This document shows positions 1 to 64,000 of a stretch of 64,000 bases of DNA, one piece after another. Within the stretch, counting starts at the first letter, position 1. Each line of letters opens with the position of its first letter. The notes under the pieces were generated by a model, which saw nothing but the letters and a program-made list of their open reading frames with translations, searched no databases and was not told the origin of the DNA. This DNA is from Sphingobium sp. Z007 (GTDB lineage: Bacteria > Pseudomonadota > Alphaproteobacteria > Sphingomonadales > Sphingomonadaceae), in the NCBI RefSeq assembly GCF_900013425.1, contig NZ_FBXK01000001.1, positions 284,001 through 348,000 of the forward strand. Direction: 5' to 3'. The position numbers and the translations under genes are program-made.

Positions 1-2
1 CC

Positions 3-1862
3 CATACGCAGACCGGTGACAGGTTGTTGACCCGTGGCCGCACCAGCCGGAAGTCCTGGCTTTTGGAACTGGCATTGACTCAGCATATCGCGTTGGGCCT
101 CAATGACGCGCGTCCCATCGCCTCGAGCGATCGCTTATTGGCAGCGCTAGAAGGAACGTCGCTCAATACGCAGCAGCAGCACGCACTCGTCGAGACGGCG
201 CTGACGCGGGATCGGGTCATGGCGATTCACGGTGTTGCCGGTTCTGGAAAATCGACACTGGTGAGAGTTCTCGCTGAGGCGGCCGAGCCGGGAACGGCAT
301 TGATTGCATTAGCACCCACATCATCGGCCGCAGCCGAACTGGGAAACAAGGCGAACATCATGTCTCATACTGTCGCCAGCTTCGTCGCGCGCGGCGGGCA
401 GGGGATCACGGACCGCCATGTGCTGGTTCTCGATGAAGCAGGGCAGCTCGGCAACCGCCAGGCCCAGCGGATGCTGGAGATCAGCAGGACAACCGGCGCA
501 CGGCTGCTTTTCCTCGGAGACGAGAAGCAGACCGGGGCGATCGAGCAAGGCAAACCCTTCTGGTTGATGCGAAGACTGGGTTTGCCGACGGTCGAGTTGA
601 CGCAAGCTGTTCGGCAGGAAACGAAATCAATCAAGGCTGCGGTCACAGCTGCGCGGACGGGGAACTTTGCCGAGGCATTGGCTAAGCTCGATAGCGTCAG
701 CACCGTTGACGACAATGAAAAGATGGCGGAGCAGGTCGTCAATGCCTGGATACGGCTCAAGCGGGACACGCGGGCCGGTACCAATATCCTCGTCCTCGAC
801 AATGCGACCCGGCTGATCGTTAACAGCAAGATTCGCGAAGCGCTGAAAAACGAGAATGGGCTGGCCGCCCAGGATAGTCTGCTTTCCATTCTCGCCCCGG
901 CGGGCTTGACCGATGTCCAGAAGCATATGGCCCGTTTCTACGGGGCAGGACAGGTGGTGCGTTTCGAGCGGGACATTGCAGACCTCGGTATCGCACGGCA
1001 CGCCGACTATCGGGTCGCTGGACTAGGCCGGGAGGCCAATGGGCGCCAGGTTGTGCGTCTCGTCGACGATCAGGGGCGCGTCATACGCTGGGATCCGCAG
1101 ACGACGAAGGCCCGCCACATCAATGTCTTCAATCCTGAAGAGCGGGATATTGCGGAGGGTGACCGTATCCAGTGGCGGCTCGTCAATCGCGAACTCGGGC
1201 TACGCAATGCGGAGCGCGGCACCGCAGAAAAACTTGATGGCCCGCTAGCGACGATCCGCTGGGATCGAGATGGGCGCGTGCAGCAGGTTAATCTATCGGA
1301 ACACCGGACCTGGGATCATGGTTACGCAGAGACGGTCTATTCCGCACAGTCCAAAACCTATCCGCGCGTTTTCGTGCTGGCGCCCGTCGAATCTCCGCTG
1401 GTCAACGCCCAGAATTTCTACACGGCTATCACCCGCGCGGCATTCGGTGCCAGGCTCTGGACCAACAACGTCAAGGAACTGATTGCCAAACTCGAGCGCC
1501 AATCAGGAGAGAAGACGTCTTCGTCGGAAGGTTTAGGTCGGTTGAAGACTGATCGTATAGATGCCTTCTCGAAACGCCGGGAAGGCCATGTGGCAAATCT
1601 GAGGTCCGAGCAGGAGCGAGACCGAACAGAGCGGCGCGATCGGGCGCTCGAGCGACAACTCCACTATCGTGACCGCTCACCCCGTGGCGCGGCTGAGCAT
1701 CTTGCCGACGGGGCGCGGAACATCGCGCAGGTGCTCGACAGGTTTCTCGCAGGCATTCTCGACCATGCGCGCGCCGAAGGGAGAGCGCCGAAAACCGGCA
1801 TCAACCGGGAAAATCATTCTCCTGCACCTCGACCCGAGCCCTCCCACGGCCCCGAACGATAA
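3..1862 (+). CDS. traI: Conjugative relaxase/helicase TraI/TraA-like (MobF type), C-terminal part, cut by window start
   Basis: The frame is open from the first bases of the window (HTQTGDRLLTR... in frame), so the N-terminal relaxase domain lies upstream. A superfamily 1 helicase domain is visible: Walker A GVAGSGKST (about residues 70-78 counted from the TTG at 24), Walker B VLVLDEAGQL about 40 residues later, and downstream a UvrD/RecD-like C-terminal part with the VYSAQSKTYPRVFV and NFYTAITRA motifs. In the family this protein nicks oriT and unwinds the transferred strand during conjugation. The charged C-terminal tail (about residues 490-612) looks disordered or coiled. The neighbour downstream is a lytic transglycosylase, which fits a transfer region. 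TraI and TraA naming cannot be separated from this fragment. Confidence 0.85.
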   Translation, partial: HTQTGDRLLTRGRTSRKSWLLELALTQHIALGLNDARPIASSDRLLAALEGTSLNTQQQHALVETALTRDRVMAIHGVAGSGKSTLVRVLAEAAEPGTALIALAPTSSAAAELGNKANIMSHTVASFVARGGQGITDRHVLVLDEAGQLGNRQAQRMLEISRTTGARLLFLGDEKQTGAIEQGKPFWLMRRLGLPTVELTQAVRQETKSIKAAVTAARTGNFAEALAKLDSVSTVDDNEKMAEQVVNAWIRLKRDTRAGTNILVLDNATRLIVNSKIREALKNENGLAAQDSLLSILAPAGLTDVQKHMARFYGAGQVVRFERDIADLGIARHADYRVAGLGREANGRQVVRLVDDQGRVIRWDPQTTKARHINVFNPEERDIAEGDRIQWRLVNRELGLRNAERGTAEKLDGPLATIRWDRDGRVQQVNLSEHRTWDHGYAETVYSAQSKTYPRVFVLAPVESPLVNAQNFYTAITRAAFGARLWTNNVKELIAKLERQSGEKTSSSEGLGRLKTDRIDAFSKRREGHVANLRSEQERDRTERRDRALERQLHYRDRSPRGAAEHLADGARNIAQVLDRFLAGILDHARAEGRAPKTGINRENHSPAPRPEPSHGPER

Positions 1863-1873
1863 GGAAATTGCCC

Positions 1874-2182
1874 ATGCTTCGCTGCAAGTTTGCCGTTCAG
1901 CTAACCCAGGGAAAGCGCTTCGCAGGCGCCGTCCCGCCTCTGCATGGGTTTGAATTCTGTACGTCGCGCCAGACCCGAGGGTGTATAGTCTTCCTCAGAC
2001 GCATTGGATGGACCGTGCCTTACAGCCGGACTTCTGTCCGTCGTAGCGCCGCTGCCGAGATCAATTCCGGGAGAATGCTCTTTGCATTTCTGAAACGTGG
2101 CCCAGTTGCGGCGCTAGCACTTTACAGGGATCCGACCAATTCGATCACTACGCCTGGGACCGCTATCCGGAGGGTCGGATGA
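1874..2182 (+). CDS. Small hypothetical protein, possibly spurious
   Basis: A 102-residue frame starts at ATG 1874 with a good Shine-Dalgarno stretch (AAGGAAA, 1861-1867). It ends in a TGA overlapping the ATG of the next gene (ATGA overlap), which suggests translational coupling. The sequence is Arg-rich with no domain, signal peptide or membrane segment that I recognise. It lies between a relaxase gene and a lytic transglycosylase gene on the same strand. The main alternative is that this is a non-coding or decayed spacer. Confidence 0.3.
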   Translation: MLRCKFAVQLTQGKRFAGAVPPLHGFEFCTSRQTRGCIVFLRRIGWTVPYSRTSVRRSAAAEINSGRMLFAFLKRGPVAALALYRDPTNSITTPGTAIRRVG

Positions 2183-2685
2183 GGTCATACGGCATCCCCA
2201 GGCTGTTACACACTGCCGTCATCAGTATGGCATTGTACAACGCCCCCGCATTTTCTAAATCCTCAGATGACAGGGAACTGCGAATCGCCGCCTGCATTCG
2301 GCAAGCCTCGCGTGGTCAACCCTGGCTGGAGAAAACGCTTTGGGGACTGCGCGATCAGGAAGCGGGCTGGATCGGCGCCGAGGTTCGCAACAGCAATGGT
2401 TCTCACGATCTTGGTCCCCTGCAGATCAACAGTTGGTGGACACCTCGCATCGCGGCGCTTGTTGGACGTTCACCCGTTCAGGTTCGACATTGGCTGCGTT
2501 TTGATCCCTGCTTCAACGCGCAGGCTGCAAGGTGGATATTCCTGGCCGCCTTGCGCTCAACCGGTAGCTACTGGGAGGCGATTGGCGTCTATCACAGCCC
2601 GACGACGTGGCGGCAGAGACGCTATCGTAGTTCGGTAGCTCGGCATATGCGGACAAGATACGGAGATGCTGTGTTTCGCCCATGA
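2179..2685 (+). CDS. Lytic transglycosylase, VirB1/TrbN-like
   Basis: The 168-residue protein has a hydrophobic N-terminus (LLHTAVISMALYNAPAFS) that looks like a signal peptide, followed by an SLT-type goose-lysozyme-like domain. The segment around GLRDQEAGW supplies the likely catalytic Glu, and DLGPLQINSWW matches the conserved G-x-x-Q-x-N block of the family. Such enzymes open peptidoglycan locally so that a type IV secretion or conjugation machine can be assembled in the periplasm. The position just behind a relaxase gene supports this role. It ends three bases before an IS5-family end, so the original downstream neighbours have been replaced by insertion sequence debris. Confidence 0.75.
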   Translation: MRSYGIPRLLHTAVISMALYNAPAFSKSSDDRELRIAACIRQASRGQPWLEKTLWGLRDQEAGWIGAEVRNSNGSHDLGPLQINSWWTPRIAALVGRSPVQVRHWLRFDPCFNAQAARWIFLAALRSTGSYWEAIGVYHSPTTWRQRRYRSSVARHMRTRYGDAVFRP

Positions 2686-2687
2686 TA

Positions 2688-3180
2688 GGCTTTGTTGCAT
2701 AATTACGCGAGAGTCTGATCGACGTTTTATTTGAAGATGTTATTCGACGCGGACGGAAACCGGCGTTCCTATTTCGGAGAACCGATTGAGAATTGCAGCA
2801 CGGACTTTGATCTCGGTAATTTGACGGTCGAAGGTGCGGGCGACAACGCGCTGGCCCAAGAGTTTGAAGCAGTGCATTTTGGTCTCGACCAGACTGCGGC
2901 GATGATAGCCGCTCCACTTTTTCCAGATTGCGCGACCAAGCCGCTTTGTCGCGCTTAGCGCTCCATTTCGTGCATCGATGCCGGGACCGCCTTCCGCCCA
3001 TGGTTGCCCGTTGCGGCGGACCGGGGTGACCGCATCGGCACCGCGCTCGGCAATAGCGGCATGGCAGTCCCTGGTATCATAAGCGCCATCTCCGCCGACG
3101 CTGAGTATCCGCTCGTCTCTAGGGATTTGCGCCAGGAGAACGGGCAGCGTGGGTGCGTCGCCAATGGCATTCGTCGTGAT
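2688..3180 (-). pseudogene. IS5-family transposase, C-terminal fragment with IS end
   Basis: Reading the minus strand from about 3180 gives ITTNAIGDAPTLPVLL..., then SVGGDGAYDTRDCH, KWSGYHRRSLVETKMH and a final SVRVE followed by a stop at 2740-2742. This is the end of an IS5-family DDE transposase; the last catalytic Glu is in the YHRRSLVETK block. The terminal sequence GGCTTTGTTGCAT at 2688-2700 resembles an IS end. The N-terminal half is missing: upstream of residue I the frame meets a stop, because the sequence switches there to an IS630-type element on the other strand. A relic, not functional. Confidence 0.8.
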
Positions 3181-3652
3181 CCAAACTTACTCGCCGCTGG
3201 GCGAAGCGCGGCACGAGCCCTTCAGCATCAAAGGATCAACGACGGTCTTCCGCATGGATCTTCGGGCGATCTGCCCCGCTGAAAGCAGGGCTGCCGGCAT
3301 CGTCATGCCCAGATGCAACAGCGAAGCGATGAGCATGCATCTTGAGGAAATCGCCTTCCATGTCGCGCCGGGCGCCCACGCAGTGGTGCTACTCGATCAA
3401 GCCGGATGGCACGGCTCTGTCGAACTGGTCATTCCGCCCAACATCACGCTGATGCCGCTTCCGCCAAGATGTCCCGAGTTGAGCCCGGTTGAAAACGTAT
3501 GGCAGTTCATGCGCGATAACTGGCTATCGAACCGCATCTTCAAATCCTACGACGATATTGTCGACCACTGCTGCTACGCCTGGAACAAGCTTGCAGATCA
3601 GCCAAGGCGCATCATGTCCCTCGGACTGCGTCAATGGGCCCATGGGTTCTAA
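3181..3652 (+). pseudogene. IS630-family transposase, C-terminal fragment with a frameshift
   Basis: From 3183 the plus strand reads KLTRRWAKRGTSPSASKDQRR...SAWIFG, typical of IS630 DDE transposases. The continuation AICPAE...MPRCNSEAM is in another frame: one G is missing near 3260-3270 (TTCGGGCGATC where the usual reading needs TTCGGGGCGATC). The rest is intact, including LLDQAGWH, LPPRCPELSPVENVWQFMRDNWL with the last acidic residue, and the end HGF at 3652. Both the truncated N-terminus and the frameshift make it inactive. It abuts the IS5 fragment with no spacer. Confidence 0.8.
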
Positions 3653-3723
3653 TCAATGCGCATTGGTATTAGCTGTGAGTGTGATCAGTTTCGTTGCACT
3701 TTCGACGTCGGCAAACTGGAGGG

Positions 3724-4325
3724 TTACGCTTCGGCCACAAACACCGACCGAGCGTTCGATAGCTCGCGAAAGCCGTACACGCTCTGATAGCGCCCCATGC
3801 CGCTGTCGTTCACCCCACCGAAGCGCAGTCTGTGTTCGGCGTAGTGCATGAGCACGTAGTTCATCGTCACCCCGCCCGAGGAGGTGCGTTCGAGCACGTC
3901 GTTGACGAACGCCTGGTCGCGGCTGAACACGTACATCGCCAGCGGCTTGCCGTTAACGTCTACCTGATCAACCACCTCGTCCAGCGGGTCGTAGGTGATT
4001 ACGGGCAGGACGGTGCCAAAGATCTCGTCGCGCATCAACCCGGCGTCGAGCGGCGGGTCGACGATGATCCTAGGCTCGATCGTGAAGTCTGCCTCATCCG
4101 CGCCGCCGCCCTTGACGATCCGAGCGCCGCGAGAGACAGCCTCGTTGAGGTAGCCGTGGACGCGAGCGAAGTTGCGCGCGTCCACGATTCTGGACATCCG
4201 CTCCTTCCGGAACACCCCGTTTTGGTAAAACATCCGATCCACGGTGTCGTCGAGCGCCGCAACGAGTTCTTCTCGACGCGCTCGGGGAACCCAGACATGA
4301 TCTATGCATGTCTGCCTCCGAGCAA
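3724..4325 (-). pseudogene. Coniferyl-aldehyde-dehydrogenase-like, C-terminal stub
   Basis: The minus strand carries about 200 residues matching the last 45 percent of a class 3-type (coniferyl/fatty) aldehyde dehydrogenase. Homology begins near the catalytic-cysteine region (QTCIDHVWVPRARREELVA) and runs to the stop at 3724. It is about 70 percent identical by eye to the complete gene at 20857-22197. The N-terminal NAD-binding part is absent: upstream of about 4325 the sequence passes straight into the P450 promoter region. Two normally conserved residues are altered (HRLRFGG for HRLPFGG, VNDSGMG for VNGSGMG), consistent with decay. Confidence 0.8.
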
Positions 4326-4345
4326 CGCCCGCGTCGTGGTACGAC

Positions 4346-4390
4346 TTGACAAACGTATCTTTGCGGCGATACTATACCATAAAGAGTATC
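4346..4390 (+). promoter_or_regulatory. Promoter with overlapping inverted-repeat operator for the P450 operon
   Basis: A TTGACA box (4346-4351) is followed after 16 bases by GATACT (4368-4373), a plausible -35/-10 pair. GATACT is also one arm of an inverted repeat whose other arm is AGTATC (4385-4390), with 11 bases between. The repeat overlaps the -10 box, a typical place for a TetR-type repressor site; the third protein-coding frame downstream region includes a TetR gene at 6134. The ribosome binding site AGGAGTG lies at 4394-4400. Confidence 0.5.
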
Positions 4391-4404
4391 ATCAGGAGTG
4401 ATCC

Positions 4405-6156
4405 ATGCGAGTAGGCGACGTCGATCTCACCAGCCCCGACGCTTTCGTCGCTGCCGTGCCGCACGACTATTTCCGGTTCCTGCGCGAAGAAGCGCCGATC
4501 TCGTTCAGCCCGCGTGCCTCCGATGGCGGGTTCTGGAACGTGGTGCGTCACGCCGACATCCAAGCGGTCGAGCGCAACGTAGAGGTCTTCTCCAGCCGTG
4601 CCAACGTCAGCCCGATGGACGTGGCGGAGGCGCATCTTGCCAACACGATCGACAACTCGATCATCATGACCGATCCGCCCAAGCACAACTTCCTGCGCTC
4701 GGCGATCCGCGATTCTTTCCTGCCCAAATCGGTCAAGCAGCTCGAGGACTCGATGAAGGTCTATGCGCGCAACGCCATCGACGCGATCATTGAGGAGGGC
4801 AGATGCGACCTGCACGACGTCGCCGCCTATACCCCGATCGAAGTCGTGGCCGATGTGCTAGGCGTGCCCAAGCGGGACCGTTCCAACCTGTTCAACTGGG
4901 CGAACCTAATGTTCGGTCAGCTCGATCCCGAGCTGTCGGACGATGCACGGGCGCGGCTCGCGGGCTTCCAGATGATTTCCTACGCGCGCCGGATGACGAA
5001 ACGCCGCCGCGCCGAGCCGACCGACGACGTGTTCTCGCTCATCGCGAATGCGACGCGCGACGGACGGCAGCTGACCGACATGGAAATGGGCGCGACCTTC
5101 ATCGTGCTCGCCACTGCGGGCAACGAGACGACCCGCACCCAGTATCTCCACGGCATGGCCGAACTGATCGCACGCCCGGAGGTCGCTGAGGAACTGCGTA
5201 CCAATCCGTCGCTTTTGCCCAACGCGGTCGATGAGATGCTACGCTGGACGACGCCTGCGCTTGGTTTTGCGCGCAAGGCGACGCAGGATTTTGAGTTGCA
5301 CGGGCAGACGATCGCGGCCGGTCAGCGCGTCATGCTGTGGTATGTGTCGGGCAACCGTGACGCTGAGGTGTTTGATGATCCGAACACGTTTGACATTCGG
5401 CGCGAGAAGGTGGGTAACAAGCACCTCGCGTTCGGCTCCACGGGCGGAATCCATCGCTGCCTGGGACAGATGCTGGCGAAGGCCGAACTCAACGCAATGT
5501 TTGAAGAAACGCTGGCGCGTATTCCCGACATGCGGCTCGACGGCGAAATCCGGCGGCTGCGATCGAACTTCACCAACGGTATCAAGCATATGCCGGTCCG
5601 CTTCACCCCTGGTAGGCGGATGGGGGATGACACGCCTGTCCCGCTCTACGCGACCGGCATCGACCAAGCAGGGATTGCAGCGGCTGCCGCAGCCGCCGCG
5701 GCTGCGGTCGCGCCGACAGTGATCGAGGACCGCGACGACGGCATCCGGCTCGTGCCGCTGGCACGTGCGACCCTAACTCTCGGCGTTCCCGCGGTCATGC
5801 CCGGCACGCCGCGCGGTATGCGGATGATCGTCGACGTCGCCGATGCGCGCTGGGAGGGCCGCATCAATGCACGCCAGCTAGGCCAGCCGTCGGGTGACTG
5901 GGCGGTGGTCGATTCCCAAGGCACGCTCTGTTTAGACGTCCGGTCTACGCTGGAGACCGATGATGGCGCGCTGATCTTCGTCCGCTACGAAGGCCGGTCG
6001 GACTACACCAAGGCTGGTGCGTCGCCGATCATCGCCGCGCCGCTATTCGAGACCAATGACCCGCGCTACGCTTGGCTCAACAAGGTGCAAGCGATTGCGA
6101 AGGGGCGAGCGGCCGGGCTGACCACCCTGGTCTATGACATCTATGAGGTCCGCTAG
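4405..6156 (+). CDS. Cytochrome P450 fused to a C-terminal DUF3237 domain
   Basis: The 583-residue protein has two parts. Residues 1 to about 405 form a P450: I-helix ATAGNETTR, K-helix E-x-x-R in EMLRW, and the haem loop AFGSTGGIHRCLG with the axial Cys. The I-helix and loop resemble the CYP125/CYP142 group, but the loop has one extra residue and its Phe is displaced. A linker with about ten consecutive Ala (near residues 425-438) leads to about 140 residues matching DUF3237, a small beta-barrel family (PLARATL..., GDWAVVDSQGTLCLDVR, DDGALIFVRYEGR, YEVR at the end). P450s of this class are normally about 400 residues and stand alone. The substrate is unknown; the operon partner epoxide hydrolase suggests an epoxidation or hydroxylation route. 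Confidence 0.85.
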   Translation: MRVGDVDLTSPDAFVAAVPHDYFRFLREEAPISFSPRASDGGFWNVVRHADIQAVERNVEVFSSRANVSPMDVAEAHLANTIDNSIIMTDPPKHNFLRSAIRDSFLPKSVKQLEDSMKVYARNAIDAIIEEGRCDLHDVAAYTPIEVVADVLGVPKRDRSNLFNWANLMFGQLDPELSDDARARLAGFQMISYARRMTKRRRAEPTDDVFSLIANATRDGRQLTDMEMGATFIVLATAGNETTRTQYLHGMAELIARPEVAEELRTNPSLLPNAVDEMLRWTTPALGFARKATQDFELHGQTIAAGQRVMLWYVSGNRDAEVFDDPNTFDIRREKVGNKHLAFGSTGGIHRCLGQMLAKAELNAMFEETLARIPDMRLDGEIRRLRSNFTNGIKHMPVRFTPGRRMGDDTPVPLYATGIDQAGIAAAAAAAAAAVAPTVIEDRDDGIRLVPLARATLTLGVPAVMPGTPRGMRMIVDVADARWEGRINARQLGQPSGDWAVVDSQGTLCLDVRSTLETDDGALIFVRYEGRSDYTKAGASPIIAAPLFETNDPRYAWLNKVQAIAKGRAAGLTTLVYDIYEVR

Positions 6157-6859
6157 CTCCGCACCCGCTGGCGGGGCCGTGGCGGACGACATCCTCGCCG
6201 CCGCGCGGCACGCCATCGCGGCACGCGGGCTGGACGCGACGACGATCGAGGATATCGCGGCCGAGGCAGGGGTCAGCCGCGCCACGCTGTATCGGCGCTC
6301 GGGCGGGCGCGAGGCGATCCTGGTCGAGGTGCTTCGGCGGGAGGCGGAGCCGTTCGTCTCGGAAACGAATGCCGCCGTCGGTGAGCGCTCCGGGCTCACC
6401 GAGCGACTAATCGCGGGCCTCGTCTACGCGATCGACGCGCTGCCACGCTATCCGCTGCTTCACGCCGTTTTCGGCAGCACGACGTCAGACGCCAAGCTCA
6501 AGATCGTCCGGCCGGTGTTCCGCGCGCTGGTTGATGCGACGCTGCTCGCCGTGCTCGCCGATGCGCGTGCGAGCGGCATACCGGTCCGCGACTTTGACCC
6601 GGACGAGCTGGCCGACTGGCTACTTCGAGACTTCCTCTACGTCGCATCGCAGGCGCCTTGGCCGCAGGGCGAGCTGGAGCGATATCTCGCCACGTTCGTG
6701 ATGCCCGTGCTCCAGCCAGGCTTGCCGCCACCCGGCACCGTTCAGGCTTTCGCTTCGCTGGAGAGTATTGACCGGATGACCATCGCGATCGACGTCGCGG
6801 CGCGCGAAGCGGCAGGGTTGCGCCGTCAAGTCGCCGAGCAGCTGCAAAGAGGCAAGTGA
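6134..6859 (+). CDS. TetR/AcrR-family transcriptional regulator
   Basis: About 240 residues, with an N-terminal HTH: ILAAARHAIAARGLDATTIEDIAAEAGVSRATLYRR is the classical TetR DNA-binding segment (about residues 18-55). The ligand-binding C-terminal part is not specific. ATG codons at 6134 and 6143 both lie inside the end of the P450-DUF3237 gene, so the two are translationally coupled. The stop overlaps the start of the epoxide hydrolase gene (TGATG). It probably controls its own operon through the inverted repeat at 4368-4390, sensing the P450 substrate or product; that is inference. Confidence 0.85.
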   Translation: MTSMRSASSAPAGGAVADDILAAARHAIAARGLDATTIEDIAAEAGVSRATLYRRSGGREAILVEVLRREAEPFVSETNAAVGERSGLTERLIAGLVYAIDALPRYPLLHAVFGSTTSDAKLKIVRPVFRALVDATLLAVLADARASGIPVRDFDPDELADWLLRDFLYVASQAPWPQGELERYLATFVMPVLQPGLPPPGTVQAFASLESIDRMTIAIDVAAREAAGLRRQVAEQLQRGK

Positions 6860-7998
6860 TGAGCGACGCGATCGAACCGTTCACCCTCGCGATCCCGCAG
6901 GCCGCGCTCGACGACCTTGGGGCACGTCTGGCACAGACGCGCTGGCCGGAGCGCGAAACGGTCGACGGCTGGCAACAGGGCGTGCCGCTCGACGCTATGC
7001 GCCGGCTCATCGACCATTGGCGCGATCGTTACGACTGGCGGCGTTGCGAGGCGATGCTTAACGCCTTTGGCCAGTATCGCACGATAATCGATGGTCTCGG
7101 CATGCACTTCCTCCACGTCCGTTCGCCCGAACCCGGGGCACTTCCCCTGATCCTGACGCACGGCTGGCCCGGGTCGGTGATCGAGTTCCACAAGGTCATT
7201 GGCCCGCTCACCGACCCTCGCGCGCACGGCGGCGATCCGACAGACGCGTTCCATGTCGTCGTGCCGTCGCTGCCCGGCTACGGTTTCTCCGATCGGCCGG
7301 CGGGCATAGGTTGGCCGGTGGCGCGGATCGCACGCGCTTGGATCGAGCTTATGCGCCGGCTCGGCTACCTGCGCTTCGTAGCGCAGGGCGGCGACTGGGG
7401 ATCGGCGGTGACCAACGCGATCGGCGCTATCGGCGCGCCTGAAGTCGCGGGCATCCACCTCAACATGGTCGTCGCGCGGCCGGCCGCGGAGGACATGGCC
7501 GACCTCTCCGACGCGGAGAAGCGCGCGATCGCGGACCTGAAGCGCTACGGGCGCGATGGCAACGGCTATGCAACCCAGCAGGGCACACGCCCGCAGACGC
7601 TGGGCTACGGCCTGACCGACTCACCCGTGGGGCAGGCGGCCTGGATCTTCGAGAAGTTCGCCGAGTGGACCGACAGCAGCGGCGATCCGTACAGCGTGCT
7701 GAGCGCGGATGAGATGCTCGACAACATCATGCTCTATTGGCTCCCTAGCACGGCCGCATCGTCGGCGCGTCTCTATTGGGAGAGCTTCCGCGCATTTAAC
7801 GCCGACCCGGTAACGGTCCCGGTCGCCTGCAGCATCTTTCCCAAGGAGATATTCCGCGCGTCACGCCGTTGGGCGGAACGGCTTTATCCCAACCTCATCC
7901 ACTGGAACGAACTCGAACGCGGCGGCCATTTCGCCGCGTTCGAGCAGCCGGAGTTATTCACGCATGAGCTGCGCGCAGCGTTTCGGCCACTGCGTTGA
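6859..7998 (+). CDS. Epoxide hydrolase (alpha/beta fold, EHN N-terminal domain)
   Basis: 379 residues from the ATG at 6859 (a GTG precedes it). The N-terminus (PFTLAIPQAALDDLGARLAQTRWPE) is the epoxide hydrolase N-terminal domain, as in juvenile-hormone and microsomal-type enzymes. Catalytic features follow: oxyanion motif HGWPGS, nucleophile Asp in QGGDWGS, and the general base His in RGGHFAAFEQPE. It converts an epoxide to a vicinal diol in the cytoplasm or at the membrane. Third gene of the P450 operon, with TGATG overlap to the regulator, so a P450-made epoxide is a sensible substrate. Length is normal for the family. Confidence 0.85.
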   Translation: MSDAIEPFTLAIPQAALDDLGARLAQTRWPERETVDGWQQGVPLDAMRRLIDHWRDRYDWRRCEAMLNAFGQYRTIIDGLGMHFLHVRSPEPGALPLILTHGWPGSVIEFHKVIGPLTDPRAHGGDPTDAFHVVVPSLPGYGFSDRPAGIGWPVARIARAWIELMRRLGYLRFVAQGGDWGSAVTNAIGAIGAPEVAGIHLNMVVARPAAEDMADLSDAEKRAIADLKRYGRDGNGYATQQGTRPQTLGYGLTDSPVGQAAWIFEKFAEWTDSSGDPYSVLSADEMLDNIMLYWLPSTAASSARLYWESFRAFNADPVTVPVACSIFPKEIFRASRRWAERLYPNLIHWNELERGGHFAAFEQPELFTHELRAAFRPLR

Positions 7999-8268
7999 AC
8001 ACCTTCAATCGGCCGTGACTATCCTGATCGTACATGCACCTTCTCACGCTTTCGAGCCGCGACTTTGCTGCACCCCTCGATCGTCTCGCGGTTGGCGGTA
8101 ACGATTCTGTCGGCCGCGACGATCGTGCTAAACGGGGCCATGAGGAAATGTGGGACATTGGTGCCGGAGTAGGTGTCAGCGCGCTATGCAGGGTCGGTGG
8201 CCAGACCAGCAACACCGACCCAGCACGCCGCTGATCCAGAGGTCGAGGAGGCGCGCGCGCCCGGGATC
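7999..8268. other. Intergenic stretch, no gene recognised
   Basis: No convincing coding frame on either strand. Short open frames here lack ribosome binding sites and familiar sequence. The stretch separates the epoxide hydrolase gene from the remains of a pRiA4b ORF-3-like gene and may contain the lost promoter of the latter. Confidence 0.4.
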
Positions 8269-8838
8269 ATGCAGATCCAGCTGTGGCTATTGGGGAGCAG
8301 CCCAATGATATGGCGTGGGGTGCGGGTTTCAGACATCTGCACCTGGCGCGAGTTGCACGGCTTGATCCAGGTGGCGATAGGATGGGAGAGCATTCACCTT
8401 TACCAATTTCGCGTGCGCTTGCGGTGTTATGGTTCGTGGGAGCTTTCGGCTTCCTCGCCTTACGTGGCGCTGGAATCGCTGCAACTGCGCCCGGTTGACG
8501 TATGACTATTATCTCAACCTTCCGTGGCGGCACGAAGTCAGGATCGAGTAGAACCACCTCGGCAGGTTGCCAGGCAAGATATATCCGTTCTGGGCGGCCG
8601 GCGACGGAGCATGTCCGCCCGAGGATTGTGGCGGTACGCAGGAGTATCTGGCTGGCCTGGATGATGCATCGTCATGGAAGGCCCTGAAGGATTTGCAGAC
8701 CATGGCCGAGATCCTGAACGATGTGGTGCTGGAGAACCGGCCGGAAGTGCTGTAGGATCAGGGCACGCGATGGAAGCTGGAGGTTGCTGTTGAGCGCAGC
8801 AAAGCCCGCGAGTATGCGCGGGGTGCGGCGTTCGAGCA
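8269..8838 (+). pseudogene. pRiA4b ORF-3-like protein, broken
   Basis: Starting at ATG 8269 the frame reads MQIQLWLLGSSPMIWRGVRVSD... and GWESIHLYQF, characteristic of the plasmid pRiA4b ORF-3 family. At about 8490-8500 the homology moves to another frame (LTYDYYLNLPWRHEVRIE). That frame then hits an in-frame TAG at 8549-8551, resumes as GKIYPFWAAGDGACPPEDCGG...YLAGLDDASSW, and meets another TAG at 8753-8755 before continuing (DQGTRWKLEVAVERSKA). So one frameshift and two stops are present, and the 3' end is cut by an IS256-type terminal repeat at 8839. The function of the family is not established; it is common on plasmids and near mobile elements. Confidence 0.8.
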
Positions 8839-8855
8839 GATGGTGTCCCAGGACG
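8839..8855 (+). repeat. Left terminal repeat piece of IS256-b
   Basis: GATGGTGTCCCAGGACG matches 14 of 17 positions of the IS256-a terminal repeat (GGTCGTGTCCCAGGAGG at 9866). The next base starts an IS110 copy, exactly as in both IS256-a repeats. It marks where IS256-b entered the pRiA4b ORF-3-like gene. Confidence 0.6.
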
Positions 8856-9865
8856 TTCTCTAATCGCCACTGTCAACAGCTGACCTCTTTGCGGTTCGTC
8901 ACGCGCGCTGGGCTCCAGGGTTCTCTCCGCGGTCGTCGCGCTGGACGCCGCATGTTAGCGTTCAAAGTAGGGTGAATCTAAGTGGTGTGCGCGGTCCGTG
9001 CCGCACTCGCGGGAACGATCTCACCCTCGCTAAGCGTCCCAGCGGGACGCGTTCTGTCGCGCTTGAGTTCAGCGTATTGCTTCGGATTTGGATCAGGCCA
9101 TGGCCGCCTCCCGGAAGGTCGTGTTGGTACGCCACATTGCGTGCAATGTTACCGCCAGCTTCCTGGCCAGGGCGACTTTCGCTTTGCGAGGCCCGGTTCG
9201 GCCTGCGATCGCCTGTGCCCACTCACGCAGGCGAGGGCCGCCAAGCTTTCGAGACAAGATCGCATTTGCTGCTTCGTACAGGCATTTTCGAGCGAACCTG
9301 TCACCGCTTTTCGAGATGCGCCCGTTCCGGCTGATTTCGCCAGATTCGTAGCGCCTTGGCGTCAGACCGAGATAAGCGCCCGCGCTGGAAGATCGGTTGA
9401 AGCGTTCGGCGTCGTCGAATGCTGCAGTTACCGCCATCGCGGTGATCGGTCCGACTCCCGGCGCTGTCATCAAAAGACGTACCGTACCATGCTGTTTGGC
9501 TACCGCCCGGATTTTGCCATCGAGAGCGGCAATACGGGCTAGAATTTCACTCCGGGCGTGCATCAACGCTTCAAAGATAGGTATGAGCTCCGGTGCGACT
9601 GCCAGCTCGCCTGTGATGATCTCCGTCGCACGGCGTTTGAAGCCCCCAACCCGTTTTCCGAACATCACGCCAAACGTTTTCAGCAACCCTCTGATCTCAT
9701 TTTCAAGCTTCACACGCATGCCAACCAGCGTATCGCGCGCTGTCAGCATCGCCCGGTTAACATAGGCCTCATGACTCTTTATCCGGGCAGCCTTGAACCA
9801 ACCTGTGCGGACAATCTGAGCCAAGCCGCGAGCATCATGTCTGTCGGTTTTATTTGGCATCATTT
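8856..9865 (-). mobile_element. IS110-family element, copy A: 3' part of an interrupted copy (completed by 13963-14321)
   Basis: 1010 bp identical or nearly so to the intact copies, ending where IS256-a is inserted. The remaining 359 bp lie at 13963-14321; 1010 + 359 = 1369 bp, exactly the length of the complete copies. The transposase reading frame (9093-9865) encodes residues from MMPNKTDRHDARG to the C-terminus and is therefore a 5'-truncated pseudogene. At 9528-9535 it carries the same base as copy C and differs from copy B (GAGAGCGGCAA against GAGAGCAGCAA). Confidence 0.9.
9858..9865. repeat. 8-bp target duplication of IS256-a, left copy
   Basis: CATCATTT occurs immediately before the left terminal repeat of IS256-a and again immediately after its right one (13955-13962). 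In intact IS110 copies (for example at 10885-10892) the octamer is present once within the transposase gene. 8-9 bp duplications are usual for IS256-family insertion. Confidence 0.85.
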
Positions 9866-9882
9866 GGTCGTGTCCCAGGAGG
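9866..9882 (+). repeat. IS256-a left terminal repeat, outer 17 bp
   Basis: GGTCGTGTCCCAGGAGG, interrupted after base 17 by IS110 copy B. The inner continuation GGAACCGTC is found at 11252. Confidence 0.75.
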
Positions 9883-10119
9883 TTCTCTAATCGCCACTGT
9901 CAACAGCTGACCTCTTTGCGGTTCGTCACGCGCGCTGGGCTCCAGGGTTCTCTCCGCGGTCGTCGCGCTGGACGCCGCATGTTAGCGTTCAAAGTAGGGT
10001 GAATCTAAGTGGTGTGCGCGGTCCGTGCCGCACTCGCGGGAACGATCTCACCCTCGCTAAGCGTCCCAGCGGGACGCGTTCTGTCGCGCTTGAGTTCAGC
10101 GTATTGCTTCGGATTTGGA
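9883..10119 (-). ncRNA. Candidate bridge-RNA region of IS110 copy B
   Basis: IS110-family elements are known to encode a structured bridge RNA in a long non-coding end; in IS1111-type members this lies downstream of the transposase gene. Here the only long non-coding segment is the 237 bp between the transposase stop and the element's 3' end. It is conserved in copies A (8856-9092) and C (13701-13937). I have not folded it or identified the target-binding loops. Confidence 0.3.
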
Positions 10120-11151
10120 TCAGGCCATGGCCGCCTCCCGGAAGGTCGTGTTGGTACGCCACATTGCGTGCAATGTTACCGCCAGCTTCCTGGCCAGGGC
10201 GACTTTCGCTTTGCGAGGCCCGGTTCGGCCTGCGATCGCCTGTGCCCACTCACGCAGGCGAGGGCCGCCAAGCTTTCGAGACAAGATCGCATTTGCTGCT
10301 TCGTACAGGCATTTTCGAGCGAACCTGTCACCGCTTTTCGAGATGCGCCCGTTCCGGCTGATTTCGCCAGATTCGTAGCGCCTTGGCGTCAGACCGAGAT
10401 AAGCGCCCGCGCTGGAAGATCGGTTGAAGCGTTCGGCGTCGTCGAATGCTGCAGTTACCGCCATCGCGGTGATCGGTCCGACTCCCGGCGCTGTCATCAA
10501 AAGACGTACCGTACCATGCTGTTTGGCTACCGCCCGGATTTTGCCATCGAGAGCAGCAATACGGGCTAGAATTTCACTCCGGGCGTGCATCAACGCTTCA
10601 AAGATAGGTATGAGCTCCGGTGCGACTGCCAGCTCGCCTGTGATGATCTCCGTCGCACGGCGTTTGAAGCCCCCAACCCGTTTTCCGAACATCACGCCAA
10701 ACGTTTTCAGCAACCCTCTGATCTCATTTTCAAGCTTCACACGCATGCCAACCAGCGTATCGCGCGCTGTCAGCATCGCCCGGTTAACATAGGCCTCATG
10801 ACTCTTTATCCGGGCAGCCTTGAACCAACCTGTGCGGACAATCTGAGCCAAGCCGCGAGCATCATGTCTGTCGGTTTTATTTGGCATCATTTTGAGGACC
10901 GCATTAGCGTGACGCGCATCCAGGCAAATGATCGGGACACGCCGCTTCGTCAGCGCGTTCCAGAGCCAGACGGCAAGGGGACCTGTCTCCATTCCCACCC
11001 GTTCGACATCCGCGGCGCGCTTCGCTAGCCAGTCGGCTATCGCGTCAGGGCAGGTCGGCACCTTCGCCTCCGCGAGAATCTCACCTTCCGCCCCAACCAG
11101 GCAAATCGCCGTCTCCTCCTGTGACACATCCAGTGCTGCAAAAACTCCCAT
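10120..11151 (-). CDS. tnp: IS110-family transposase (DEDD recombinase), copy B
   Basis: 343 residues from the ATG at 11151 (MGVFAALDVSQEETA). The N-terminal RuvC-like DEDD domain is seen as ALDVSQEET, GMETGPLAVWLWNAL, DARHANAVLKMM and NKTDRHDARGLAQ. The C-terminal Tnp domain has MTAPGVGPITAMAV, SSSAGAYLGLTPRRYESGE and RNGRISKSGDRFAR with the serine used in IS110 chemistry. The frame could be extended upstream, but the conserved family start and the reading in all copies favour this ATG. It differs from copy C by at least one silent base. Confidence 0.95.
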   Translation of the reverse strand: MGVFAALDVSQEETAICLVGAEGEILAEAKVPTCPDAIADWLAKRAADVERVGMETGPLAVWLWNALTKRRVPIICLDARHANAVLKMMPNKTDRHDARGLAQIVRTGWFKAARIKSHEAYVNRAMLTARDTLVGMRVKLENEIRGLLKTFGVMFGKRVGGFKRRATEIITGELAVAPELIPIFEALMHARSEILARIAALDGKIRAVAKQHGTVRLLMTAPGVGPITAMAVTAAFDDAERFNRSSSAGAYLGLTPRRYESGEISRNGRISKSGDRFARKCLYEAANAILSRKLGGPRLREWAQAIAGRTGPRKAKVALARKLAVTLHAMWRTNTTFREAAMA

Positions 11152-11291
11152 AACGTCCTCCACGTTCGACTCCGGCCGAGCGCCGAAGCGGCAATGACAT
11201 CCTACCGCAACAAAGCGGAGGTCGAGTGTGGCGATTACGTTAAGTGGTGTAGGAACCGTCAATCCACGGCAGGATCGGGATCGGGTTCGGG

Positions 11292-12488
11292 TCAGGCAGC
11301 CAGAGCTGGCAGGCTGACAATGGGGTTATGGCTCACCGCGCCGATTGTTTCCAGCGTCATGTAGCGGCGTGACACCGCCCATTCATCATTCTGCTCCAGC
11401 ATCAGCGCGCCGACGAGGCGTATGACCGAGGCATCATTGGGAAAGATGCCGATGACATCGGCCCTTCGCTTAATCTCCTTGTTCACCCTTTCCAGCGGGT
11501 TGGTGGACGCGATCTGCGCCCAGTGATCCTTCGGGAACGCCATGTAGGCAAGCACATCCTCGCGCGATGCGTCCATCATGTCGGCCAGCTTCGGGAACTT
11601 CTCGCGCAGGGCATCGGCGACCTGCTCCCACTGCTGGTGCGCCGCTTCGGTCGTCTCCTGCGCGAAGATCGTCTTGATCATGGCAATCACGGCGGGCCGC
11701 TGTTTGGGCGCGGCATGGGCCAGCGCGTTGCGCATCCAGTGCACCCGGCAGCGTTGCTGGCTCGCGGCAAACACCTTGCTGGCGGCAGCGCGCAGTCCCT
11801 TGTGATCATCGGCGATGACCAGCTTCACCCCGCGCAGTCCGCGATCCGCCAGCGAACGCAGGAAGGCTTTCCAGAAGGGCTCCGCCTCCGAAGGGCCGGT
11901 GGCGACGCCCAGAACTTCACGGCGGCCATCGGTGTTGACGCCAACGGCGATTATCGTCGCCGTCGAGACGATCCGTCCGCCCTCACGCACCTTGAGGTAG
12001 GTGGCGTCGATCCACAAATAGGGCCACTCGCCCTCGATCGGGCGGGTGAGGAAGGCGTTCACCCGCTCGTCAATCTCGGCAACCAGGCGGCTGACCTGGC
12101 TCTTCGATACGCCGCTGGCGCCCATCGCCTTAACCAGATCGTCGACCGAACGGGTCGAGACGCCGTGCACATAGGCCTCCTGGATCACCGCTGCCAAGGC
12201 CTTCTCGGCGGTGCGGCGCGGCTCCAGGAAGCTCGGAAAGTAGCTGCCTTTGCGCAGCTTCGGGATCGCCAGATCGATCCGACCGGCACGGGTGTCCCAT
12301 CCCCGTTCGCGGTAGCCGTTGCGGTGGTTCAGTCGCGACTGGCTGCGACTGCCGGCGGGCGCACCGGTTCTGGCCTCAATCTCCAGATCCATCATGCGCT
12401 CAGCGGCAAAAGCCAGCATCTCGCGCACCAAATCGCTGTCAGCCCCTTGCTCGATCAGCTCAACAAGGGCCATTCTGTCATCGGTCAT
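11292..12488 (-). CDS. tnp: IS256-family (mutator-type) transposase of IS256-a
   Basis: 398 residues, full length for the family. Typical blocks are: [88 protein letters not shown] with the first catalytic Asp, LVIADDHKGLRAA with the second Asp, CRVHWMRNAL, and NPLERVNKEIKRRADVIGIFPN with the catalytic Glu. The frame is intact. Its element is the one whose two terminal repeats carry IS110 insertions. Confidence 0.95.
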   Translation of the reverse strand: MTDDRMALVELIEQGADSDLVREMLAFAAERMMDLEIEARTGAPAGSRSQSRLNHRNGYRERGWDTRAGRIDLAIPKLRKGSYFPSFLEPRRTAEKALAAVIQEAYVHGVSTRSVDDLVKAMGASGVSKSQVSRLVAEIDERVNAFLTRPIEGEWPYLWIDATYLKVREGGRIVSTATIIAVGVNTDGRREVLGVATGPSEAEPFWKAFLRSLADRGLRGVKLVIADDHKGLRAAASKVFAASQQRCRVHWMRNALAHAAPKQRPAVIAMIKTIFAQETTEAAHQQWEQVADALREKFPKLADMMDASREDVLAYMAFPKDHWAQIASTNPLERVNKEIKRRADVIGIFPNDASVIRLVGALMLEQNDEWAVSRRYMTLETIGAVSHNPIVSLPALAA

Positions 12489-12568
12489 CGTCTTCTTCTC
12501 CAGGTTCGAGTTCGCATCCGAACCCTACCAGAAGATCGACGGTGGCCACCCTCTCAGGGAAACCTTCC

Positions 12569-13937
12569 TACACCACTTAACGTAATCGCCACACTCGACC
12601 TCCGCTTTGTTGCGGTAGGATGTCATTGCCGCTTCGGCGCTCGGCCGGAGTCGAACGTGGAGGACGTTATGGGAGTTTTTGCAGCACTGGATGTGTCACA
12701 GGAGGAGACGGCGATTTGCCTGGTTGGGGCGGAAGGTGAGATTCTCGCGGAGGCGAAGGTGCCGACCTGCCCTGACGCGATAGCCGACTGGCTAGCGAAG
12801 CGCGCCGCGGATGTCGAACGGGTGGGAATGGAGACAGGTCCCCTTGCCGTCTGGCTCTGGAACGCGCTGACGAAGCGGCGTGTCCCGATCATTTGCCTGG
12901 ATGCGCGTCACGCTAATGCGGTCCTCAAAATGATGCCAAATAAAACCGACAGACATGATGCTCGCGGCTTGGCTCAGATTGTCCGCACAGGTTGGTTCAA
13001 GGCTGCCCGGATAAAGAGTCATGAGGCCTATGTTAACCGGGCGATGCTGACAGCGCGCGATACGCTGGTTGGCATGCGTGTGAAGCTTGAAAATGAGATC
13101 AGAGGGTTGCTGAAAACGTTTGGCGTGATGTTCGGAAAACGGGTTGGGGGCTTCAAACGCCGTGCGACGGAGATCATCACAGGCGAGCTGGCAGTCGCAC
13201 CGGAGCTCATACCTATCTTTGAAGCGTTGATGCACGCCCGGAGTGAAATTCTAGCCCGTATTGCCGCTCTCGATGGCAAAATCCGGGCGGTAGCCAAACA
13301 GCATGGTACGGTACGTCTTTTGATGACAGCGCCGGGAGTCGGACCGATCACCGCGATGGCGGTAACTGCAGCATTCGACGACGCCGAACGCTTCAACCGA
13401 TCTTCCAGCGCGGGCGCTTATCTCGGTCTGACGCCAAGGCGCTACGAATCTGGCGAAATCAGCCGGAACGGGCGCATCTCGAAAAGCGGTGACAGGTTCG
13501 CTCGAAAATGCCTGTACGAAGCAGCAAATGCGATCTTGTCTCGAAAGCTTGGCGGCCCTCGCCTGCGTGAGTGGGCACAGGCGATCGCAGGCCGAACCGG
13601 GCCTCGCAAAGCGAAAGTCGCCCTGGCCAGGAAGCTGGCGGTAACATTGCACGCAATGTGGCGTACCAACACGACCTTCCGGGAGGCGGCCATGGCCTGA
13701 TCCAAATCCGAAGCAATACGCTGAACTCAAGCGCGACAGAACGCGTCCCGCTGGGACGCTTAGCGAGGGTGAGATCGTTCCCGCGAGTGCGGCACGGACC
13801 GCGCACACCACTTAGATTCACCCTACTTTGAACGCTAACATGCGGCGTCCAGCGCGACGACCGCGGAGAGAACCCTGGAGCCCAGCGCGCGTGACGAACC
13901 GCAAAGAGGTCAGCTGTTGACAGTGGCGATTAGAGAA
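12569..13937 (+). mobile_element. IS110-family element (IS1111 style), intact copy C
   Basis: 1369 bp on the plus strand, a mirror image of copy B across IS256-a. It begins TACACCACTTAACGTAATCG and ends before CCCCGTGGGACACGACC, the right terminal repeat of IS256-a. As in the other copies, the 3' end of IS110 faces the tip of the IS256 repeat. Confidence 0.85.
12669..13700 (+). CDS. tnp: IS110-family transposase, copy C
   Basis: 343 residues, the same protein as copy B, from ATG 12669. The open frame extends far upstream through the antisense of the IS256 transposase, but that extension is not coding. All DEDD and C-terminal serine motifs are intact, so this copy and copy B could each be active. 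Confidence 0.95.
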   Translation: MGVFAALDVSQEETAICLVGAEGEILAEAKVPTCPDAIADWLAKRAADVERVGMETGPLAVWLWNALTKRRVPIICLDARHANAVLKMMPNKTDRHDARGLAQIVRTGWFKAARIKSHEAYVNRAMLTARDTLVGMRVKLENEIRGLLKTFGVMFGKRVGGFKRRATEIITGELAVAPELIPIFEALMHARSEILARIAALDGKIRAVAKQHGTVRLLMTAPGVGPITAMAVTAAFDDAERFNRSSSAGAYLGLTPRRYESGEISRNGRISKSGDRFARKCLYEAANAILSRKLGGPRLREWAQAIAGRTGPRKAKVALARKLAVTLHAMWRTNTTFREAAMA

Positions 13938-13954
13938 CCCCGTGGGACACGACC
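13938..13954 (-). repeat. IS256-a right terminal repeat, outer 17 bp
   Basis: Read inward on the minus strand it is GGTCGTGTCCCACGGGG, followed by the 3' end of IS110 copy C. It mirrors 9866-9882 with 2 mismatches. Confidence 0.75.
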
Positions 13955-13962
13955 CATCATTT
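13955..13962. repeat. 8-bp target duplication of IS256-a, right copy
   Basis: CATCATTT, matching 9858-9865. IS110 sequence resumes at 13963. Confidence 0.85.
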
Positions 13963-14321
13963 TGAGGACCGCATTAGCGTGACGCGCATCCAGGCAAATG
14001 ATCGGGACACGCCGCTTCGTCAGCGCGTTCCAGAGCCAGACGGCAAGGGGACCTGTCTCCATTCCCACCCGTTCGACATCCGCGGCGCGCTTCGCTAGCC
14101 AGTCGGCTATCGCGTCAGGGCAGGTCGGCACCTTCGCCTCCGCGAGAATCTCACCTTCCGCCCCAACCAGGCAAATCGCCGTCTCCTCCTGTGACACATC
14201 CAGTGCTGCAAAAACTCCCATAACGTCCTCCACGTTCGACTCCGGCCGAGCGCCGAAGCGGCAATGACATCCTACCGCAACAAAGCGGAGGTCGAGTGTG
14301 GCGATTACGTTAAGTGGTGTA
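13963..14321 (-). mobile_element. IS110-family element, 5' part of the interrupted copy (continues copy A)
   Basis: Contains the 5' end of the element and the transposase start (ATG at 14221) through residues ...DARHANAVLKMM, after which IS256-a interrupts the gene. The 5' boundary GTTAAGTGGTGTA at 14309-14321 is the same as in copies B and C. Beyond it lies GCTGGGGCGG, taken to be the continuation of the IS256-b terminal repeat. Confidence 0.9.
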
Positions 14322-15294
14322 GCTGGGGCGGTCCCCGCGTTTTCCGGCGTCAGCCTGAGCCGGTCATGTTCCGGGCACAGCCGAGAGCAGGATGATGGGA
14401 TTATCGCTGACTGGTGCCATGGCTTCAACGGTCATGTAGCGGGCACGCCGGACAGCCCATTCGTCGCTCTGCTCCATGAGGATGGCGCCGACGGGCGGGG
14501 TGATGGCGATCTCGTTGGGAAGATGCCGACGATGTCGGTCCTGCGCTTGATTTCGCCGTTGAGGCATTCGATCGGGTTGGTGCTGTGCAGCTTGGCGCGG
14601 TGCTCCCTGGGTAAGGTCATGTAGGCCAGCACATCTGGCTCGGCATCGTCCATCAGGGTCGCCAGCTTGGGCAGCTTGGGCCGGATCTGATCGGGGACGG
14701 CGCGCCATTGCTGGCTGGCGGCTTCGGACGTCTCCTGCGCGAAGGCGGTGTCGATAAAGGCGGAGACGACGCGCCGCCCGCTCTTCATTGGCCAGGGCTT
14801 TGCGCATAAAGTGCACCTGGCAGCGCTGCCAGCAGGCGCACAGCAGCTGGGAGACCGCCGCCTTAATCCATTCGTGGGCATCGGAGATGACCAGCTTGAC
14901 GCCGAGCAGGCCGCGCCGGGCGAGCTTGCGCAGGAAGGCGGTCCAGAATGGCTCGGCTTCGCTCGGGCCGATATCCTGCCCAGCACCTCGCGGCGGCCTC
15001 GCTGTTGACGCCGACCGCGACGATCGCAGCGACCGAGACGATCCGCCCCTTTTGGCGGACCTTCACATAGGTGGCGTCGATCCAGAGATAGGGCCAGTCC
15101 CCCTCGATCGGGCGGTCGAGGAAGGCTTGGACACGCTCGTCGATATCATCGCACAGCCTGCTCACCTGGCTCTTGGAGATGCCCTCCATCCCCATGGCTT
15201 TGACCAGATTATCGACCGAGCGGGTCGAGATGCCTTGGATATAGGCTTCTTGGATCACCTCCGTCAGCGCCCGCTCCGCCATACGTCGGGGTTC
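14322..15294 (-). pseudogene. IS256-b transposase, truncated and multiply frameshifted
   Basis: Minus-strand pieces in three frames align with the IS256-a transposase: [29 protein letters not shown]...[18 protein letters not shown] (about 15280-15010), then FIDTAFAQETSEAASQQW...NPIECLNGEIKRRTDIVGIFP (about 14770-14530), then EQSDEWAVRRARYMTVEAMAPVSDNPI (about 14480-14400). At least two frameshifts separate them. The N-terminal quarter is gone, replaced at about 15295 by an IS3-family remnant. Related to, but clearly diverged from, IS256-a, so an older insertion. Confidence 0.85.
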
Positions 15295-15723
15295 CGCCGC
15301 ATGATGGCCAGATTGTAGTCGACACCGGCTTGGGCAGGTAATAAATGCTGCCGCGGCTGACCCCAGCTCTCGGGCCTGCCGCCCTAGCGGCAGAGCGTGC
15401 GAACGGTCGATCATCGCTTTGCGCTCGGCAACAGTCCCGCCTTCCCGAGCGCCCCGGGAAAAATCGTTCACCAGCGTCAGTTCGCGAATCTTGGCGCGGA
15501 GCGTCTTCACGTCAATCGTCGGCTCCGTCACCTCGATCCGCGTCTCATTACCGAATACACCCGCAGCCCCTTCCAGGAGCTGACCACGCCACTGCGTGAT
15601 CTGATTAGGGTGAACGTCAAACTGCTGCGCCAGCTCGCATAGCGTATTCTCGCCCTTAACAGCGGCCAACGTCACCTTTGCCTTGAATGCCGGGCTGTGG
15701 TTCCGGCGGGGTCGTTTGCTCAT
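15295..15723 (-). pseudogene. IS3-family orfA and start of orfB, remnant
   Basis: From ATG 15723 the minus strand reads [41 protein letters not shown] and [10 protein letters not shown], a clear IS3-family OrfA with HTH and leucine-zipper region. After NDF the frame departs from the usual [15 protein letters not shown] ending, which is readable one frame away. OrfB-like sequence then follows ([20 protein letters not shown]). OrfB ends after about 40 codons where IS256-b sequence begins. The open frame running through both is therefore an artificial IS3/IS256 chimera. Confidence 0.8.
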
Positions 15724-15730
15724 CTTTGCT

Positions 15731-15763
15731 CCTGACACGCGGCCATCATGGCCGCGTGTCAGG
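15731..15763. repeat. Perfect inverted repeat upstream of IS3 orfA
   Basis: CCTGACACGCGGCCAT, one base, then its exact reverse complement: 16-bp arms. It sits 7 bases from the orfA start codon, so the orfA transcript would begin with a very stable hairpin ahead of the ribosome binding site. It probably belongs to the IS3 element and may limit transposase translation or read-through from outside. Confidence 0.6.
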
Positions 15764-16202
15764 CAGAAAATCCACTTAGCGCCCTGTTCAGTTTCGCCAG
15801 GCCACATCTCTGCACGACCGGCGCACGATTTTCAAACGCTCGGTCACGCTGGCCACGGATCGGCATCAGGGTGGCTATGCGGCCCTTATCGAGCAACTCG
15901 ACGCCCAGCGGAACCTCTATGCTACAAAATTCGACGCGATCAGCGTGCGACAGCTCTCGCATAACGCTCTACCGGGCGCTGGGCAGCGGATGGTCTGGCG
16001 GACAAACTCGCGGAAGATGATCGCCATATTTTTCTTGGAGCGACGATAGAACGGGGTTGGCATTGCCAGTCAGCCTCGTCCACAAATCGCTTCAGGCCAT
16101 GCTCGTGGCCAGTCGGGCGCTTATGTCGGCAGGCACTCGTCCTACCAGAGCCTCAACCTAAAACCGGCGATGAATGTCGGCACGGCCAGCAAACTATAAT
16201 TT
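15764..16202. other. Intergenic debris, no gene recognised
   Basis: About 440 bp between the IS3 end and the first gene of the catabolic cluster. Short open frames exist on both strands but none has a ribosome binding site with recognisable protein similarity. The first 20-30 bp next to the hairpin probably still belong to the IS3 end. The rest looks like an eroded gene or IS segment. Confidence 0.4.
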
Positions 16203-16210
16203 AGACCATG

Positions 16211-17728
16211 TCAATTCTGGCGACACCAGATTTGATCGCCATTTGCCGCGGCGATAATTTCTCCGGTCATGCCGACAGGTTCAACCTGCCCATCGATCAG
16301 AAGGGCGATAGTATCGCTATCTTCGGCTGGAACCTTGGCGAGAGTGCGGGCACCGTCCGTTGTCCGCGCGACGATCACGCCGTGTTTCACGGTGCCACCC
16401 CGCTCATACAGCACGGTATAGGTTTCGATCGCTGCCGGGCCGGTATAGGTTTCGATCGTTGGGGGCGCATCGCCACGATGCGCGTCGGCCTCCGCCTGAT
16501 AGTCGAATGGACGCGGAAATTGCGCCGCCACAATGGGCTCGCTGCCCAATATTATGGTATGGTTATGGGTCGCAAACCCTCCATTGGCGAATAGCAGGCC
16601 CAGACGCGGGCCTCCGCGCAGTCGTTGCACCATGCTGACGACGGCGTGGCTCATATAATTGCCAATGGGACCGCCCCCGAACGTCAGGCCGCCGAACACC
16701 GTCGCGGGTTTTTCGATCGGCCAGTCCAACGTCCGGCGCGCCATTTTCGGCACGCAGGGAAAGCAGCTATAGAGTTCCACAAGATCGATGTCAGCGACCG
16801 TGACATCATTCAGGTCCAGCGTGCGCAGGATCGACACGTCCATGCTGGGCGATCGGTCGTAGCGATCACGGCCAAGCGGATCGTCGCATTCATGCGCTGC
16901 CGCGCCATTGCCGACATAAATGATCCGATCCTCGGCCACGCCGCGTCGACGCGCTTCGCCAAGGCTGGTGACGATGAAGCCCGCGCCCTGATTGACCGAG
17001 GAATTGGCTACCATCAGCTTCGTGTAAGGAAAGGCTATCGGCCGATTGTCCGCAGTCGGTGTTTCGATCGTGTCGACCGATGCGGGTTTGTGTATCCACG
17101 CGCCTTCATTACCGTCGGCGACTTCGGAAAAGCGGGACCATATCTCAGCGGACTCCCGCTGCCCTTCGGCGAGGCTTTGTCCATAGGCGGCACGACCGGC
17201 ATTTTCGTAGAGCGGATAGACATCGACCGGCGCGGTCAGGCCGTAGCGCTGGCGGAAATTGGGTGCCTTGCGGGTGGATGCCGCGCGGGAGGCATTTTGC
17301 GCGGAAACGGCTGTGCCCTGTTCCTGCGCGGCGCGCTGGGCGGCTGTGCGTAACGCTTCGCCGCCGACGATGGCGGCGATCTTGATCTCGCCCGCGCCGA
17401 TCCTGTTTGCCGCTTCGTTCAACAGCAAAATAGGACTGTCGCCGCTTGCCATCGGGGTCTGCTCGACATGCCCTGGCGATGCGCCAAGCGCCTCGGCCAG
17501 CGACGGGGCGATCGGGTTGAGTTTGCGGAAGGAAATCTGATCCACCACCGCCAGTGAATCGATATCCGTCAACCATCCGCCGCCCGCATCTGCATCCGCA
17601 GCGCGCAGCGCCGCCGCCATGAGGCCGAAGGAATCCAGCCCCGCTTGCGGGTCGACCGGGCGATCGTTGATCTGGCCGACGCCGACAATTACCGGGATCA
17701 ACTCAGGATCATGAGCCATGCCTGTCAT
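16211..17728 (-). CDS. Thiolase-like protein (acetyl-CoA acetyltransferase/SCP-x type, long form)
   Basis: 505 residues from ATG 17728, which has GGAAGGG eight bases upstream. An N-terminal thiolase-like half (PVIVGVGQINDRP) and a C-terminal half (VELYSCFPCVPKMA, GGLTFGGGPIGNYMSHAVVSM, FANGGFATHNHTIIL) are present. A further C-terminal extension (about residues 410-505) resembles the OB-fold part of long acetyl-CoA acetyltransferase homologues. The usual nucleophilic Cys near residue 90 is replaced (TPMASGDSP), so ordinary thiolysis is doubtful. Last gene of a minus-strand operon with enoyl-CoA hydratase, CoA-transferase and alcohol/aldehyde dehydrogenases. A small internal repeat (IETYT twice) sits in the extension. 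Confidence 0.8.
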   Translation of the reverse strand: MTGMAHDPELIPVIVGVGQINDRPVDPQAGLDSFGLMAAALRAADADAGGGWLTDIDSLAVVDQISFRKLNPIAPSLAEALGASPGHVEQTPMASGDSPILLLNEAANRIGAGEIKIAAIVGGEALRTAAQRAAQEQGTAVSAQNASRAASTRKAPNFRQRYGLTAPVDVYPLYENAGRAAYGQSLAEGQRESAEIWSRFSEVADGNEGAWIHKPASVDTIETPTADNRPIAFPYTKLMVANSSVNQGAGFIVTSLGEARRRGVAEDRIIYVGNGAAAHECDDPLGRDRYDRSPSMDVSILRTLDLNDVTVADIDLVELYSCFPCVPKMARRTLDWPIEKPATVFGGLTFGGGPIGNYMSHAVVSMVQRLRGGPRLGLLFANGGFATHNHTIILGSEPIVAAQFPRPFDYQAEADAHRGDAPPTIETYTGPAAIETYTVLYERGGTVKHGVIVARTTDGARTLAKVPAEDSDTIALLIDGQVEPVGMTGEIIAAANGDQIWCRQN

Positions 17729-17729
17729 T

Positions 17730-18536
17730 TCAACGACCCTTCCAGCTTGGCATCCGTTTTTCGGCGAAGGCGCGCGGTCCTTCACGCGCATCCTCTGAGC
17801 GCATAACCAAAGCGCTTTCGCGCCGATTGGCCGCCCAATGAGCTTCGTCGCTGGCAATCGCGCCGTCCTTTATCCCCAGCGCGATCCGCTTGCTGGCCTG
17901 TACGGACAGCGGTGCATTGACCGCGATCCGCTCTGCCAGCGCAAGCGCGGCGTCGATCAGGTCCGCTCGCGGCACCACGGCGTTCACCAGGCCGAGCGCC
18001 ATTGCGCGCGCTGCGTCGATGGGGTCGCCGGTCAACAGCATTTCCATCGCGATCTTGTGCGGCAATTGCTGAACCAGGCGGAAGGCGCCGCCCGCACCGG
18101 CCAATATCCCGCGCTTCACTTCAGGGAGGCCAAAGCTGGCGCTATCGGTCGCCACGACCAGGTCGCAAGCCAGGGCGATTTCGGTGCCGCCGCCCAGCGC
18201 GGTGCCGTTGACCGCCGCGATCATCGGCTTGGAAATGGGGTGGCTCACAATGCCGGCAAAGCCCCAGCCCAGTTGTTCCGGGTCTTCCGGCGCAATCCGC
18301 TCTCCGCGCGATAGGGCTTTCAGGTCCGCACCTGCACAAAAACTCTGGTCCCCCGCGCCGGTAATGACGACCGCGCGGACATCGACATCGCGCTCCGCGT
18401 CCGCCAACGCGCTGCCGACACCGACCCACAGGGCATGGTTGACCGCGTTGCGCGCCTCTGGCCGATTGAGCGTGATGAGCATGATATGGCCGCGTCGTTC
18501 GACGATGACGGCGTCTTCGGACAAGGTCTGGCTCAT
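17730..18536 (-). CDS. Enoyl-CoA hydratase/isomerase (crotonase family)
   Basis: 268 residues. Crotonase landmarks are ITLNRPEARNAVNHAL, the oxyanion region QSFCAGADLKALS, and IAAVNGTALGGGTEIALACDLVVA with FGLPEVKRGILAGAGG. The second acidic residue of classical hydratases is seen as E in LPEVKRG. It hydrates (or isomerises) an unsaturated acyl-CoA. Its ATG overlaps the stop of the upstream CoA-transferase gene (ATGA) and only one base separates its stop from the thiolase-like start, so the three are co-translated. Confidence 0.85.
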   Translation of the reverse strand: MSQTLSEDAVIVERRGHIMLITLNRPEARNAVNHALWVGVGSALADAERDVDVRAVVITGAGDQSFCAGADLKALSRGERIAPEDPEQLGWGFAGIVSHPISKPMIAAVNGTALGGGTEIALACDLVVATDSASFGLPEVKRGILAGAGGAFRLVQQLPHKIAMEMLLTGDPIDAARAMALGLVNAVVPRADLIDAALALAERIAVNAPLSVQASKRIALGIKDGAIASDEAHWAANRRESALVMRSEDAREGPRAFAEKRMPSWKGR

Positions 18537-20836
18537 ATCATCTTCTCCTGTGGCAGCACGAACTGCTCCAATATTCCCGCTTCCAAAAGGTCGCTGATGT
18601 CTGCGTCGGCAAGTCCCAGCTTTTCGCGCACCACCTCTGCGGTGTGCTCGCCCAGCAGAGGGGCGGGCCGGTCGGGCGGGTTGCGCAGGCGGTCCGCCAC
18701 GACGGGCGCGTCCTCCACCGTGAACGGTTCGTCCAGATGGGGGTGGACGGCAGTGCGAAAGAAGCGGCGTTCGCTGTAATAGCCGAATGTCGGCAACTCC
18801 GACACGCGCAACATGGCGCCGGCGGGAATGGCGGCGGCTTGTAACACCTTCATCGCATCATGCGGCGTCCGCGTCGCCAGCCAGTCCGTCAGCGGCAATC
18901 CGCCCGTCACCTGCGCAACGGTCGCCTCATCCGCCGCATTGCGGATCGTCACCACGCACCATTCATCGTCGCCTGCACAGGGATAGACTGTCGATGTCGG
19001 CGCGTCATTGTCTATCGCGAAACCGGCACGTTGGACGGCCTCGGCCGCGACTTTGGATGCCATGTGGCTCAGCATCACTTCTGCCTGGCTGACGCTCACC
19101 TGCCCGCCGCGTCCGGTGCGCAGACGCCGGATCAGAAGGGCGATTACGCCGATCACGCCGATCCGGCCTGCGACATGATCGGGATAGACGGTGATGGCAT
19201 CGGAAAAGCTGTCGGCTTCGCCAGGATAGCGCCATTCCATCGTCAATCCTGCCGATGCCCGGACCAGCGGACCATAGCCCATGCGGCGCGACCAGGGACC
19301 GGTAGGCCCGAACGCGGAACTATCCGCCACGATGATGCCCGGATTGATGGCCTTGAGCGATTGGTAATCCAGGCCCAGCGATTCGAGTGTACCGCCTTTG
19401 AAATTGGACAATATGACATCACTTTGGCGGATGAGGTCGAGCAACAACGCCTTGCCACGCGGGCCTTTCATGTCGAGGCCGAGGCTGCGTTTATTGCGAT
19501 GCCCCGTGGCGAAGGTGGGCGCGATCGGGCCGGGAACGCGGCTCTGGCGGCTGCCGTCGGGAAAGGCGGAGCTTTCGACCTTGATAACGTCGGCGCCTTG
19601 GTCGGCGAGCAGTCGTCCCCCCTCTGCCCCCACGACGATCACGCCGAAATCCAGCACCCTCAAACCGCTAAAGGGGCGGTCGCCAGCGCTTGTGTTGGGC
19701 GACACGGCTGTGCGCGGATGCCACTGAACGTCGGGTTGGGGCAGCGCGGGCGCAGGTCCGGCGACGCCCATACGCACCCCGTCGATTTCAATGACGCCAT
19801 CGGGGACGGGTGCTATGATTCCGGGGGCAATCGTGGTGGGCACGAAGGCGCGCCGCGCCATGATCTGATCGGTCACCAGCGCCTCGTCCAAGTCCAGCAC
19901 GGCGGCGGCAGGTACGCCGAAGCGCTCCGCTTCCTCTTCGACCTGGCGACGGCTTTTCCCCGCGAAAAAGCGCGCAATGGCGGGCAACAAGCTTTTCGAG
20001 GCAAAGCGGTTTTGCAGTTTGTCGAACGCGGGATCGGCAAATTCTTCGGGCTGTCCCATCCATTCGAACATGCCTCGCCATTGGCGCGGGGCCAGCACAC
20101 AAATGCGCACAAAGCCATCCGCGCAAGGCAGGATCGGATACATGAAGCGCGCTTCGGGGCGGCCGCGCGGCAATTTGCTGGCGGGCACGCCTGCCGTTGC
20201 GCTGCCAGCGATACCATAGCCCGGATCGAGCGCCTGGGTAGTGCCATCCAGCATGGAAAAATCCAGATGATCGCCGCGCCCGGTCATCAGTGCCTGCCAA
20301 TAGGCGACCAGGCTGACATAGGCGGCCTGCACCGCAGCACAGGCGATCGCCAGATCGCCAGGCGGCAGCAAGGGCGGGCGACCCGGAATGCCCGATCGCG
20401 ACAATTCGCCGGAAAGCGCATGGAAGACCGGACCGGAGCCGATCCATTCGCGGAAATGGGGCGTGTCGCCAAAATCGGACACGGAAACTATGACCAGCGA
20501 GGGATGGGCCGCCATCAGCGCATCGACGTCGATCGCACCGCGCGGCGCGATCACGATGTCGGCGTCCGCCACCAACGCACCGAAGCGATCGGGTGTGGCG
20601 GACCGCTTGCCAAGATTCGTCGTGACGAAATCTATGCTTATGCCATTCACGCACGTGCCGCTGCGACGATCATCCGCGCCAGCCGCAGGCTCGATCCGCA
20701 CCACATCCGCGCCAAGCTCTACATAGGCGCGGGCGATTGCCCCCATGGCTCCCGACACAAGGTCGATGATGCGGACCCCTGCCAATGGCCTGTCGCCAGC
20801 CATCAATCCGCCCAAGGCCATATCAGCTTCCGTCAT
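18533..20836 (-). CDS. Double class III (CaiB/BaiF) CoA-transferase, fused two-domain form
   Basis: 767 residues, twice the usual size. The N-terminal unit (about 1-370) begins PLAGVRIIDLVSGAMGAIARAYVELGADVVRIEP; the C-terminal unit (about 390-767) begins PFSGLRVLDFGVIVVGAEGGRLLADQGADVIKVE and contains GHRNKRSLGLDMKGPRGKALL and IVADSSAFGPTGPWSRRMGYG. Class III enzymes work as interlocked dimers, so a tandem fusion could form this dimer from one chain. The N-unit has LDFSMLDGTTQ at the position of the catalytic Asp; the C-unit reads VSVSQAEVML with no Asp there, suggesting only one active half. It moves CoA between acids to activate the cluster's substrate. Confidence 0.85.
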   Translation of the reverse strand: MTEADMALGGLMAGDRPLAGVRIIDLVSGAMGAIARAYVELGADVVRIEPAAGADDRRSGTCVNGISIDFVTTNLGKRSATPDRFGALVADADIVIAPRGAIDVDALMAAHPSLVIVSVSDFGDTPHFREWIGSGPVFHALSGELSRSGIPGRPPLLPPGDLAIACAAVQAAYVSLVAYWQALMTGRGDHLDFSMLDGTTQALDPGYGIAGSATAGVPASKLPRGRPEARFMYPILPCADGFVRICVLAPRQWRGMFEWMGQPEEFADPAFDKLQNRFASKSLLPAIARFFAGKSRRQVEEEAERFGVPAAAVLDLDEALVTDQIMARRAFVPTTIAPGIIAPVPDGVIEIDGVRMGVAGPAPALPQPDVQWHPRTAVSPNTSAGDRPFSGLRVLDFGVIVVGAEGGRLLADQGADVIKVESSAFPDGSRQSRVPGPIAPTFATGHRNKRSLGLDMKGPRGKALLLDLIRQSDVILSNFKGGTLESLGLDYQSLKAINPGIIVADSSAFGPTGPWSRRMGYGPLVRASAGLTMEWRYPGEADSFSDAITVYPDHVAGRIGVIGVIALLIRRLRTGRGGQVSVSQAEVMLSHMASKVAAEAVQRAGFAIDNDAPTSTVYPCAGDDEWCVVTIRNAADEATVAQVTGGLPLTDWLATRTPHDAMKVLQAAAIPAGAMLRVSELPTFGYYSERRFFRTAVHPHLDEPFTVEDAPVVADRLRNPPDRPAPLLGEHTAEVVREKLGLADADISDLLEAGILEQFVLPQEKMI

Positions 20837-20856
20837 GTCATCCTGCTCCCCGCAGC

Positions 20857-22197
20857 TTATTTTTTCTGGACGAATATCGATCGTGCGTTGGACAGTTCGT
20901 GAAAGCCGTAAATGCCCTTGTAACGGCCCATGCCGCTGCCGTTCACGCCGCCAAAGGGCAGCCTATGTTCGGCATAGTGCATCAGCACATGATTGACCGT
21001 CACGCCGCCGGAGGATGTTCGATCGAGTATGTCATCGACAAAGCCTTCGTCATGGCTGAACAGATACATGGCCAGAGGCTTGCCCGTCCGGTCCACCTGA
21101 TCGACGATTTCGTCCACATCGTCATAGGCGATGACCGGCAGAACAGGCCCGAAAATCTCATTCTGCATCAGGCCGCCATCGAGCGGCGGATCGATGATGA
21201 TCGTCGGCTCGATAGTAAGGTCGTCCACCTGGGAAGCGCCGCCCTTGGCGACCGTGGCGCCATGTGCGACGGCTTCATCGACATGACCCTGCACCCGCGC
21301 GAAATTGCGTGCGTCGACGATGCGGGCCAAGCGGTCCTTCTGGAGCGTGCCGTCTACATAGAACATTTTGTCGACGACGGCACCGAGCATAGCGACCAGT
21401 TCGTCGCGCCGCGCCCTTGGCACCCAGACATGGTCGACCGACAGGCAGAGCTGCCCAGCATTGTTGAAGCGGGCGGCGACGATCTTGCCAGCCGCATCGA
21501 TCAGCGGATAATCGGCGTCAAGGATGGCGGGACATTTTCCACCCAGTTCCAGTGTCACGCTCGTCAGATGCTTGGCCGCCGCCGCCATCACCCGTTTGCC
21601 GATGGCCGGGCTACCGGTGAAGAAGACATGGTCGAACGGCAAATCCTGGAGCGCTTCGGCCAGCGGTACGCCGCCTTCGAAACAGGCCACTTCATTTTCG
21701 GGAAACACGTCCGCGATGATCTGCGCAGTGAGCGCGGAGGTATGCGGCTGCATTTCGTTGGGCTTGACGATGCACGCGTTACCCGCTGCGATAATCGGGA
21801 CGAGCGGCGCGAAAACCAGCGAGAAGGGAAAATTCCATGGTCCCAGCAGCAGAACGACGCCGCGTGGCTCATATTGGATAAAGGTGTCGTTGCCCGCGAA
21901 ATGCGGCGATGGCTCTATCCTCTGCGGCGCCATCCAGCCGGCCAACTCGGCGCGAGCCATGTCGATTTCCGCCAAAACCGCGCCGATTTCGCCATTACGC
22001 GCGCCTGCAAGGGGCTTGCGCAGGTCGAGATTGAGCGCTTGATCGATCGCGTCGGTGCGCGCGACGATCGCCGCGCGCAACGCCGTCAGCCGTTCGATCC
22101 GTTCATCGGCCGAACGCCGTTTGAGGGCGACGCGATTGGCGCGCTGCGCCGCAAAGACGCGCTCGATCGCCTGTTGATCGAAATCGACGACGCTCAT
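20857..22197 (-). CDS. calB: Coniferyl aldehyde dehydrogenase-like NAD(P)-dependent aldehyde dehydrogenase
   Basis: 446 residues, the length of membrane-type/class 3 aldehyde dehydrogenases such as CalB. Landmarks are VLLLGPWNFPFSLVFAPL, FFTGSPAIGKRVM, LELGGKCPAI with the catalytic Glu, FNNAGQLCLSVDHVWVPR with the catalytic Cys, and EIFGPVLPV, ending LPFGGVNGSGMGRY. It oxidises an aldehyde to the acid before CoA activation. The start overlaps by four bases the end of the alcohol dehydrogenase gene, giving an alcohol-to-aldehyde-to-acid pair. The symbol is by resemblance; the substrate need not be coniferyl aldehyde. A decayed relative lies at 3724-4325. Confidence 0.8.
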   Translation of the reverse strand: MSVVDFDQQAIERVFAAQRANRVALKRRSADERIERLTALRAAIVARTDAIDQALNLDLRKPLAGARNGEIGAVLAEIDMARAELAGWMAPQRIEPSPHFAGNDTFIQYEPRGVVLLLGPWNFPFSLVFAPLVPIIAAGNACIVKPNEMQPHTSALTAQIIADVFPENEVACFEGGVPLAEALQDLPFDHVFFTGSPAIGKRVMAAAAKHLTSVTLELGGKCPAILDADYPLIDAAGKIVAARFNNAGQLCLSVDHVWVPRARRDELVAMLGAVVDKMFYVDGTLQKDRLARIVDARNFARVQGHVDEAVAHGATVAKGGASQVDDLTIEPTIIIDPPLDGGLMQNEIFGPVLPVIAYDDVDEIVDQVDRTGKPLAMYLFSHDEGFVDDILDRTSSGGVTVNHVLMHYAEHRLPFGGVNGSGMGRYKGIYGFHELSNARSIFVQKK

Positions 22198-23318
22198 ACG
22201 GTTTCTCCATTCATCGGCAGGCGCAGGATCGGCTTGACCGCCGATCCGTCCTTGGCGGCCGCGATCGCTTCGTTGATTTCGGAAAATTCATAGTAGCGGA
22301 TCAGTTTTTCGACCGGCAGCTTGCCCTCTTTCCAGAAGTCGATGAGTTTGCGTACGAACAGAGCCGGTACACCGTCGCGCCCGGCCATGATTGTTCCCAT
22401 GACGGTCAGGCCGCGACTCTGGAGAGCGGTCGGATCGATCGCGACCTTCTGCCCCGGCGCGACGCCGACCAGTACGGCAACCCCGTTGACGCCGAGCGCG
22501 TTGACCGCATTTTCCATGACCGACGCGATGCCTGTCGCCTCGACGGCATAATCCACGCCACCATCGGCCTGGAGCAGCGCCACGGCATCTTCTTCCAGCG
22601 GATTGATCGTGCGCGTCGCGCCCAGTTCCATGGCCAGCGCGAGACGATCCGCCTTGGTATCGACAACGATGAGTGGCCCGCAACCGGCGATCTTGGCCGC
22701 CATCAGGGCCGAAAGGCCGACCGCGCCTGCACCAAATACCACCAGGCTTTTGCCCGCCTGCACCTTGAGCGTGTTGAGAACCGCCGCCGCGCCGGTCTGG
22801 ATGCCGCAACCGAAGGGGGCCATTACGTCGAGCGGCAGATCCTTGTCGATCTTGATCGCGTTGCGCTCTGTCGCGAGGACATAGGCCGCGAAGGAAGATT
22901 GGCCAAGGAAACCGCCAAAGGCCGGTTTGCCATGCTGATGATGGGTGCAACTGCCGTCCGCCCGCCGCCCGCCGGACATATTGACGGCGCGAAAACGCAT
23001 ACAGAAGGAAGGCTGCCCCTGTTGACAGGTTGCGCAGCGTCCGCAAGACGTCGTCGTCAGTACGACATGATCGCCGGGCGCGATGCCCGTGACGGCGCTG
23101 CCCACATGCTCGACGATGCCTGCCCCTTCATGGCCCAGCACTGCGGGCCAGGGCAGCGGCGCGTGGCTCAATATGCCAAGATCCGTTCCGCAAATGCCGG
23201 TCGCGACGATCCGAACCAGAATTTCGTTCGCCTGCGGCTCGTCCAGGTCTATCGCCTCGATCATCAGAGGTTGGCCGTTGCCATGGGCAACGGCGGCTTG
23301 GATTTCCATATCATGCAC
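22194..23318 (-). CDS. Zinc-dependent alcohol dehydrogenase (aryl/benzyl alcohol type, MDR family)
   Basis: 374 residues. The catalytic zinc site is GICGTDLG and GHEGAGIVEHVG. The structural zinc cysteines are visible in SCGRCATCQQGQPSFC. The Rossmann motif is VVFGAGAVGLSALMAA, followed by D in VVDTKADR (NAD preference). Closest in style to benzyl/aryl alcohol dehydrogenases. It oxidises a primary alcohol to the aldehyde used by the following gene. It is the first gene of the operon 23318 to 16211; the acyl-CoA dehydrogenase genes just upstream are on the same strand and may share the transcript. Confidence 0.85.
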   Translation of the reverse strand: MHDMEIQAAVAHGNGQPLMIEAIDLDEPQANEILVRIVATGICGTDLGILSHAPLPWPAVLGHEGAGIVEHVGSAVTGIAPGDHVVLTTTSCGRCATCQQGQPSFCMRFRAVNMSGGRRADGSCTHHQHGKPAFGGFLGQSSFAAYVLATERNAIKIDKDLPLDVMAPFGCGIQTGAAAVLNTLKVQAGKSLVVFGAGAVGLSALMAAKIAGCGPLIVVDTKADRLALAMELGATRTINPLEEDAVALLQADGGVDYAVEATGIASVMENAVNALGVNGVAVLVGVAPGQKVAIDPTALQSRGLTVMGTIMAGRDGVPALFVRKLIDFWKEGKLPVEKLIRYYEFSEINEAIAAAKDGSAVKPILRLPMNGETV

Positions 23319-23359
23319 CCCGAAAATATTGGTTGGTTCTTGCAGGCGTAACGACCCGA

Positions 23360-24550
23360 TCAGCCAGTGACGGCACGGGATTCGCGGAAGGGCAAGTTAC
23401 GGTCGGCCTCCGTTTCGCGCGGCAGGCCAAGGACACGTTCGCCGATGATGTTGCGCTGGATTTGATCGGTGCCGCCGCCGATGGATGTCATATAGGCATT
23501 GGCGGTACGATAATTGATGTCCGCCGCCCGCTCATGTTCCGCGCCGTCCAGCATCGACTCCGCGCCCAGCAGTTTGGTCATCACGCGAGCATCCTCGTGC
23601 AGGATGCGGCTCATCGCCAGCTTGCCCAGCGACATGATGGGCGACGCCGTGCCCTGTGCCATGTCCTGCTTGGCGCGCAGCATGTTAAGCGCATTGAGCT
23701 GGCGATAGGCCATGGCCTGCGCGATGTCCTGACGCGCGACCGGATCGTCGATCTTGCCAGTCTCGCGGGCAATATCGATCAGGCTGACGACATTATTCTT
23801 GGACGATCCCTGGCGACGCTCGCCGGCGCCATCGCCCATCACCAGCCGTTCAACGGCCAGCGCGGTCTGCATCACCTTCCACCCCTGGCCTTCGTCGCCG
23901 ACGCGATTTTCGGCTGGTACGATTGCCCCGTCCAGGAACACTTCGTTGAAATGGCTGTCGCCTGTGATCTGGTTGATCGGGCGGATTTCGATGCCGGGCT
24001 GGCGCATTTCGATGATGAAGAAGCTCAGTCCCTCATGCTTGGGCACGTCCCAGTCCGTGCGTGCGATCAACAGTCCATAGTCCGCATTCTGCGCGCCCGA
24101 CGTCCAGACCTTTTGCCCGGTGACGACATAATGATCGCCCTGCAAATCGGCCCGCGTTCGCACCGCCGCCAGATCGGAGCCCGCGCCCGGCTCCGAATAG
24201 AGCAGGCACTGATGCGCCCGGCCCGTCAGAAATTCGGGAATGATCTTGCGCTTGAGCGTGTCGCTGCCGAACTGCATCACGCTGTTTGCGGTGATATTGG
24301 TCCGGTCCTGACCGGCGCCGGGCGCTCCCACCTTGCGGAATTCGTTGACGATGGTGCTGACGGACTTCTTGTCCAACCCGCGACCCCACCATTGGGTCGG
24401 CCAGCTGGGCACGGCCCATCCGGCCTCCATCACTTGATCCATCCATTCCGCAAGCGAGCCGCCAGCCTTGGCGCGTCGGCTTTCGGCATCCCAATGGTCG
24501 GCGAGCCAGGCGCGGACTTCATCTCCTATGGTCATTGCATCACTATTCAT
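23360..24550 (-). CDS. Acyl-CoA dehydrogenase, large-type subunit of a pair
   Basis: 396 residues. Flavoprotein motifs are LLYSEPGAGSDLAAVRTRA, VTGQKVWTSGAQNADYGLLIART, and near the C-terminus TSIGGGTDQIQRNIIGERVLGLP. It introduces an alpha-beta double bond in a CoA ester. It overlaps the stop of a second, divergent acyl-CoA dehydrogenase gene by four bases (ATGA). Such coupled unequal pairs are known as alpha2beta2 enzymes (ChsE4-ChsE5, ChsE1-ChsE2, FadE-type) on bulky steroid-CoA substrates; that quaternary state is inferred from the arrangement. Confidence 0.9.
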   Translation of the reverse strand: MNSDAMTIGDEVRAWLADHWDAESRRAKAGGSLAEWMDQVMEAGWAVPSWPTQWWGRGLDKKSVSTIVNEFRKVGAPGAGQDRTNITANSVMQFGSDTLKRKIIPEFLTGRAHQCLLYSEPGAGSDLAAVRTRADLQGDHYVVTGQKVWTSGAQNADYGLLIARTDWDVPKHEGLSFFIIEMRQPGIEIRPINQITGDSHFNEVFLDGAIVPAENRVGDEGQGWKVMQTALAVERLVMGDGAGERRQGSSKNNVVSLIDIARETGKIDDPVARQDIAQAMAYRQLNALNMLRAKQDMAQGTASPIMSLGKLAMSRILHEDARVMTKLLGAESMLDGAEHERAADINYRTANAYMTSIGGGTDQIQRNIIGERVLGLPRETEADRNLPFRESRAVTG

Positions 24551-25653
24551 GCTGCTTTCTCCATCGCCGCGACGAAGCGTTCGCGGTACACATCCGATTG
24601 ACCGAACAGTTGCGCGTCGGCCCGTGCCCGGCGCAGGTAAAGATGGGCGGGATGTTCCCAGGTGAAGGCGATCCCACCGTGCATCTGGATCGCGGTCGCC
24701 GCGACCTGCGAAAAGGCGTCGGCACAGGCGAAGGCGGCCAAATTTATCAGCACATTCTTGTCCGGCGCATCGGCGTCGAGCGCTCGCGCGGCAGCCCGCG
24801 CGGCAGATGTTGCGGACTCCACTTCGATCAACAGGTCAGCCGCCATGTGTTTGATCGCCTGAAAGCCGCCGATCGGCCTGCCGAACTGCACGCGCGTCTT
24901 GAGATAATCGACCGTGATGTCGAATATCTTCCGGCACGCTCCGGCCTGTTCGCCAGCCAGCGCAACCCGCGCGATGTCGAGCGTCTGTTCGAACGTGACG
25001 TCGTTTACGCCTGCAATATGCACCGCTTGTGCCTCGTCGAACAAAATCTTCGACAGGCGCAAGGATGGATCCCAGCTTTGCAGCGGTTCGATCTGCACAT
25101 GGGCGGGATCGACCTCGAAACAGCCAAGCCCGTCGGGGGTCTGCGCGAATACGAGCAGGATGTCGGCGAGATTGGCCGACAGAACAAAGGACGCCGCGCC
25201 GCTCAATATCCATTGATTGCCCTGCGGTTGCGCCGTCACCGTCACGCCCGCCACGTCCCAGCTTCCGCTGTCGCCGGTGAAGGCCACCGTAGCGATCTTT
25301 TCGCCCGATGCGATTGCGGGCAACAGCCGCGCCTTGGCATCGGCATCGTGCGAAAGGCCGATCAGGCTCGCCGCGACGAACGCGCTGGACAGAAGGGGAC
25401 CAGCCAGCAACGCGGCGCCCGCTTCTTCCATGATCTCCTCTATTTCCACCGGACCCGCGCCGATGCCGTCATGATCGTCAGATACCATCAGCGCGGTGAT
25501 CCCCATGTCCGCCATGGCGGTCCACAGGGCAGGGTCGTTGCCGCTTTGCGTGGCCATCACGCGACGAATATCAGCCTCGGCGCACTTCTCGGCGAGCAGT
25601 CGCCCAAAGCCTTCGCGCATAGCCGCCCGTTCATCGGGACTAATCATGGTCAT
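24547..25653 (-). CDS. Acyl-CoA dehydrogenase, partner subunit of a pair
   Basis: 368 residues with a shorter, diverged N-terminal and middle part (IATVAFTGDSG, WILSGAASFVLSANLADILLVFA). The C-terminal helical domain is clear: GACRKIFDITVDYLKTRVQFGRPIGGFQAIKHMAADLLIEVE and QMHGGIAFTWEHPAHLYLRRA. In heteromeric acyl-CoA dehydrogenases one subunit lacks either the catalytic Glu or full FAD contacts; this member has the R-Q-F-G-R-P-I FAD-dimer motif. First gene of the minus-strand operon, divergent from a TetR gene with 68 bp between. Confidence 0.88.
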   Translation of the reverse strand: MTMISPDERAAMREGFGRLLAEKCAEADIRRVMATQSGNDPALWTAMADMGITALMVSDDHDGIGAGPVEIEEIMEEAGAALLAGPLLSSAFVAASLIGLSHDADAKARLLPAIASGEKIATVAFTGDSGSWDVAGVTVTAQPQGNQWILSGAASFVLSANLADILLVFAQTPDGLGCFEVDPAHVQIEPLQSWDPSLRLSKILFDEAQAVHIAGVNDVTFEQTLDIARVALAGEQAGACRKIFDITVDYLKTRVQFGRPIGGFQAIKHMAADLLIEVESATSAARAAARALDADAPDKNVLINLAAFACADAFSQVAATAIQMHGGIAFTWEHPAHLYLRRARADAQLFGQSDVYRERFVAAMEKAA

Positions 25654-25721
25654 GCCGCCGCTCTCCTGTTATTTCAGATTTCTGTAATTACCAGACGGAT
25701 GTCGTCGGTATATGATTCGAG

Positions 25722-26357
25722 GTGTTTGTTCAAGTGACCTTTGATGTTCATGGCGGCGCTGAACGTACTGGTCGCGGGAGGCCTAGGAACCCGGCGATCG
25801 AGATAAAGATCATGGAAGCGGCGCTGCGCCTTTACGGGCAGGTCGGGTGGCAGGGGTTCAACCTGGACGGGGTCGCACGGGGCGCCAATGTCAGCAAGGA
25901 CGCGCTCTATCGACGCTGGAAATCGCGCGAATCCTTGCTGGACGCGACGTTAAGGCAAAGGTTCGACTGGATTATCACGATAGATACCGGCAATATCCGC
26001 GACGATCTGCTTGCACTGGCCAAGCGGACGTTCGAGGTGTTCGCCGGAACTTATGGCGAGGTCGCGCTACAATTGCGATCCGATGCACGGCGCTTTCCCG
26101 AAGTTCATGCTTTCGCCGCCCCCTATCGCGAAATGATGGTCCTGCAGGGAAGGCGCATCGTCAGGCGTGCGCTAGATCGCGGCGAATTGCCGGGCAAGGC
26201 TAAGCCCGGACTGATCCTGGACATGCTCATCGGGGGAATAATCAATCACATCGTCTCGACCCCGGAAAAGCTACGGGACAATATGCTGGCAAATTCCGAT
26301 TCATTCGTCACGACGATCGTCGAAATCATCTTGCAGGGTATTCAGAATATATCCTGA
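25722..26357 (+). CDS. TetR/AcrR-family regulator
   Basis: Up to 211 residues with HTH IMEAALRLYGQVGWQGFNLDGVARGANVSKDALYRRWKSRESLLD and a C-terminal domain of the TetR_C type. There is no ATG near the beginning of the frame; GTG codons at 25722 or 25734 are possible starts. It is divergently placed to the acyl-CoA dehydrogenase pair, so regulation of that operon is likely. The short intergenic region (25654-25721) is AT-rich relative to its neighbours and contains a small dyad, CAGATTTCTG. Confidence 0.85.
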   Translation: MFVQVTFDVHGGAERTGRGRPRNPAIEIKIMEAALRLYGQVGWQGFNLDGVARGANVSKDALYRRWKSRESLLDATLRQRFDWIITIDTGNIRDDLLALAKRTFEVFAGTYGEVALQLRSDARRFPEVHAFAAPYREMMVLQGRRIVRRALDRGELPGKAKPGLILDMLIGGIINHIVSTPEKLRDNMLANSDSFVTTIVEIILQGIQNIS

Positions 26358-26373
26358 GCGGCGCGTGCGCCGC
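26358..26373. terminator. Short GC-rich hairpin between convergent genes
   Basis: GCGGCGC, two bases, GCGCCGC. It lies just after the TetR stop and before the convergent end of the enoyl-CoA hydratase gene. No T-run is present, so efficiency is doubtful. Confidence 0.35.
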
Positions 26374-26383
26374 GGCGCTCACA

Positions 26384-27268
26384 TCATTGCCAGTTCGGTT
26401 CCTCCCACCAGGGATAAAAGCCCGGCATGTATTGACTGACCTTGTCGGGATAGAGCGGCGCGCGCTTTTCTAAAAAGCTGGTGACGCCTTCTCCGGCGTC
26501 CGCGCTGCGCCCGCGCGCATAGACGGCGCGGCTGTCGATGCGGTGCGCCTCCATTGGATGACTGAAACCCAGACCGCGCCAAAGCATCTGCCGGGTGAGC
26601 GATACCGAAACGGGGGCGGTGTTGTCAGCGATTTCCCGCGCGATACCGCGTGCGACGTCGAGCAGCGTATCGGGCGCGTGAACGGAGCGCAACAGGCCGC
26701 CTGCCTGCGCCTCGTCCGCCAGCATGACCCGGCCGGTGGCGCACCATTCCATCGCCCTGCTGATGCCGACAAGGCGTGGCAGGAACCAGCTTGACGCCGC
26801 TTCGGGTACGATGCCGCGCCGGGCGAAGACGAAGCCGATCTTCGCGCCTTCTGCGGCGATGCGAATGTCCATCGGCAGGGTCATGGTGATGCCTACGCCG
26901 ACCGCCGGGCCGTTGATCGCCGCGATCACGGGTTTAAGGCTGTTGAAGATGCGCAGGCTGACCAGTCCGCCAGTGTCGCGCACATCAGTGTGGGACCAAT
27001 CGATGCTACCGTCAGCGCCTACGGGACCGCCTTCACGCACGGCATAGTTGAAAGTGTCCGCACCCGCTTCCAGGTCCGCGCCGGCGCAGAAACCACGGCC
27101 TTCGCCCGTGACGATCACGACCCGCACCATATCGTCGGCATCGCTGCGGTCGAAAGCGGCGATCAATTCCTGCGCCATGGTGGCATTAAAGGCGTTGAGA
27201 CGATCGGGCCGGCTAAGGGTGATGGTGGCGATGCCGTCGGCCACGTCGTAGCGGATCGTTTCGAACAT
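26384..27268 (-). CDS. Enoyl-CoA hydratase/isomerase family protein
   Basis: 294 residues from ATG 27268 with AGGAG upstream; the frame extends further but the crotonase start MFETIRYDVADGIATITLSRP fits here. Motifs are RLNAFNATMAQEL, GRGFCAGADLEAGADTFN, INGPAVGVGITMTLPMDIRIA and GFVFARRGIVPEAASSW. The insertion around residues 75-100 and the Glu in VPEAAS are as in cyclohex-1-ene-carboxyl-CoA-type and related hydratases. It is downstream of a GntR gene and an SDR gene on the same strand, forming one unit (28897 to 26384). Confidence 0.85.
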   Translation of the reverse strand: MFETIRYDVADGIATITLSRPDRLNAFNATMAQELIAAFDRSDADDMVRVVIVTGEGRGFCAGADLEAGADTFNYAVREGGPVGADGSIDWSHTDVRDTGGLVSLRIFNSLKPVIAAINGPAVGVGITMTLPMDIRIAAEGAKIGFVFARRGIVPEAASSWFLPRLVGISRAMEWCATGRVMLADEAQAGGLLRSVHAPDTLLDVARGIAREIADNTAPVSVSLTRQMLWRGLGFSHPMEAHRIDSRAVYARGRSADAGEGVTSFLEKRAPLYPDKVSQYMPGFYPWWEEPNWQ

Positions 27269-27296
27269 GGGATTTTTCTCCTGATGTCGGGAATGG

Positions 27297-28067
27297 TCAG
27301 CGGGCGCCGATGACGTCGATGACGGCGTAGCGATCCGCGTCCTTGAGCCAATAATCATTGGCGCCTTCGACATGGAGCCGCCAATGGGTTTCAGCGGCAT
27401 CAGCTTCGCCAGCCTCGACCAGTGTGATCAGCCGCGCGACAGACCGGACGCCCAGGCCGCGAAAGGACAGCCAGGCCGCATCGGGTTCGACAGGCTCTTC
27501 CAGGGTGGCATTGCGATTGCGCTGGTGCCGTTCGAGCAGGGTGGCGATGGTATCGGCGGTCAGGGTCAGCAACTGATTGCCGGTCAATTCGACCAGCAAA
27601 TGATGAAACCGCGCCATCGCCGCGCCAAGAGCGGGCCATTGCTTCGCGTCGAGCAGCACGTTGAGATCGGCATGGGCGACGCGCAGGCGACCGATGTCGC
27701 GGCGATCGCGGCGTTGCGCGACCAGCCGCGCGGCAAAGGGTTCGAAGGCGAGCCGCGCCTCATATAATTGTTCTATGGTCGTCCCCGCAGCTTGCAGCGT
27801 CTGGCCGGTCACACGCGCCGCGCCCTCACCGCTGGGCTGGCGCACGCGCACGCCCGCGCGGCTGCCATGGCGCACTTCGATCAGCCGCTCGCTTTCGAGC
27901 ATACGAAACGCCTCGCGCAGGGTGGGACGCGATACGCCGAAGCGTTGCATCAGCCGTGGCGTGGGATCGAGCAGCCCGTCGGCAAAGACGCCGGCTGCAA
28001 TTTCGCGGCGCAGTTGATCGGCAATCGCGTCGGATGCGCGCTGACGGGGTGGGGCGGCGTCGCTCAT
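27297..28067 (-). CDS. GntR/FadR-family regulator (FCD domain)
   Basis: 256 residues. Winged HTH: IADQLRREIAAGVFADGLL, MQRFGVSRPTLREAFRMLESERLIEVRHGSRAGVRV. It is followed by an all-helical FCD ligand domain with metal-type His and Asp positions (YEARLAFEPFAARLVA, MARFHHLLVELTGNQLL, HWRLHVEGANDYWL). Close relative of the regulator at 57733-58536 (RPTLREAFR and GSR.GARV shared). The ATGA overlap with the SDR gene upstream suggests autoregulation of this operon, possibly through the inverted repeat at 28930-28956. Confidence 0.88.
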   Translation of the reverse strand: MSDAAPPRQRASDAIADQLRREIAAGVFADGLLDPTPRLMQRFGVSRPTLREAFRMLESERLIEVRHGSRAGVRVRQPSGEGAARVTGQTLQAAGTTIEQLYEARLAFEPFAARLVAQRRDRRDIGRLRVAHADLNVLLDAKQWPALGAAMARFHHLLVELTGNQLLTLTADTIATLLERHQRNRNATLEEPVEPDAAWLSFRGLGVRSVARLITLVEAGEADAAETHWRLHVEGANDYWLKDADRYAVIDVIGAR

Positions 28068-28897
28068 GGCGTGCCGGGACTCCCCTGTCGGGCGAAGGCT
28101 TCCTGGCTGCGCTTGTGCAGATAGGACAGCGCGCCGACCGGAATACGGCTGCCGCCGGTCACCTGCACGACCGTGCCCGACGTCCAGCTGCTTTCATCGG
28201 CGGCGAAATAGACCGCGAGCGGGCCGACATCGTCCACCGCGCCCAGCCGCAGCAAAGGCACGGTTTCGATCTGGCGGCGGCGGCGGCTCTCACTGGTCAT
28301 CGCCGAAGAGCTTTCGGTCAGAACGACGCCGGGCGCAATGGCATTGACGCGGATATTGAGGTGACCCCATTCGACCGCCATCGTCGCGGTCAGGCTTTCC
28401 ACGCCTGCTTTGGCCGCGCCATAATTGCCGGTCATCGGGCAGGGTTGCGAGCCTGAGCGCGATGAGATGTTGATGATCGACCCGCCGGTATCGCGCATCG
28501 CCCGCGCCGCGGCCTGCGCTGCAAAGAAGGTCCATTTGAGGTTGAGGTCGACGACGCGGTCCCATTGTCCTTCGTCCATGTCGATCAACGGGCCAACGTC
28601 GCCGGGCGCGGCGCTGCCGGCATTGTTGACCCAGCAATCAACGCGCCCGCGACCCTTGAGCACCAGTGCGGTAGCGACCAGTTCGGCGATGCCGTCGTGG
28701 CTCATGATGTTACCGGGCGCGACAACGACATGGACACCCAGCGCTCGTAATTCGGCAGCCGTTTCCTCCAGCGGGCCGGGGCTGCGGCCGCTGATGACGA
28801 GATCCGCTCCCGCCATTGCCATGGCGCGGGCGATGCCACGGCCGATGCCGCGGCCGCCGCCCGTCACCACCACGGTTTTACCCTTCAGGTCGAACAT
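28064..28897 (-). CDS. SDR-family oxidoreductase
   Basis: 277 residues. Rossmann motif VVVTGGGRGIGRGIARAM, NNAGS, the catalytic Ser/Tyr/Lys as SSRSGS and NYGAAKAGVE, and the end GTVVQVTGGSRIPVGALSYLHKRSQ. It probably oxidises or reduces a hydroxyl/keto group of a CoA-bound intermediate (for example a 3-hydroxyacyl-CoA dehydrogenase step). First gene of the minus-strand unit; the promoter region contains the 27-bp inverted repeat shared with the divergent acyl-CoA dehydrogenase operon. Confidence 0.85.
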   Translation of the reverse strand: MFDLKGKTVVVTGGGRGIGRGIARAMAMAGADLVISGRSPGPLEETAAELRALGVHVVVAPGNIMSHDGIAELVATALVLKGRGRVDCWVNNAGSAAPGDVGPLIDMDEGQWDRVVDLNLKWTFFAAQAAARAMRDTGGSIINISSRSGSQPCPMTGNYGAAKAGVESLTATMAVEWGHLNIRVNAIAPGVVLTESSSAMTSESRRRRQIETVPLLRLGAVDDVGPLAVYFAADESSWTSGTVVQVTGGSRIPVGALSYLHKRSQEAFARQGSPGTP

Positions 28898-28929
28898 TGC
28901 CTCTCTCCCACTAATTGGAAACTATCTGA

Positions 28930-28956
28930 CATTGACATAGAAACCCTGTCAATGTT
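28930..28956. promoter_or_regulatory. Inverted-repeat operator between divergent operons
   Basis: ACATTGACA, nine bases, TGTCAATGT: perfect 9-bp arms in the 104-bp gap between the SDR/GntR operon (minus) and the acyl-CoA dehydrogenase pair (plus). It is the natural binding site candidate for the GntR/FadR protein encoded next door. TTGACA/TGTCAA half-sites recur at 36254 and 39825. Confidence 0.6.
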
Positions 28957-29001
28957 GTATGCGTGCAGGCCGCCCCGGAATCGGCATCAATAAAGGAGAG
29001 T

Positions 29002-30147
29002 ATGGCCATGGAGTTCGCCTGGACCCACGATCAGCGCGCCTATCGCGAACGGGTGCGCTGTGCGCTGGACGATTTGCTCCCGGCCGATTGGGACACTCAT
29101 TATGCGCCGCAGGGCTATGGTTCGACGGATCAGATCGCGTTCAGCCGGACATTCTGCCCGCAACTGGCCGAACGCGGCCTGCTGGTGCGCCACTGGCCCG
29201 AACAATGGGGCGGGGAGAGCGCGGACCCGTGGGAGCAGTTCATCCTGGCCGAGGAGATGAAATGGCGCGGGGAGCCGCGCGGTCCCCAATATATGAACGT
29301 CAACTGGCTTGGCCCGACGCTCATGCGATATGGCACGCCCCGGCAACAGGCGGATCATCTGGGCCGGATCGCGCGAGGCGAGGTGATCTGGTGCCAGGGC
29401 TATTCGGAACCCGGTGCGGGCACCGATCTCGCCGCGCTCCAGACCCGCGCGCAAAAGGTGGATGGCGGCTATGTCGTCAACGGCCAGAAAATCTGGACCA
29501 GCTATGCGCGCGAAGCCGATTTCTGCTTCCTGCTGGCGCGCACGGGAGCCGAGCGCAAGGCGATCTCCATCTTCCTGGTGCCGATGGATTCAACAGGGAT
29601 AGAGGTGAAGCCCTTTCCGGGGCTGGTGAGCGACGGGCATCTCAACGAGATGTTCTTCACGGACGTCTTTGTCCCCGACAGCGCGCGCGTGGGGGAGGAG
29701 GGCAAAGCGTGGGACATCATCACCTATGCGCTCAGTTTCGAGCGGGTCGGGATTCCGCGCTATCATGTCGGCAAGAAACTGCTCGACCGCGCAGTCGAGC
29801 AACTGATGGCGGAGGGGCGCGGCGACGATCCCATCATCAAGGCGCGGGTCGGGCGCATCCATGCGAAGTTCGAGGCGGCGCGGCTGTTGACCTATGTCGT
29901 GGTGGACGAACGCGCGCGGCAGGCGCCGCCTAGCGTCAACGGCAATATCAGCCGCATCACCGCGTCGGAGGCGTGTACCGACCTCACCCATTTCCTGATG
30001 GACTATCTGCCGGACATATTGACCGGCGGGGACGCGATATTGCGCGAATTCCACCGGGGCAACATCGCCGCGACCATCGCGGCGGGCACCTATGAACTGC
30101 AACTCAACCTGATCGCGCGCGGCGCGCTCGACCTGCCCAAAGGATAG
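29002..30147 (+). CDS. Acyl-CoA dehydrogenase, large-type subunit of a second pair
   Basis: About 381 residues. ATG 29002 and ATG 29008 are both possible behind AAGGAGAG (28993-29000); spacing favours 29008. Motifs are GYSEPGAGTDLAALQTRA, VNGQKIWTSYAREADFCFLLART and YELQLNLIARGALDLPKG at the C-terminus, where other family members read QRNIIAER. It desaturates an acyl-CoA. Three bases separate it from the next gene, a short acyl-CoA dehydrogenase, repeating the paired arrangement at 23360-25653. Confidence 0.9.
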   Translation: MAMEFAWTHDQRAYRERVRCALDDLLPADWDTHYAPQGYGSTDQIAFSRTFCPQLAERGLLVRHWPEQWGGESADPWEQFILAEEMKWRGEPRGPQYMNVNWLGPTLMRYGTPRQQADHLGRIARGEVIWCQGYSEPGAGTDLAALQTRAQKVDGGYVVNGQKIWTSYAREADFCFLLARTGAERKAISIFLVPMDSTGIEVKPFPGLVSDGHLNEMFFTDVFVPDSARVGEEGKAWDIITYALSFERVGIPRYHVGKKLLDRAVEQLMAEGRGDDPIIKARVGRIHAKFEAARLLTYVVVDERARQAPPSVNGNISRITASEACTDLTHFLMDYLPDILTGGDAILREFHRGNIAATIAAGTYELQLNLIARGALDLPKG

Positions 30148-30150
30148 GCG

Positions 30151-31074
30151 ATGGAGATGGAACTGAACGGGGACCAGCAGATGCTGGTCGATGCCGTCCG
30201 CACGCTGAGCGCGCCATGGCGCGACATGCCGCCGGGGCATGAGCGCGACTATAGCCATTTCGCCGCCGATCTTCAGGATGCGCTGGCGGCAGGCGGCTTC
30301 CTGCGCGCCGGGATCGACATGGGGATGCTGGAAGCGGCGCTGGTGGTGCTGGAAATATCGCAATTGCCGGTGGTGACGAGCGTGGGCGCGTCGGTGCTCG
30401 TGGCGCCCGCCTTGCTGGGCGAGGTGCTGGACGGGCCGGTGGCGCTGCTGTCGGGCGATCTCGCCAAGGCGCAGCGCCTGTTGCCGGTGGCGCGTCACGG
30501 GCTGGCGGATCGGGATGGACAGGCGGTGCTGATCGATCTTTCGGGCGTTGCGGCGGCGCCGGTCGAATCGATCCTCGCTTATCCATATGGCCGTTTCGCT
30601 GCTGCGCCGGATATGGCGTCCGCCCGGCCAGTGGGGGACGCAGCGCGGTTGCGTCTATGGCATCGCGTCGCCATCGCGGTCGAATGTGCAGGCGCGGCGC
30701 AGGCGGCGGTCGCGGTGACGGTGCGCCATGTGAAGGACCGGATGGTGTTCGGTCGCCCGGTCGGATCGTTTCAGGCGGTGCAACATCGCCTGGCCCAATG
30801 CCACCAGATCGCCTGCGCCATGCGGATGCTGGCGTTGCATGCGGCCTGGTCGGGTGAGGCGATTGCGGCGGACATCGCGGCGACCTATGCGCAGGATCAT
30901 GTCGGCAAGCTCGCCTTCGACCTGCACCAGTTTAATGGCGGCATGGGCGTGACGGCCGAACATAAGCTGCATTTCTTCACCTACCGCCTGCGCGCGCTTC
31001 AGGCCGAACTGGGCGGCGCGGATGCGGCCGCCATCTCGGTATTTGACGCGCTGTGGAGCAAGAAGGCGGCTTAG
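30151..31074 (+). CDS. Acyl-CoA dehydrogenase-like partner subunit (short)
   Basis: 307 residues, shorter than the usual 370-400. The C-terminal helical domain is recognisable (CAGAAQAAVAVTVRHVKDRMVFGRPVGSFQAVQHRLAQCHQIA and QFNGGMGVTAEHKLHFFTYRLRA). The N-terminal and beta domains are reduced and the usual catalytic carboxylate is not obvious. It fits the non-catalytic or structural partner of a heteromeric enzyme with the gene before it. It converges on the VOC gene with a four-base overlap of the 3' ends (31071-31074). Confidence 0.85.
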   Translation: MEMELNGDQQMLVDAVRTLSAPWRDMPPGHERDYSHFAADLQDALAAGGFLRAGIDMGMLEAALVVLEISQLPVVTSVGASVLVAPALLGEVLDGPVALLSGDLAKAQRLLPVARHGLADRDGQAVLIDLSGVAAAPVESILAYPYGRFAAAPDMASARPVGDAARLRLWHRVAIAVECAGAAQAAVAVTVRHVKDRMVFGRPVGSFQAVQHRLAQCHQIACAMRMLALHAAWSGEAIAADIAATYAQDHVGKLAFDLHQFNGGMGVTAEHKLHFFTYRLRALQAELGGADAAAISVFDALWSKKAA

Positions 31075-31916
31075 GCTTCCGCCAGCCAGTGCCGCGCGCC
31101 TTCCAGCATGACTTCGGCCATGGCCGGATGGCGGTTTACCGTCAGGCCGTTGTCGGCCATCCAGGTGCAGGCCGCGTCCAGCGATCCGACTTCCCACGCC
31201 AGCGCGTACACGCCCGAACAGGGTACGGACAGGAAATCGGCCAGCGGTCCCGCATCCTGATTATCGGGTTGCAGGATGAGCAATTCTCCGTCGCTCAGAC
31301 GGATGCGGGCAAAGCGCGCCGGTTGCGGAAAGGTGCAATGGCCCTGCTCCAGTAATGCCCCGTCGAACGCCTGGGTGAAGAAGGCGATGGTCGGCGACAG
31401 ATCGCGCACCGCGCACACGATCCGCGCCAGGCGGCGGGGCTGGTGCTGGCGTGCCGCAGCCCAGTGCGGGTTCCAACTCGGTTCGTCCTTCGGATCGTTT
31501 GTCATGCGATAGTCAGTGACTTCGAATAGGATGCCGCCGGTAGTGCGCGGGTGGACGAAGAAGAAGCCGGGATAGTCGGTGGTCAGTTGCGCGCCTTTGG
31601 CCCGCACCCGCGCCGATGCCTGTGCTGCGTCATCGACTTGGACCGATATAGAATGCCAGCCCGGCCCATATTTCGCGACATAGCGAGCAAACATCATATC
31701 GGTCGCATCGGGACGGCGGGGCGCCATCGGTTCCACCATATGATCGGCGACATAAATCAGCGCCATGTCGCGATCCTCGCCCGCATGATAGCTTTCGGCG
31801 AAGGCCATGCCGCCAAAGGCCATCAGATAGGCGCGGCGCAGCGGGCCGTCATCGCGCGCGGCATGGATTGTGTGCAGCATCCTGCCTGCGCGGGCGCGGC
31901 CGTCATCCTGTGCCAT
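31071..31916 (-). CDS. VOC (glyoxalase-like) two-domain protein
   Basis: 281 residues made of two vicinal-oxygen-chelate halves (HTIHAARDDGPLRRAYLMAFGG... and RIVCAVRDLSPTIAFFTQAFDG...). Metal-type His and Glu residues occur in GWHSISVQVDD and GGILFEVTDYR. Family members are epimerases, dioxygenases or glyoxalases; the precise reaction cannot be told. It is separated from the upstream TetR gene by 117 bp containing the inverted repeat at 31981-32000. Confidence 0.75.
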   Translation of the reverse strand: MAQDDGRARAGRMLHTIHAARDDGPLRRAYLMAFGGMAFAESYHAGEDRDMALIYVADHMVEPMAPRRPDATDMMFARYVAKYGPGWHSISVQVDDAAQASARVRAKGAQLTTDYPGFFFVHPRTTGGILFEVTDYRMTNDPKDEPSWNPHWAAARQHQPRRLARIVCAVRDLSPTIAFFTQAFDGALLEQGHCTFPQPARFARIRLSDGELLILQPDNQDAGPLADFLSVPCSGVYALAWEVGSLDAACTWMADNGLTVNRHPAMAEVMLEGARHWLAEA

Positions 31917-31980
31917 GGTCGATCCTTTCCCCGATCCTGTCGATTGTCCGAACAGTCTTGCGCCGGGTAAAGGTTGCGTT

Positions 31981-32000
31981 CAACCTATATAACCAGGTTG
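31981..32000. promoter_or_regulatory. Inverted-repeat operator upstream of the VOC gene
   Basis: CAACCT, eight bases, AGGTTG. The 18-bp core ACCTATATAACCAGGTTG (31983-32000) matches 15 of 18 bases of ACCTATTTGACCAAGTTG at 63068-63085, which lies upstream of another gene of the cluster at the same distance (about 65 bp from the start codon). Likely a shared regulator site. Confidence 0.55.
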
Positions 32001-32033
32001 GGGCGAGCGACGATATGCGGCGTTGGTCGCGGA

Positions 32034-32687
32034 TCAGGGCGGGGGGAAGCCGACGCTTGTCGCGATTTGCTGCGCGCAGGCGGCGATCATGCCATCAATC
32101 GTGATGTCGCTGCGCACACGATGGACATGCATCAACGCACCCAACCGTTCCAGCATCATCATGATCGTCCCCGACGTCGCGGCGGCGGGTGAAAAAGAGG
32201 GCGCTCGGCCCGCTTGCTGCGCGATGGTGATCTGGTCTGCAAGCGCCATGAGCAATGCGCGAACCGAATCCTCGCGCACCAGGACGAACCGTTCGTCGCC
32301 TTCCTCGGCCGCGAGATTGCGGGTGCGCAGCAAGGCTCGGTGCCCGTCCCAGAAATGAATGTATAATTTGACCAAACTGATGGCCTTTTCCAGGCTGTTG
32401 TCCTTTGTCCATTCGCTTTCGAACAGGGCCATGACGGCTGGCGTGCTCTGCACCAGTTCCGCGCTGGCGGCGCAGACAACTTCGATTACGCTGTCGAAAT
32501 AGAGGTAGAAGGTGGCGGAAGCGGTGTTCGCGCGAGCAGCGATATCCACGACCTTTATGTCGCGAATGGGATTGCTGTTCAGCAGGTCGACGGTCGCGTC
32601 GATCAGGCGACGACGGGTCTTCAGACCCTTTGCGCCCATGCGTTGTCCGCTGAGATTCTGTTTAGGTTGCGCCAGCGCGGTTTTCAT
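32034..32687 (-). CDS. TetR-family regulator
   Basis: 217 residues from ATG 32687 (AGGGAAG upstream); the frame extends further but has no support. HTH: GLKTRRRLIDATVDLLNSNPIRDIKVVDIAARANTASATFYLYF. It is a clear paralogue of the regulator at 49254-49922: both start with a ...MGAKG(L/I)KTRRRLIDAT segment and share RNLAAEEGD-RF in the effector domain. Probably controls the divergent operon starting at 32855 or the VOC gene, or both. Confidence 0.88.
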   Translation of the reverse strand: MKTALAQPKQNLSGQRMGAKGLKTRRRLIDATVDLLNSNPIRDIKVVDIAARANTASATFYLYFDSVIEVVCAASAELVQSTPAVMALFESEWTKDNSLEKAISLVKLYIHFWDGHRALLRTRNLAAEEGDERFVLVREDSVRALLMALADQITIAQQAGRAPSFSPAAATSGTIMMMLERLGALMHVHRVRSDITIDGMIAACAQQIATSVGFPPP

Positions 32688-32854
32688 AATCTTCCCTGAA
32701 GCGTCCGTGCCATCTGTCGGGCGCTCGATCTTGTCATTCGACCCGTCTTTGCAGAAGCGATCCCCGCATGCAAATGTGCAAAGGCGGTCCAGCCATGTCG
32801 ATCCCCATACTATCATGCTGGCACCCGTGCCAAGCCATGCGTAGGATCGGCCTC

Positions 32855-33865
32855 ATGGAGACTGATTTAGCCGATCATCTGGGCGCAGAAGCGTTCGGCC
32901 CGCTGGGTGATCGACAGATCATGTGGGTCGATTGCGCAGCGACCGATGCGGAGGGGGCGGCGCGCCGATACAGGCGCGGCACGCGGGCTATCGTCGCGGG
33001 GATCGACCGTGCGGGGACGTGTCCACCGCTCGACCCTGCCTCCTTCGATATGCTGCTGACGACCGCGAAGGCGCCGCCATCGCCCTGGGTCGCCGTAGCG
33101 GCGGCGCGGCTGGACGATCGGATCGCGGGGATCGAGGCGCACGTCGCTCATGCGCCGCTGGCGGCGGGCATCGCGATCGATGTTGCGCGCGCCTGCGACC
33201 ATCTGCCGTTCGACCTTGGAATGGCGATGGAGTCGCTGGGCTACTCCACTCTTCTGGCCGGTGACGAATTTCGCGCCTGGCGCAGTCGGGCGCGGGTGCG
33301 TGCGGTTGGCGAGGAGGGCGGCGGCCAGCAGGTCCGAGTCGATCGCACCGGCGACCATGTCACGATCACGCTGGCGCGGCCCGACACGCGCAACGCGATG
33401 CGCGCGGCGATGCGGGATGCGCTGCACGAGGCGCTGTGCGCCGTGCTGGACGATCCGAGCCTGCCGGATATGACGCTGCGCGCGGCGGGGGCCTGTTTCT
33501 CCACGGGTGGCGACCTGGCCGAATTCGGCAGCGCGCACGACATGGCGCAGGCCCATGCGATACGCACGTTGCGATCCTGTGCGGCGCGGCTGCACGCCTT
33601 GGGATCGCGCGCGCGGGTCGAATTGCACGGCGCCTGCATCGGATCGGGTATCGAGATCGCCGCCGCCGCCGCACGCCGCATCGCCCGGCCCGGCGCCTTC
33701 TTCCAGTTGCCGGAGCTGGGCATGGGCTTGATCCCCGGAGCGGGCGGCACCGTTTCGCTCGCGCGCGCCATCGGGCGGCATCGGGCCAACTATATGCTGC
33801 TGAGTGGTCGGCGGATCGCGTTGGCGGAGGCAGTGCAATGGGGTTTGGCAGAGATGTCCGCATGA
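32855..33865 (+). CDS. Enoyl-CoA hydratase/isomerase-like protein with extra N-terminal region
   Basis: 336 residues from ATG 32855; upstream ATG codons are possible but lie in sequence without homology. The first 150 residues are not recognised (Ala-rich, METDLADHLGAEAFGPLGD...). A crotonase fold follows from about residue 160 (VTITLARPDTRNAMRAAMRDAL, GACFSTGGDLAEFGSA, LHGACIGSGIEIAAAAARRIA, FFQLPELGMGLIPGAGGTVSL). The catalytic Glu pair is only partly present. First gene of a long plus-strand operon running to 39689, with an ATGA overlap to the CoA-transferase gene. Confidence 0.75.
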   Translation: METDLADHLGAEAFGPLGDRQIMWVDCAATDAEGAARRYRRGTRAIVAGIDRAGTCPPLDPASFDMLLTTAKAPPSPWVAVAAARLDDRIAGIEAHVAHAPLAAGIAIDVARACDHLPFDLGMAMESLGYSTLLAGDEFRAWRSRARVRAVGEEGGGQQVRVDRTGDHVTITLARPDTRNAMRAAMRDALHEALCAVLDDPSLPDMTLRAAGACFSTGGDLAEFGSAHDMAQAHAIRTLRSCAARLHALGSRARVELHGACIGSGIEIAAAAARRIARPGAFFQLPELGMGLIPGAGGTVSLARAIGRHRANYMLLSGRRIALAEAVQWGLAEMSA

Positions 33866-34866
33866 ACGCGGCGCAGCGTGCGGCCGTCTTGCTGGCAGAA
33901 CGGCTGGAAGTGGCGACAGCCGCTGTTGGCCAACGTGTATCGCTTGATCCGCAGGCGGTGCTGGACCGGAGCGGGGACATCGCCTTGGGCCAGCCAGGGC
34001 CGGCATCGCCCAATGGTCATTGCCGGATGCTGGCGGCCGTTGATGGCTGGATCGCGCTCAATCTGGCGCGGCCGAGCGATGTCGAACTGGTGCCTGCGTG
34101 GATCGGCGCAGAAACACGCGATGACCCATGGCAGGCGGCCTGCGGCCATGCGGCGGTGACGCCTGTTGCGCAACTGATCGAAATGGGCGCGTTGCTGGGT
34201 CTGCCGATTGCGGGAGTGGGCGAGGTGAAGGATGGCAGTCTGTCGCCTGCTCTTGTCACCATGGGTGCGGGCGGCCTGACGACGCCGGTGCCCCAGGTGA
34301 TCGACCTGTCGAGCCTTTGGGCGGGGCCGCTGTGCGGTGCGATCCTGGCGGCGATGGGCGCGCAGGTGATGCGGATCGAGGATCAGGCGCGACCCGACCC
34401 CACCCGTGTTACGACACCGGGCCACTTTGCGCGGTTGAACCAGGGCAAGAGGGAATTGCGCGTGCCGTTTGGGACGGAAGCGGGGCGCGCGCGATTATGG
34501 GCCATGGCGTGTGATGCGGACATCATCATCACCAGCGCCCGACCCCGCGCCTTCGGCAGCCTCGGGCTGGATCCTGCAAGGCTGTTCACCGCCAATCCCC
34601 GGCTCATTTGGGTCGCGATCACCGGCCAAGGCTTTACTGGAGAACGGGCGGGCCGGGTGGCCTTTGGCGACGACGCGGCGGCCGCAGGCGGCTTGGTCCG
34701 CTGGGTCGAGGGCGCCCCGCATTTTCTGGGCGATGCGCTGGCCGATCCGCTGACCGGCATGGCGGCGGCATTGGCAACGATCCCAGCAATGCAGGCGGGC
34801 GGCGGCGTGCTGGTGGATGCAGCCATGGCGTCGGTCGCGGCCGGCGCTGCGCGCATGGGGTCATGA
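33862..34866 (+). CDS. Class III CoA-transferase family protein (single, partly diverged)
   Basis: 334 residues from ATG 33862. The C-terminal two thirds are CaiB/BaiF-like (VIDLSSLWAGPLCGAILAAMGAQVMRIED, FARLNQGKRELRVPFG, WVAITGQGFTGERAGRVAFGDDAAAAGGL). The first 130 residues are unusual. It ends soon after a MAAALATIPAMQAGGGVLVDAAM segment, so the small domain is missing. It may be a partial or non-catalytic homologue acting with another CoA-transferase of the cluster. Overlaps both neighbours by four bases. Confidence 0.7.
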   Translation: MNAAQRAAVLLAERLEVATAAVGQRVSLDPQAVLDRSGDIALGQPGPASPNGHCRMLAAVDGWIALNLARPSDVELVPAWIGAETRDDPWQAACGHAAVTPVAQLIEMGALLGLPIAGVGEVKDGSLSPALVTMGAGGLTTPVPQVIDLSSLWAGPLCGAILAAMGAQVMRIEDQARPDPTRVTTPGHFARLNQGKRELRVPFGTEAGRARLWAMACDADIIITSARPRAFGSLGLDPARLFTANPRLIWVAITGQGFTGERAGRVAFGDDAAAAGGLVRWVEGAPHFLGDALADPLTGMAAALATIPAMQAGGGVLVDAAMASVAAGAARMGS

Positions 34867-36257
34867 CAATGCTGCTGCGATCGGTCGAGCTTGAGGGCGA
34901 TGTCGTCGATGTGCGGATCGCCGGTGGTCGCATCGTACAGATTGGGCCGGGGCTGAGCGGGGACGCAGCGATTGTCGAGGGGCGGGGCGGGGCATTGATA
35001 CCAGGCTTGGCCGACCATCATCTCCACATCCTGGCCACCGCGGCGCGGCGGGCCTCGGTCGCTATCGACGATGTGGCAGACATCGACGCAATCGCCGCGC
35101 GGCTGGCGGCGGTGGAGGGCCTAGGCTGGATTCGGGCGGTGGGTTGTCCTGCGGTGCTGGCCGACGCGATGACGCGCGACGATCTGGACGTGATGGTGCC
35201 CGACCGGCCGTTGCGGATGCAGGACCAGACGGGCGCGCTATGGCTGTTGAACGGCGCGGCGCTCGATCGCGTGCTGGCCGGTCTGGGTGCAGGCGACTGG
35301 CCCGCCAGCGTCGAGCGCGATGCTAAGGGACGGCCGACGGGTCGCATCTGGCGCGGCGACGACTGGCTGCGCGGGCGCATGGCGACCGATCCGCCCGACC
35401 TGGCACCGCTGGGACGGGAACTGGCGCGTTATGGCGTCACCGCGCTCGCCGACGCGAGCGTTTCCAATGATGCGCGATCGGCCGCCTTGCTGGCCGAAGC
35501 CGTGCGAACGGGCACCCTGCCCCAGCGGCTGATGCTGATGAGTGCCGGCCCGCTTACGGCCCCTGCGGACGGTGCCTTCACGGTCGGGCCGGTGAAGCTA
35601 TTGATCGATACGCGCGCGCTGCCACCCTTCGACGCTATGGTGGCGAACATCGCCGATGCCCATGATCGCGGCCGTGCGGCGGCGGTACATTGCGTCACGG
35701 CGACCGAATTGGCCTTCACCCTGGCCGCCTTCACCGAAGCGGGGTGCCAGGATGGCGACCGGATCGAACATGGCAGCGTGATTGCGCCCGACGCCATTGC
35801 AGCGATCCGTGAAGCAGGCCTGCGGGTCGTGACCCAGGCGGGGTTCATCGCCGCGCGGGGGGACCGCTATCTGCGCGATGTCGCGGCGCAGGATCGGCCA
35901 GACCTCTACCGGGCCGCATCCTTGCTGAATGCGGGCATCCGGGTGGCCGGTAGCAGCGATGCCCCCTATGGCCCGCTCGACCCGTGGATCGGCATGGCCA
36001 CGAGCATCGACCGTAGGGCGCCCTCTGGCGCTGTGATCGGCGCGCTGGAGGGGTTGACGCCGCGCGCTGCGCTCGACCGCTATCTGTCGCCGCTCGACGA
36101 TCCGGGCGGTCCGGTGCGCCGCGTCGCGGTCGGCGGACCTGCCGACCTCTGTCTGCTCGATCGGCCACTGGATCGGGCGCTTGCCGCCCCGTCATCGGCG
36201 CATGTCAGGGCGACCTGGCGAGACGGAACCATGATCTACCGCTACGGTGATATTTGA
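34863..36257 (+). CDS. Amidohydrolase (YtcJ/Amidohydro_3-like metal hydrolase)
   Basis: 464 residues from ATG 34863 (a second ATG two codons later). Metal-site motifs are GLADHHLHIL after the first beta-strands, VHCVTATEL, DRIEHGSVI and GSSDAPYGPLDPW, in the order of the amidohydrolase superfamily. The region between is that of YtcJ-like proteins (QTGALWLLNGAALDRV, GRIWRGDDWLR). It hydrolyses an amide, lactone or ring C-C/C-N bond; the substrate is unknown, though ring cleavage of a CoA-independent intermediate would fit. The stop codon lies inside the palindrome at 36254-36271. Confidence 0.75.
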   Translation: MTMLLRSVELEGDVVDVRIAGGRIVQIGPGLSGDAAIVEGRGGALIPGLADHHLHILATAARRASVAIDDVADIDAIAARLAAVEGLGWIRAVGCPAVLADAMTRDDLDVMVPDRPLRMQDQTGALWLLNGAALDRVLAGLGAGDWPASVERDAKGRPTGRIWRGDDWLRGRMATDPPDLAPLGRELARYGVTALADASVSNDARSAALLAEAVRTGTLPQRLMLMSAGPLTAPADGAFTVGPVKLLIDTRALPPFDAMVANIADAHDRGRAAAVHCVTATELAFTLAAFTEAGCQDGDRIEHGSVIAPDAIAAIREAGLRVVTQAGFIAARGDRYLRDVAAQDRPDLYRAASLLNAGIRVAGSSDAPYGPLDPWIGMATSIDRRAPSGAVIGALEGLTPRAALDRYLSPLDDPGGPVRRVAVGGPADLCLLDRPLDRALAAPSSAHVRATWRDGTMIYRYGDI

Positions 36258-36271
36258 CACTCTAGTGTCAA
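36254..36271. promoter_or_regulatory. Inverted-repeat operator upstream of SDR gene
   Basis: TTGACACT, two bases, AGTGTCAA: a perfect 8-bp-arm palindrome overlapping the amidohydrolase stop codon and 56 bp before the next start codon. A second, overlapping dyad TGTCA-AGA-TGACA follows. It may add an internal, regulated promoter for the downstream half of the operon. Confidence 0.5.
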
Positions 36272-36326
36272 GATGACATGGGGTGGTCGTTCGACGCGAC
36301 AATATGGCATCGGCGGGAGAGGCGAG

Positions 36327-37184
36327 ATGACCTTATCTATCGACCTGAGCGGCAAAACGGCGGTCGTTACCGGCGGCGGTGGCGGGCTGGGCCGCGCGAT
36401 CGGGATTCGTCTGGCGCAGGCGGGCGCCCATGTCGCGATCGGCGACATCGTTCCCGAACGCTGCGAGGAAACCGCGGCCCGTGTGCGTGAGGCCGGGCGC
36501 GACGCGCTGCCCTACCCGATGGACGTGATGGACGGCGATCAGGTGCGTGCGCTGGTGGCCGCCGCCGATGCGCGATTCGGCCGGATCGACATATTGGTGA
36601 ACAATGCGGGCGGCGTGTCGCGCCGGATGTTCGCCGATCAGTCGCAACGCAGCTGGCAGCGCCATATCGACATTAATTTCACCAGCATGTTGGCCGCCAC
36701 CCATGCCGTCATCCCCATCATGCGGCGCGGCGGGCAGGGCGGCGCGATCGTTGGCGTCAGCAGCATGGAGGGCGCGCGCGCCGCACCCGGCTTTGCCGTC
36801 TATGCCGCGTGCAAGGCAGCGATGGAGAGCTTTGCCAAGTCGATCGCGCTGGAACTGTCGGCCGACGGCATCCGCGTCAATTGCATCGCCCCCGACCACA
36901 GCGTCACGCCGGGCAATCGCGGCAATCGCGCCGGTCCGGTCGATCCGGCCAGTTGGCTCCAGCCCACCCCGGAAGCGGCGGACGCGATGAACCGCGCCAT
37001 TCCCCTGGGCCGGGAAGGCGTGGACATGGAATGCGGCGATGCGGTCGCATTCCTGTGCTCGGACCGGGCGAGCTATATCACCGGCATCACCCTGCCGGTC
37101 GATGGCGGGACGATGGCGGCATCGGGCTGGCACCGGGCCAGGCAAGGCCATTGGACGCTGGCGGAAGGTCTGGATTTTGGCTGA
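36327..37184 (+). CDS. SDR-family oxidoreductase
   Basis: 285 residues from ATG 36327, preceded by GGGAGAGG. VVTGGGGGLGRAIGIRLA (cofactor), NNAGG, the catalytic SSMEGA and YAACKAAMESF, and the C-terminal GITLPVDGGTMAASGW. Acidic D after the second strand (AIGDIV) suggests NAD(H). Likely a hydroxyacyl-CoA or ring-hydroxyl dehydrogenase of the same pathway. 82 bp separate it from the next gene. Confidence 0.85.
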   Translation: MTLSIDLSGKTAVVTGGGGGLGRAIGIRLAQAGAHVAIGDIVPERCEETAARVREAGRDALPYPMDVMDGDQVRALVAAADARFGRIDILVNNAGGVSRRMFADQSQRSWQRHIDINFTSMLAATHAVIPIMRRGGQGGAIVGVSSMEGARAAPGFAVYAACKAAMESFAKSIALELSADGIRVNCIAPDHSVTPGNRGNRAGPVDPASWLQPTPEAADAMNRAIPLGREGVDMECGDAVAFLCSDRASYITGITLPVDGGTMAASGWHRARQGHWTLAEGLDFG

Positions 37185-37266
37185 CGCGATCAGGCGCCCG
37201 CCGACTGTCGCTCAGGGATGAACGCGCTGATCGACAAGCGCACACCTCGATATAAAGGAGAATGAG

Positions 37267-38322
37267 ATGACTGATGATCCGCACCTGATCTTCACGCCGG
37301 ACGATGATCGTTATCACCAACTGTCCGACGATCCCTACGAGACGGAAACCAACTGGTGGTCGTTCAATATCCCCGAACGCAAGATCGCCTGCTGGCTCCA
37401 CACGCCCTATTATCCCAATCGCAAGACCGTGACCTGGCGCATCTTCGTGTGGGACGATCAGGGGATCGAGCCGGGGCGGCTGGCTTATTACAAGAAGGTC
37501 GAGGAAGCGCCGATGCCGGACGCGCCGGACCTGCGCGACATCACTTTCCCGCAGGGCGGCTACAGCCTCAAGATGCTGGAGCCGGGGATGCAATATCATC
37601 TGGCCTACGAGGATAAGGAGCGCGGCTTCGCGCTCGATTTCACCCACACCGGCGTCCACCCGCCGCACCGTTTCCAGCCAGGCGAGCCGCCCTTCATGCA
37701 GACGCCCCATTATGACCAGCTGGGCCATGTCGTGGGCACGATGACGCTGCGCGGCGAGAAGATCGCGATCGACGGGGTGGGCGTGCGCGACCGCACCTGG
37801 GGGCCGCGTGGCGGCCCGTACCAGACCAGCCGTAAGAAACATGCCGACGACAGCCAGCGCGTGAAACATCCCGGCGGGCCGCTCTGGCGCCAGATCGAGC
37901 GGGAGCGGGGGCGCGGGCGGATCGACTATATCTATGGGCACAGCCTAGATTTCCAGACCGGCTTCCTGGGCTTCGTGCGGATGCAGGATGCCGATGCGAA
38001 GGGCTGGGCGCCGATGAATGTCGGCTGGTTGCTCAAGGACGGGGTGTTCGGCGAAATCGACAAGACCGGGTCGCGGATGCTCAATTTCCGCGATCCGGTG
38101 GCGGGCTGGAACAGTCATATGCTGGTCGATCTGACCGATACGACCGGGCGCAGGCTGGAGGCGGAGGGTCAGTCCGTCAGCCGCATGAGCGAGGGCGGCT
38201 ATGGCCTCAACCAGCTGATGCGGTGGGAGATGGACGGCAAGATCGGCTGGGGCGAGGATCAGGATGTATGGGTTGGCGACCATTTCGCGCGGATGCTGAA
38301 TGCGTTGAGGACTACCCGGTGA
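37267..38322 (+). CDS. DUF7064/DUF7065-like (CrtC-type lipocalin fold) protein
   Basis: 351 residues. NWWSFNIPERKIACWLHTPYYPN, the strongly conserved VRDRTWGPRGG and GYGLNQLMRWEMDG are familiar from proteins found beside phosphotransferase-like genes in steroid/terpenoid catabolic clusters of actinobacteria and sphingomonads. The fold is thought to be a lipocalin-like double barrel, related to hydroxyneurosporene hydratase/synthase. The role is unknown; hydration or isomerisation of a hydrophobic ligand, or ligand carriage, is possible. A GTGA overlap couples it to the phosphotransferase-like gene. Confidence 0.65.
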   Translation: MTDDPHLIFTPDDDRYHQLSDDPYETETNWWSFNIPERKIACWLHTPYYPNRKTVTWRIFVWDDQGIEPGRLAYYKKVEEAPMPDAPDLRDITFPQGGYSLKMLEPGMQYHLAYEDKERGFALDFTHTGVHPPHRFQPGEPPFMQTPHYDQLGHVVGTMTLRGEKIAIDGVGVRDRTWGPRGGPYQTSRKKHADDSQRVKHPGGPLWRQIERERGRGRIDYIYGHSLDFQTGFLGFVRMQDADAKGWAPMNVGWLLKDGVFGEIDKTGSRMLNFRDPVAGWNSHMLVDLTDTTGRRLEAEGQSVSRMSEGGYGLNQLMRWEMDGKIGWGEDQDVWVGDHFARMLNALRTTR

Positions 38323-39689
38323 GCGACCCCAAGGCGCTTCTGCCCCAGGGTTTGGGCGATGCTGTCGAGCAGGCGGCGGGCGCAGTCATCACGCAGGTGG
38401 TGCCGCGCGGCGGTGGCGGCGCCTCCCGCTCCGGCGCGGAGCTGTCGTTGCAATGGCCCGACGGAACCGTCCACCACGCCTATATGAATTATGACGTCGA
38501 TCGAGCGGGAGCGGGCGACGACGCCGCGTTCCTGCGCGAAGCGGGTATATTGCGTGCCTTGTCCGGACCGCTGCGCGAAGCAGGCGTGCGGACCGCGCCC
38601 TACATCACCTCGGTGCCGGATATGCGGGCGCTGGTGACGGCAAAGGTGGCTGGTGAGGCCAATTTCCACACCGTGCGCGATCCCGCTCTGCGCTCCGCCA
38701 TCGCCGCAGACCTGATGGCGCAACTGGCGGCGCTGCACGGTATCGATGTGGCGACAGTCGACGGACTGGGCGATGTGCACAGCGTTCATGCCGAAATCCT
38801 GGCGCGCATCGGGACGATCCGCGCGCATGTCCGCGCGCATGGCGACGATCCGCTGATCCACCTGGCGCTCGACTGGCTGGAGGCGAACATGCCGCCTGAA
38901 CCGGATCATGTGGTCGTGGTGCATGGCGACTGGGGAGCAGGCAATTTCATGTTCGAGGGTGACCGGGTGACGGCGCTGCTCGATTGGGAACTGGTGCATT
39001 TCGGCGATCCGATGGCCGACATGGCGATGCTGTGCCTGCGCGGGCTGTTCCAGCCGCTGGTGCCGTTGCCGGAGGCCTTTGCCGCTTATGAGGCGGCCGG
39101 TGGGGACAAGGTCGATCTCGACCGGGTGCGCTACTGGCGTCTGCTGTTCCAGACCGGCTTCGCCAGCCTTGCGCACCATGATGATCCCAATGCGCCACCG
39201 CCGCCGAACCTGGGCATGAACATGGTCTATTCCATGGTCCATCGTCGCGTGCTGGCCGATGCGCTGGCGCAAGCGAGCGGCGTCGTCCTGCCCTACGTGG
39301 CGATGCCCGATGCCACGCCCGGTGCGCTCGACCGCTCCTTCATCATCGCACTCGACGATCTGCGCGATATCATCGTACCACGCCTCGCCGACCAGCAGGC
39401 TTCGGTCAAGGCGAAGGGTTTGGCCCGACTCGTCAAATGGTGGCAGGCCCATGCGCGCTATGGCGCGGGGTATGAAGCGGCGGAGCGCGACGAATTGTCT
39501 CACGCGCTGGGGCGATCCTTCACCACACGGGCGCAGGGGCGCAACGCGCTGCGTGACGCGGTGCTGGCCGGGACGATCGACAGGGCGGTCGCGGTTGGGT
39601 TGGTCCATGCCCGCGTAACGCGCGAAAATGCGTTGATGGCCGACGCCATGGGTGGCCTGGCCACCACCCGCTGCGCCCCGCTGGAATAG
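38319..39689 (+). CDS. Phosphotransferase-family protein (APH/ACAD10-like)
   Basis: 456 residues from GTG 38319, overlapping the previous stop. Aminoglycoside-phosphotransferase-like kinase fold: VVVVHGDWGAGNFMFEGDRVTALLDWELVHFGDPMADMAMLCLRG holds the catalytic HGD-x-x-x-x-N and the metal-binding D. Related proteins are ACAD10/11 kinase domains, which phosphorylate 4-hydroxyacyl-CoAs. Here it could phosphorylate a hydroxylated acyl-CoA or alcohol before elimination. The C-terminal 110 residues are helical and not recognised. Last gene of the operon. Confidence 0.75.
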   Translation: MSDPKALLPQGLGDAVEQAAGAVITQVVPRGGGGASRSGAELSLQWPDGTVHHAYMNYDVDRAGAGDDAAFLREAGILRALSGPLREAGVRTAPYITSVPDMRALVTAKVAGEANFHTVRDPALRSAIAADLMAQLAALHGIDVATVDGLGDVHSVHAEILARIGTIRAHVRAHGDDPLIHLALDWLEANMPPEPDHVVVVHGDWGAGNFMFEGDRVTALLDWELVHFGDPMADMAMLCLRGLFQPLVPLPEAFAAYEAAGGDKVDLDRVRYWRLLFQTGFASLAHHDDPNAPPPPNLGMNMVYSMVHRRVLADALAQASGVVLPYVAMPDATPGALDRSFIIALDDLRDIIVPRLADQQASVKAKGLARLVKWWQAHARYGAGYEAAERDELSHALGRSFTTRAQGRNALRDAVLAGTIDRAVAVGLVHARVTRENALMADAMGGLATTRCAPLE

Positions 39690-39824
39690 GACGCACGAGC
39701 GGCGGCAGCGAACGGTTTTTCCGACGATTTGCGGTCGCCAGCGTAGCTATACGGACCCGGACCGCCATTCGACCCGCAACTTTTCGTCGGCGGTTTACAT
39801 GTTTCCCTTTGCGCGATAGAAAGA

Positions 39825-39839
39825 CTGACATATTGTCAG
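39825..39839. promoter_or_regulatory. Short palindrome upstream of CoA-transferase gene
   Basis: CTGACA, three bases, TGTCAG in the 228-bp gap before the CoA-transferase/ligase operon. It shares TGACA/TGTCA half-sites with 28930-28956 and 36254-36271 but with a different spacing. The rest of the gap contains no gene. Confidence 0.4.
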
Positions 39840-39917
39840 CTATTGACCCTGCATATGACGGGGGCTTGACGCAATTGGGAGATGGATGATGCCTGACAGG
39901 CCGGTGAGGAAAGCGCG

Positions 39918-41147
39918 ATGACCAAGGTGATGGAGGGCGTGCGGGTTCTGGAAGTCGCGCAATTCACCTATGTGCCTGCCGCAGGCGCGGTGCTGGCCGA
40001 CTGGGGCGCCGATGTTCTCAAGATCGAGCATCCGGTGCGGGGCGATGCGCAACGGGGCATCCAGATGCTGGCAAAGCTGGCCATCAATCCGCAACGCAGC
40101 ACGCTCATGCATCACCCCAATCGCGGTAAGCGTTCGATCGGGATCGACGTATCGACGCCGGAGGGGCAGGCGTTGATTTATGAGCTGGCCAAGAGCTGCG
40201 ACGTCTTCCTGACCAATTATCTGCCCCAGCAGCGGCAGAAGCTGAAGATCGACCTGGACCATATCCGCGCCGCCAATCCCGACATAATCTATGCGCGTGG
40301 ATCAGCCTTTGGCGAAAAGGGACCAGAGCGGGAGAAGGGCGGCTTCGATTCGACCGCCTTCTGGGCGCGGGGCGGATCGGCCAAGCTGGTCAGTCCGCCG
40401 GAATTGGGCGGACCCCTGCTCCAGCCGGGACCGGCCTATGGCGACACGATCGGCGGCATGAACCTGGCGGGTGGCATTGCGGCCGCGCTGTTTCATCGCG
40501 AGCGGACCGGCGAGGCAACCGAGGTGGATGTGTCGCTGCTGTCGTCGGGCATCTGGGCGACGGCGTGCAGCATCGATGTGGCGATGGAACTGAACATGGT
40601 GCCTTTCCGTTCGGCCATGCCGGGTTGCGAGGATGCGGGCACCAATCCGTTCGTGGGCGTGTTTGAAACGGCCGATGGCGGCCATATCAACCTGACCGTG
40701 CTGAAACCCGGCCCGTTCATCCAGGACACGTTCGAGCATCTGCACATCGCCGACCATGCGAGCGACCCGCGCTTTACGACGGATGTGGAACTGATGGCCC
40801 ATGCCGCCGATGCGCAGGCGCTGGTACGCGCAGCCTTCAAGCAGCATCCGTTCAAATATTGGCTGGAGCGCCTGAAGACGATGAAGGGGCAATGGGCCGC
40901 CTATCAGACGGTACTGGACGTTGCGACCGACGAGCAGGTTTTGGCCAACGACCTGATCTTTGAAGTGGAATCCGCCGATGGCGGGCCGCCGATCAAGCTG
41001 GTCGCCAATCCTGTCCAGTTCAACAAGGCAGGCGTCCAGTCGACGCGCTCGCCCGAACCCAGCGAACATACCGAATTGGTGCTGATGGAAATGGGCATCG
41101 ACTGGGATCGTATCGAAGAATTGAAAAGCAAGGGCGCGATCGCCTGA
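39918..41147 (+). CDS. Class III (CaiB/BaiF) CoA-transferase
   Basis: 409 residues, normal length. GVRVLEVAQFTYVPAAGAVLADWGADVLKIEHPVRGDAQRG at the N-terminus, HHPNRGKRSIGIDVSTPEGQALI, YARGSAFGEKGPEREKGGFDSTAFWARGG and ATEVDVSLLSSGIWATAC in the region that holds the catalytic Asp. It transfers CoA to a carboxylic acid from a donor acyl-CoA. The following genes (small conserved protein, AMP-forming ligase) suggest two alternative ways of CoA activation within one operon. Confidence 0.9.
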   Translation: MTKVMEGVRVLEVAQFTYVPAAGAVLADWGADVLKIEHPVRGDAQRGIQMLAKLAINPQRSTLMHHPNRGKRSIGIDVSTPEGQALIYELAKSCDVFLTNYLPQQRQKLKIDLDHIRAANPDIIYARGSAFGEKGPEREKGGFDSTAFWARGGSAKLVSPPELGGPLLQPGPAYGDTIGGMNLAGGIAAALFHRERTGEATEVDVSLLSSGIWATACSIDVAMELNMVPFRSAMPGCEDAGTNPFVGVFETADGGHINLTVLKPGPFIQDTFEHLHIADHASDPRFTTDVELMAHAADAQALVRAAFKQHPFKYWLERLKTMKGQWAAYQTVLDVATDEQVLANDLIFEVESADGGPPIKLVANPVQFNKAGVQSTRSPEPSEHTELVLMEMGIDWDRIEELKSKGAIA

Positions 41148-41170
41148 TCGCATCTTGGGAGGCAGGGTTT

Positions 41171-41479
41171 ATGCAGTTGAAACCGGGATCGCGCTGGAAG
41201 AGCGCGGTATGCGATACCGAAGTCGTCGTGGTACGGCCGCCCAAGGGCGATGTCGTGTTGGAATGCGGCGGCGCGCCGATGATCGCGAAGGATGGGGCGG
41301 CACCCGAAGGATTGTCGCTGTCGCCCGAACACGCGAACGGCACGGCGGTGGGCAAGCGCTATTTCGACGAAGGCGTCGGTATCGAAGTGTTGGGCAGCAA
41401 GGCGGGCAAGGGATCGCTGTCGGCCAATGGCACGCCGTTGTCGATCAAGGAAGCCAAAGCGCTTCCGGCCTCTGACTGA
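41171..41479 (+). CDS. Small conserved protein of CoA-ligase operons
   Basis: 102 residues (MQLKPGSRWKSAVCDTEVVVVRPP, LECGGAPM, GKRYFDEGVGIEVLGSKAGKGSL). I recall similar small proteins beside acyl-CoA synthetase genes in actinobacteria and sphingomonads, without an assigned function. Cysteines in VCDTE and LECGG could bind a metal or cofactor. It has GGGAGGC-type upstream sequence and is 18 bases ahead of the ligase gene, so co-translation is likely. Confidence 0.65.
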   Translation: MQLKPGSRWKSAVCDTEVVVVRPPKGDVVLECGGAPMIAKDGAAPEGLSLSPEHANGTAVGKRYFDEGVGIEVLGSKAGKGSLSANGTPLSIKEAKALPASD

Positions 41480-41497
41480 GCTGGAGTAGCAGCGGCA

Positions 41498-43000
41498 ATG
41501 CAGACGCATCTTCTGCTCGAAATGGGCGCGGACAGCTTTCCTGAACGGATCGCCCTTTCGGGTGGCGGTGCGAGTGTGGATTATGGCGAATTGCTGGCGC
41601 GGGCGCGCGCCGGCGCTGCCTGGGCGAACGCGCAACCGGGCGCACGGCTGGTGTTCATCGGCCTGAACGGACCGACGCTGCCGGTCGCGCTGTTCGCCAG
41701 CGGCCTTGCGGGCAAGCCCTTCGTGCCGATCAACTACCGCCTGTCCGATGCGGACCTTTGCAAGTTGCTGGCCCGTACCGCGCCGTCGATCGCGGTGGTG
41801 GACGCCGACATGCTACCGCGCGTGCAGGATGTGGATGGCGTCACCTTCGTCGCTCGCACCGATTTCGATGCGCTGTGCATCGATCGTGTCTGGCGCGCGG
41901 TCGATCTGGACTATGCGGACGAGGATATCGCGGTCCTGCTGTTCACCAGCGGCACGACCGGCGAACCCAAGGCCGCGGTGCTGCGTCATGCCAATCTGAC
42001 ATCCTATGTCATTTCGACCGTCGAATTCATGGGCGCGCAGGATGGCGAGGCCGCGCTCGTCAGCGTGCCGCCCTATCATATTGCGGGCATATCGGCGATC
42101 CTGACCAACATCTATAATGGCCGCCGGCTGGTCTATCTGGACGCCTTCACGCCCGAACGCTGGGTCGATCGGGTGCAGGCCGAAAAGGTGACGCACGCCA
42201 TGGTCGTGCCGACGATGCTGGGGCGCATTCTGGACGTGCTGGACGCGCGCGGGGAAAATCTGCCGGAATTACGGGCGCTGTCCTATGGCGGCGGCCGTAT
42301 GCCGCAGCCAGTGATCGAACGTGCGCTGGCGCACATGCCCCATGTCGATTATGTCAACGCCTATGGCTTGACCGAAACCAGTTCGACCATTGCCGTGCTG
42401 GGTCCGCAGGACCATCGCGATGCGATCGGATCGGACGATCCGGTGGTGCGTCGGCGGCTGGGGTCGGTCGGACGGCCGCTGCCCACGCTGGAGTTGGAGA
42501 TACGCTGCCCCGAAGGGCGGATCGTGGCGGCGGGCGAGTCCGGCGAAATCCATGTGCGCGGCGAGCAAGTGGCAGGCGAATATACCCATAAGAGCGTGCT
42601 GAGCGCCGATGGCTGGTTCGCCACCAATGATGCGGGCTGGCTGGACGACGCGGGCTATCTCTATGTCGAAGGGCGACTGGACGATGTCATCGTGCGCGGT
42701 GGCGAGAATATCTCGCCCGGCGAGATCGAGGATGTGCTGCGCCAGCATCCCGGCGTCGCCGACGTGGCGGTATTGGGGCTGCCCGACGACCAATGGGGCG
42801 AGCGGGTGGCGGCGGTGATCGTGCCGCACGATCCGGCACCGACCGTCCAGCAATTGGCCGATTGGGTGAAGGCGCAATTGCGGTCCACCAAGACGCCGGA
42901 AAGTTGGGAATTTCGTGCCGAACTGCCCTATAATGACACCGGCAAGCTGCTGCGTCGCGTGCTGAAGGCGCAACTGTCGAAGGCCTCCGCCAAGGTCTGA
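41498..43000 (+). CDS. Class I adenylate-forming acyl-CoA ligase
   Basis: 500 residues. ATP/AMP motif LLFTSGTTGEPKAAVLRH, NAYGLTETSSTIAV, hinge and A8 region GWFATNDAGWLDDAGYLYVEGRLDDVIVRGGENISPGEIEDVL, and C-terminal Lys in NDTGKLLRRVLK. It activates a fatty or cyclic carboxylic acid to its CoA thioester through an acyl-AMP. It follows a CoA-transferase and a small protein; a strong inverted repeat right after the stop ends the operon. Confidence 0.9.
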   Translation: MQTHLLLEMGADSFPERIALSGGGASVDYGELLARARAGAAWANAQPGARLVFIGLNGPTLPVALFASGLAGKPFVPINYRLSDADLCKLLARTAPSIAVVDADMLPRVQDVDGVTFVARTDFDALCIDRVWRAVDLDYADEDIAVLLFTSGTTGEPKAAVLRHANLTSYVISTVEFMGAQDGEAALVSVPPYHIAGISAILTNIYNGRRLVYLDAFTPERWVDRVQAEKVTHAMVVPTMLGRILDVLDARGENLPELRALSYGGGRMPQPVIERALAHMPHVDYVNAYGLTETSSTIAVLGPQDHRDAIGSDDPVVRRRLGSVGRPLPTLELEIRCPEGRIVAAGESGEIHVRGEQVAGEYTHKSVLSADGWFATNDAGWLDDAGYLYVEGRLDDVIVRGGENISPGEIEDVLRQHPGVADVAVLGLPDDQWGERVAAVIVPHDPAPTVQQLADWVKAQLRSTKTPESWEFRAELPYNDTGKLLRRVLKAQLSKASAKV

Positions 43001-43002
43001 CC

Positions 43003-43038
43003 GATGGTCGGGCGGGCCGTCGCGCCCGCCCGACCATC
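43003..43038. terminator. Bidirectional terminator hairpin
   Basis: GATGGTCGGGCGGGC, six bases, then its exact complement: 15-bp perfect arms filling the gap between two convergent genes (stops at 43000 and 43040). Confidence 0.75.
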
Positions 43039-43039
43039 C

Positions 43040-44212
43040 TCATGTGGTCAGCAGCAGGCATCCTGCGATCGGCCCGCCGCCATTGGCGACGACCGCCACG
43101 TGCATCGGCTTGGCCACCTGCCGCGCGCCGCCCTGCCGCCGCAGCTGCACGCAGGCCTCGTGCAATATCCAATAGCCATGCATCCGCCCTGCCGACAGTT
43201 GCCCTCCATAGGTGTTGAGCGGCATGGCGCCATCCAGCGCGATCCGGCTCGCCCCCTCCACAAAGGGTCCGGCCTCGCCATCCTTGCAGATGCCCAATGC
43301 TTCCAGCCAGGCGAAGGTCAGGAAGGTGAAACCGTCATAGAGTTGGGCAATGTCGATGTCGGACGGGCGCAGCGCGGTCTTGCTCCACATTTCCGCCGCT
43401 GCATCGACCGACGCCATTTTGGGATAATCGGGCCGCATCGTCCAGGCGCCTTGGCCCGCGCTGCCGCCAAAGGCTTCGATGCGGATCGGCGGCTGGGGAC
43501 ATTCCGCCGCATAGTCAGGGTGGGAGACGATGATGGCGATGGACCCGTCGATCGGAATGTCGCAGTCGAGCAGGCCGAACGGGGTCGAGATCATCCGCGC
43601 ATTCATATAATCGTCGAGCGTGAAGGGATCGCGAAAGACCGCCTTGGGATTGAGCGCGGCGTAGCTGCGACTATTGACCGCAAGCCAGCCGAGCTGCTCC
43701 TTTGTCGTGCCGTACAGTTCCATATGGCGTCGGCAATGCATGCTGAGCCAGTTGGTGGCGGCATAGGCATGATAGGCGATCAGTTGCGGGGCGTCGGCCA
43801 TGCCATGGGGCATCTGCACCTGCGCCGCCGATACGGCAGGGCCGCCGCCGAACAGGCCGGTCTTGTCGTTTTCCAACAGGTTGCCGCCCATCATCTTGAC
43901 CGTGCGATAGACCAGCACATGGCGCGCCAGCCCCGCCTCTACCGCCTCGGCCGCCGCCATGACATAGGAAAGCAGACCGCCGCGATCATAGCCCTCTCCA
44001 GCATAGGGCGGGTCGATGCCCAGCGCCGCGCAGGCTGATGCGCGTGGCGTGTCGCCCAGCGTCGCAACGCCGTCCAGATCGGCGGGAATGAGGCCGGCAT
44101 CGGCGATCGCCATGCGGCTGGACTGGAGCGTGAGGTCAAGATCGCTGTTGGCGGTCTTGCGGCCAATGTCGGAAATACCGATGCCGGAAATCACGGCCTT
44201 CCTGTTCGGCAT
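43040..44212 (-). CDS. Thiolase-like protein, candidate Ltp2-type retro-aldolase
   Basis: 390 residues of the SCP-x/lipid-transfer thiolase group (AVISGIGISDIGRK, IAQLYDGFTFLTFAWLEALG, LNTYGGQLSAGRMHGYWILHEACVQLRRQ, VVANGGGPIAGCLLL). The nucleophilic Cys expected near residue 85 is not present (DRGGLLSYVMAAAEAV). In Ltp2 of steroid degraders the same fold without this Cys carries out retro-aldol cleavage of a CoA-bound side chain and needs a DUF35 partner. Such a partner is encoded divergently at 44298 and another pair lies at 59533-61133. The assignment is inference from these features. Confidence 0.75.
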   Translation of the reverse strand: MPNRKAVISGIGISDIGRKTANSDLDLTLQSSRMAIADAGLIPADLDGVATLGDTPRASACAALGIDPPYAGEGYDRGGLLSYVMAAAEAVEAGLARHVLVYRTVKMMGGNLLENDKTGLFGGGPAVSAAQVQMPHGMADAPQLIAYHAYAATNWLSMHCRRHMELYGTTKEQLGWLAVNSRSYAALNPKAVFRDPFTLDDYMNARMISTPFGLLDCDIPIDGSIAIIVSHPDYAAECPQPPIRIEAFGGSAGQGAWTMRPDYPKMASVDAAAEMWSKTALRPSDIDIAQLYDGFTFLTFAWLEALGICKDGEAGPFVEGASRIALDGAMPLNTYGGQLSAGRMHGYWILHEACVQLRRQGGARQVAKPMHVAVVANGGGPIAGCLLLTT

Positions 44213-44256
44213 TATCGTCTCTCCTTTTCTCGTTGCGTCTACTGGACAAACTCTCT

Positions 44257-44268
44257 CCTAGAGCTAGG
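44257..44268. promoter_or_regulatory. Small palindrome between divergent thiolase-like and DUF35 genes
   Basis: CCTAG, two bases, CTAGG in the 85-bp gap. It could bind a dimeric regulator controlling both genes. Confidence 0.3.
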
Positions 44269-44297
44269 GTCGCGGCCTTGTCACGGGAGAAATGACA

Positions 44298-44714
44298 ATG
44301 AGTCAGTTACAGGTCGCCGAACCGGCGCCGCGGATGCTGGGCATGTTGCCGCAGACCTATCGCAGTTTCTGGACCGGCGGGCAGGATGGCGCACTCCATC
44401 TGCTGCGCCATCGCGAGACGGGGCGTTTCATCCACCCCTTCTGGCCCGTGGCCGACGATGATCCGCTGCTGGAAAGCGTGCCGGTCAGCGGGCGTGGAAC
44501 GGTGTTTACCTATACCGTCAACCATCAGGCCTATAATCCCGCAGTCCAGCCGCCCTATGTGATCGCCATCGTCCAGCTGGACGAGCAGGAGGATTTGCGG
44601 ATCGCCACCAATATCGTGGATTGCGACCCGCAGGACGTGACAATCGGCATGGCGGTTCAAGTCCGGTTCGAGGCGCAGGGAGGCCTGTTCGTGCCGGTGT
44701 TCGTGCCGGCGTAA
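44298..44714 (+). CDS. DUF35 OB-fold protein lacking its zinc-ribbon cysteines
   Basis: 138 residues from ATG 44298 (GGGAGA eight bases upstream; another ATG at 44292). The OB-fold part is typical: FTYTVNHQAYNPAVQPPYVIAIVQLDEQEDLRIATNIVDCDPQDVTIGMAVQVRFE. The rubredoxin-like zinc knuckle that normally precedes it is altered: at the place of C-x2-C...C-x2-C the sequence is LLRHRETGRFIHPFWPVAD. DUF35 proteins partner with thiolase-like aldolases (ChsH2 with Ltp2). The divergent thiolase-like gene is the likely partner. Confidence 0.8.
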   Translation: MSQLQVAEPAPRMLGMLPQTYRSFWTGGQDGALHLLRHRETGRFIHPFWPVADDDPLLESVPVSGRGTVFTYTVNHQAYNPAVQPPYVIAIVQLDEQEDLRIATNIVDCDPQDVTIGMAVQVRFEAQGGLFVPVFVPA

Positions 44715-44723
44715 CGCACGAAC

Positions 44724-44751
44724 GGGGGGCGCTGCAATCGGCACGCCCCCC
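44724..44751. terminator. Terminator hairpin with short T-run
   Basis: GGGGGGCG, twelve bases, CGCCCCCC followed by TTT, between the convergent DUF35 and SDR genes. Confidence 0.6.
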
Positions 44752-44767
44752 TTTGCCCGGCGGCGGC

Positions 44768-45514
44768 TTACGGCTTGCGGATCATGCCGCCATCGACGCA
44801 GAGCGTCTGGCCGGTGATGAAGGACGCTTCGTCCGACAGCAGGAACAGCACTGCGTTGGCCTGTTCGTCAGTCTCGCCGATGCGGCCCAGCGGCATCTGG
44901 CCGACGATCCCAGCGATCACCTTTTCATCGACCTGTTGCATGGCGCCCGTCATCGTCGGCCCCGGCGCGACCCCGTTCACGCGGATTTTCTTGGGGCCAA
45001 GCTCGGCCGCCAGGCTCATGGTCAGGCCGTTGGTGCCCAGCTTAGATATGCCATAATAGGCGCCGACCGGCCCGGAGAGATAAGCGGCGGTGGAAGACTG
45101 GTTTACGATGGCGCCGCCGCCGCGCGCCTCGATCAGCGGGACGATGGCGCGGGTGACGAACAATGCGCCGTGCAGGTTCACTGCCATGAACTTCATATAA
45201 TAGTCGATATCGACGCTCATCAGCGGTTCGTAGCGCATCCCGGCAAAGATTGCGGCGTTGTTGACCAGATAGTCGACCCCGCCGAACGCAGCCTTGGCCG
45301 CATCCGCCAGCGCCTGGCAGGAAGCTGGATCGGACACGTCGGTCTTCACGAAGATCGCGGCCTCACCGATCTCGCTTGCTACGCGCTGGCCCTGTTCCTC
45401 GTTCAGTTCGGCGATGACGACCTTCGCCCCTTCGGCGGCAAGTCGCCTGGCGTAAGTTTCGCCGATACCCTGGCCCGCGCCGGTGACGACGGCGACCTTG
45501 TTTGCAAAACGCAT
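44768..45514 (-). CDS. SDR-family oxidoreductase
   Basis: 248 residues. VAVVTGAGQGIGETYARRL, NNAAIF, catalytic NQSSTAA and YYGISKLGTNGL, and GQTLCVDGGMIRKP at the end. Classical length. It is the last gene of a minus-strand operon with a P450, a VOC protein, an aldehyde dehydrogenase and a ferredoxin, so it may oxidise the alcohol produced by P450 hydroxylation. 25 bases separate it from the P450 gene. Confidence 0.85.
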   Translation of the reverse strand: MRFANKVAVVTGAGQGIGETYARRLAAEGAKVVIAELNEEQGQRVASEIGEAAIFVKTDVSDPASCQALADAAKAAFGGVDYLVNNAAIFAGMRYEPLMSVDIDYYMKFMAVNLHGALFVTRAIVPLIEARGGGAIVNQSSTAAYLSGPVGAYYGISKLGTNGLTMSLAAELGPKKIRVNGVAPGPTMTGAMQQVDEKVIAGIVGQMPLGRIGETDEQANAVLFLLSDEASFITGQTLCVDGGMIRKP

Positions 45515-45539
45515 ATATTCTCCTATTTCGACTTGTCGG

Positions 45540-46808
45540 TTACCAGGTCAGTTGCAGGTGTGAGACTGAGAGCAAGCCCGGCAGCACTTCCTGTTTGTCG
45601 CCCTCGGCAATGCTGAACATCGGTACGCGCGCCAGCCAATGCTCCAGCGCGATCTTCATTTCCTGCCGCGCCAGATGGGCGCCCATGCACAGGTGCGCGC
45701 CGCTCGCCAGCGTGAAATGCCGGTTCGCCTTGCGCTCGGGATCGAAGTCGCGCGGGCATTGGAACGCACCGGGATCGAAGTTGGCCACCGACGTCAGCGC
45801 CTGCACCCAGTCGCCTTCCTTCATCGCGACGCCGTGCAGGGTCTGGTCCTTCTTGAGCTGGCGAAACGAGAAGACCAGCGGCTGCACACGCAGAAATTCC
45901 TCGATCGCGCCGGGGATCAGTGCGGGATTGTCGCGCAGCCGCTGCTGGAGCGCATGGTCGAGCGCCAGCCGACGGAACATCTGCCCCAGCGTCGATGCGA
46001 CCGTATCCAGCCCGCCCAGCCATAGGAAGAACATGGTGCCGATCTTTTCGTCGGCGGTGAGAGGGCGACCGTCGATCTGACCATTGACGATCTTGGACGA
46101 CAGACTGTCGTCAGGCTGCAATTCCTTCTGAGCGATGAAATCACGCAGCCACGCCAACACGGCTGCGACCGCCGCGCCCATTTTGGCGAAATCGCGCGAA
46201 TGGAGGATGTCATATTCCCAGGCGAGAAATTCTTCGAGTACCGCATGGGGGAAGCCCATCAGGTTGAAGAACACTTTGACCGGAAAGACGCGGGCGAAAT
46301 CATAGGCAAAATCACCGCTGCCCTGGGCCAGGAATGTATCGATCATCTCGTCGCACAGCGCGCGGATGTCGGCGTCCATCTCGGCAACCGCCTTGACCGT
46401 GAACCAGGGATTGAGGAAGCGACGATAGGACATATGCTCCGCGCCGTCGAAGGACAGCGGAATGCATTTGAAGGTTTCGCCCAGCAGCTTCTGAAAATCC
46501 GCCTGACCGTGCGATCCATAGGTCGCGCTGTCCTGATAGACTTTCGCGCAATCCTTATATTGGGTCAGCACCCAATAGCCGCTGGTGATCCAGGTTGCGG
46601 GGAAGGGCGACCACATGACCGGCGGGATGTCCGCCGCCCGCAATCTTTCGGTATGGGCATAGGGTTCGGGGCAACTATTGGGCAATTGGCCCTGATAGGC
46701 GCGCAGATCGTAGATCAGGTCGCGCGGCACATGATCGGGTGCTGGCACGTCGATCCGCACAGGTTCTTCGGGCGGTTGGCTCAGCATGATGTCGGCCAGT
46801 TCAGCCAT
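45540..46808 (-). CDS. Cytochrome P450, CYP101-like
   Basis: 422 residues from ATG 46808 (AAAGGAA eight bases upstream). I-helix FLWLGGLDTVASTLGQMF matches the P450cam (CYP101) type, K-helix EEFLR, haem loop LASGAHLCMGAHLARQEMK with the axial Cys. A soluble bacterial class I enzyme needing ferredoxin and ferredoxin reductase; a ferredoxin gene is in the same operon (48769) but no reductase is seen in the window. Hydroxylation of a terpenoid- or steroid-like ring is likely. Confidence 0.9.
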   Translation of the reverse strand: MAELADIMLSQPPEEPVRIDVPAPDHVPRDLIYDLRAYQGQLPNSCPEPYAHTERLRAADIPPVMWSPFPATWITSGYWVLTQYKDCAKVYQDSATYGSHGQADFQKLLGETFKCIPLSFDGAEHMSYRRFLNPWFTVKAVAEMDADIRALCDEMIDTFLAQGSGDFAYDFARVFPVKVFFNLMGFPHAVLEEFLAWEYDILHSRDFAKMGAAVAAVLAWLRDFIAQKELQPDDSLSSKIVNGQIDGRPLTADEKIGTMFFLWLGGLDTVASTLGQMFRRLALDHALQQRLRDNPALIPGAIEEFLRVQPLVFSFRQLKKDQTLHGVAMKEGDWVQALTSVANFDPGAFQCPRDFDPERKANRHFTLASGAHLCMGAHLARQEMKIALEHWLARVPMFSIAEGDKQEVLPGLLSVSHLQLTW

Positions 46809-46832
46809 GATGGGATTCCTTTGCAAAAACGC

Positions 46833-47253
46833 TCATTGGCCCGGCAGCGTCAGGCCGCCATCGGCGCCGATCGGCATGTGGGGGCTCCATACGACTTCCC
46901 AGCCATTGCCTTCGGGCGAAATAGCCGGAATAAAGGCCCATATCGCGATCGCGCACGGGGCTGGTGACGGTGGCGCCGGCGTCGATCGCCTGCTGGAAAT
47001 CGCGGTCCACCGCCGCTTTGGATTCGACAAAGATCGCCCAGATCGACTTGACGCCGTCCGCTTTTAGCAGGCCGCTTTCCTGCGCCTGATAATCGGCGTT
47101 CAGGAAGACGAGGATCGAAGTCCCGACCTTGTAGAGGACAGACATGTTGGACGCCGGACCCCAGGCGGTCCATCCCAGCCCCTGTTCATAGAATTGACGC
47201 AGCGCAGGTACATTCTGCGCCGCAGTCATAATCATGTTGACGCGCGGTTGCAT
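46833..47253 (-). pseudogene. VOC (glyoxalase-like) protein with a C-terminal frameshift
   Basis: The start MQPRVNMIMTAAQNVPALRQFYEQGLGW and middle part are a normal VOC domain of about 140 residues. After GLYSGYF (about 46919) the family's continuation (x-x-PEGNGWEVVWSPHMPIGADGGLTLPGQ, stop at 46833) is in a different frame, so one or two bases were lost or gained. The unshifted frame instead runs to 46801 and into the P450 start. It may be a true pseudogene or a base-call error; a mutated last strand would probably abolish the fold. Confidence 0.65.
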
Positions 47254-47256
47254 GGC

Positions 47257-48732
47257 TCACCCTCCCTTGAAGCTGATCGTCTTTATGTTGGTGAATTCGT
47301 TGATGCCCTCATGGCCATATTCGCGGCCATAGCCCGACCGCTTGATGCCGCCGAACGGCGCGTGGCTGGACATCTTGCCACCGCCGCCATTGATCGCGAC
47401 GCCGCCGGTGCGCAGTTGCAGCGCCATTTCATAAGCCTTGCCGACATCGGCGGAAAAGACCGCGCCCGACAGGCCAAAATCGCTGTCGTTGGCGATCGCG
47501 ACCGCTTCGTCGTCCGTTTCATAACCGATGACGACGCCGATCGGGCCGAACACTTCCTCCTGCGCGATGCGGTGATGATTTTCGACATCCGTGAACAGCG
47601 TCGGTTCGTAAAAGAAGCCCTTGTCGAGGCCTGCGGGCCGCTTGCCCCCAGTCACGAGCCTGGCCCCTTGCGACAGGGCGATGTCGACATAATTTTGCGT
47701 GCGGGTGCGCGCCACCTCGCGGATCAGCGGACCCATGGTGCTGGCCGGATCGGCTGGATCGCCGACCTTCACATGGCCGACCATCGCCTTCAATGTTTCG
47801 ACATAGGCGTCCTTGACGGAAACATGGACCAGATGCCGGGTCAGTAACGCGCAGCCCTGGCCGCAATGGATGGTGAAGCCCATCAACCCGTTCATCGCCG
47901 CGCCCTGAAGATCCGCGTCGGGGCGCACGATCAGCGCGGACTTGCCGCCCAGTTCCATTACCAGCCGCTTGAGCGTCGGTGCCGACTGGGCTTGGATCAG
48001 CGATCCGACCTTGTCCGACCCGGTGAAGCTGACCAGATCGATCCGCTTGTCGGTGGTCAGCGCCTCGCCCGCCGCAATGTCCCCGGTGACGATGTTCAGC
48101 ACGCCCTTGGGCAGGCCGACCTCTTCAGCGATCTCGCCCAGGATCAGCGCTTCGAACGGGGTGTAGGGCGATGGCTTGAGGATGACGGTATTGCCCATCA
48201 ACAAGGCCGGTACGACCTTGCCGACATTAAGGAAGAAGGGGAAATTATAGGGCGTTATCGCGGACACGACGCCGACCGGATCGCGCACCATGACACCCGC
48301 GCCCAGCGTCGTCGTGCCCTGCGCATTGGGGGCGGTTTCGACGGGCAGCGGGGTGATCGCAGGGCGGCCCGACAACTCGATCGCGGCGCGGGCGTGCTGC
48401 ATCGGTATGCCATATTGCAGGAACTGCGCGAGCATCTGGGTCGACCCGGCTTCGGCGACGATCAGGGCAATGATCTCCTGCGCGCGACGTTCGATGGCGT
48501 CCAGAAATTCGCTCATCTTCGCCTGGCGTTCGCGTTGCGACAGGCGCGGCCAGGGGCCTTTGTGGAATGCGTCATGGGCCGCCGCGATCGCCGCTTCGAC
48601 ATGATCCGCCGTGCCGACCGGCGCTTCGCCGATACTGTCTTCGGTCGCGGGGTTGATGATCGTTTCCAACTGGTCGGTCGTCATCCATTCGCCGTTGATA
48701 TACAGCGCGTTCCTGGTCTTCAGCATAGTCAT
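47257..48732 (-). CDS. Aldehyde dehydrogenase (NAD-dependent, betaine-aldehyde type)
   Basis: 491 residues. ITPYNFPFFLNVGKV, FTGSDKVGSLI, MELGGKSALIV with the general base Glu, and IHCGQGCALLTRHLV where the catalytic Cys lies (Cys in GQGCAL), EEVFGPIGVV and FGGIKRSGYGREYG. It oxidises an aldehyde to the acid with NAD(P)+. In the operon it stands between the ferredoxin and VOC/P450 genes, fitting the route methyl or alcohol to aldehyde to acid after P450 attack. Confidence 0.9.
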   Translation of the reverse strand: MTMLKTRNALYINGEWMTTDQLETIINPATEDSIGEAPVGTADHVEAAIAAAHDAFHKGPWPRLSQRERQAKMSEFLDAIERRAQEIIALIVAEAGSTQMLAQFLQYGIPMQHARAAIELSGRPAITPLPVETAPNAQGTTTLGAGVMVRDPVGVVSAITPYNFPFFLNVGKVVPALLMGNTVILKPSPYTPFEALILGEIAEEVGLPKGVLNIVTGDIAAGEALTTDKRIDLVSFTGSDKVGSLIQAQSAPTLKRLVMELGGKSALIVRPDADLQGAAMNGLMGFTIHCGQGCALLTRHLVHVSVKDAYVETLKAMVGHVKVGDPADPASTMGPLIREVARTRTQNYVDIALSQGARLVTGGKRPAGLDKGFFYEPTLFTDVENHHRIAQEEVFGPIGVVIGYETDDEAVAIANDSDFGLSGAVFSADVGKAYEMALQLRTGGVAINGGGGKMSSHAPFGGIKRSGYGREYGHEGINEFTNIKTISFKGG

Positions 48733-48768
48733 CCGATGTCCTCTCGAAGGGGCGGTGTCTTTTGGGGA

Positions 48769-49086
48769 TCAGTCTTCCGGCGCGAGCGTGACGCACAGGC
48801 CGTCGAGCGCATCGTTCAGCAGAATCTGGCAGGACAGGCGGGACGTTGCGGTGCGGTGATCGCTGCTGTCGAGCAGCTCATTCTCATCTGCGTCCGCCAG
48901 GCCGACCATGCCGATCCAGCGATCGTCGATGATGACATGACAGGTCGCGCAACTCAGGCAGCCGCCGCACAGCGCCAGCATGTCATCGACGCCCGAATCG
49001 CGCGCCGCCTCCATCAGGCTCGACCCTGATGCGGCATTCATCATGTGCACATCGCCATTTCGCAGGATCATTCGAACGCCGACCAT
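48769..49086 (-). CDS. 2Fe-2S ferredoxin (putidaredoxin-like)
   Basis: 105 residues with the adrenodoxin/putidaredoxin cysteine pattern CGGCLSCATC and a fourth ligand in RLSCQI, and the C-terminal LCVTLAPED. The usual first Cys spacing C-x5-C-x2-C is met by CGGCLSCATC. It carries electrons to the P450 encoded in the same operon. First gene of the minus-strand operon; the TetR gene at 49254 is divergent. Confidence 0.9.
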   Translation of the reverse strand: MVGVRMILRNGDVHMMNAASGSSLMEAARDSGVDDMLALCGGCLSCATCHVIIDDRWIGMVGLADADENELLDSSDHRTATSRLSCQILLNDALDGLCVTLAPED

Positions 49087-49253
49087 TCATCTCTCTCCAC
49101 CGTCCACCTGCCGACTCCACGACACGGAACTCAAATCTTCTATTGTTCCGTATTACGATACAACAAATAGATTATGTTGCAAGCGCCTTGGCCGCGACCG
49201 GATCGCGCCATACGCATTGCGTGGGGTGTCGGTTTCGGGGAGAACATCCCGTC

Positions 49254-49922
49254 ATGATCGATGCGACCCCAATCACGCGGCAGGGCGATCCGCCCGGTGA
49301 CCGGAACCAACATGGCCAGGCGATGGGCGCCAAGGGGATCAAGACGCGGCGGCGCCTGATCGACGCCACTGTGGCCCTGCTGGAGGACAAAAGCTTGCGC
49401 GACCTGCGCGTGGCGGAAATCGCGCGGCGCGCGCGCACATCGCCGGCAACCTTCTACATCTATTTTTCCGATGCTCAGGACGTGGTGCTGGCGGCTATCA
49501 GGGAATTGCCGCAGAGTACGCCGCAGGTGATGGCGCTGGCCGAAATCGACTGGCGCGCCGTAGATGTCAGGGCACGGGCCGAGGATCTGCTGCGCGTCTA
49601 CGCGGCTTTCTGGCAGCAACATGCCCGCCTGTTTCAGGCCAGAAACCTGGCGGCCGAAGAGGGCGATGCCCGCTTTATCGAAGCCCGGATGGAATCTATT
49701 CGTCCTTTGCTCCAGCGCTTTTCAGAGGCGGTTGCCGCGGCGCAGTCGGACCGACGGATGCCGGACGATCTGGACGCCTATGCAACCGCAGGCGCGCTGA
49801 TCGCCATGATCGAGCGGATAGCGGCCACCGTGCGGACCTATAGTCGAGGCAGCGACTCGGACAATCATGGACCGATGGTGTCGGCCGCCTATATTCTGGC
49901 CACGACGCTGGGTTGCCGATAA
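49254..49922 (+). CDS. TetR-family regulator
   Basis: 222 residues from ATG 49254. HTH: GIKTRRRLIDATVALLEDKSLRDLRVAEIARRARTSPATFYIYF. Paralogue of the regulator at 32034-32687. It is divergent from the ferredoxin/P450 operon, and the 167-bp gap between them holds an AT-rich dyad region around TTGTTCCGTATTACGATACAACAA-like sequence at 49143-49166, so it likely regulates P450 expression. Confidence 0.88.
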   Translation: MIDATPITRQGDPPGDRNQHGQAMGAKGIKTRRRLIDATVALLEDKSLRDLRVAEIARRARTSPATFYIYFSDAQDVVLAAIRELPQSTPQVMALAEIDWRAVDVRARAEDLLRVYAAFWQQHARLFQARNLAAEEGDARFIEARMESIRPLLQRFSEAVAAAQSDRRMPDDLDAYATAGALIAMIERIAATVRTYSRGSDSDNHGPMVSAAYILATTLGCR

Positions 49923-50044
49923 GCTCGCGACACTTCTCCAAAAACCGACAATCCTGCGCGCCAATTGTCGCTTGCAAAGATGCAGCCCGAGGCATAGAAA
50001 TGACGAACCATCAGCTTTTAAGAATGGCGTGAGGAGTTTTGAGG

Positions 50045-51355
50045 ATGCAACTGGAAGACATGATCATCGTCAGCGTGGACGATCACGCCGTCGAATCCCC
50101 GGAAGCCTTTTTCCGTCACTATCCGGCGGACAAGAAGGACCGCGCGCCCAAGATCATAGACAAGGACGGCAAGGACGTCTGGCTGTGGGACGGGAAAATC
50201 TATCCCACCATCGGCCTGAACGCGGTCGTCGGTCGCCCGCGCAGCGAATATGGCATGGAACCGACGCGGTTCGAGCAATTGCGTCCCGGCTGTTTCGATC
50301 CCAAGGCGCGCGTCGACGACATGAATGTCAACGGTGTGCTGGGTTCGCTCAATTTTCCGACCATGCCCGGCTTTGCCGGCGGCACCTTCATTGCCAATCC
50401 CAACCGCGAAGAGGCGTTGCTCGCCATTCGGGCCTGGAATGACTGGCATGTGCTGGAATGGTGCGAAATCGGCAAGAACCGCCTGATCCCAATGATCATC
50501 CTGCCGCTGTGGGACATGGACCTGACCATCGCGGAAATGCGCCGCATGTCGAAATATGGCGTCCACAATATCGCCTTCCCGGACAATCCCGCGCGCGGCG
50601 GCCTGCCCAGCATCCATAATGCCTATTGGACGCCGTTCTGGAAGGAATGCTGCGACCTCAAGATGCTGCTCAACTGCCATATCGGCACCGGCAGCCGTGC
50701 CGAACATGCGTCGGACGAAACCCCGATCGACGCCTGGATCACGACCATGCCGATGGCGATCGCCAATTCGGCAGCCGACTGGCTGTTCGGCAGCTTCTGG
50801 AAGGAATTTCCCGATCTGCGCATGGCGCTGTCGGAAGGTGGAATTGGCTGGATTCCCTATTTTCTGGAACGGGCGGACTTTACCAACGAGCATCACCATG
50901 AATGGACCTTCACCGAATTTTCGAACGGCGAACGCCCGTCGGACGTCTTCAAGCGCCATATCGTAACCTGCTTCATTGACGATCAGTTCGGCCTCAAAAG
51001 CCTGGAATATCTCAATCCCGACATGGTCTGTTACGAGGCGGACTATCCGCATTCCGATACGCTGTGGCCCAATTGCCCGGAACATCTGTGGCTGTCGATT
51101 CAGGGTCTGGGCGACGATGTGATTAACAAGGTTACGCATGAAAACGCGATGCGGGTGATGAACTTCAACCCCATTGAGGCGCTGGGCGGACGACAGAACT
51201 GCACCGTCGGGCATCTGCGCGAACTCGGCAAGGATGTCGATGTCAGCCCGCGCCAGGGTCTGGGTGGGCTGAAGACCGACAGTATGCAGATCGTCGGCGA
51301 TGCGCGCCGCCCGGTGACATCGGGCGAGATCATGGCGATGTTCGCCGCAGCCTGA
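50045..51355 (+). CDS. Amidohydrolase family protein (ACMSD-like, Amidohydro_2)
   Basis: 436 residues from ATG 50045. VSVDDHAVE at the start (D-x-H metal motif position), LLNCHIGTGSRA for the next His, SEGGIGWIPYFLERAD, and EADYPHSDTLWPN with the Asp/His near the C-terminus: the layout of Amidohydro_2 proteins such as ACMSD and gamma-resorcylate decarboxylase. Members occur in many steroid/terpenoid clusters. Decarboxylation or hydrolysis of a ring intermediate is possible. A strong hairpin follows at 51390. Confidence 0.85.
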   Translation: MQLEDMIIVSVDDHAVESPEAFFRHYPADKKDRAPKIIDKDGKDVWLWDGKIYPTIGLNAVVGRPRSEYGMEPTRFEQLRPGCFDPKARVDDMNVNGVLGSLNFPTMPGFAGGTFIANPNREEALLAIRAWNDWHVLEWCEIGKNRLIPMIILPLWDMDLTIAEMRRMSKYGVHNIAFPDNPARGGLPSIHNAYWTPFWKECCDLKMLLNCHIGTGSRAEHASDETPIDAWITTMPMAIANSAADWLFGSFWKEFPDLRMALSEGGIGWIPYFLERADFTNEHHHEWTFTEFSNGERPSDVFKRHIVTCFIDDQFGLKSLEYLNPDMVCYEADYPHSDTLWPNCPEHLWLSIQGLGDDVINKVTHENAMRVMNFNPIEALGGRQNCTVGHLRELGKDVDVSPRQGLGGLKTDSMQIVGDARRPVTSGEIMAMFAAA

Positions 51356-51389
51356 GCATAGGCCGGTAGGCGACAGGCATTGGCATTAG

Positions 51390-51421
51390 CAAGGGCATGG
51401 CGCGCGATCGCCATGCCCTTG
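51390..51421. terminator. Strong hairpin between amidohydrolase and SDR genes
   Basis: CAAGGGCATGGCG, six bases, then its exact complement: 13-bp arms. It lies 22 bases before the start of the next gene on the same strand. It could end transcription partly or act as an mRNA structure at the SDR leader. Confidence 0.5.
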
Positions 51422-51443
51422 TCCGGTTTCAAGGGATAAAGAC

Positions 51444-52193
51444 ATGCAGACTATTGCCGGCAGCCGGATCATTGTGACCGGCAGCGCAAGCGGCATGGGC
51501 GCCGCCGTGATGGCCGGACTGGTGGCAAGCGGTGCGCGGGTCGTCGGGCTGGACCTCGGCTATGGCGCGGGCATGGCGCCGGGCAATCCCGCCGTCGCCC
51601 GGTGCGATGTGTCGGACAAGGCTTCGGTCGATGCCACCTTCGATGCAGCGGTCGCGCATCTGGGCGGCCTCGATACGTTGATCCATGCGGCGGGCATCGC
51701 GCCGGGCGCACCGGCCGAATCGATCGACGTCGATGATTGGGACCGGGTGTTCGCGGTGAACGCGCGCGGCACCATGCTGACCAATCAGGCGGCATTTCGT
51801 CATCTGCGTGACGCCGGCGGCCGGATCATCAATTTCGCGTCGGGCGCGGGCGTTTCGGGCCTGACGAACAAAGCGCATTATTCCGCGACCAAAGGCGCGG
51901 TGATCGCCTGGACGCGCACGGCGGCGAAAGAATGGGGCAGATATGGCATCACCCTGAACATGATCGCGCCCGCCATCAGCACGCCCATGTACGCCCAGAC
52001 GCGGGCCAGCATGTCGGCGGACCAACTGGCGGCGCTCGATGCGCGACTGGCGGCGGACATGCCGATCGACGGTAGGCTGGGCGACGCGGATCGCGATCTG
52101 TTGCCGCTGATGCTGTTCCTGTCAGGCGATGGCGCCCGCTTCATCACCGGGCAGATTTTCCCGGTCGATGGTGGTCTGCTGATGGTGCGCTGA
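51444..52193 (+). CDS. SDR-family oxidoreductase
   Basis: 249 residues. IIVTGSASGMGAAVMAGL, the short acidic segment LDLGYG, HAAGIAP, catalytic NFASGAG and YSATKGAVI, and GQIFPVDGGLLMVR. Typical of 3alpha/3beta/7alpha-hydroxysteroid dehydrogenase-like SDRs in length, but specificity cannot be told. It may be co-transcribed with the amidohydrolase gene unless the hairpin in between stops transcription. Confidence 0.85.
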   Translation: MQTIAGSRIIVTGSASGMGAAVMAGLVASGARVVGLDLGYGAGMAPGNPAVARCDVSDKASVDATFDAAVAHLGGLDTLIHAAGIAPGAPAESIDVDDWDRVFAVNARGTMLTNQAAFRHLRDAGGRIINFASGAGVSGLTNKAHYSATKGAVIAWTRTAAKEWGRYGITLNMIAPAISTPMYAQTRASMSADQLAALDARLAADMPIDGRLGDADRDLLPLMLFLSGDGARFITGQIFPVDGGLLMVR

Positions 52194-52213
52194 AAACGGT
52201 CGCCTACCATCCG

Positions 52214-52235
52214 GCGGACGGCTGCGGCCGTCCGC
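52214..52235. terminator. Terminator hairpin between convergent SDR genes
   Basis: GCGGACGGC, four bases, GCCGTCCGC, between stops at 52193 and 52236. Confidence 0.55.
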
Positions 52236-52784
52236 TCACATCGCCGAAATGCCGCCGTCCAGCTTGAGTTCAGCGCCGGTCATCATCCGGCTTTCATCGG
52301 ACGCGAGATAGAGGACGCCATAGGCGATGTCGTCGGGTTCGGCGACGCGGCCGATCGGGATTTGTCGCGCCAGCTTGGCAAGCCGTTCGTCTTGCGTTCC
52401 GCGCCCGATGCCATCCAGCAGGGGCGTGTTGACGAAGGTCGGATGGACCGAGTTGCAGCGGATATCCAGCCCTTCGCGGGCGCAGTGCAGAGCGATTGAT
52501 TTGCTGAGCATCCACACCGCTGCCTTGGATGTGTTATAGCCCACGAAATTGGCGCTCGCGATCAGCCCCGCGATCGATGAAATGGTGATGATCGAACCTG
52601 GCATATGGTCGCGCATCACGCGCAGCGCGGCGCGGCTGCCGAAAAAGACGCTGTCGACGTTGATCGCCATGGTCCGGTCCCAAATGTCGGTCGGCATGTC
52701 CTCGATCGTGCCCATGGGCGCGATACCGGCATTGTTGACCAGCACCGACAGGCCGCCCATCGCCGCCGCCGCCGCGTCGATGAT
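52236..52784 (-). pseudogene. SDR-family oxidoreductase, C-terminal part cut off by the Tn3-family transposon
   Basis: The minus strand reads IDAAAAAMGGLSVLVNNAGIAP... through SSIAGL, catalytic GYNTSKAAV, to AELKLDGGISAM. The N-terminal part of the same gene (76 residues) lies at 56576-56805, beyond the transposon. Joined at the 5-bp duplication ATCAT (minus strand) the frame is continuous (...DEESWPP-I-IDAAAA...) and gives a 257-residue SDR, so the insertion is the only visible damage. This half alone lacks the cofactor-binding motif. Confidence 0.9.
52780..52784. repeat. 5-bp target duplication of the Tn3-family transposon, left copy
   Basis: ATGAT on the plus strand, matching 56576-56580. 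Five-base duplications are the rule for Tn3-family insertion. Confidence 0.85.
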
Positions 52785-52822
52785 GGGTCGTGCGGCTGAG
52801 CGGAACAGGAAAGTGTCGTAAG
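52785..52822 (+). repeat. Tn3-family left terminal inverted repeat
   Basis: 38 bp starting GGGTCGTGCGGCTGAGCGGA and ending GTGTCGTAAG. The transposase stop codon lies 16 bases inside it. Confidence 0.9.
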
Positions 52823-52837
52823 GGGCATTATTTTCTT

Positions 52838-55800
52838 TCAAAAGTCCCATTCGGAATTAGGTTGACGTAGCGGTCTGAGGCCGCCGTTTGCGACGGCGTC
52901 GGGCACGGAGAAATCGTAGCGCCCGAGGAAATTGATGTGACGCCAGGATATCGGCGAGAGTCGAGCGATATCGGCGGGCAGTGGCGGCGTCCCGGCCTCA
53001 CTGAGTTGGCGCACGGTTTCTTGCATGTAGACAGCGTTCCAGTGGACGATGGAGTTGAGGGCGAGACCAAGGACGCCAAGCTGCTCCTCCTGGCCTTGAC
53101 GCAGAGGGCTTCTGATTTCGCCCCGATCGCCGTGATGGACGCGCCGACCGAGCTTGTGGCGCAATTCCTGCCGGTTGAGCTGAAACAATATCCGCCGGCG
53201 GAACGGTCGATCGTCGATGTATCGCAGGATGTGCAGCGTCTTGATGATGCGCCCCAGTTCAGACAGGGCCTTGGCCAGGGTCGTTGGGCGGTCTTTGACC
53301 TGCAGCATGCGCATGACGCCCGCGGCCTTGAGGTGGCCGAGCTTGAGCGATCCGGCCAAACGGATCAGGTCGGCCCAGTGTTCCCTGATCAGATTGACTT
53401 TGATCCTGCCCCAGGCAATCTCATCGAATTGTCCGTAGCTCGCCTGGCGGTCGATGCGCCACAGCTTCGCGCCGCCGATGTCCGCCAGACGGGGGCTGAA
53501 CCGGTAGCCCAAGAGCCAGAACAGCCCGAAAATGGCGTCGGAATAGGCGGCGGTGTCGGTCATGATCTCCAGAGGTTCGAGTTCGGTTTCCTGCTCCAGC
53601 AGGAGAGCCAGGACGACCAGGCTGTCGCGCAACGTGCCGGGGATGACCGCTCCGGCCAGACCGCTGAACTGATTGGAAATCATGTTGTACCAAGTGACGC
53701 CGCGCTCCTGGCCGTAATATTTGGGGTTGGGACCGGCGTGTATGGCACTCGACGGAGCGACAAACCGCATGCCGTCCGCGCTGGCCACCTCGCCGGCGCC
53801 CCAGTGGCGGACGATATCCAGGCGACTGTGAGCGGCAACGATCGCAGCGTTCGCCGCGGCGATGGTCTCGGGCCGAATGAAATTCTGACTGACCCAAGAA
53901 AGCCGGTCGCGACGCAGAGCCGCAAATTCCGGGCGCACGACTGGCTCAAGACCGATGTTGCATGCGCCGCCGACCAGGGTCGCGCACAGGCTTATCTCGA
54001 AGTGCTCGACGGTCGCCTGACGCTCGCTCAGATGGGTAAAGGACTTGGCAAATCCGGTTCGCGCCATGACTTCAAGAAAGATGTCGGGCATCCCCGCCTT
54101 CGGCATGCGCGTTTGGACGGCGGCGCGAAGCGAACGAAGGCTCTCGGATTCATCAAGCTTGTCGAGGGGCGTGACCACAATCTGGGTCTTGTCGGCGACC
54201 GTCTCGAAACGCAGGTCCAGATTGTCGCCCGCGCGCCCGGCGACATGACGATATGCCTCATCGAGAAGGCGGGAGAGACCGTCGATCTCAGTGTCGGCTT
54301 CCAGAGATCGGCCCAGGGCGCGTGCTACCATCAATCTGGAATTGTGCCAGGACTCGCCCTCGAGCATCCCGCGCCGGGGATCCCCGTATCGGATGCCGGG
54401 CTTGGCGAACACGTCGCGACGCTTGATCGCGAGACGCCATGCATCGATGATCGCGAAGACATAGGCTTTCGGGTCTCTCACCCTGCCTTCATGATCGAGG
54501 GCATGTTGCCTCCACGCCTTTGGGATCGCGGCGGTCGGTGCGCCGCGCATCTTGGCGAGAGACGACCAGTCGTCCACGCCCTTGAGGTAGCTGATCGCGG
54601 CCTTGACGTTTTTGCCGCCCGGGGCGGCGTCGATCTCGATGCGGGTGGTGATTTCAAAGAACAATCGCCGGGCGCCCCGCCATTTTGTTCGCAGTTGATC
54701 ATATGGCTTGGTCTCTGCGGGCTTGGCGATTGCCTCCACCTTGGACATGGCGGCCTCGATGTCGGGACGGGGCAACCGCTCGAAGAGCACGTCTCGCCAT
54801 TCATTGAGGGGCAGCCCGTCGTCGGTCAAAACCAAGAGACCCATCGCGTGGAGCAGCATCGCTGCGCCATCGAGATCGCGCAGGCTACGCAGGCGGGCCT
54901 GCTTGTCGGCGGCTTCAGCCCCCTTCACCAAGTCGGCAAGCAGAGCCTCGGCCAGCTCGGCAGCGTCGTCCTGGGCCGCCGCTTCGAGCGTATGGAAGAG
55001 CGCGGCTACGGTCGCGGTTCGACGAGGCTCCTGAAGGGCAGCGATAGCCGAAGGCTTGCTGACGCGCGCCACCCGCGCGAGGCGCTCAAGGGTTGTGGCT
55101 GGAACACCCCGCGGTGGCGCCGGCCGCAGATTGAACGCCCGGACCGCATCGAGCCGATCAAGGTGGCGGAAGAGCTCGGTCGGCATGCGCTTGGAGGGAA
55201 TGGTCCGCAGCGCGTCCAAGGCGGCGAACGTGGATGTGTCGCCATCGTCAAACAGAGCGGCGATCCGCGCGCGCTGGTCATCACTCAAGCTGGCGACCAG
55301 ATGGTGCCAAAGTCTGGTCCGCGCACGATCGCGGATTCTGCCGACCAATCGCTCGACGACCGTGACGCCCGGCAGCAGCACCTTGTTGGCGATCAACCAC
55401 GCCGCAGCTCGATCAATCAGGGGCCCAGGCCGATCGTCGCCGCTCCAACACAGGGCGTAGAGCCATCGGGTCAGTCGGAAACGCGCCAACGCGTTGTCGC
55501 CAAAGTCCGTGAAGCCGCAGTGCGTCCGGATGAGCGCGAGGTGCCGGATGCGCCGGCTTCCCGCAAAATAGCCATCCACGTCAGTGCCGGGTTCAAGAGC
55601 GAGTTGTTCGATCACGCCCGCCAGGACCGACGCTGGGATCTCGGCGGCCGAGACTGGAAATGCACCCAGAAACCGGGCGCTCGTCAGCATCACCCCAAAG
55701 CCGAGCCGATTGTGGGCGCCGCGCAGAGTTCCAATGAGGTTGCGATCGGTTTGGTCCAGATGGAAATATCGCGCGAGTTGGTCTGTCGACGGTTCGCCGT

Positions 55801-55852
55801 CGAAGCAGGCAAAGCCCTGACGCTGAGCGTCAGTGAGGTGACGGGTGGGCAT
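52838..55852 (-). CDS. tnpA: Tn3-family transposase TnpA
   Basis: 1004 residues from ATG 55852 (MPTRHLTDAQRQGFACF); the frame continues upstream but the Tn3 family length and start are met here. N-terminal DUF4158-type domain, then the DDE domain with LEIMTDTAAYSDAIFGLFWLLGYRFSPRLADI (first Asp), and the C-terminal block with QEEQLGVLGLALNSIVHWNAVYMQ containing the catalytic Glu region, ending LSPISWRHINFLGRYDF. It cuts the 38-bp repeats for replicative transposition into cointegrates. Confidence 0.93.
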   Translation of the reverse strand: MPTRHLTDAQRQGFACFDGEPSTDQLARYFHLDQTDRNLIGTLRGAHNRLGFGVMLTSARFLGAFPVSAAEIPASVLAGVIEQLALEPGTDVDGYFAGSRRIRHLALIRTHCGFTDFGDNALARFRLTRWLYALCWSGDDRPGPLIDRAAAWLIANKVLLPGVTVVERLVGRIRDRARTRLWHHLVASLSDDQRARIAALFDDGDTSTFAALDALRTIPSKRMPTELFRHLDRLDAVRAFNLRPAPPRGVPATTLERLARVARVSKPSAIAALQEPRRTATVAALFHTLEAAAQDDAAELAEALLADLVKGAEAADKQARLRSLRDLDGAAMLLHAMGLLVLTDDGLPLNEWRDVLFERLPRPDIEAAMSKVEAIAKPAETKPYDQLRTKWRGARRLFFEITTRIEIDAAPGGKNVKAAISYLKGVDDWSSLAKMRGAPTAAIPKAWRQHALDHEGRVRDPKAYVFAIIDAWRLAIKRRDVFAKPGIRYGDPRRGMLEGESWHNSRLMVARALGRSLEADTEIDGLSRLLDEAYRHVAGRAGDNLDLRFETVADKTQIVVTPLDKLDESESLRSLRAAVQTRMPKAGMPDIFLEVMARTGFAKSFTHLSERQATVEHFEISLCATLVGGACNIGLEPVVRPEFAALRRDRLSWVSQNFIRPETIAAANAAIVAAHSRLDIVRHWGAGEVASADGMRFVAPSSAIHAGPNPKYYGQERGVTWYNMISNQFSGLAGAVIPGTLRDSLVVLALLLEQETELEPLEIMTDTAAYSDAIFGLFWLLGYRFSPRLADIGGAKLWRIDRQASYGQFDEIAWGRIKVNLIREHWADLIRLAGSLKLGHLKAAGVMRMLQVKDRPTTLAKALSELGRIIKTLHILRYIDDRPFRRRILFQLNRQELRHKLGRRVHHGDRGEIRSPLRQGQEEQLGVLGLALNSIVHWNAVYMQETVRQLSEAGTPPLPADIARLSPISWRHINFLGRYDFSVPDAVANGGLRPLRQPNSEWDF

Positions 55853-55983
55853 ACCGTGCGAAACTTCCAACTTTTGCGAAGGGGACGGCAGATGCCGATA
55901 AACAAGGCGAATTTCTTCGCAAAACATATGTGCGAAATAAAAGCATTTTGCAGTAACTTTCGCACGGTGCTTGGAGCGACCGC
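55853..55983. other. Putative res site between tnpA and resolvase
   Basis: The 131-bp divergent gap contains GTGCGAAA at 55856-55863, again at 55930-55937, and TTTCGCAC at 55958-55965; the last two form an 8-bp-arm dyad with 20 bases between. TTCGCA (55916) and TGCGAA (55931) form another overlapping dyad. Tn3 res sites consist of such dyads bound by resolvase, and they overlap both promoters. Confidence 0.55.
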
Positions 55984-56544
55984 ATGAAGCTTGGCTATGC
56001 ACGCGTTTCCACCGAGGATCAGAACCTGGAAATCCAGCGCGATCGGCTCTCGGAGGCCGGCTGTGAGATGATGTTCGAGGAGAAAATATCGGGGGCCGCT
56101 CGTGGCCGGCCCGAGCTTGAAAGTCTAATCGGCCACCTGCGCAAAGACGATGTTCTCGTCGTCGCCCGCCTCGATCGTTTAGCGCGATCCACCATCGAAC
56201 TCCTGCACATCGCGGAACGCATCAAGGAAAAGCAGGCAGGATTACAATCGCTTGATGAGCCTTGGGCCGATACCACGTCCCCGTCCGGCGTGATGATCAT
56301 GACCGTGTTCGCTGGGATCGCCCAGTTCGAGCGGGCTCTCATATTGAGCCGAACCGACGAAGGTCGAAAGGCGGCGATGGCGCGCGGCGTGGCCTTCGGA
56401 CGCCCAAAGAAAATGCGACCCGATCAGGCTGAGCTCGCTCGCCAACTCGTACTCGAGGGCAAGTCCATCAGCGCCGTCGCCAGAACCTTTAACGTTCACC
56501 CGGCGACTATCTATCGCTGTATCGAACCAAACGGCTCCTTATGA
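55984..56544 (+). CDS. tnpR: Serine resolvase/invertase (Tn3-family resolvase)
   Basis: 186 residues. KLGYARVSTEDQNLEIQRDRL holds the catalytic Ser. VVARLDRLARSTIELL carries the active-site Arg residues, and SPSGVMIMTVFAGIAQFERALI the E-helix region. The C-terminal HTH is KSISAVARTFNVHPATIYRC. It resolves cointegrates at res. The stop codon is at the inner edge of the right terminal repeat (3' end overlaps it by seven bases). Confidence 0.93.
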   Translation: MKLGYARVSTEDQNLEIQRDRLSEAGCEMMFEEKISGAARGRPELESLIGHLRKDDVLVVARLDRLARSTIELLHIAERIKEKQAGLQSLDEPWADTTSPSGVMIMTVFAGIAQFERALILSRTDEGRKAAMARGVAFGRPKKMRPDQAELARQLVLEGKSISAVARTFNVHPATIYRCIEPNGSL

Positions 56545-56575
56545 CACTTTTCTGTTCCGCTCAGCCGCACGACCC
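56538..56575 (-). repeat. Tn3-family right terminal inverted repeat
   Basis: Read inward it begins GGGTCGTGCGGCTGAGCGGA and ends GTGTCATAAG; 36 of 38 bases match the left repeat. Confidence 0.9.
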
Positions 56576-56805
56576 ATGATCGGTGGCCAGCTTTCCTCGT
56601 CGGTCACGTCGAGGAAGAAGGCGCTGGCCGTGCCAGTTCCCAGTTCCGCATTGATGGCGTCGGCCACAGCGGCGGCGCCGGGCAGGTTCAGGTCGGCGAT
56701 CGCGACCTTGGCGCCATGGCGGGCGAGCATCCACGCGCTCGCTGCGCCCAAACCCTGCGCGCCGCCGGTAATCAGCGCTTTCTTGCCAGCGACCCGCCCG
56801 GCCAT
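56576..56805 (-). pseudogene. SDR-family oxidoreductase, N-terminal part cut off by the Tn3-family transposon
   Basis: From ATG 56805 the minus strand reads MAGRVAGKKALITGGAQGLG (Rossmann G-x3-G-x-G), DLNLPGAAAV and FLDVTDEESWPPI, then passes into the transposon repeat. It continues at 52784-52236. The gene follows an enoyl-CoA hydratase gene by 14 bases, so it was the second gene of that operon. The target copy ATGAT (plus strand) is at 56576-56580. Confidence 0.9.
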
Positions 56806-56819
56806 GCCCTGCGTGCCGA

Positions 56820-57614
56820 TCAGCGGACCTCCCACTTCTTGCTATTGTTCATAATGGCCCAGCGATCCACCTGCGCGGTGCCGATGGGGTTGCCCAGGAA
56901 ACAATATTTGAGGCTGGTCTGCAACGCTGCCGAGCGGGTCTGGTCGAGCGATTCCCAGATGGCGCGTACCGTCCCCTGCGTGGCGGCGGGCGGCTTGGCG
57001 GCGATCTGCCTGCCCAGTTCGTCGGCGCGATCCCACAGGCGATCGAGCGTGACGATTTCAGTCACCAACCCAATCCGCTTGGCGGTCTCCGCGCCGATCC
57101 GCTCGTCATTGCCCAGCAACGCCATGCGCAGGACGTCGCCCAGCGGCATGCGATAGGTCGCACCGATCGGCTCGACTGCGGACGTCATGCCATAGGTGAC
57201 ATGGGGGTCGAAGAAGGTCGCTTCCTCCGAACAGATGATGATGTCGCTTTCGTTGATCCAGTAGAAGGCGCCGCCCGCCGCCATCCCGTGCACGGCGCAG
57301 ACCACCGGCTTCCAGCAGCGATTGGCCTTGGGGCCCAGAAAGTCGCCGGGGTCGCGCGCCGTCCAGATATTGCCGTGCATGATCTGACCTTCGGGCGTCT
57401 GGCTCTGCTTGACGTCCACGCCCGTGGAAAAGGCCCGGCCCTTGGCCGCGCGCAGCACGACGCAATGGACATCGTCGTCGTTCGATATATCTTTCCACAA
57501 ATAGTCGAACTCCTCCAGCATCCGCCTGGTGAAAGAATTCATCGCATCGGGACGGTTGATCGTCACGGTGGCAACATGGTCGGCCTTGCTGACCAGGATC
57601 GTTTCATATTCCAT
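56820..57614 (-). CDS. Enoyl-CoA hydratase/isomerase family protein
   Basis: 264 residues. VATVTINRPDAMNSFTRRML, KGRAFSTGVDVKQSQTPEGQ, the cluster-type insertion NIWTARDPGDFLGPKANRCWKPVVCAVHGMAAGGAFYWINESDIIICSE, and TFFDPHVTYGMTSAVEP. The region after HGMAAGG fits hydratases acting on ring or branched substrates. The promoter side contains the dyad at 57628-57642, and a FadR-type regulator gene is divergent. Confidence 0.85.
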   Translation of the reverse strand: MEYETILVSKADHVATVTINRPDAMNSFTRRMLEEFDYLWKDISNDDDVHCVVLRAAKGRAFSTGVDVKQSQTPEGQIMHGNIWTARDPGDFLGPKANRCWKPVVCAVHGMAAGGAFYWINESDIIICSEEATFFDPHVTYGMTSAVEPIGATYRMPLGDVLRMALLGNDERIGAETAKRIGLVTEIVTLDRLWDRADELGRQIAAKPPAATQGTVRAIWESLDQTRSAALQTSLKYCFLGNPIGTAQVDRWAIMNNSKKWEVR

Positions 57615-57627
57615 CGGGACATTCCCC

Positions 57628-57642
57628 TCTAACTAGGTTAGA
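57628..57642. promoter_or_regulatory. Inverted-repeat operator between enoyl-CoA hydratase and FadR-type regulator genes
   Basis: TCTAAC, three bases, GTTAGA, 14 bases upstream of the hydratase start and about 90 bases from the regulator start. Candidate site for the adjacent GntR-family protein. Confidence 0.45.
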
Positions 57643-57732
57643 TAGGCCTTATTGTGCCATGATGATATGTGCAAGCTTGCCAAGTGGCTATCGGCAGCTT
57701 TAGATCGAGGTTTACCTTTTGGGGAGAATAAA

Positions 57733-58536
57733 TTGTCCCGCGCGCGCAATGAGATGATTGAACAGGCGCCGACAGCAGCGGCCCGCGTGTCTATTCGCGT
57801 GCCCAAGACGTCCGAGGTCGTGGCTGACCATATCCGCAAGCGCATCGTGCGCGGCGAGTTGAAGGAAGGCGATTTTCTGCCGCCCGAAGGGCAGTTGATG
57901 GTCAGCCTGGGCATTTCCCGGCCCACCTTGCGCGAGGCGTTTCGCATATTGGAAGCCGAAATGCTCATCAGCGTAGGGCGCGGATCACGCACAGGCGCGC
58001 GGGTCCATGCGCCGCGTGTCGACAGCGTATCGCGCTATGCCGGTTTTGTGTTGCAGTCTCAGGGCACGACCGTCGGCGACATTTACGAAGCACGCCTCGC
58101 GATCGAACCCTATATCGCGCGTCGACTGGCGGAAAAGCCACCCAAGGACGTAGTCGCCCGGCTTGCGGCCGAAATCGACCGGCTACAGGCGATGGTCGAA
58201 GAAGAGCGCTATGTCGATTTCATGATCGGCCTTGCCGAATTCCATCGTATCCTGGTGGAACTTGGCGGCAATCATACCCTGCTATTCTTGACCACCATCC
58301 TGCATGGCGTGGTCGCCCGTTATCAAGTGGAGCATCTCGATCGACGCGCCGTTTCGGGCGAGGTTCAACGCAAACGGGCGTTGGGGGGCATTCGGTCCTT
58401 CCGTAAGCTCGTTTCGCTGATCGAAGCCGGCGATGGCGACAATGCGGAGGCCCATTGGCGGCTGCACGTGATAAATGCCAACAAGTCCTGGCTGGAGCCG
58501 GATCAGGAAGACAGTTTGATCGACGTGCTGGATTAA
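57733..58536 (+). CDS. GntR/FadR-family regulator (FCD domain)
   Basis: 267 residues if the TTG at 57733 is used: it has GGGGAGAATAAA directly upstream, better than any ATG further up. HTH: VADHIRKRIVRGELKEGDFLPPEGQLMVSLGISRPTLREAFRILEAEMLISV. FCD domain with YEARLAIEPYIARRLAE, LAEFHRILVELGGNHTLLFL, and HWRLHVINANKSWLE. Paralogue of the GntR protein at 27297-28067. The two may respond to related acyl-CoAs and coordinate the cluster. Confidence 0.88.
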   Translation: MSRARNEMIEQAPTAAARVSIRVPKTSEVVADHIRKRIVRGELKEGDFLPPEGQLMVSLGISRPTLREAFRILEAEMLISVGRGSRTGARVHAPRVDSVSRYAGFVLQSQGTTVGDIYEARLAIEPYIARRLAEKPPKDVVARLAAEIDRLQAMVEEERYVDFMIGLAEFHRILVELGGNHTLLFLTTILHGVVARYQVEHLDRRAVSGEVQRKRALGGIRSFRKLVSLIEAGDGDNAEAHWRLHVINANKSWLEPDQEDSLIDVLD

Positions 58537-58552
58537 TCACTCCAGTCAACTG

Positions 58553-59518
58553 TCATGCTGCGGTTCGATCCCGCAGCATGTGCCGCAAAGCCGCTTCCAC
58601 ATCGCGGCGCAGCATCAAAGCAGCGGCGGAATTGGCGATGAGGTCGAATCCATGGACTGCGCCTGGGTATATATGGCATTCTACCGCGACGCCGGCGCGC
58701 ACTAGCCGCACGGCATAGTCCAAGTCCTCGTCCAGAAACAGGTCGAGCGCACCGACCGCGATCATCGTCGGCGGCAGGGCCGACAGGTCGGTGGCCAATG
58801 CAGGTGCGTAATGGCCAAGGCGATCGGGTGCGATGTCCTCCCGACCGCGCAGCGCGGTCCAGCCAAACTGGTTGGAGCCGCGGGTCCAGATGAACTCGCC
58901 GGTGCTCGGATTGTCGCGTCCTTCAGGTGACCCAGTCCGGGGATCCAGCATGGGGTATGTCAGGAGTTGGCCCGCCAGCGGGGGCATTGCGCGATCACGT
59001 GCGATCAAGGCCGTCGCCGCTGCGAGTCCACCACCGGCGCTTTCCCCTGTGATGACGATCCGCGCGGGGTCGATGTTGATGGCGCTGCCATACCGTTGCA
59101 TCCAGTCGAGTACCGCAACGCAATCCTCGACCGGTCCGGGAAAGGGCGTTTCAGGCGCCAGCCGATAATCGACCGATACCACGACGGCTCCTTGCTCTGC
59201 GGCAAGGCGGGCGTTCGCGGCATCATTCATCGCGGCCATGCCAGCCACCATGCCTCCCCCATGTATATGCAAAATTCCCGGATATCGCCCTGTGTCATGA
59301 CTCTGGTCGGGATGGAATATGCGAATGTTCACGTCGGGGGCGTCGGGAGGCCCTTGGACGGCTCGCTGCTGGCAGAGGATGGCGCTATCCTGCGCGCCTG
59401 CATACATCGACGCCATGCTGTCGCGTGATAGTGTCAGGGTTTCGGCGCAAAGGTCGCCGGTGGGCATGGCGTCGATCAACGCGAGCAGGTCGGCGGCAAC
59501 GAGAGAACGTGTCGTCAT
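58553..59518 (-). CDS. Alpha/beta hydrolase, hormone-sensitive-lipase family
   Basis: 321 residues. HIHGGGMVAGM (oxyanion HGGG), ITGESAGGGLAAA (nucleophile Ser), MIAVGALDLFLDEDLDYAV with the Asp, and GAVHGFD with the His. Carboxylesterase acting on an uncharged ester or lactone; removal of an acyl group or opening of a Baeyer-Villiger lactone would fit a catabolic cluster. Only 14 bases separate it from the thiolase-like gene upstream, so it is the last gene of that operon (61863 to 58553). Confidence 0.85.
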   Translation of the reverse strand: MTTRSLVAADLLALIDAMPTGDLCAETLTLSRDSMASMYAGAQDSAILCQQRAVQGPPDAPDVNIRIFHPDQSHDTGRYPGILHIHGGGMVAGMAAMNDAANARLAAEQGAVVVSVDYRLAPETPFPGPVEDCVAVLDWMQRYGSAINIDPARIVITGESAGGGLAAATALIARDRAMPPLAGQLLTYPMLDPRTGSPEGRDNPSTGEFIWTRGSNQFGWTALRGREDIAPDRLGHYAPALATDLSALPPTMIAVGALDLFLDEDLDYAVRLVRAGVAVECHIYPGAVHGFDLIANSAAALMLRRDVEAALRHMLRDRTAA

Positions 59519-59532
59519 GGGTGCAAATTATC

Positions 59533-60717
59533 CTATGCTCGAACGAGAAGAAAACACCCGGCAAGCGGTCCGCCTGCGGTTGAAAGTGCCGCCACGCGAG
59601 GCAATCCGCCAACCTGGCGGTCGCCACCCAGACCCCGCAACTGCACACATGCCTCATATATTTGCCCATAAGCGTGCATCCGGCCAGCCGATAGCGCGCC
59701 GCCATTGGTATTCAGCGGGAGGTCGCCTTCCAGCGCGATGCGGCTGCCGTCGCCAATGAAGTCGCCTGCCTCGTAGCGGCCGCAAAAGCCGAAATTCTCC
59801 AGCCAGTTGATCGTATGATAGCTAAAGCCGTCATAAAGTTCGGCGACGTCCACATCCTTGGGCTTGAGGTCGGTGCGGCTCCACATCATTTCCGCCACCT
59901 TGGGCTGGGCCTGGGTTGCGAGCGCATCAAGCTGGGTCCAACTGTTGCGATAGTGCATGGAACTGCCGACCGCATCGATATGGGTGACGGGATGCGGTCC
60001 ATCGCGCGCGGCGTCGATATGGCTCAGGATGATCGCGGTCGATCCGTCGATCGGTACGTCGCAGTCGAACAATCGCAAAGGCGTGGAGATGATCGGCGAG
60101 GCGAAATAATCGTCCATGCTGATTGGCGTGCGATAGACGGCGGCCGGATTGAGCCCCGCATTGCGCCGCCCGTTAATCGCGATCCGTGCGACCTGTTCCG
60201 GCTTGATGCCCGATTCATGGATATAGCGCTGGAACATCAGCGCCTGCTGTGTCGCGGCGGCATAGGTATGATAGGGCGCATACCAGGCGAAGGGGCCACG
60301 CACCCGCTCGCCGGGGCGGTTGAGTGCATTGGCGAACCCGGTCTTGCGCGCGGTCGCCTCATACATGGTGCGAAATATCAACACATGGCGGCAAAGCCCC
60401 GCCGCGATCGCGCCGATGGCGTTGAACAGCGCGCCGAACTGGCCAGCGGTTTCGGCCGCATTGGAATACCAGCCCAGCTTCAGGCGCAACGCATCCTGCA
60501 AGGCGGGGATGCCGACGTCGGAAAAGCCCGATCCATCCCCCCGATCGCCGGGCCATGTCGCCATACCGTCTATGTCGGCGCGGGTCAGGCCTGCGTCTGC
60601 AATCGCCTCCATCGCTGCGTCGATGGTCAGGCCAAGCGCGGACTTGTCCGCCCCGCGCGAGATTTTCGACTGGCCGATCCCGGTGATCGCCGTCTGCTTT
60701 TCGGCATAGGCGGTCAT
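59533..60717 (-). CDS. Thiolase-like protein, candidate Ltp2-type retro-aldolase
   Basis: 394 residues from ATG 60717, ATGA overlap with the DUF35 gene. AITGIGQSKISRGADKSALGLTIDAAMEAIADAGLTRADIDG, VAELYDGFSYHTINWLENFGFCG, LNTNGGALSAGRMHAYGQIYEACVQLRG, STAGGPLAGCFLLVRA. The position of the nucleophilic Cys (WYSNAAETAGQFGALFNAIGAI) has none. Together with the tightly coupled DUF35 gene this matches the Ltp2/ChsH2-DUF35 aldolase pair. A second, separate pair exists at 43040-44714, about 40-45 percent similar by eye. Confidence 0.78.
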   Translation of the reverse strand: MTAYAEKQTAITGIGQSKISRGADKSALGLTIDAAMEAIADAGLTRADIDGMATWPGDRGDGSGFSDVGIPALQDALRLKLGWYSNAAETAGQFGALFNAIGAIAAGLCRHVLIFRTMYEATARKTGFANALNRPGERVRGPFAWYAPYHTYAAATQQALMFQRYIHESGIKPEQVARIAINGRRNAGLNPAAVYRTPISMDDYFASPIISTPLRLFDCDVPIDGSTAIILSHIDAARDGPHPVTHIDAVGSSMHYRNSWTQLDALATQAQPKVAEMMWSRTDLKPKDVDVAELYDGFSYHTINWLENFGFCGRYEAGDFIGDGSRIALEGDLPLNTNGGALSAGRMHAYGQIYEACVQLRGLGGDRQVGGLPRVAALSTAGGPLAGCFLLVRA

Positions 60718-61133
60718 GCGCTTTGCGCACACGGCGCGAACAGCGGCACCCACAGATCATCCGCCTGCTCGAATTGCACCATGACCCTCATGCCGATCGC
60801 CACGTCCTGTGGCGCGCAATCGACGATATTGGTGGCCAGGCGCACCTCTGGGCTTTCCTCAAGCACGACGAGCGCCAGCACATAAGGAACCGGCAGGCCG
60901 GGCATCCATTGCTTGTGATTGACAGTGAAAGTCTCGACGGTCGCGCGGCCGGATACCGCATGAGGCGCCGTGTCGCGACCCTCGCATTGCGGGCAAAATC
61001 CGGTCGGCGGGTGGATGAGATAATGGCAGGCATTGCACCGTTCGATCAGCAATCGGCCATCTTTTCCCCCGGTCCAGAAGGGCAGGGTGTCGCGATCGGT
61101 CGCGGGCAAGGGACGGGGCAGGCTATCGATCAT
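60714..61133 (-). CDS. DUF35 OB-fold protein with zinc ribbon
   Basis: 139 residues from ATG 61133. DTLPFWTGGKDGRLLIERCNACHYLIHPPTGFCPQCEG has the complete C-x2-C...C-x2-C zinc knuckle, then the OB-fold VETFTVNHKQWMPGLPVPYVLALVVLEESPEVRLATNIVDCAPQDVAIGMRVMVQFE. Partner of the thiolase-like protein in the same operon. Compare the homologue at 44298 whose zinc cysteines are lost. Overlaps the alpha/beta hydrolase gene upstream by 11 bases. Confidence 0.88.
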   Translation of the reverse strand: MIDSLPRPLPATDRDTLPFWTGGKDGRLLIERCNACHYLIHPPTGFCPQCEGRDTAPHAVSGRATVETFTVNHKQWMPGLPVPYVLALVVLEESPEVRLATNIVDCAPQDVAIGMRVMVQFEQADDLWVPLFAPCAQSA

Positions 61134-61863
61134 CGCGTGGCACCTTTGTTTCCTGAAGCAGCATTTCGGCGAGCGCGTGTGGCCGGGTCTGCTGCGGCTG
61201 GTGGCCTGCATCGATGCGGATGATGCGTTGGGCATGGAGTTGCTGCGCGAACTCTTCCTGCGCCAACGGCGTCAATATCTGGTCACGCAGCGCCAGCACA
61301 TAGGTGGCGGGAATCCGCGCGGCGGCGGCGTAGCCCCAGTGCCGTTCCCGTTCGGTGCAGGCGGCAGGCCATTCATCCTCGCCCATGCGCGCCAGAAATG
61401 CGGTCTGCGCCGCTTCGTCCATATCATTGCAGAACATCGCGGCGAATCGTGCCTCGATCGGCATATCCCCGGCGAATGCGCGCGGGGCGGTGCGCGTGAG
61501 CATCTCCCTGATCGTCTCGCCCTCAAGCGGGCCGGCGCAGGCGACATAGACGATCCTGTCCACCTGCGCGCCGCACGCGACCGCCAGTCTGGGCAATATA
61601 GTCCCAGCCTGCGAGTGGCCCACAAAGACGCAGCGATCGACCCCGGCCGATGCGACATCGTACGCCAGTTCATCAATGACGGCGTCCAGGCCAAGCCCGT
61701 TTGTGTCGCGGCCCCGCTTCGCGCCGCAGCCGGGGATGTCCAGGATCAGCGGCGACTCCATGTCGGGCGCCTGCACCGCCAGCGCCGCGATCACCTCGTT
61801 CCAGATCCAGCCGCCCTGTTTGCCGCCGTGCAGGAATATCATGCGCGACCGATTGTCGTCCAT
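61123..61863 (-). CDS. Alpha/beta hydrolase
   Basis: 246 residues from ATG 61863 (another ATG at 61869). RMIFLHGGKQGGWIWNEV, VFVGHSQAGTILPRLA with the nucleophile Ser, and IDAGHQPQQTRPHALAEML with the His. The acid is expected in YVLALRDQILTP (Asp). Could hydrolyse an ester, a thioester or a C-C bond of a diketone; not determinable. First gene of the operon; divergent from the enoyl-CoA hydratase gene at 61973. Confidence 0.8.
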   Translation of the reverse strand: MDDNRSRMIFLHGGKQGGWIWNEVIAALAVQAPDMESPLILDIPGCGAKRGRDTNGLGLDAVIDELAYDVASAGVDRCVFVGHSQAGTILPRLAVACGAQVDRIVYVACAGPLEGETIREMLTRTAPRAFAGDMPIEARFAAMFCNDMDEAAQTAFLARMGEDEWPAACTERERHWGYAAAARIPATYVLALRDQILTPLAQEEFAQQLHAQRIIRIDAGHQPQQTRPHALAEMLLQETKVPRDDR

Positions 61864-61972
61864 AGCCATCAATTTCCCCTCCCGACGATCCAAGGCATCT
61901 TGCACTTTTTGCTATATTACCTAGTGAACCATGATCGGCATCGACGGTCAAATCATAGTGGAGAGTGGAAGC

Positions 61973-62779
61973 GTGGCAGAGATAGATGGAGCGCTGGCCC
62001 CTGAAGTGCTGGTGGACAATGAGGACGGTGTCCGTATCATCACGCTGAACCGTCCCGACAAGCTTAATGCGCTGGCAGACGGGATCATGACCCTGCTGGC
62101 CGACGCGACCGCTGATGCGGCGCGCGATCCCACCGTGGGTTGCGTCATTGTGACCGGCGCGGGGCGTGGTTTCTGCGCCGGTGGCGACCTCAAGGGCGGG
62201 GCGCAAAAACCGCTGCCTGCAAGCAACGATGTGGGCGGTCGGGTGGAGCAGGGCTTCGCCAGGTTGCGCGGCTTCATGGAAACCTCCCGCCTGCTGCACG
62301 AAATGCCCAAGCCGACGATCGCGATGGTGAATGGCCCGGTGGCGGGTGCGGGCATCGGCATCGCCGGGGCGTGCGACCTGCGCTTCGCGGGGCGTTCTGC
62401 AACATTCCTGTCCGCTTTCGACCGGATCGGCGCGGGCGGAGATTTCGGTTCCAGCTATTTCTGGACCAAGATCGTGGGATCGGGCGTGGCGCGCGAAATC
62501 TTTCTGCTGGGCGAGAAATATGATGCCGAAGCGGCGCTGGCCAAAGGCATCTATACTCGCCTCTTCGAGGACGCGGCATTGCGGCAGGAAACGCTCAAGG
62601 CCGCCCATCGCCTCGCCAACGGGCCGCGCATGGGCTATCGCTATATGAAATCGAACCTCAACATCGCCGAAGACAGCGCGTTCGAAACCGCGCTCGATCA
62701 TGAGGCGCTGAACATGGGCCTATCGACCACCGCCACGGCGCAAATCTACAAGGCGATGCAGGAGGCGAAGGGCGCCTGA
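61973..62779 (+). CDS. Enoyl-CoA hydratase/isomerase family protein
   Basis: 268 residues from GTG 61973, which has GGAGAGTGGAA directly upstream; an ATG at 61931 would add 14 residues without homology. IITLNRPDKLNALADGI, GRGFCAGGDLKGGAQKP, MVNGPVAGAGIGIAGACDLRFA and the unusual SAFDRIGAGGDFGSSYFWTKIVG where most hydratases read GLI-P-D-GG. Typical of hydratases in the 1,2-epoxyphenylacetyl-CoA isomerase/PaaG neighbourhood. Followed by a 14-bp-arm hairpin. Confidence 0.85.
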   Translation: MAEIDGALAPEVLVDNEDGVRIITLNRPDKLNALADGIMTLLADATADAARDPTVGCVIVTGAGRGFCAGGDLKGGAQKPLPASNDVGGRVEQGFARLRGFMETSRLLHEMPKPTIAMVNGPVAGAGIGIAGACDLRFAGRSATFLSAFDRIGAGGDFGSSYFWTKIVGSGVAREIFLLGEKYDAEAALAKGIYTRLFEDAALRQETLKAAHRLANGPRMGYRYMKSNLNIAEDSAFETALDHEALNMGLSTTATAQIYKAMQEAKGA

Positions 62780-62787
62780 TCGCCAGC

Positions 62788-62830
62788 GCCGTTCGTCGAT
62801 CGGGCGCGCTGGCGCGGATCGACGAACGGC
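62788..62830. terminator. Hairpin after the enoyl-CoA hydratase gene
   Basis: GCCGTTCGTCGATC, fifteen bases, then the exact complement: 14-bp arms, 8 bases after the stop codon. No T-run. Probable terminator or mRNA 3'-end stabiliser. Confidence 0.6.
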
Positions 62831-63149
62831 ACCTGATGCCCGCGCGCATGGATGCCCTGCCGGTCGGCGAAGCTGCTGCTGGCGATGGCCATGCCATTGC
62901 CCGCCGACTCAACCAGCCGCCAGTCGTCCAGCGGCGCCGTACCCAATATGACGGTCAGTCGCGCGACAGTCATTGGCGGGCCAGGGTCGCTCATCAAATA
63001 TCCTGGCTCGATATCGACTTGGGCGTTGCTGACGCCTGCCGATACTATGATGGCCACTGTTGTGTAGACCTATTTGACCAAGTTGTATAGGAAGTGCCAT
63101 GGCATTGTCAGCAACGGTATCGAACGACAGCCCTGGGAGAATGGGTCAG
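62831..63149. other. Intergenic region, no convincing gene
   Basis: A minus-strand frame of about 100 codons (62746-63057) crosses this stretch but includes the hairpin and shows no recognisable family or clear ribosome binding site. The region holds the operator-like sequence at 63068-63085 and the leader of the acyl-CoA dehydrogenase gene. Confidence 0.4.
63068..63085. promoter_or_regulatory. Operator-like sequence upstream of acyl-CoA dehydrogenase gene
   Basis: ACCTATTTGACCAAGTTG; 15 of 18 bases agree with the palindromic site at 31983-32000. It lies 65 bases before the start codon, the same distance as the other site from the VOC gene. Confidence 0.5.
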
Positions 63150-64000
63150 ATGGATTTGAGCTATGGGGAAGGCGCCGAAGTCTTTCGTCAGGAAGTGCGC
63201 AGCTTCCTGAAAGGCGCATGGCAGCCGGGCGAACGGCGCAAGGATGAGCTGAAGGCCTTCATCCGCGATTTCCGCACGCAGGCGACGGATGCGGGCTATC
63301 TCTATCGCGCCATTCCCAAGCAATATGGCGGGTCGGAGCAGGCGGCCGACGTCGTCAAGGCGCAGGTCATCCGCGAAGAGTTCGCCCGCGCCCGCGCGCC
63401 GATGGAGACAGGCGGCAACGGCATGTCGATGCTGGTCCCTACTTTGCTGGAAAAGGGCACGGACGAACAGAAGGACATGTTTATCCGTCAGACGATGGCG
63501 GGCGACATGATGTGGGGCCAGGGCTATTCCGAACCGGGCACCGGGTCCGACCTGGCATCGGTGCGCACGCGGGCGGAACTGGTCGGCGACGAATGGGTCA
63601 TCAACGGCCAGAAGATCTGGACCAGCCAGGGCGACCGCGCTACTCATATGTTCGGTCTGTTTCGCACCGAGCCGCAGGCCTCCAAACATGGCGGCATTTC
63701 CTATCTGATGCTGGACCTCAATCAACCCGGCGTCACTCGTCGACCGATCCGCCAGATGACGGGCGAGGCGGGCTTCTACGAATTTTTCTTCGACAATGCG
63801 AAGGCGCCGGCCAGCTGGATCGTGGGCGAACGCGGCGATGGTTGGAACGTGTCGCGCACGACGCTCAAACATGAACGCGCGTCGATCGGCTCGGCCGACG
63901 CGCTGGGCGGTACTTTCCGCAAGCTGGTCGAACTGGCGCAGGAGATGGAGATTGACGGCCAGCCCGCGATCAGGGACGCCAAGATCCGCGACGCGCTGAC
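63150..64000 (+). CDS. Acyl-CoA dehydrogenase, cut by window end
   Basis: At least 283 residues from ATG 63150 (GGGAGA ten bases upstream; ATG at 63141 or 63099 are alternatives). WGQGYSEPGTGSDLASVRTRAELVG, VINGQKIWTSQGDRATHMFGLFRTE, LDLNQPGVTRRPIRQMTGEAGFYEFFFDNAKAP and GWNVSRTTLKHER are typical of the large subunit of the paired acyl-CoA dehydrogenases. By analogy with the two earlier pairs a smaller partner gene is likely just beyond the window. The frame is open to the last base. Confidence 0.9.
   Translation, partial: MDLSYGEGAEVFRQEVRSFLKGAWQPGERRKDELKAFIRDFRTQATDAGYLYRAIPKQYGGSEQAADVVKAQVIREEFARARAPMETGGNGMSMLVPTLLEKGTDEQKDMFIRQTMAGDMMWGQGYSEPGTGSDLASVRTRAELVGDEWVINGQKIWTSQGDRATHMFGLFRTEPQASKHGGISYLMLDLNQPGVTRRPIRQMTGEAGFYEFFFDNAKAPASWIVGERGDGWNVSRTTLKHERASIGSADALGGTFRKLVELAQEMEIDGQPAIRDAKIRDAL

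Follow-up and report, generated by a model that had tools for sequence, protein, structure and literature searches.

A probably RNA-guided IS1111-group element specialised on the terminal repeats of IS256-family insertion sequences in Sphingobium sp. Z007

Why do three copies of one IS110-family element occupy an identical position, in identical orientation, within terminal repeats of the IS256 family? The question is raised by a stretch of 64,000 nt from Sphingobium sp. Z007 (contig NZ_FBXK01000001.1), referred to here as the window, whose own numbering is used for all coordinates. The elements are nested in four layers, IS110 in IS256-a in IS110 in IS256-b. The original prediction, that all three IS110 copies lie at one position with the 3' end toward the repeat tip, was confirmed for each copy (3/3), and the three outer tip sequences had been read correctly.

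The outermost layer begins with the IS256-b terminal-repeat tip, GATGGTGTCCCAGGAC followed by a GT core (8839..8856, + strand), which is laid out as in intact repeats and lies outside IS110 copy 1. This copy is interrupted by IS256-a itself. Its right-end part, with the 3' part of the transposase gene and the guide-RNA region (8857..9865, - strand), and its left-end part, with the 5' part of the gene (13963..14313, - strand), sum to 1360 bp and equal copy 3, and the 8-bp target duplication CATCATTT of IS256-a is found on the left, also within copy 1 (9858..9865), and on the right (13955..13962). The remainder of IS256-b (14314..15295, - strand, end approximate) comprises a GT core, the inner repeat and a degenerate transposase gene with broken reading frames; it rests on a genome match (G000:C1:298395-299295), positions 14395-15295 matching IS256-a at 70%, and no second IS256-b terminus was found. 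Within copy 1, IS256-a opens with the tip GGTCGTGTCCCAGGAG and a GT core (9866..9883, + strand), the intact counterpart of which, GGTCGTGTCCCAGGAGGTGGTGTAGGAACC, is present in L044 and in genome G196. IS110 copy 2 then occupies the left repeat (9884..11243, - strand), followed by the body of IS256-a, which is edged on either side by GT/AC cores and carries the inner repeat halves at its ends (11244..12576, + strand), by copy 3 in the right repeat (12577..13936, + strand), and by an AC core with the tip CCCGTGGGACACGACC, as delimited against the intact copy (13937..13954, + strand). All three IS110 copies are 1360 bp long, and copy 2 is one base away from the sequence shared by copies 1 and 3. 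In the simplest order of assembly, IS256-b would have come first and received an IS110 in its repeat, IS256-a would then have entered the gene of that IS110 with its 8-bp duplication, and IS110 copies would finally have entered both ends of IS256-a.

The inserted element belongs to the IS110 family, with a DEDD transposase carrying a C-terminal Transposase_20 domain. The 343-aa genes of copy 2 (10120..11151, - strand, start as in copy 3) and copy 3 (12669..13700, + strand) were identified by NF033542 (242.2 bits against a cut-off of 140), PF01548 and PF02371 in copy 2 and by sequence comparison in copy 3. Features of the IS1111 group are also present. Exact 10-bp sub-terminal inverted repeats, TAATCGCCAC (12583..12592, + strand) and GTGGCGATTA (13923..13932, + strand), lie within the 7-17 bp reported for the group (PMC11208160) and slightly below the usual 11-13 bp (PMC11187229), and the non-coding region downstream of the gene is the longer one, as is typical of the group (236 bp against 92 bp upstream); it is here that a conserved, covarying structure is located. 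Beyond the sub-terminal repeats, IS1111-group elements have extensions of 7 (or 6) bp on the left and 3 bp on the right. At this locus the empty site fits 6 bp on the left and 4 bp on the right, each flanked by a 2-bp AC core, whereas 7/3 fails to restore an intact repeat.

The host is a member of the IS256 family: the 398-aa transposase gene of IS256-a (11292..12488, - strand) scores 356.7 bits with NF033543 (cut-off 150) and matches PF00872, and terminal inverted repeats and 8-bp duplications, in line with the 8-9 bp usual for this family, are present in the window and in G196. A search for an uninterrupted IS256-a succeeded in this same-genus genome, where an intact copy of 1365 bp is flanked by an 8-bp target duplication; its left end is also seen in L044. 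The window IS256-a without its two IS110s is likewise 1365 bp, rather than the 1351 bp initially expected, and is identical to the intact copy at 1363 of 1365 positions, both differences falling in the five-base spacer of the repeat. Excision of 1360 bp and one core thus restores an intact 1365-bp IS256. Intact repeats read GTGTCCC-N5-GT-GGTGTAGGAA, and the insertion point is GTGTCCC-N5-GT-GGTGTA, with GT at both junctions. The outer tip, first given as 17 bp, is therefore 16 bp plus the GT core, which is repeated at both junctions. The earlier IS110 length of 1369 bp had taken in GTGGTGTA, which is IS256 sequence (8 bp of the inner repeat half), and, at the opposite end, a single base of the core. 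Direct joining of the repeat to GGAA, taken literally, fails, because the boundary had been set 8 bp too far into IS256 on one side.

To what extent is this site characteristic of IS256 ends? The pattern YGTGTCCC-N5-RTGGTGTA occurs eight times in the 4.94-Mb genome, in all eight cases at the ends of IS256-like copies, and its backward control does not occur at all. Across 199 genomes of the family there are 63 occurrences, spread over 18 genomes; 30 of them form inverted pairs 1.3-1.5 kb apart, and the control columns gave one match. In the Z007 genome, a fourth copy of the window IS110 lies in a third IS256 and a fifth IS110 remnant adjoins an IS256-like tip, so that four of four copies and one remnant are at IS256-type tips. 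This genome holds 21 IS110 matches in total, including those of the window; four groups among them were compared by repeated blocks only. Searches of 298 family genomes (E<=1e-100) and 385 genomes of the class (E<=1e-120) returned close relatives of the window IS110 from its own genome only, and among viral contigs none of 15 stretches matching the pattern encodes a relative; the element is therefore patchily distributed. A search of a phage collection with the IS256 transposase gave matches that were all below 60% identity.

Relatives allowed their insertion sites to be listed, and most readable flanks carry the IS256-repeat motif. The genome scan covered 46 of 48 loci (L060 and L065 left out; right end of L039 ignored), the outgroups L087, L089, L095-L101 and L057 were also read and yielded no definite target, and the protein tree included 35 of 38 proteins, three shorter than 250 aa being omitted. 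All 34 readable left flanks lie within one mismatch of ACACCAY, a threshold passed by 0.24% of all 7-mers, and 33 of 36 right flanks depart from GGGACAC at +5 at no more than two positions (1.3% pass). On the inner side, IS256 transposase homology lies no more than 1.7 kb away at 26 of 34 loci; the other eight may be decayed or deleted, or represent another element with such ends. Individual loci depart from the pattern. L027, whose right half fits poorly and whose 8 kb contain no IS256 match, is a possible off-target insertion; L049 is two bases short at the junction; and L031, L041 and L071 have an AT core in guide and left flank but AG or AA at the right junction. L041 and L071 are probably one insertion, because they have a right flank in common. 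Two relatives, L105 and L088, adjoin IS5-type transposases.

A candidate for the component that selects this site lies in the 236-bp downstream region, where alignment and covariation predict a guide-RNA (seekRNA or bridge RNA) region (13756..13884, + strand). In the alignment of relatives it folds into a covarying stem, and the strands of its internal loop match the two target halves. Within it, a putative right target guide, TCCCGCGAG (13779..13787, + strand), would pair with the repeat-tip half; a putative left target guide, ACACCAC, is followed by TT matching the left end of the IS (13805..13813, + strand); and a putative donor guide, AGAGAAC (13867..13873, + strand), matches the right end of the IS with the core. 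Double-sided changes number 33 against 9.5 in shuffles, a count biased toward the structure because RNAalifold derived that structure from the same alignment; further pair types do not exceed shuffles (15 against 14.2). Folding of single sequences is unremarkable (z of -1.2 for the window, -0.8 for L092 and -2.2 for L086), and no Rfam family matched 12500-14000 at E up to 1.

The correspondence between guide and target was assessed on both sides. For the left guide, 59 rows were examined and an identical 7-mer is present in guide and left flank in 35 of 40; this agreement is partly circular, because the pattern used to locate the guides resembles the target, and the independent part of the evidence is alignment position and loop. 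The two nucleotides after the left guide match the left end of the IS in 40 of 40, including four Sinorhizobium/Rhizobium rows with AT in place of TT. For the right guide, most loci match TCCC and agree with the five variable bases only in part (3/5 for both window copies). The five guide bases nonetheless agree with the five target bases beyond chance, with a mean match of 2.51/5 against 1.74 in shuffles that leave the relatedness of elements in place (0 of 20,000 as high, p about 5e-5, n=37). Here identical guide/target pairs were merged, own_4 was left out, L039 was kept despite its spurious right end and L049 despite its shift, three GGACCAC rows stayed outside the shuffles, and multiple hairpin anchors were reduced to the one with the best preceding TCCC. 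Dropping L039, L049 and L090 gave 2.65 against 1.80 (n=34), and one row per guide gave p of 5e-4 to 2.5e-3 (n=20); exact matches numbered 4 against 0.38 expected. A sister group with the guide GGACCAC has the left flank GGACCAC at both loci having a left end.

What the sequence shows is position, orientation and an empty site at base level, recurrence of the site across relatives, a predicted RNA that is conserved and has both target halves in its internal loop, and a guide whose bases vary along with those of the target. We consider it highly likely that this IS1111-group element of the IS110 family is directed by its own non-coding RNA to the terminal inverted repeats of IS256-family elements. 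Because the flanks of relatives, the covarying stem, the tracking of target by guide and the sister group agree, it is probably an RNA-guided element specialised on IS256 ends, and its targeting of these repeats at one position, as originally predicted, is strongly supported by those flanks, the predicted guide RNA and the guide/target match. In the IS1111 group the transposase binds its guide RNA and requires it for transposition. Here, RNA made from the downstream region would likewise be bound by the transposase and pair with both strands of the repeat, through ACACC-AC for one half and TCCC-N5 for the other, while AGAGAAC would pair with the circle junction. Strand exchange at the AC/GT core would then place the whole IS in the repeat with no sequence lost. 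IS256 ends are a conserved, multi-copy landing pad, with two more sites for each new IS256 copy, and an occupied IS256 is probably immobile until the IS110 leaves.

Three other readings were weighed and rejected as primary explanations on the evidence given here. One is that IS110-IS256-IS110 moves as a unit, as a composite transposon, so that the shared position reflects common descent rather than repeated targeting. An IS256 between two inverted IS110s is indeed found in the window, in the Cereibacter plasmid CP031753 and in L048/L051 (two loci, same flanks), and the same form is described in Paracoccus yeei, with a functional composite element among the explanations weighed there (PMC11578231). 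However, many different IS256s take part (IS256-a, -b and -c among them), both IS256 ends are occupied across loci with the IS256 transposase in either orientation, IS256-c has one end free, the 28 loci with both ends have 27 distinct right flanks, and IS256-a occurs without IS110 in G196; common descent is thus very improbable.

Recognition of the IS256 repeat by the transposase itself, with the RNA match as a by-product, is likewise very improbable. The IS256 repeat is bound by protein and its sequence is conserved, but the guide segments vary with the target, both in the five-base test and in the GGACCAC group. In the covarying structure they also occupy the two facing strands of an internal loop, as described for the experimentally demonstrated seekRNA and bridge RNA systems (PMC11187229, PMC11208160, PMC11208158). 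The chance that the flanking bases are simply conserved IS110 ends, and hence present in every copy, is negligible: the left flank ACACCAC next to the IS is nearly invariant, as misread ends would have it, but uninterrupted IS256 ends have the same bases without any IS110, and the restoration of a 1365-bp IS256 refutes misreading for IS256-a.

The loci constitute a natural set for the study of a probably RNA-guided transposon acting on the ends of another family, with many loci, an empty site at base level and a guide loop; it also includes a second clade, whose left-end bases differ, and the sister group with another guide and flank. If occupation blocks IS256, such elements would be natural brakes on other insertion sequences, and a co-varying spacer would make guide-target co-evolution measurable. 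An arms race, in which the five-base spacer of the IS256 repeat is hypervariable as variants escape the IS1111 guide and the five guide bases follow, is doubtful. It is compatible with the data because guide and target spacers match beyond chance, the IS256-a differences both fall in the spacer, and in another genome, where one IS256 of 1478 bp is present in five copies, two of the 16 columns that vary among them lie in one such spacer. That genome holds no close relative of the window IS110 (best match 42%), so the spacer variation there may have another cause.

The strategy of an IS1111 element acting on the ends of another mobile element is already known, and the targeting of IS256 ends is a well-supported new case of it. 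The hosts of IS4321 and IS5075, which are different insertion sequences, are of the Tn21/Tn3 type, and IS1384, the host of IS1383 in Pseudomonas putida, is an IS5-family element, whereas here the host is of the IS256 family in Alphaproteobacteria. IS4321 and IS5075, also of the IS1111 group, likewise aim at terminal inverted repeats, those of the Tn21 family (cited in PMC11187229 and PMC11208160), the IS4321 target logo being built on nearly 900 insertions (PMC11187229). IS1383, an IS1111-type element, has the inverted repeats of another IS, IS1384, as its specific target (cited in PMC11208160), a case that L105 and L088 resemble; in L105, from P. yeei (transposase 38.5% identical), the downstream segment CAATGAGATG equals its left flank at an IS5-type end.

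The term "new example" in the original prediction requires qualification, although targeting of IS256 repeats stands, since such arrays are already in print for ISPye46 of P. yeei, a 1361-bp IS110-family element found in divergent copies around IS256-family genes, in arrays of the form IS110-IS5/IS256-IS110 (PMC11578231). According to that report, BLASTn gave no such arrays elsewhere, and preferential transposition into IS256 or IS5 and a functional composite element were left undecided. By this published description, ISPye46 resembles the window element in length and in its placement around IS256, with direct repeats given as TG rather than the AC/GT core seen here, and guided targeting of IS256 ends is a candidate explanation for its arrays. 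The targets of IS621 (REP elements, PMC11208160) and of the seekRNA elements ISEc11, ISPa11 and ISKpn4 are others, and their RNAs are experimental where ours is predicted. The predicted anatomy is nevertheless alike, with guide segments for two target strands and a donor match, the core dinucleotide being included in the guide in both IS621 and the window element, and the top-strand match precedes the bottom-strand match in 5' to 3' order, as described for IS1111 seekRNAs (PMC11187229).

On sequence grounds, the IS110 of the window belongs to the IS1111 group and has a predicted guide RNA that fits the terminal repeat of IS256, and a clade of relatives targets IS256 repeats likewise; we infer that this targeting is RNA-guided. 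The original prediction that IS110 targets IS256 terminal repeats was right and is extended here to the predicted guide RNA and to relatives. Three near-identical 1360-bp IS110 elements lie between 8857 and 14313, and the family assignment of their ORF came from profile search (NF033542 at 242 bits, cut-off 140, plus PF01548 and PF02371). Copy 1 (8857–9865 and 13963–14313) is hosted by a terminal repeat of IS256-b, a degenerate IS256-family element, and the transposase gene of this copy is interrupted by another member of that family, IS256-a, which carries the 8-bp duplication CATCATTT on both sides (9858–9865 and 13955–13962). Both repeats of IS256-a are themselves occupied, the left by copy 2 (9884–11243) and the right by copy 3 (12577–13936). 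The 3′ end faces the repeat tip in all three; copies 1 and 3 are identical in sequence, and copy 2 differs at one base. The other terminus of IS256-b was not found. As judged by eye, an IS3-type orfA-like stretch at about 15600–15780 seems to truncate IS256-b.

The exact insertion site was defined from empty sites. Because uninterrupted IS256 ends carry the same bases, GTGGTGTA, which had initially been counted as IS110, is assigned to the IS256 repeat. In plasmid relatives, the uninterrupted ends read GGTCGTGTCCCACGGG-GT-GGTGTAGGAA at both ends of three loci (L066, L067 and L069), and a fourth (L068) differs only by GCGGG in place of ACGGG. An intact 1365-bp IS256-a, flanked by an 8-bp duplication (GTGCGGAT), occurs in a same-genus genome; removal of two IS110s and one core each from the window IS256-a likewise leaves 1365 bp, 1363 of which match the intact copy. 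Read in the IS110 direction, the site is TACACC-AC-N5-GGGACACG, where N5 denotes the five-base spacer between the conserved blocks of the repeat. AC is present at both IS110 junctions, and IS110 was therefore added without sequence loss. The window's own left IS256-a end was also found uninterrupted in Sphingobium sp. Ant17 (L044). At this locus, the inner flank is that of IS256-a and the spacer opposite is shared with other IS256s of this draft genome (L042, L045), reflecting either recombination between IS110 copies or misassembly. The spacer is hypervariable: that at 13939–13943 holds both differences between the window IS256-a and the intact copy, and among five IS256 copies of another genome (L155–L159), 2 of 16 variable columns fall within one such spacer.

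A fourth IS110 copy in the same genome occupies the right repeat of a third element, IS256-c, whose left repeat is free, and is disrupted by a further IS at about 4216–5862 of its locus (L009, G000:C1:214000-223000). By eye, IS256-c and this copy are flanked at about 1016–8050 of L009 by ORFs resembling a lasso-peptide cluster, comprising a small precursor-like ORF and transglutaminase-like and asparagine-synthetase-like genes. A fifth remnant adjoins GGCCGTGTCCACGGG on contig C2. Fragments of the right end from a related IS110 are scattered on this contig at about 2859–2914 and 5715–5766 of L010; one of them is next to an IS256-like tip, and by eye an IS21-like gene pair lies between them. 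The uninterrupted motif YGTGTCCC-N5-RTGGTGTA occurs eight times in the genome, always at IS256-like copies (8/8; backward control, 0). Across 199 genomes of the family, it was found 63 times in 18 genomes, with one match for the control columns, and 30 of the 63 occurrences form inverted pairs 1.3–1.5 kb apart, the pattern expected of IS256 ends.

One scan of genome contigs yielded 48 loci of relatives, 46 of which were examined, with IS110 ends located by patterns derived from the IS itself. All 34 readable left flanks are within one mismatch of ACACCAY, and 33 of 36 readable right flanks carry GGGACAC at +5 with at most two mismatches; both ends are present in 28 loci (27 distinct right flanks), 25 of which pass the left and right tests. 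For 26 of the 34 loci with a readable left flank, IS256 transposase homology is found on the inner side at a distance of no more than 1.7 kb. Among the right-flank exceptions, L041 reads CGGACGTGACC, L049 lacks two bases, and L027, whose right half is poor and whose 8 kb yielded no IS256, is perhaps an off-target insertion. Relatives occupy either end of IS256, and doubly occupied copies also exist in Cereibacter and in a pair of loci that share their flanks (L048/L051). In S. medicae pSymA (L090), the IS110 right end is tandemly duplicated (about 45 bp) ahead of the IS256 flank.

The 236-bp non-coding region downstream of the transposase gene is conserved among about 80%-identical transposases. 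In an alignment of 24 sequences, the predicted fold is a stem around an internal loop topped by a short apical hairpin, with TCCC-N5 on one loop strand and ACACCAC-TT on the other. In the stem and in another hairpin close to AGAGAAC, 33 cells changed on both sides versus 9.5 in shuffles, and 96% of cells are paired versus 24–41% after sliding; deriving the structure from the same alignment favours it in these counts. Further pair types in this alignment were not above chance (15 versus 14.2 in shuffles), and folding energy by itself was unremarkable.

Guide and target were compared in 59 rows, 40 of which had both left flank and guide. The guide 7-mer equals the left-flank 7-mer in 35/40 and the next 2 nt agree with the IS left end in 40/40, counts biased towards agreement because the guide search pattern was modelled on the target; the guide's alignment position is independent of that pattern. 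Four Sinorhizobium/Rhizobium rows (L086, with a 58% identical transposase, L090, L102 and L103) have AT for TT in guide and IS left end. Three others (L031, L041 and L071) have ACACCAT for ACACCAC in guide and flank alike, a putative donor guide AGAGAAT instead of AGAGAAC, and a right junction of AG or AA, not AT; L041 and L071 are probably a single insertion. The N5 comparison is less exposed to pattern bias because it uses the bases preceding the apical hairpin. Over 37 distinct pairs, guide and target N5 agree at a mean of 2.51/5 versus 1.74 in shuffles that leave some relatedness of elements in place, none of 20,000 reaching this value. Without three doubtful rows, the means are 2.65 versus 1.80, with 4 exact matches versus 0.38 expected. 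When each guide is represented by a single row (n=20), p ranges from 5e-4 to 2.5e-3 over 30 draws. The window guide matches N5 at 3/5 positions at both IS256-a ends.

Other targets are likely among further relatives. The guide reads GGACCAC in L092, L093 and L104, as does the left flank of L092 and L104; the left end of L093 is lost. A FastTree phylogeny built from 35 proteins places L092 and L093 between two groups with IS256-type left flanks, the Sinorhizobium/Rhizobium type on one side and L039 together with the main clade on the other, and the simplest reading is that the GGACCAC group arose by a target switch. Two distant relatives adjoin IS5-type transposases, with downstream segments matching their own left flanks. 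In P. yeei CCUG 32053 plasmid pYEE5 (L105, 3350–4950), an IS110 with a 38.5% identical transposase is positioned at the 3′ end of the gene for an IS5-family transposase, and the downstream region of this IS110 contains CAATGAGATG, a segment equal to its left flank. In S. medicae plasmid pMl1 (L088), a 45% identical IS110 lies, by eye, just ahead of an IS5-type-looking transposase start, and its downstream segment AAAAAGAT matches the left flank.

Within the IS1111 group, IS4321 and IS5075 are known to target Tn21-family terminal repeats, and IS1383 to target IS1384 repeats, a precedent with which L088 and L105 are consistent. RNA guidance is established for the family (PMC11187229, PMC11208160 and PMC11208158). 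The predicted guide has its top-strand match 5′ of its bottom-strand match, the order given for IS1111 seekRNAs in PMC11187229. For Paracoccus yeei, PMC11578231 describes IS110-IS5/IS256-IS110 arrays with ISPye46 (1361 bp), gives preferential transposition into IS256 or IS5 as one of two explanations left undecided, and reports no such arrays elsewhere by BLASTn. Besides that paper, a search largely confined to open-access papers turned up no recognisable account of IS1111 elements that target IS256 repeats. L105 seems to have a TG core, like the one reported for ISPye46. This kind of strategy is already known, and the window element is a well-documented addition to it.
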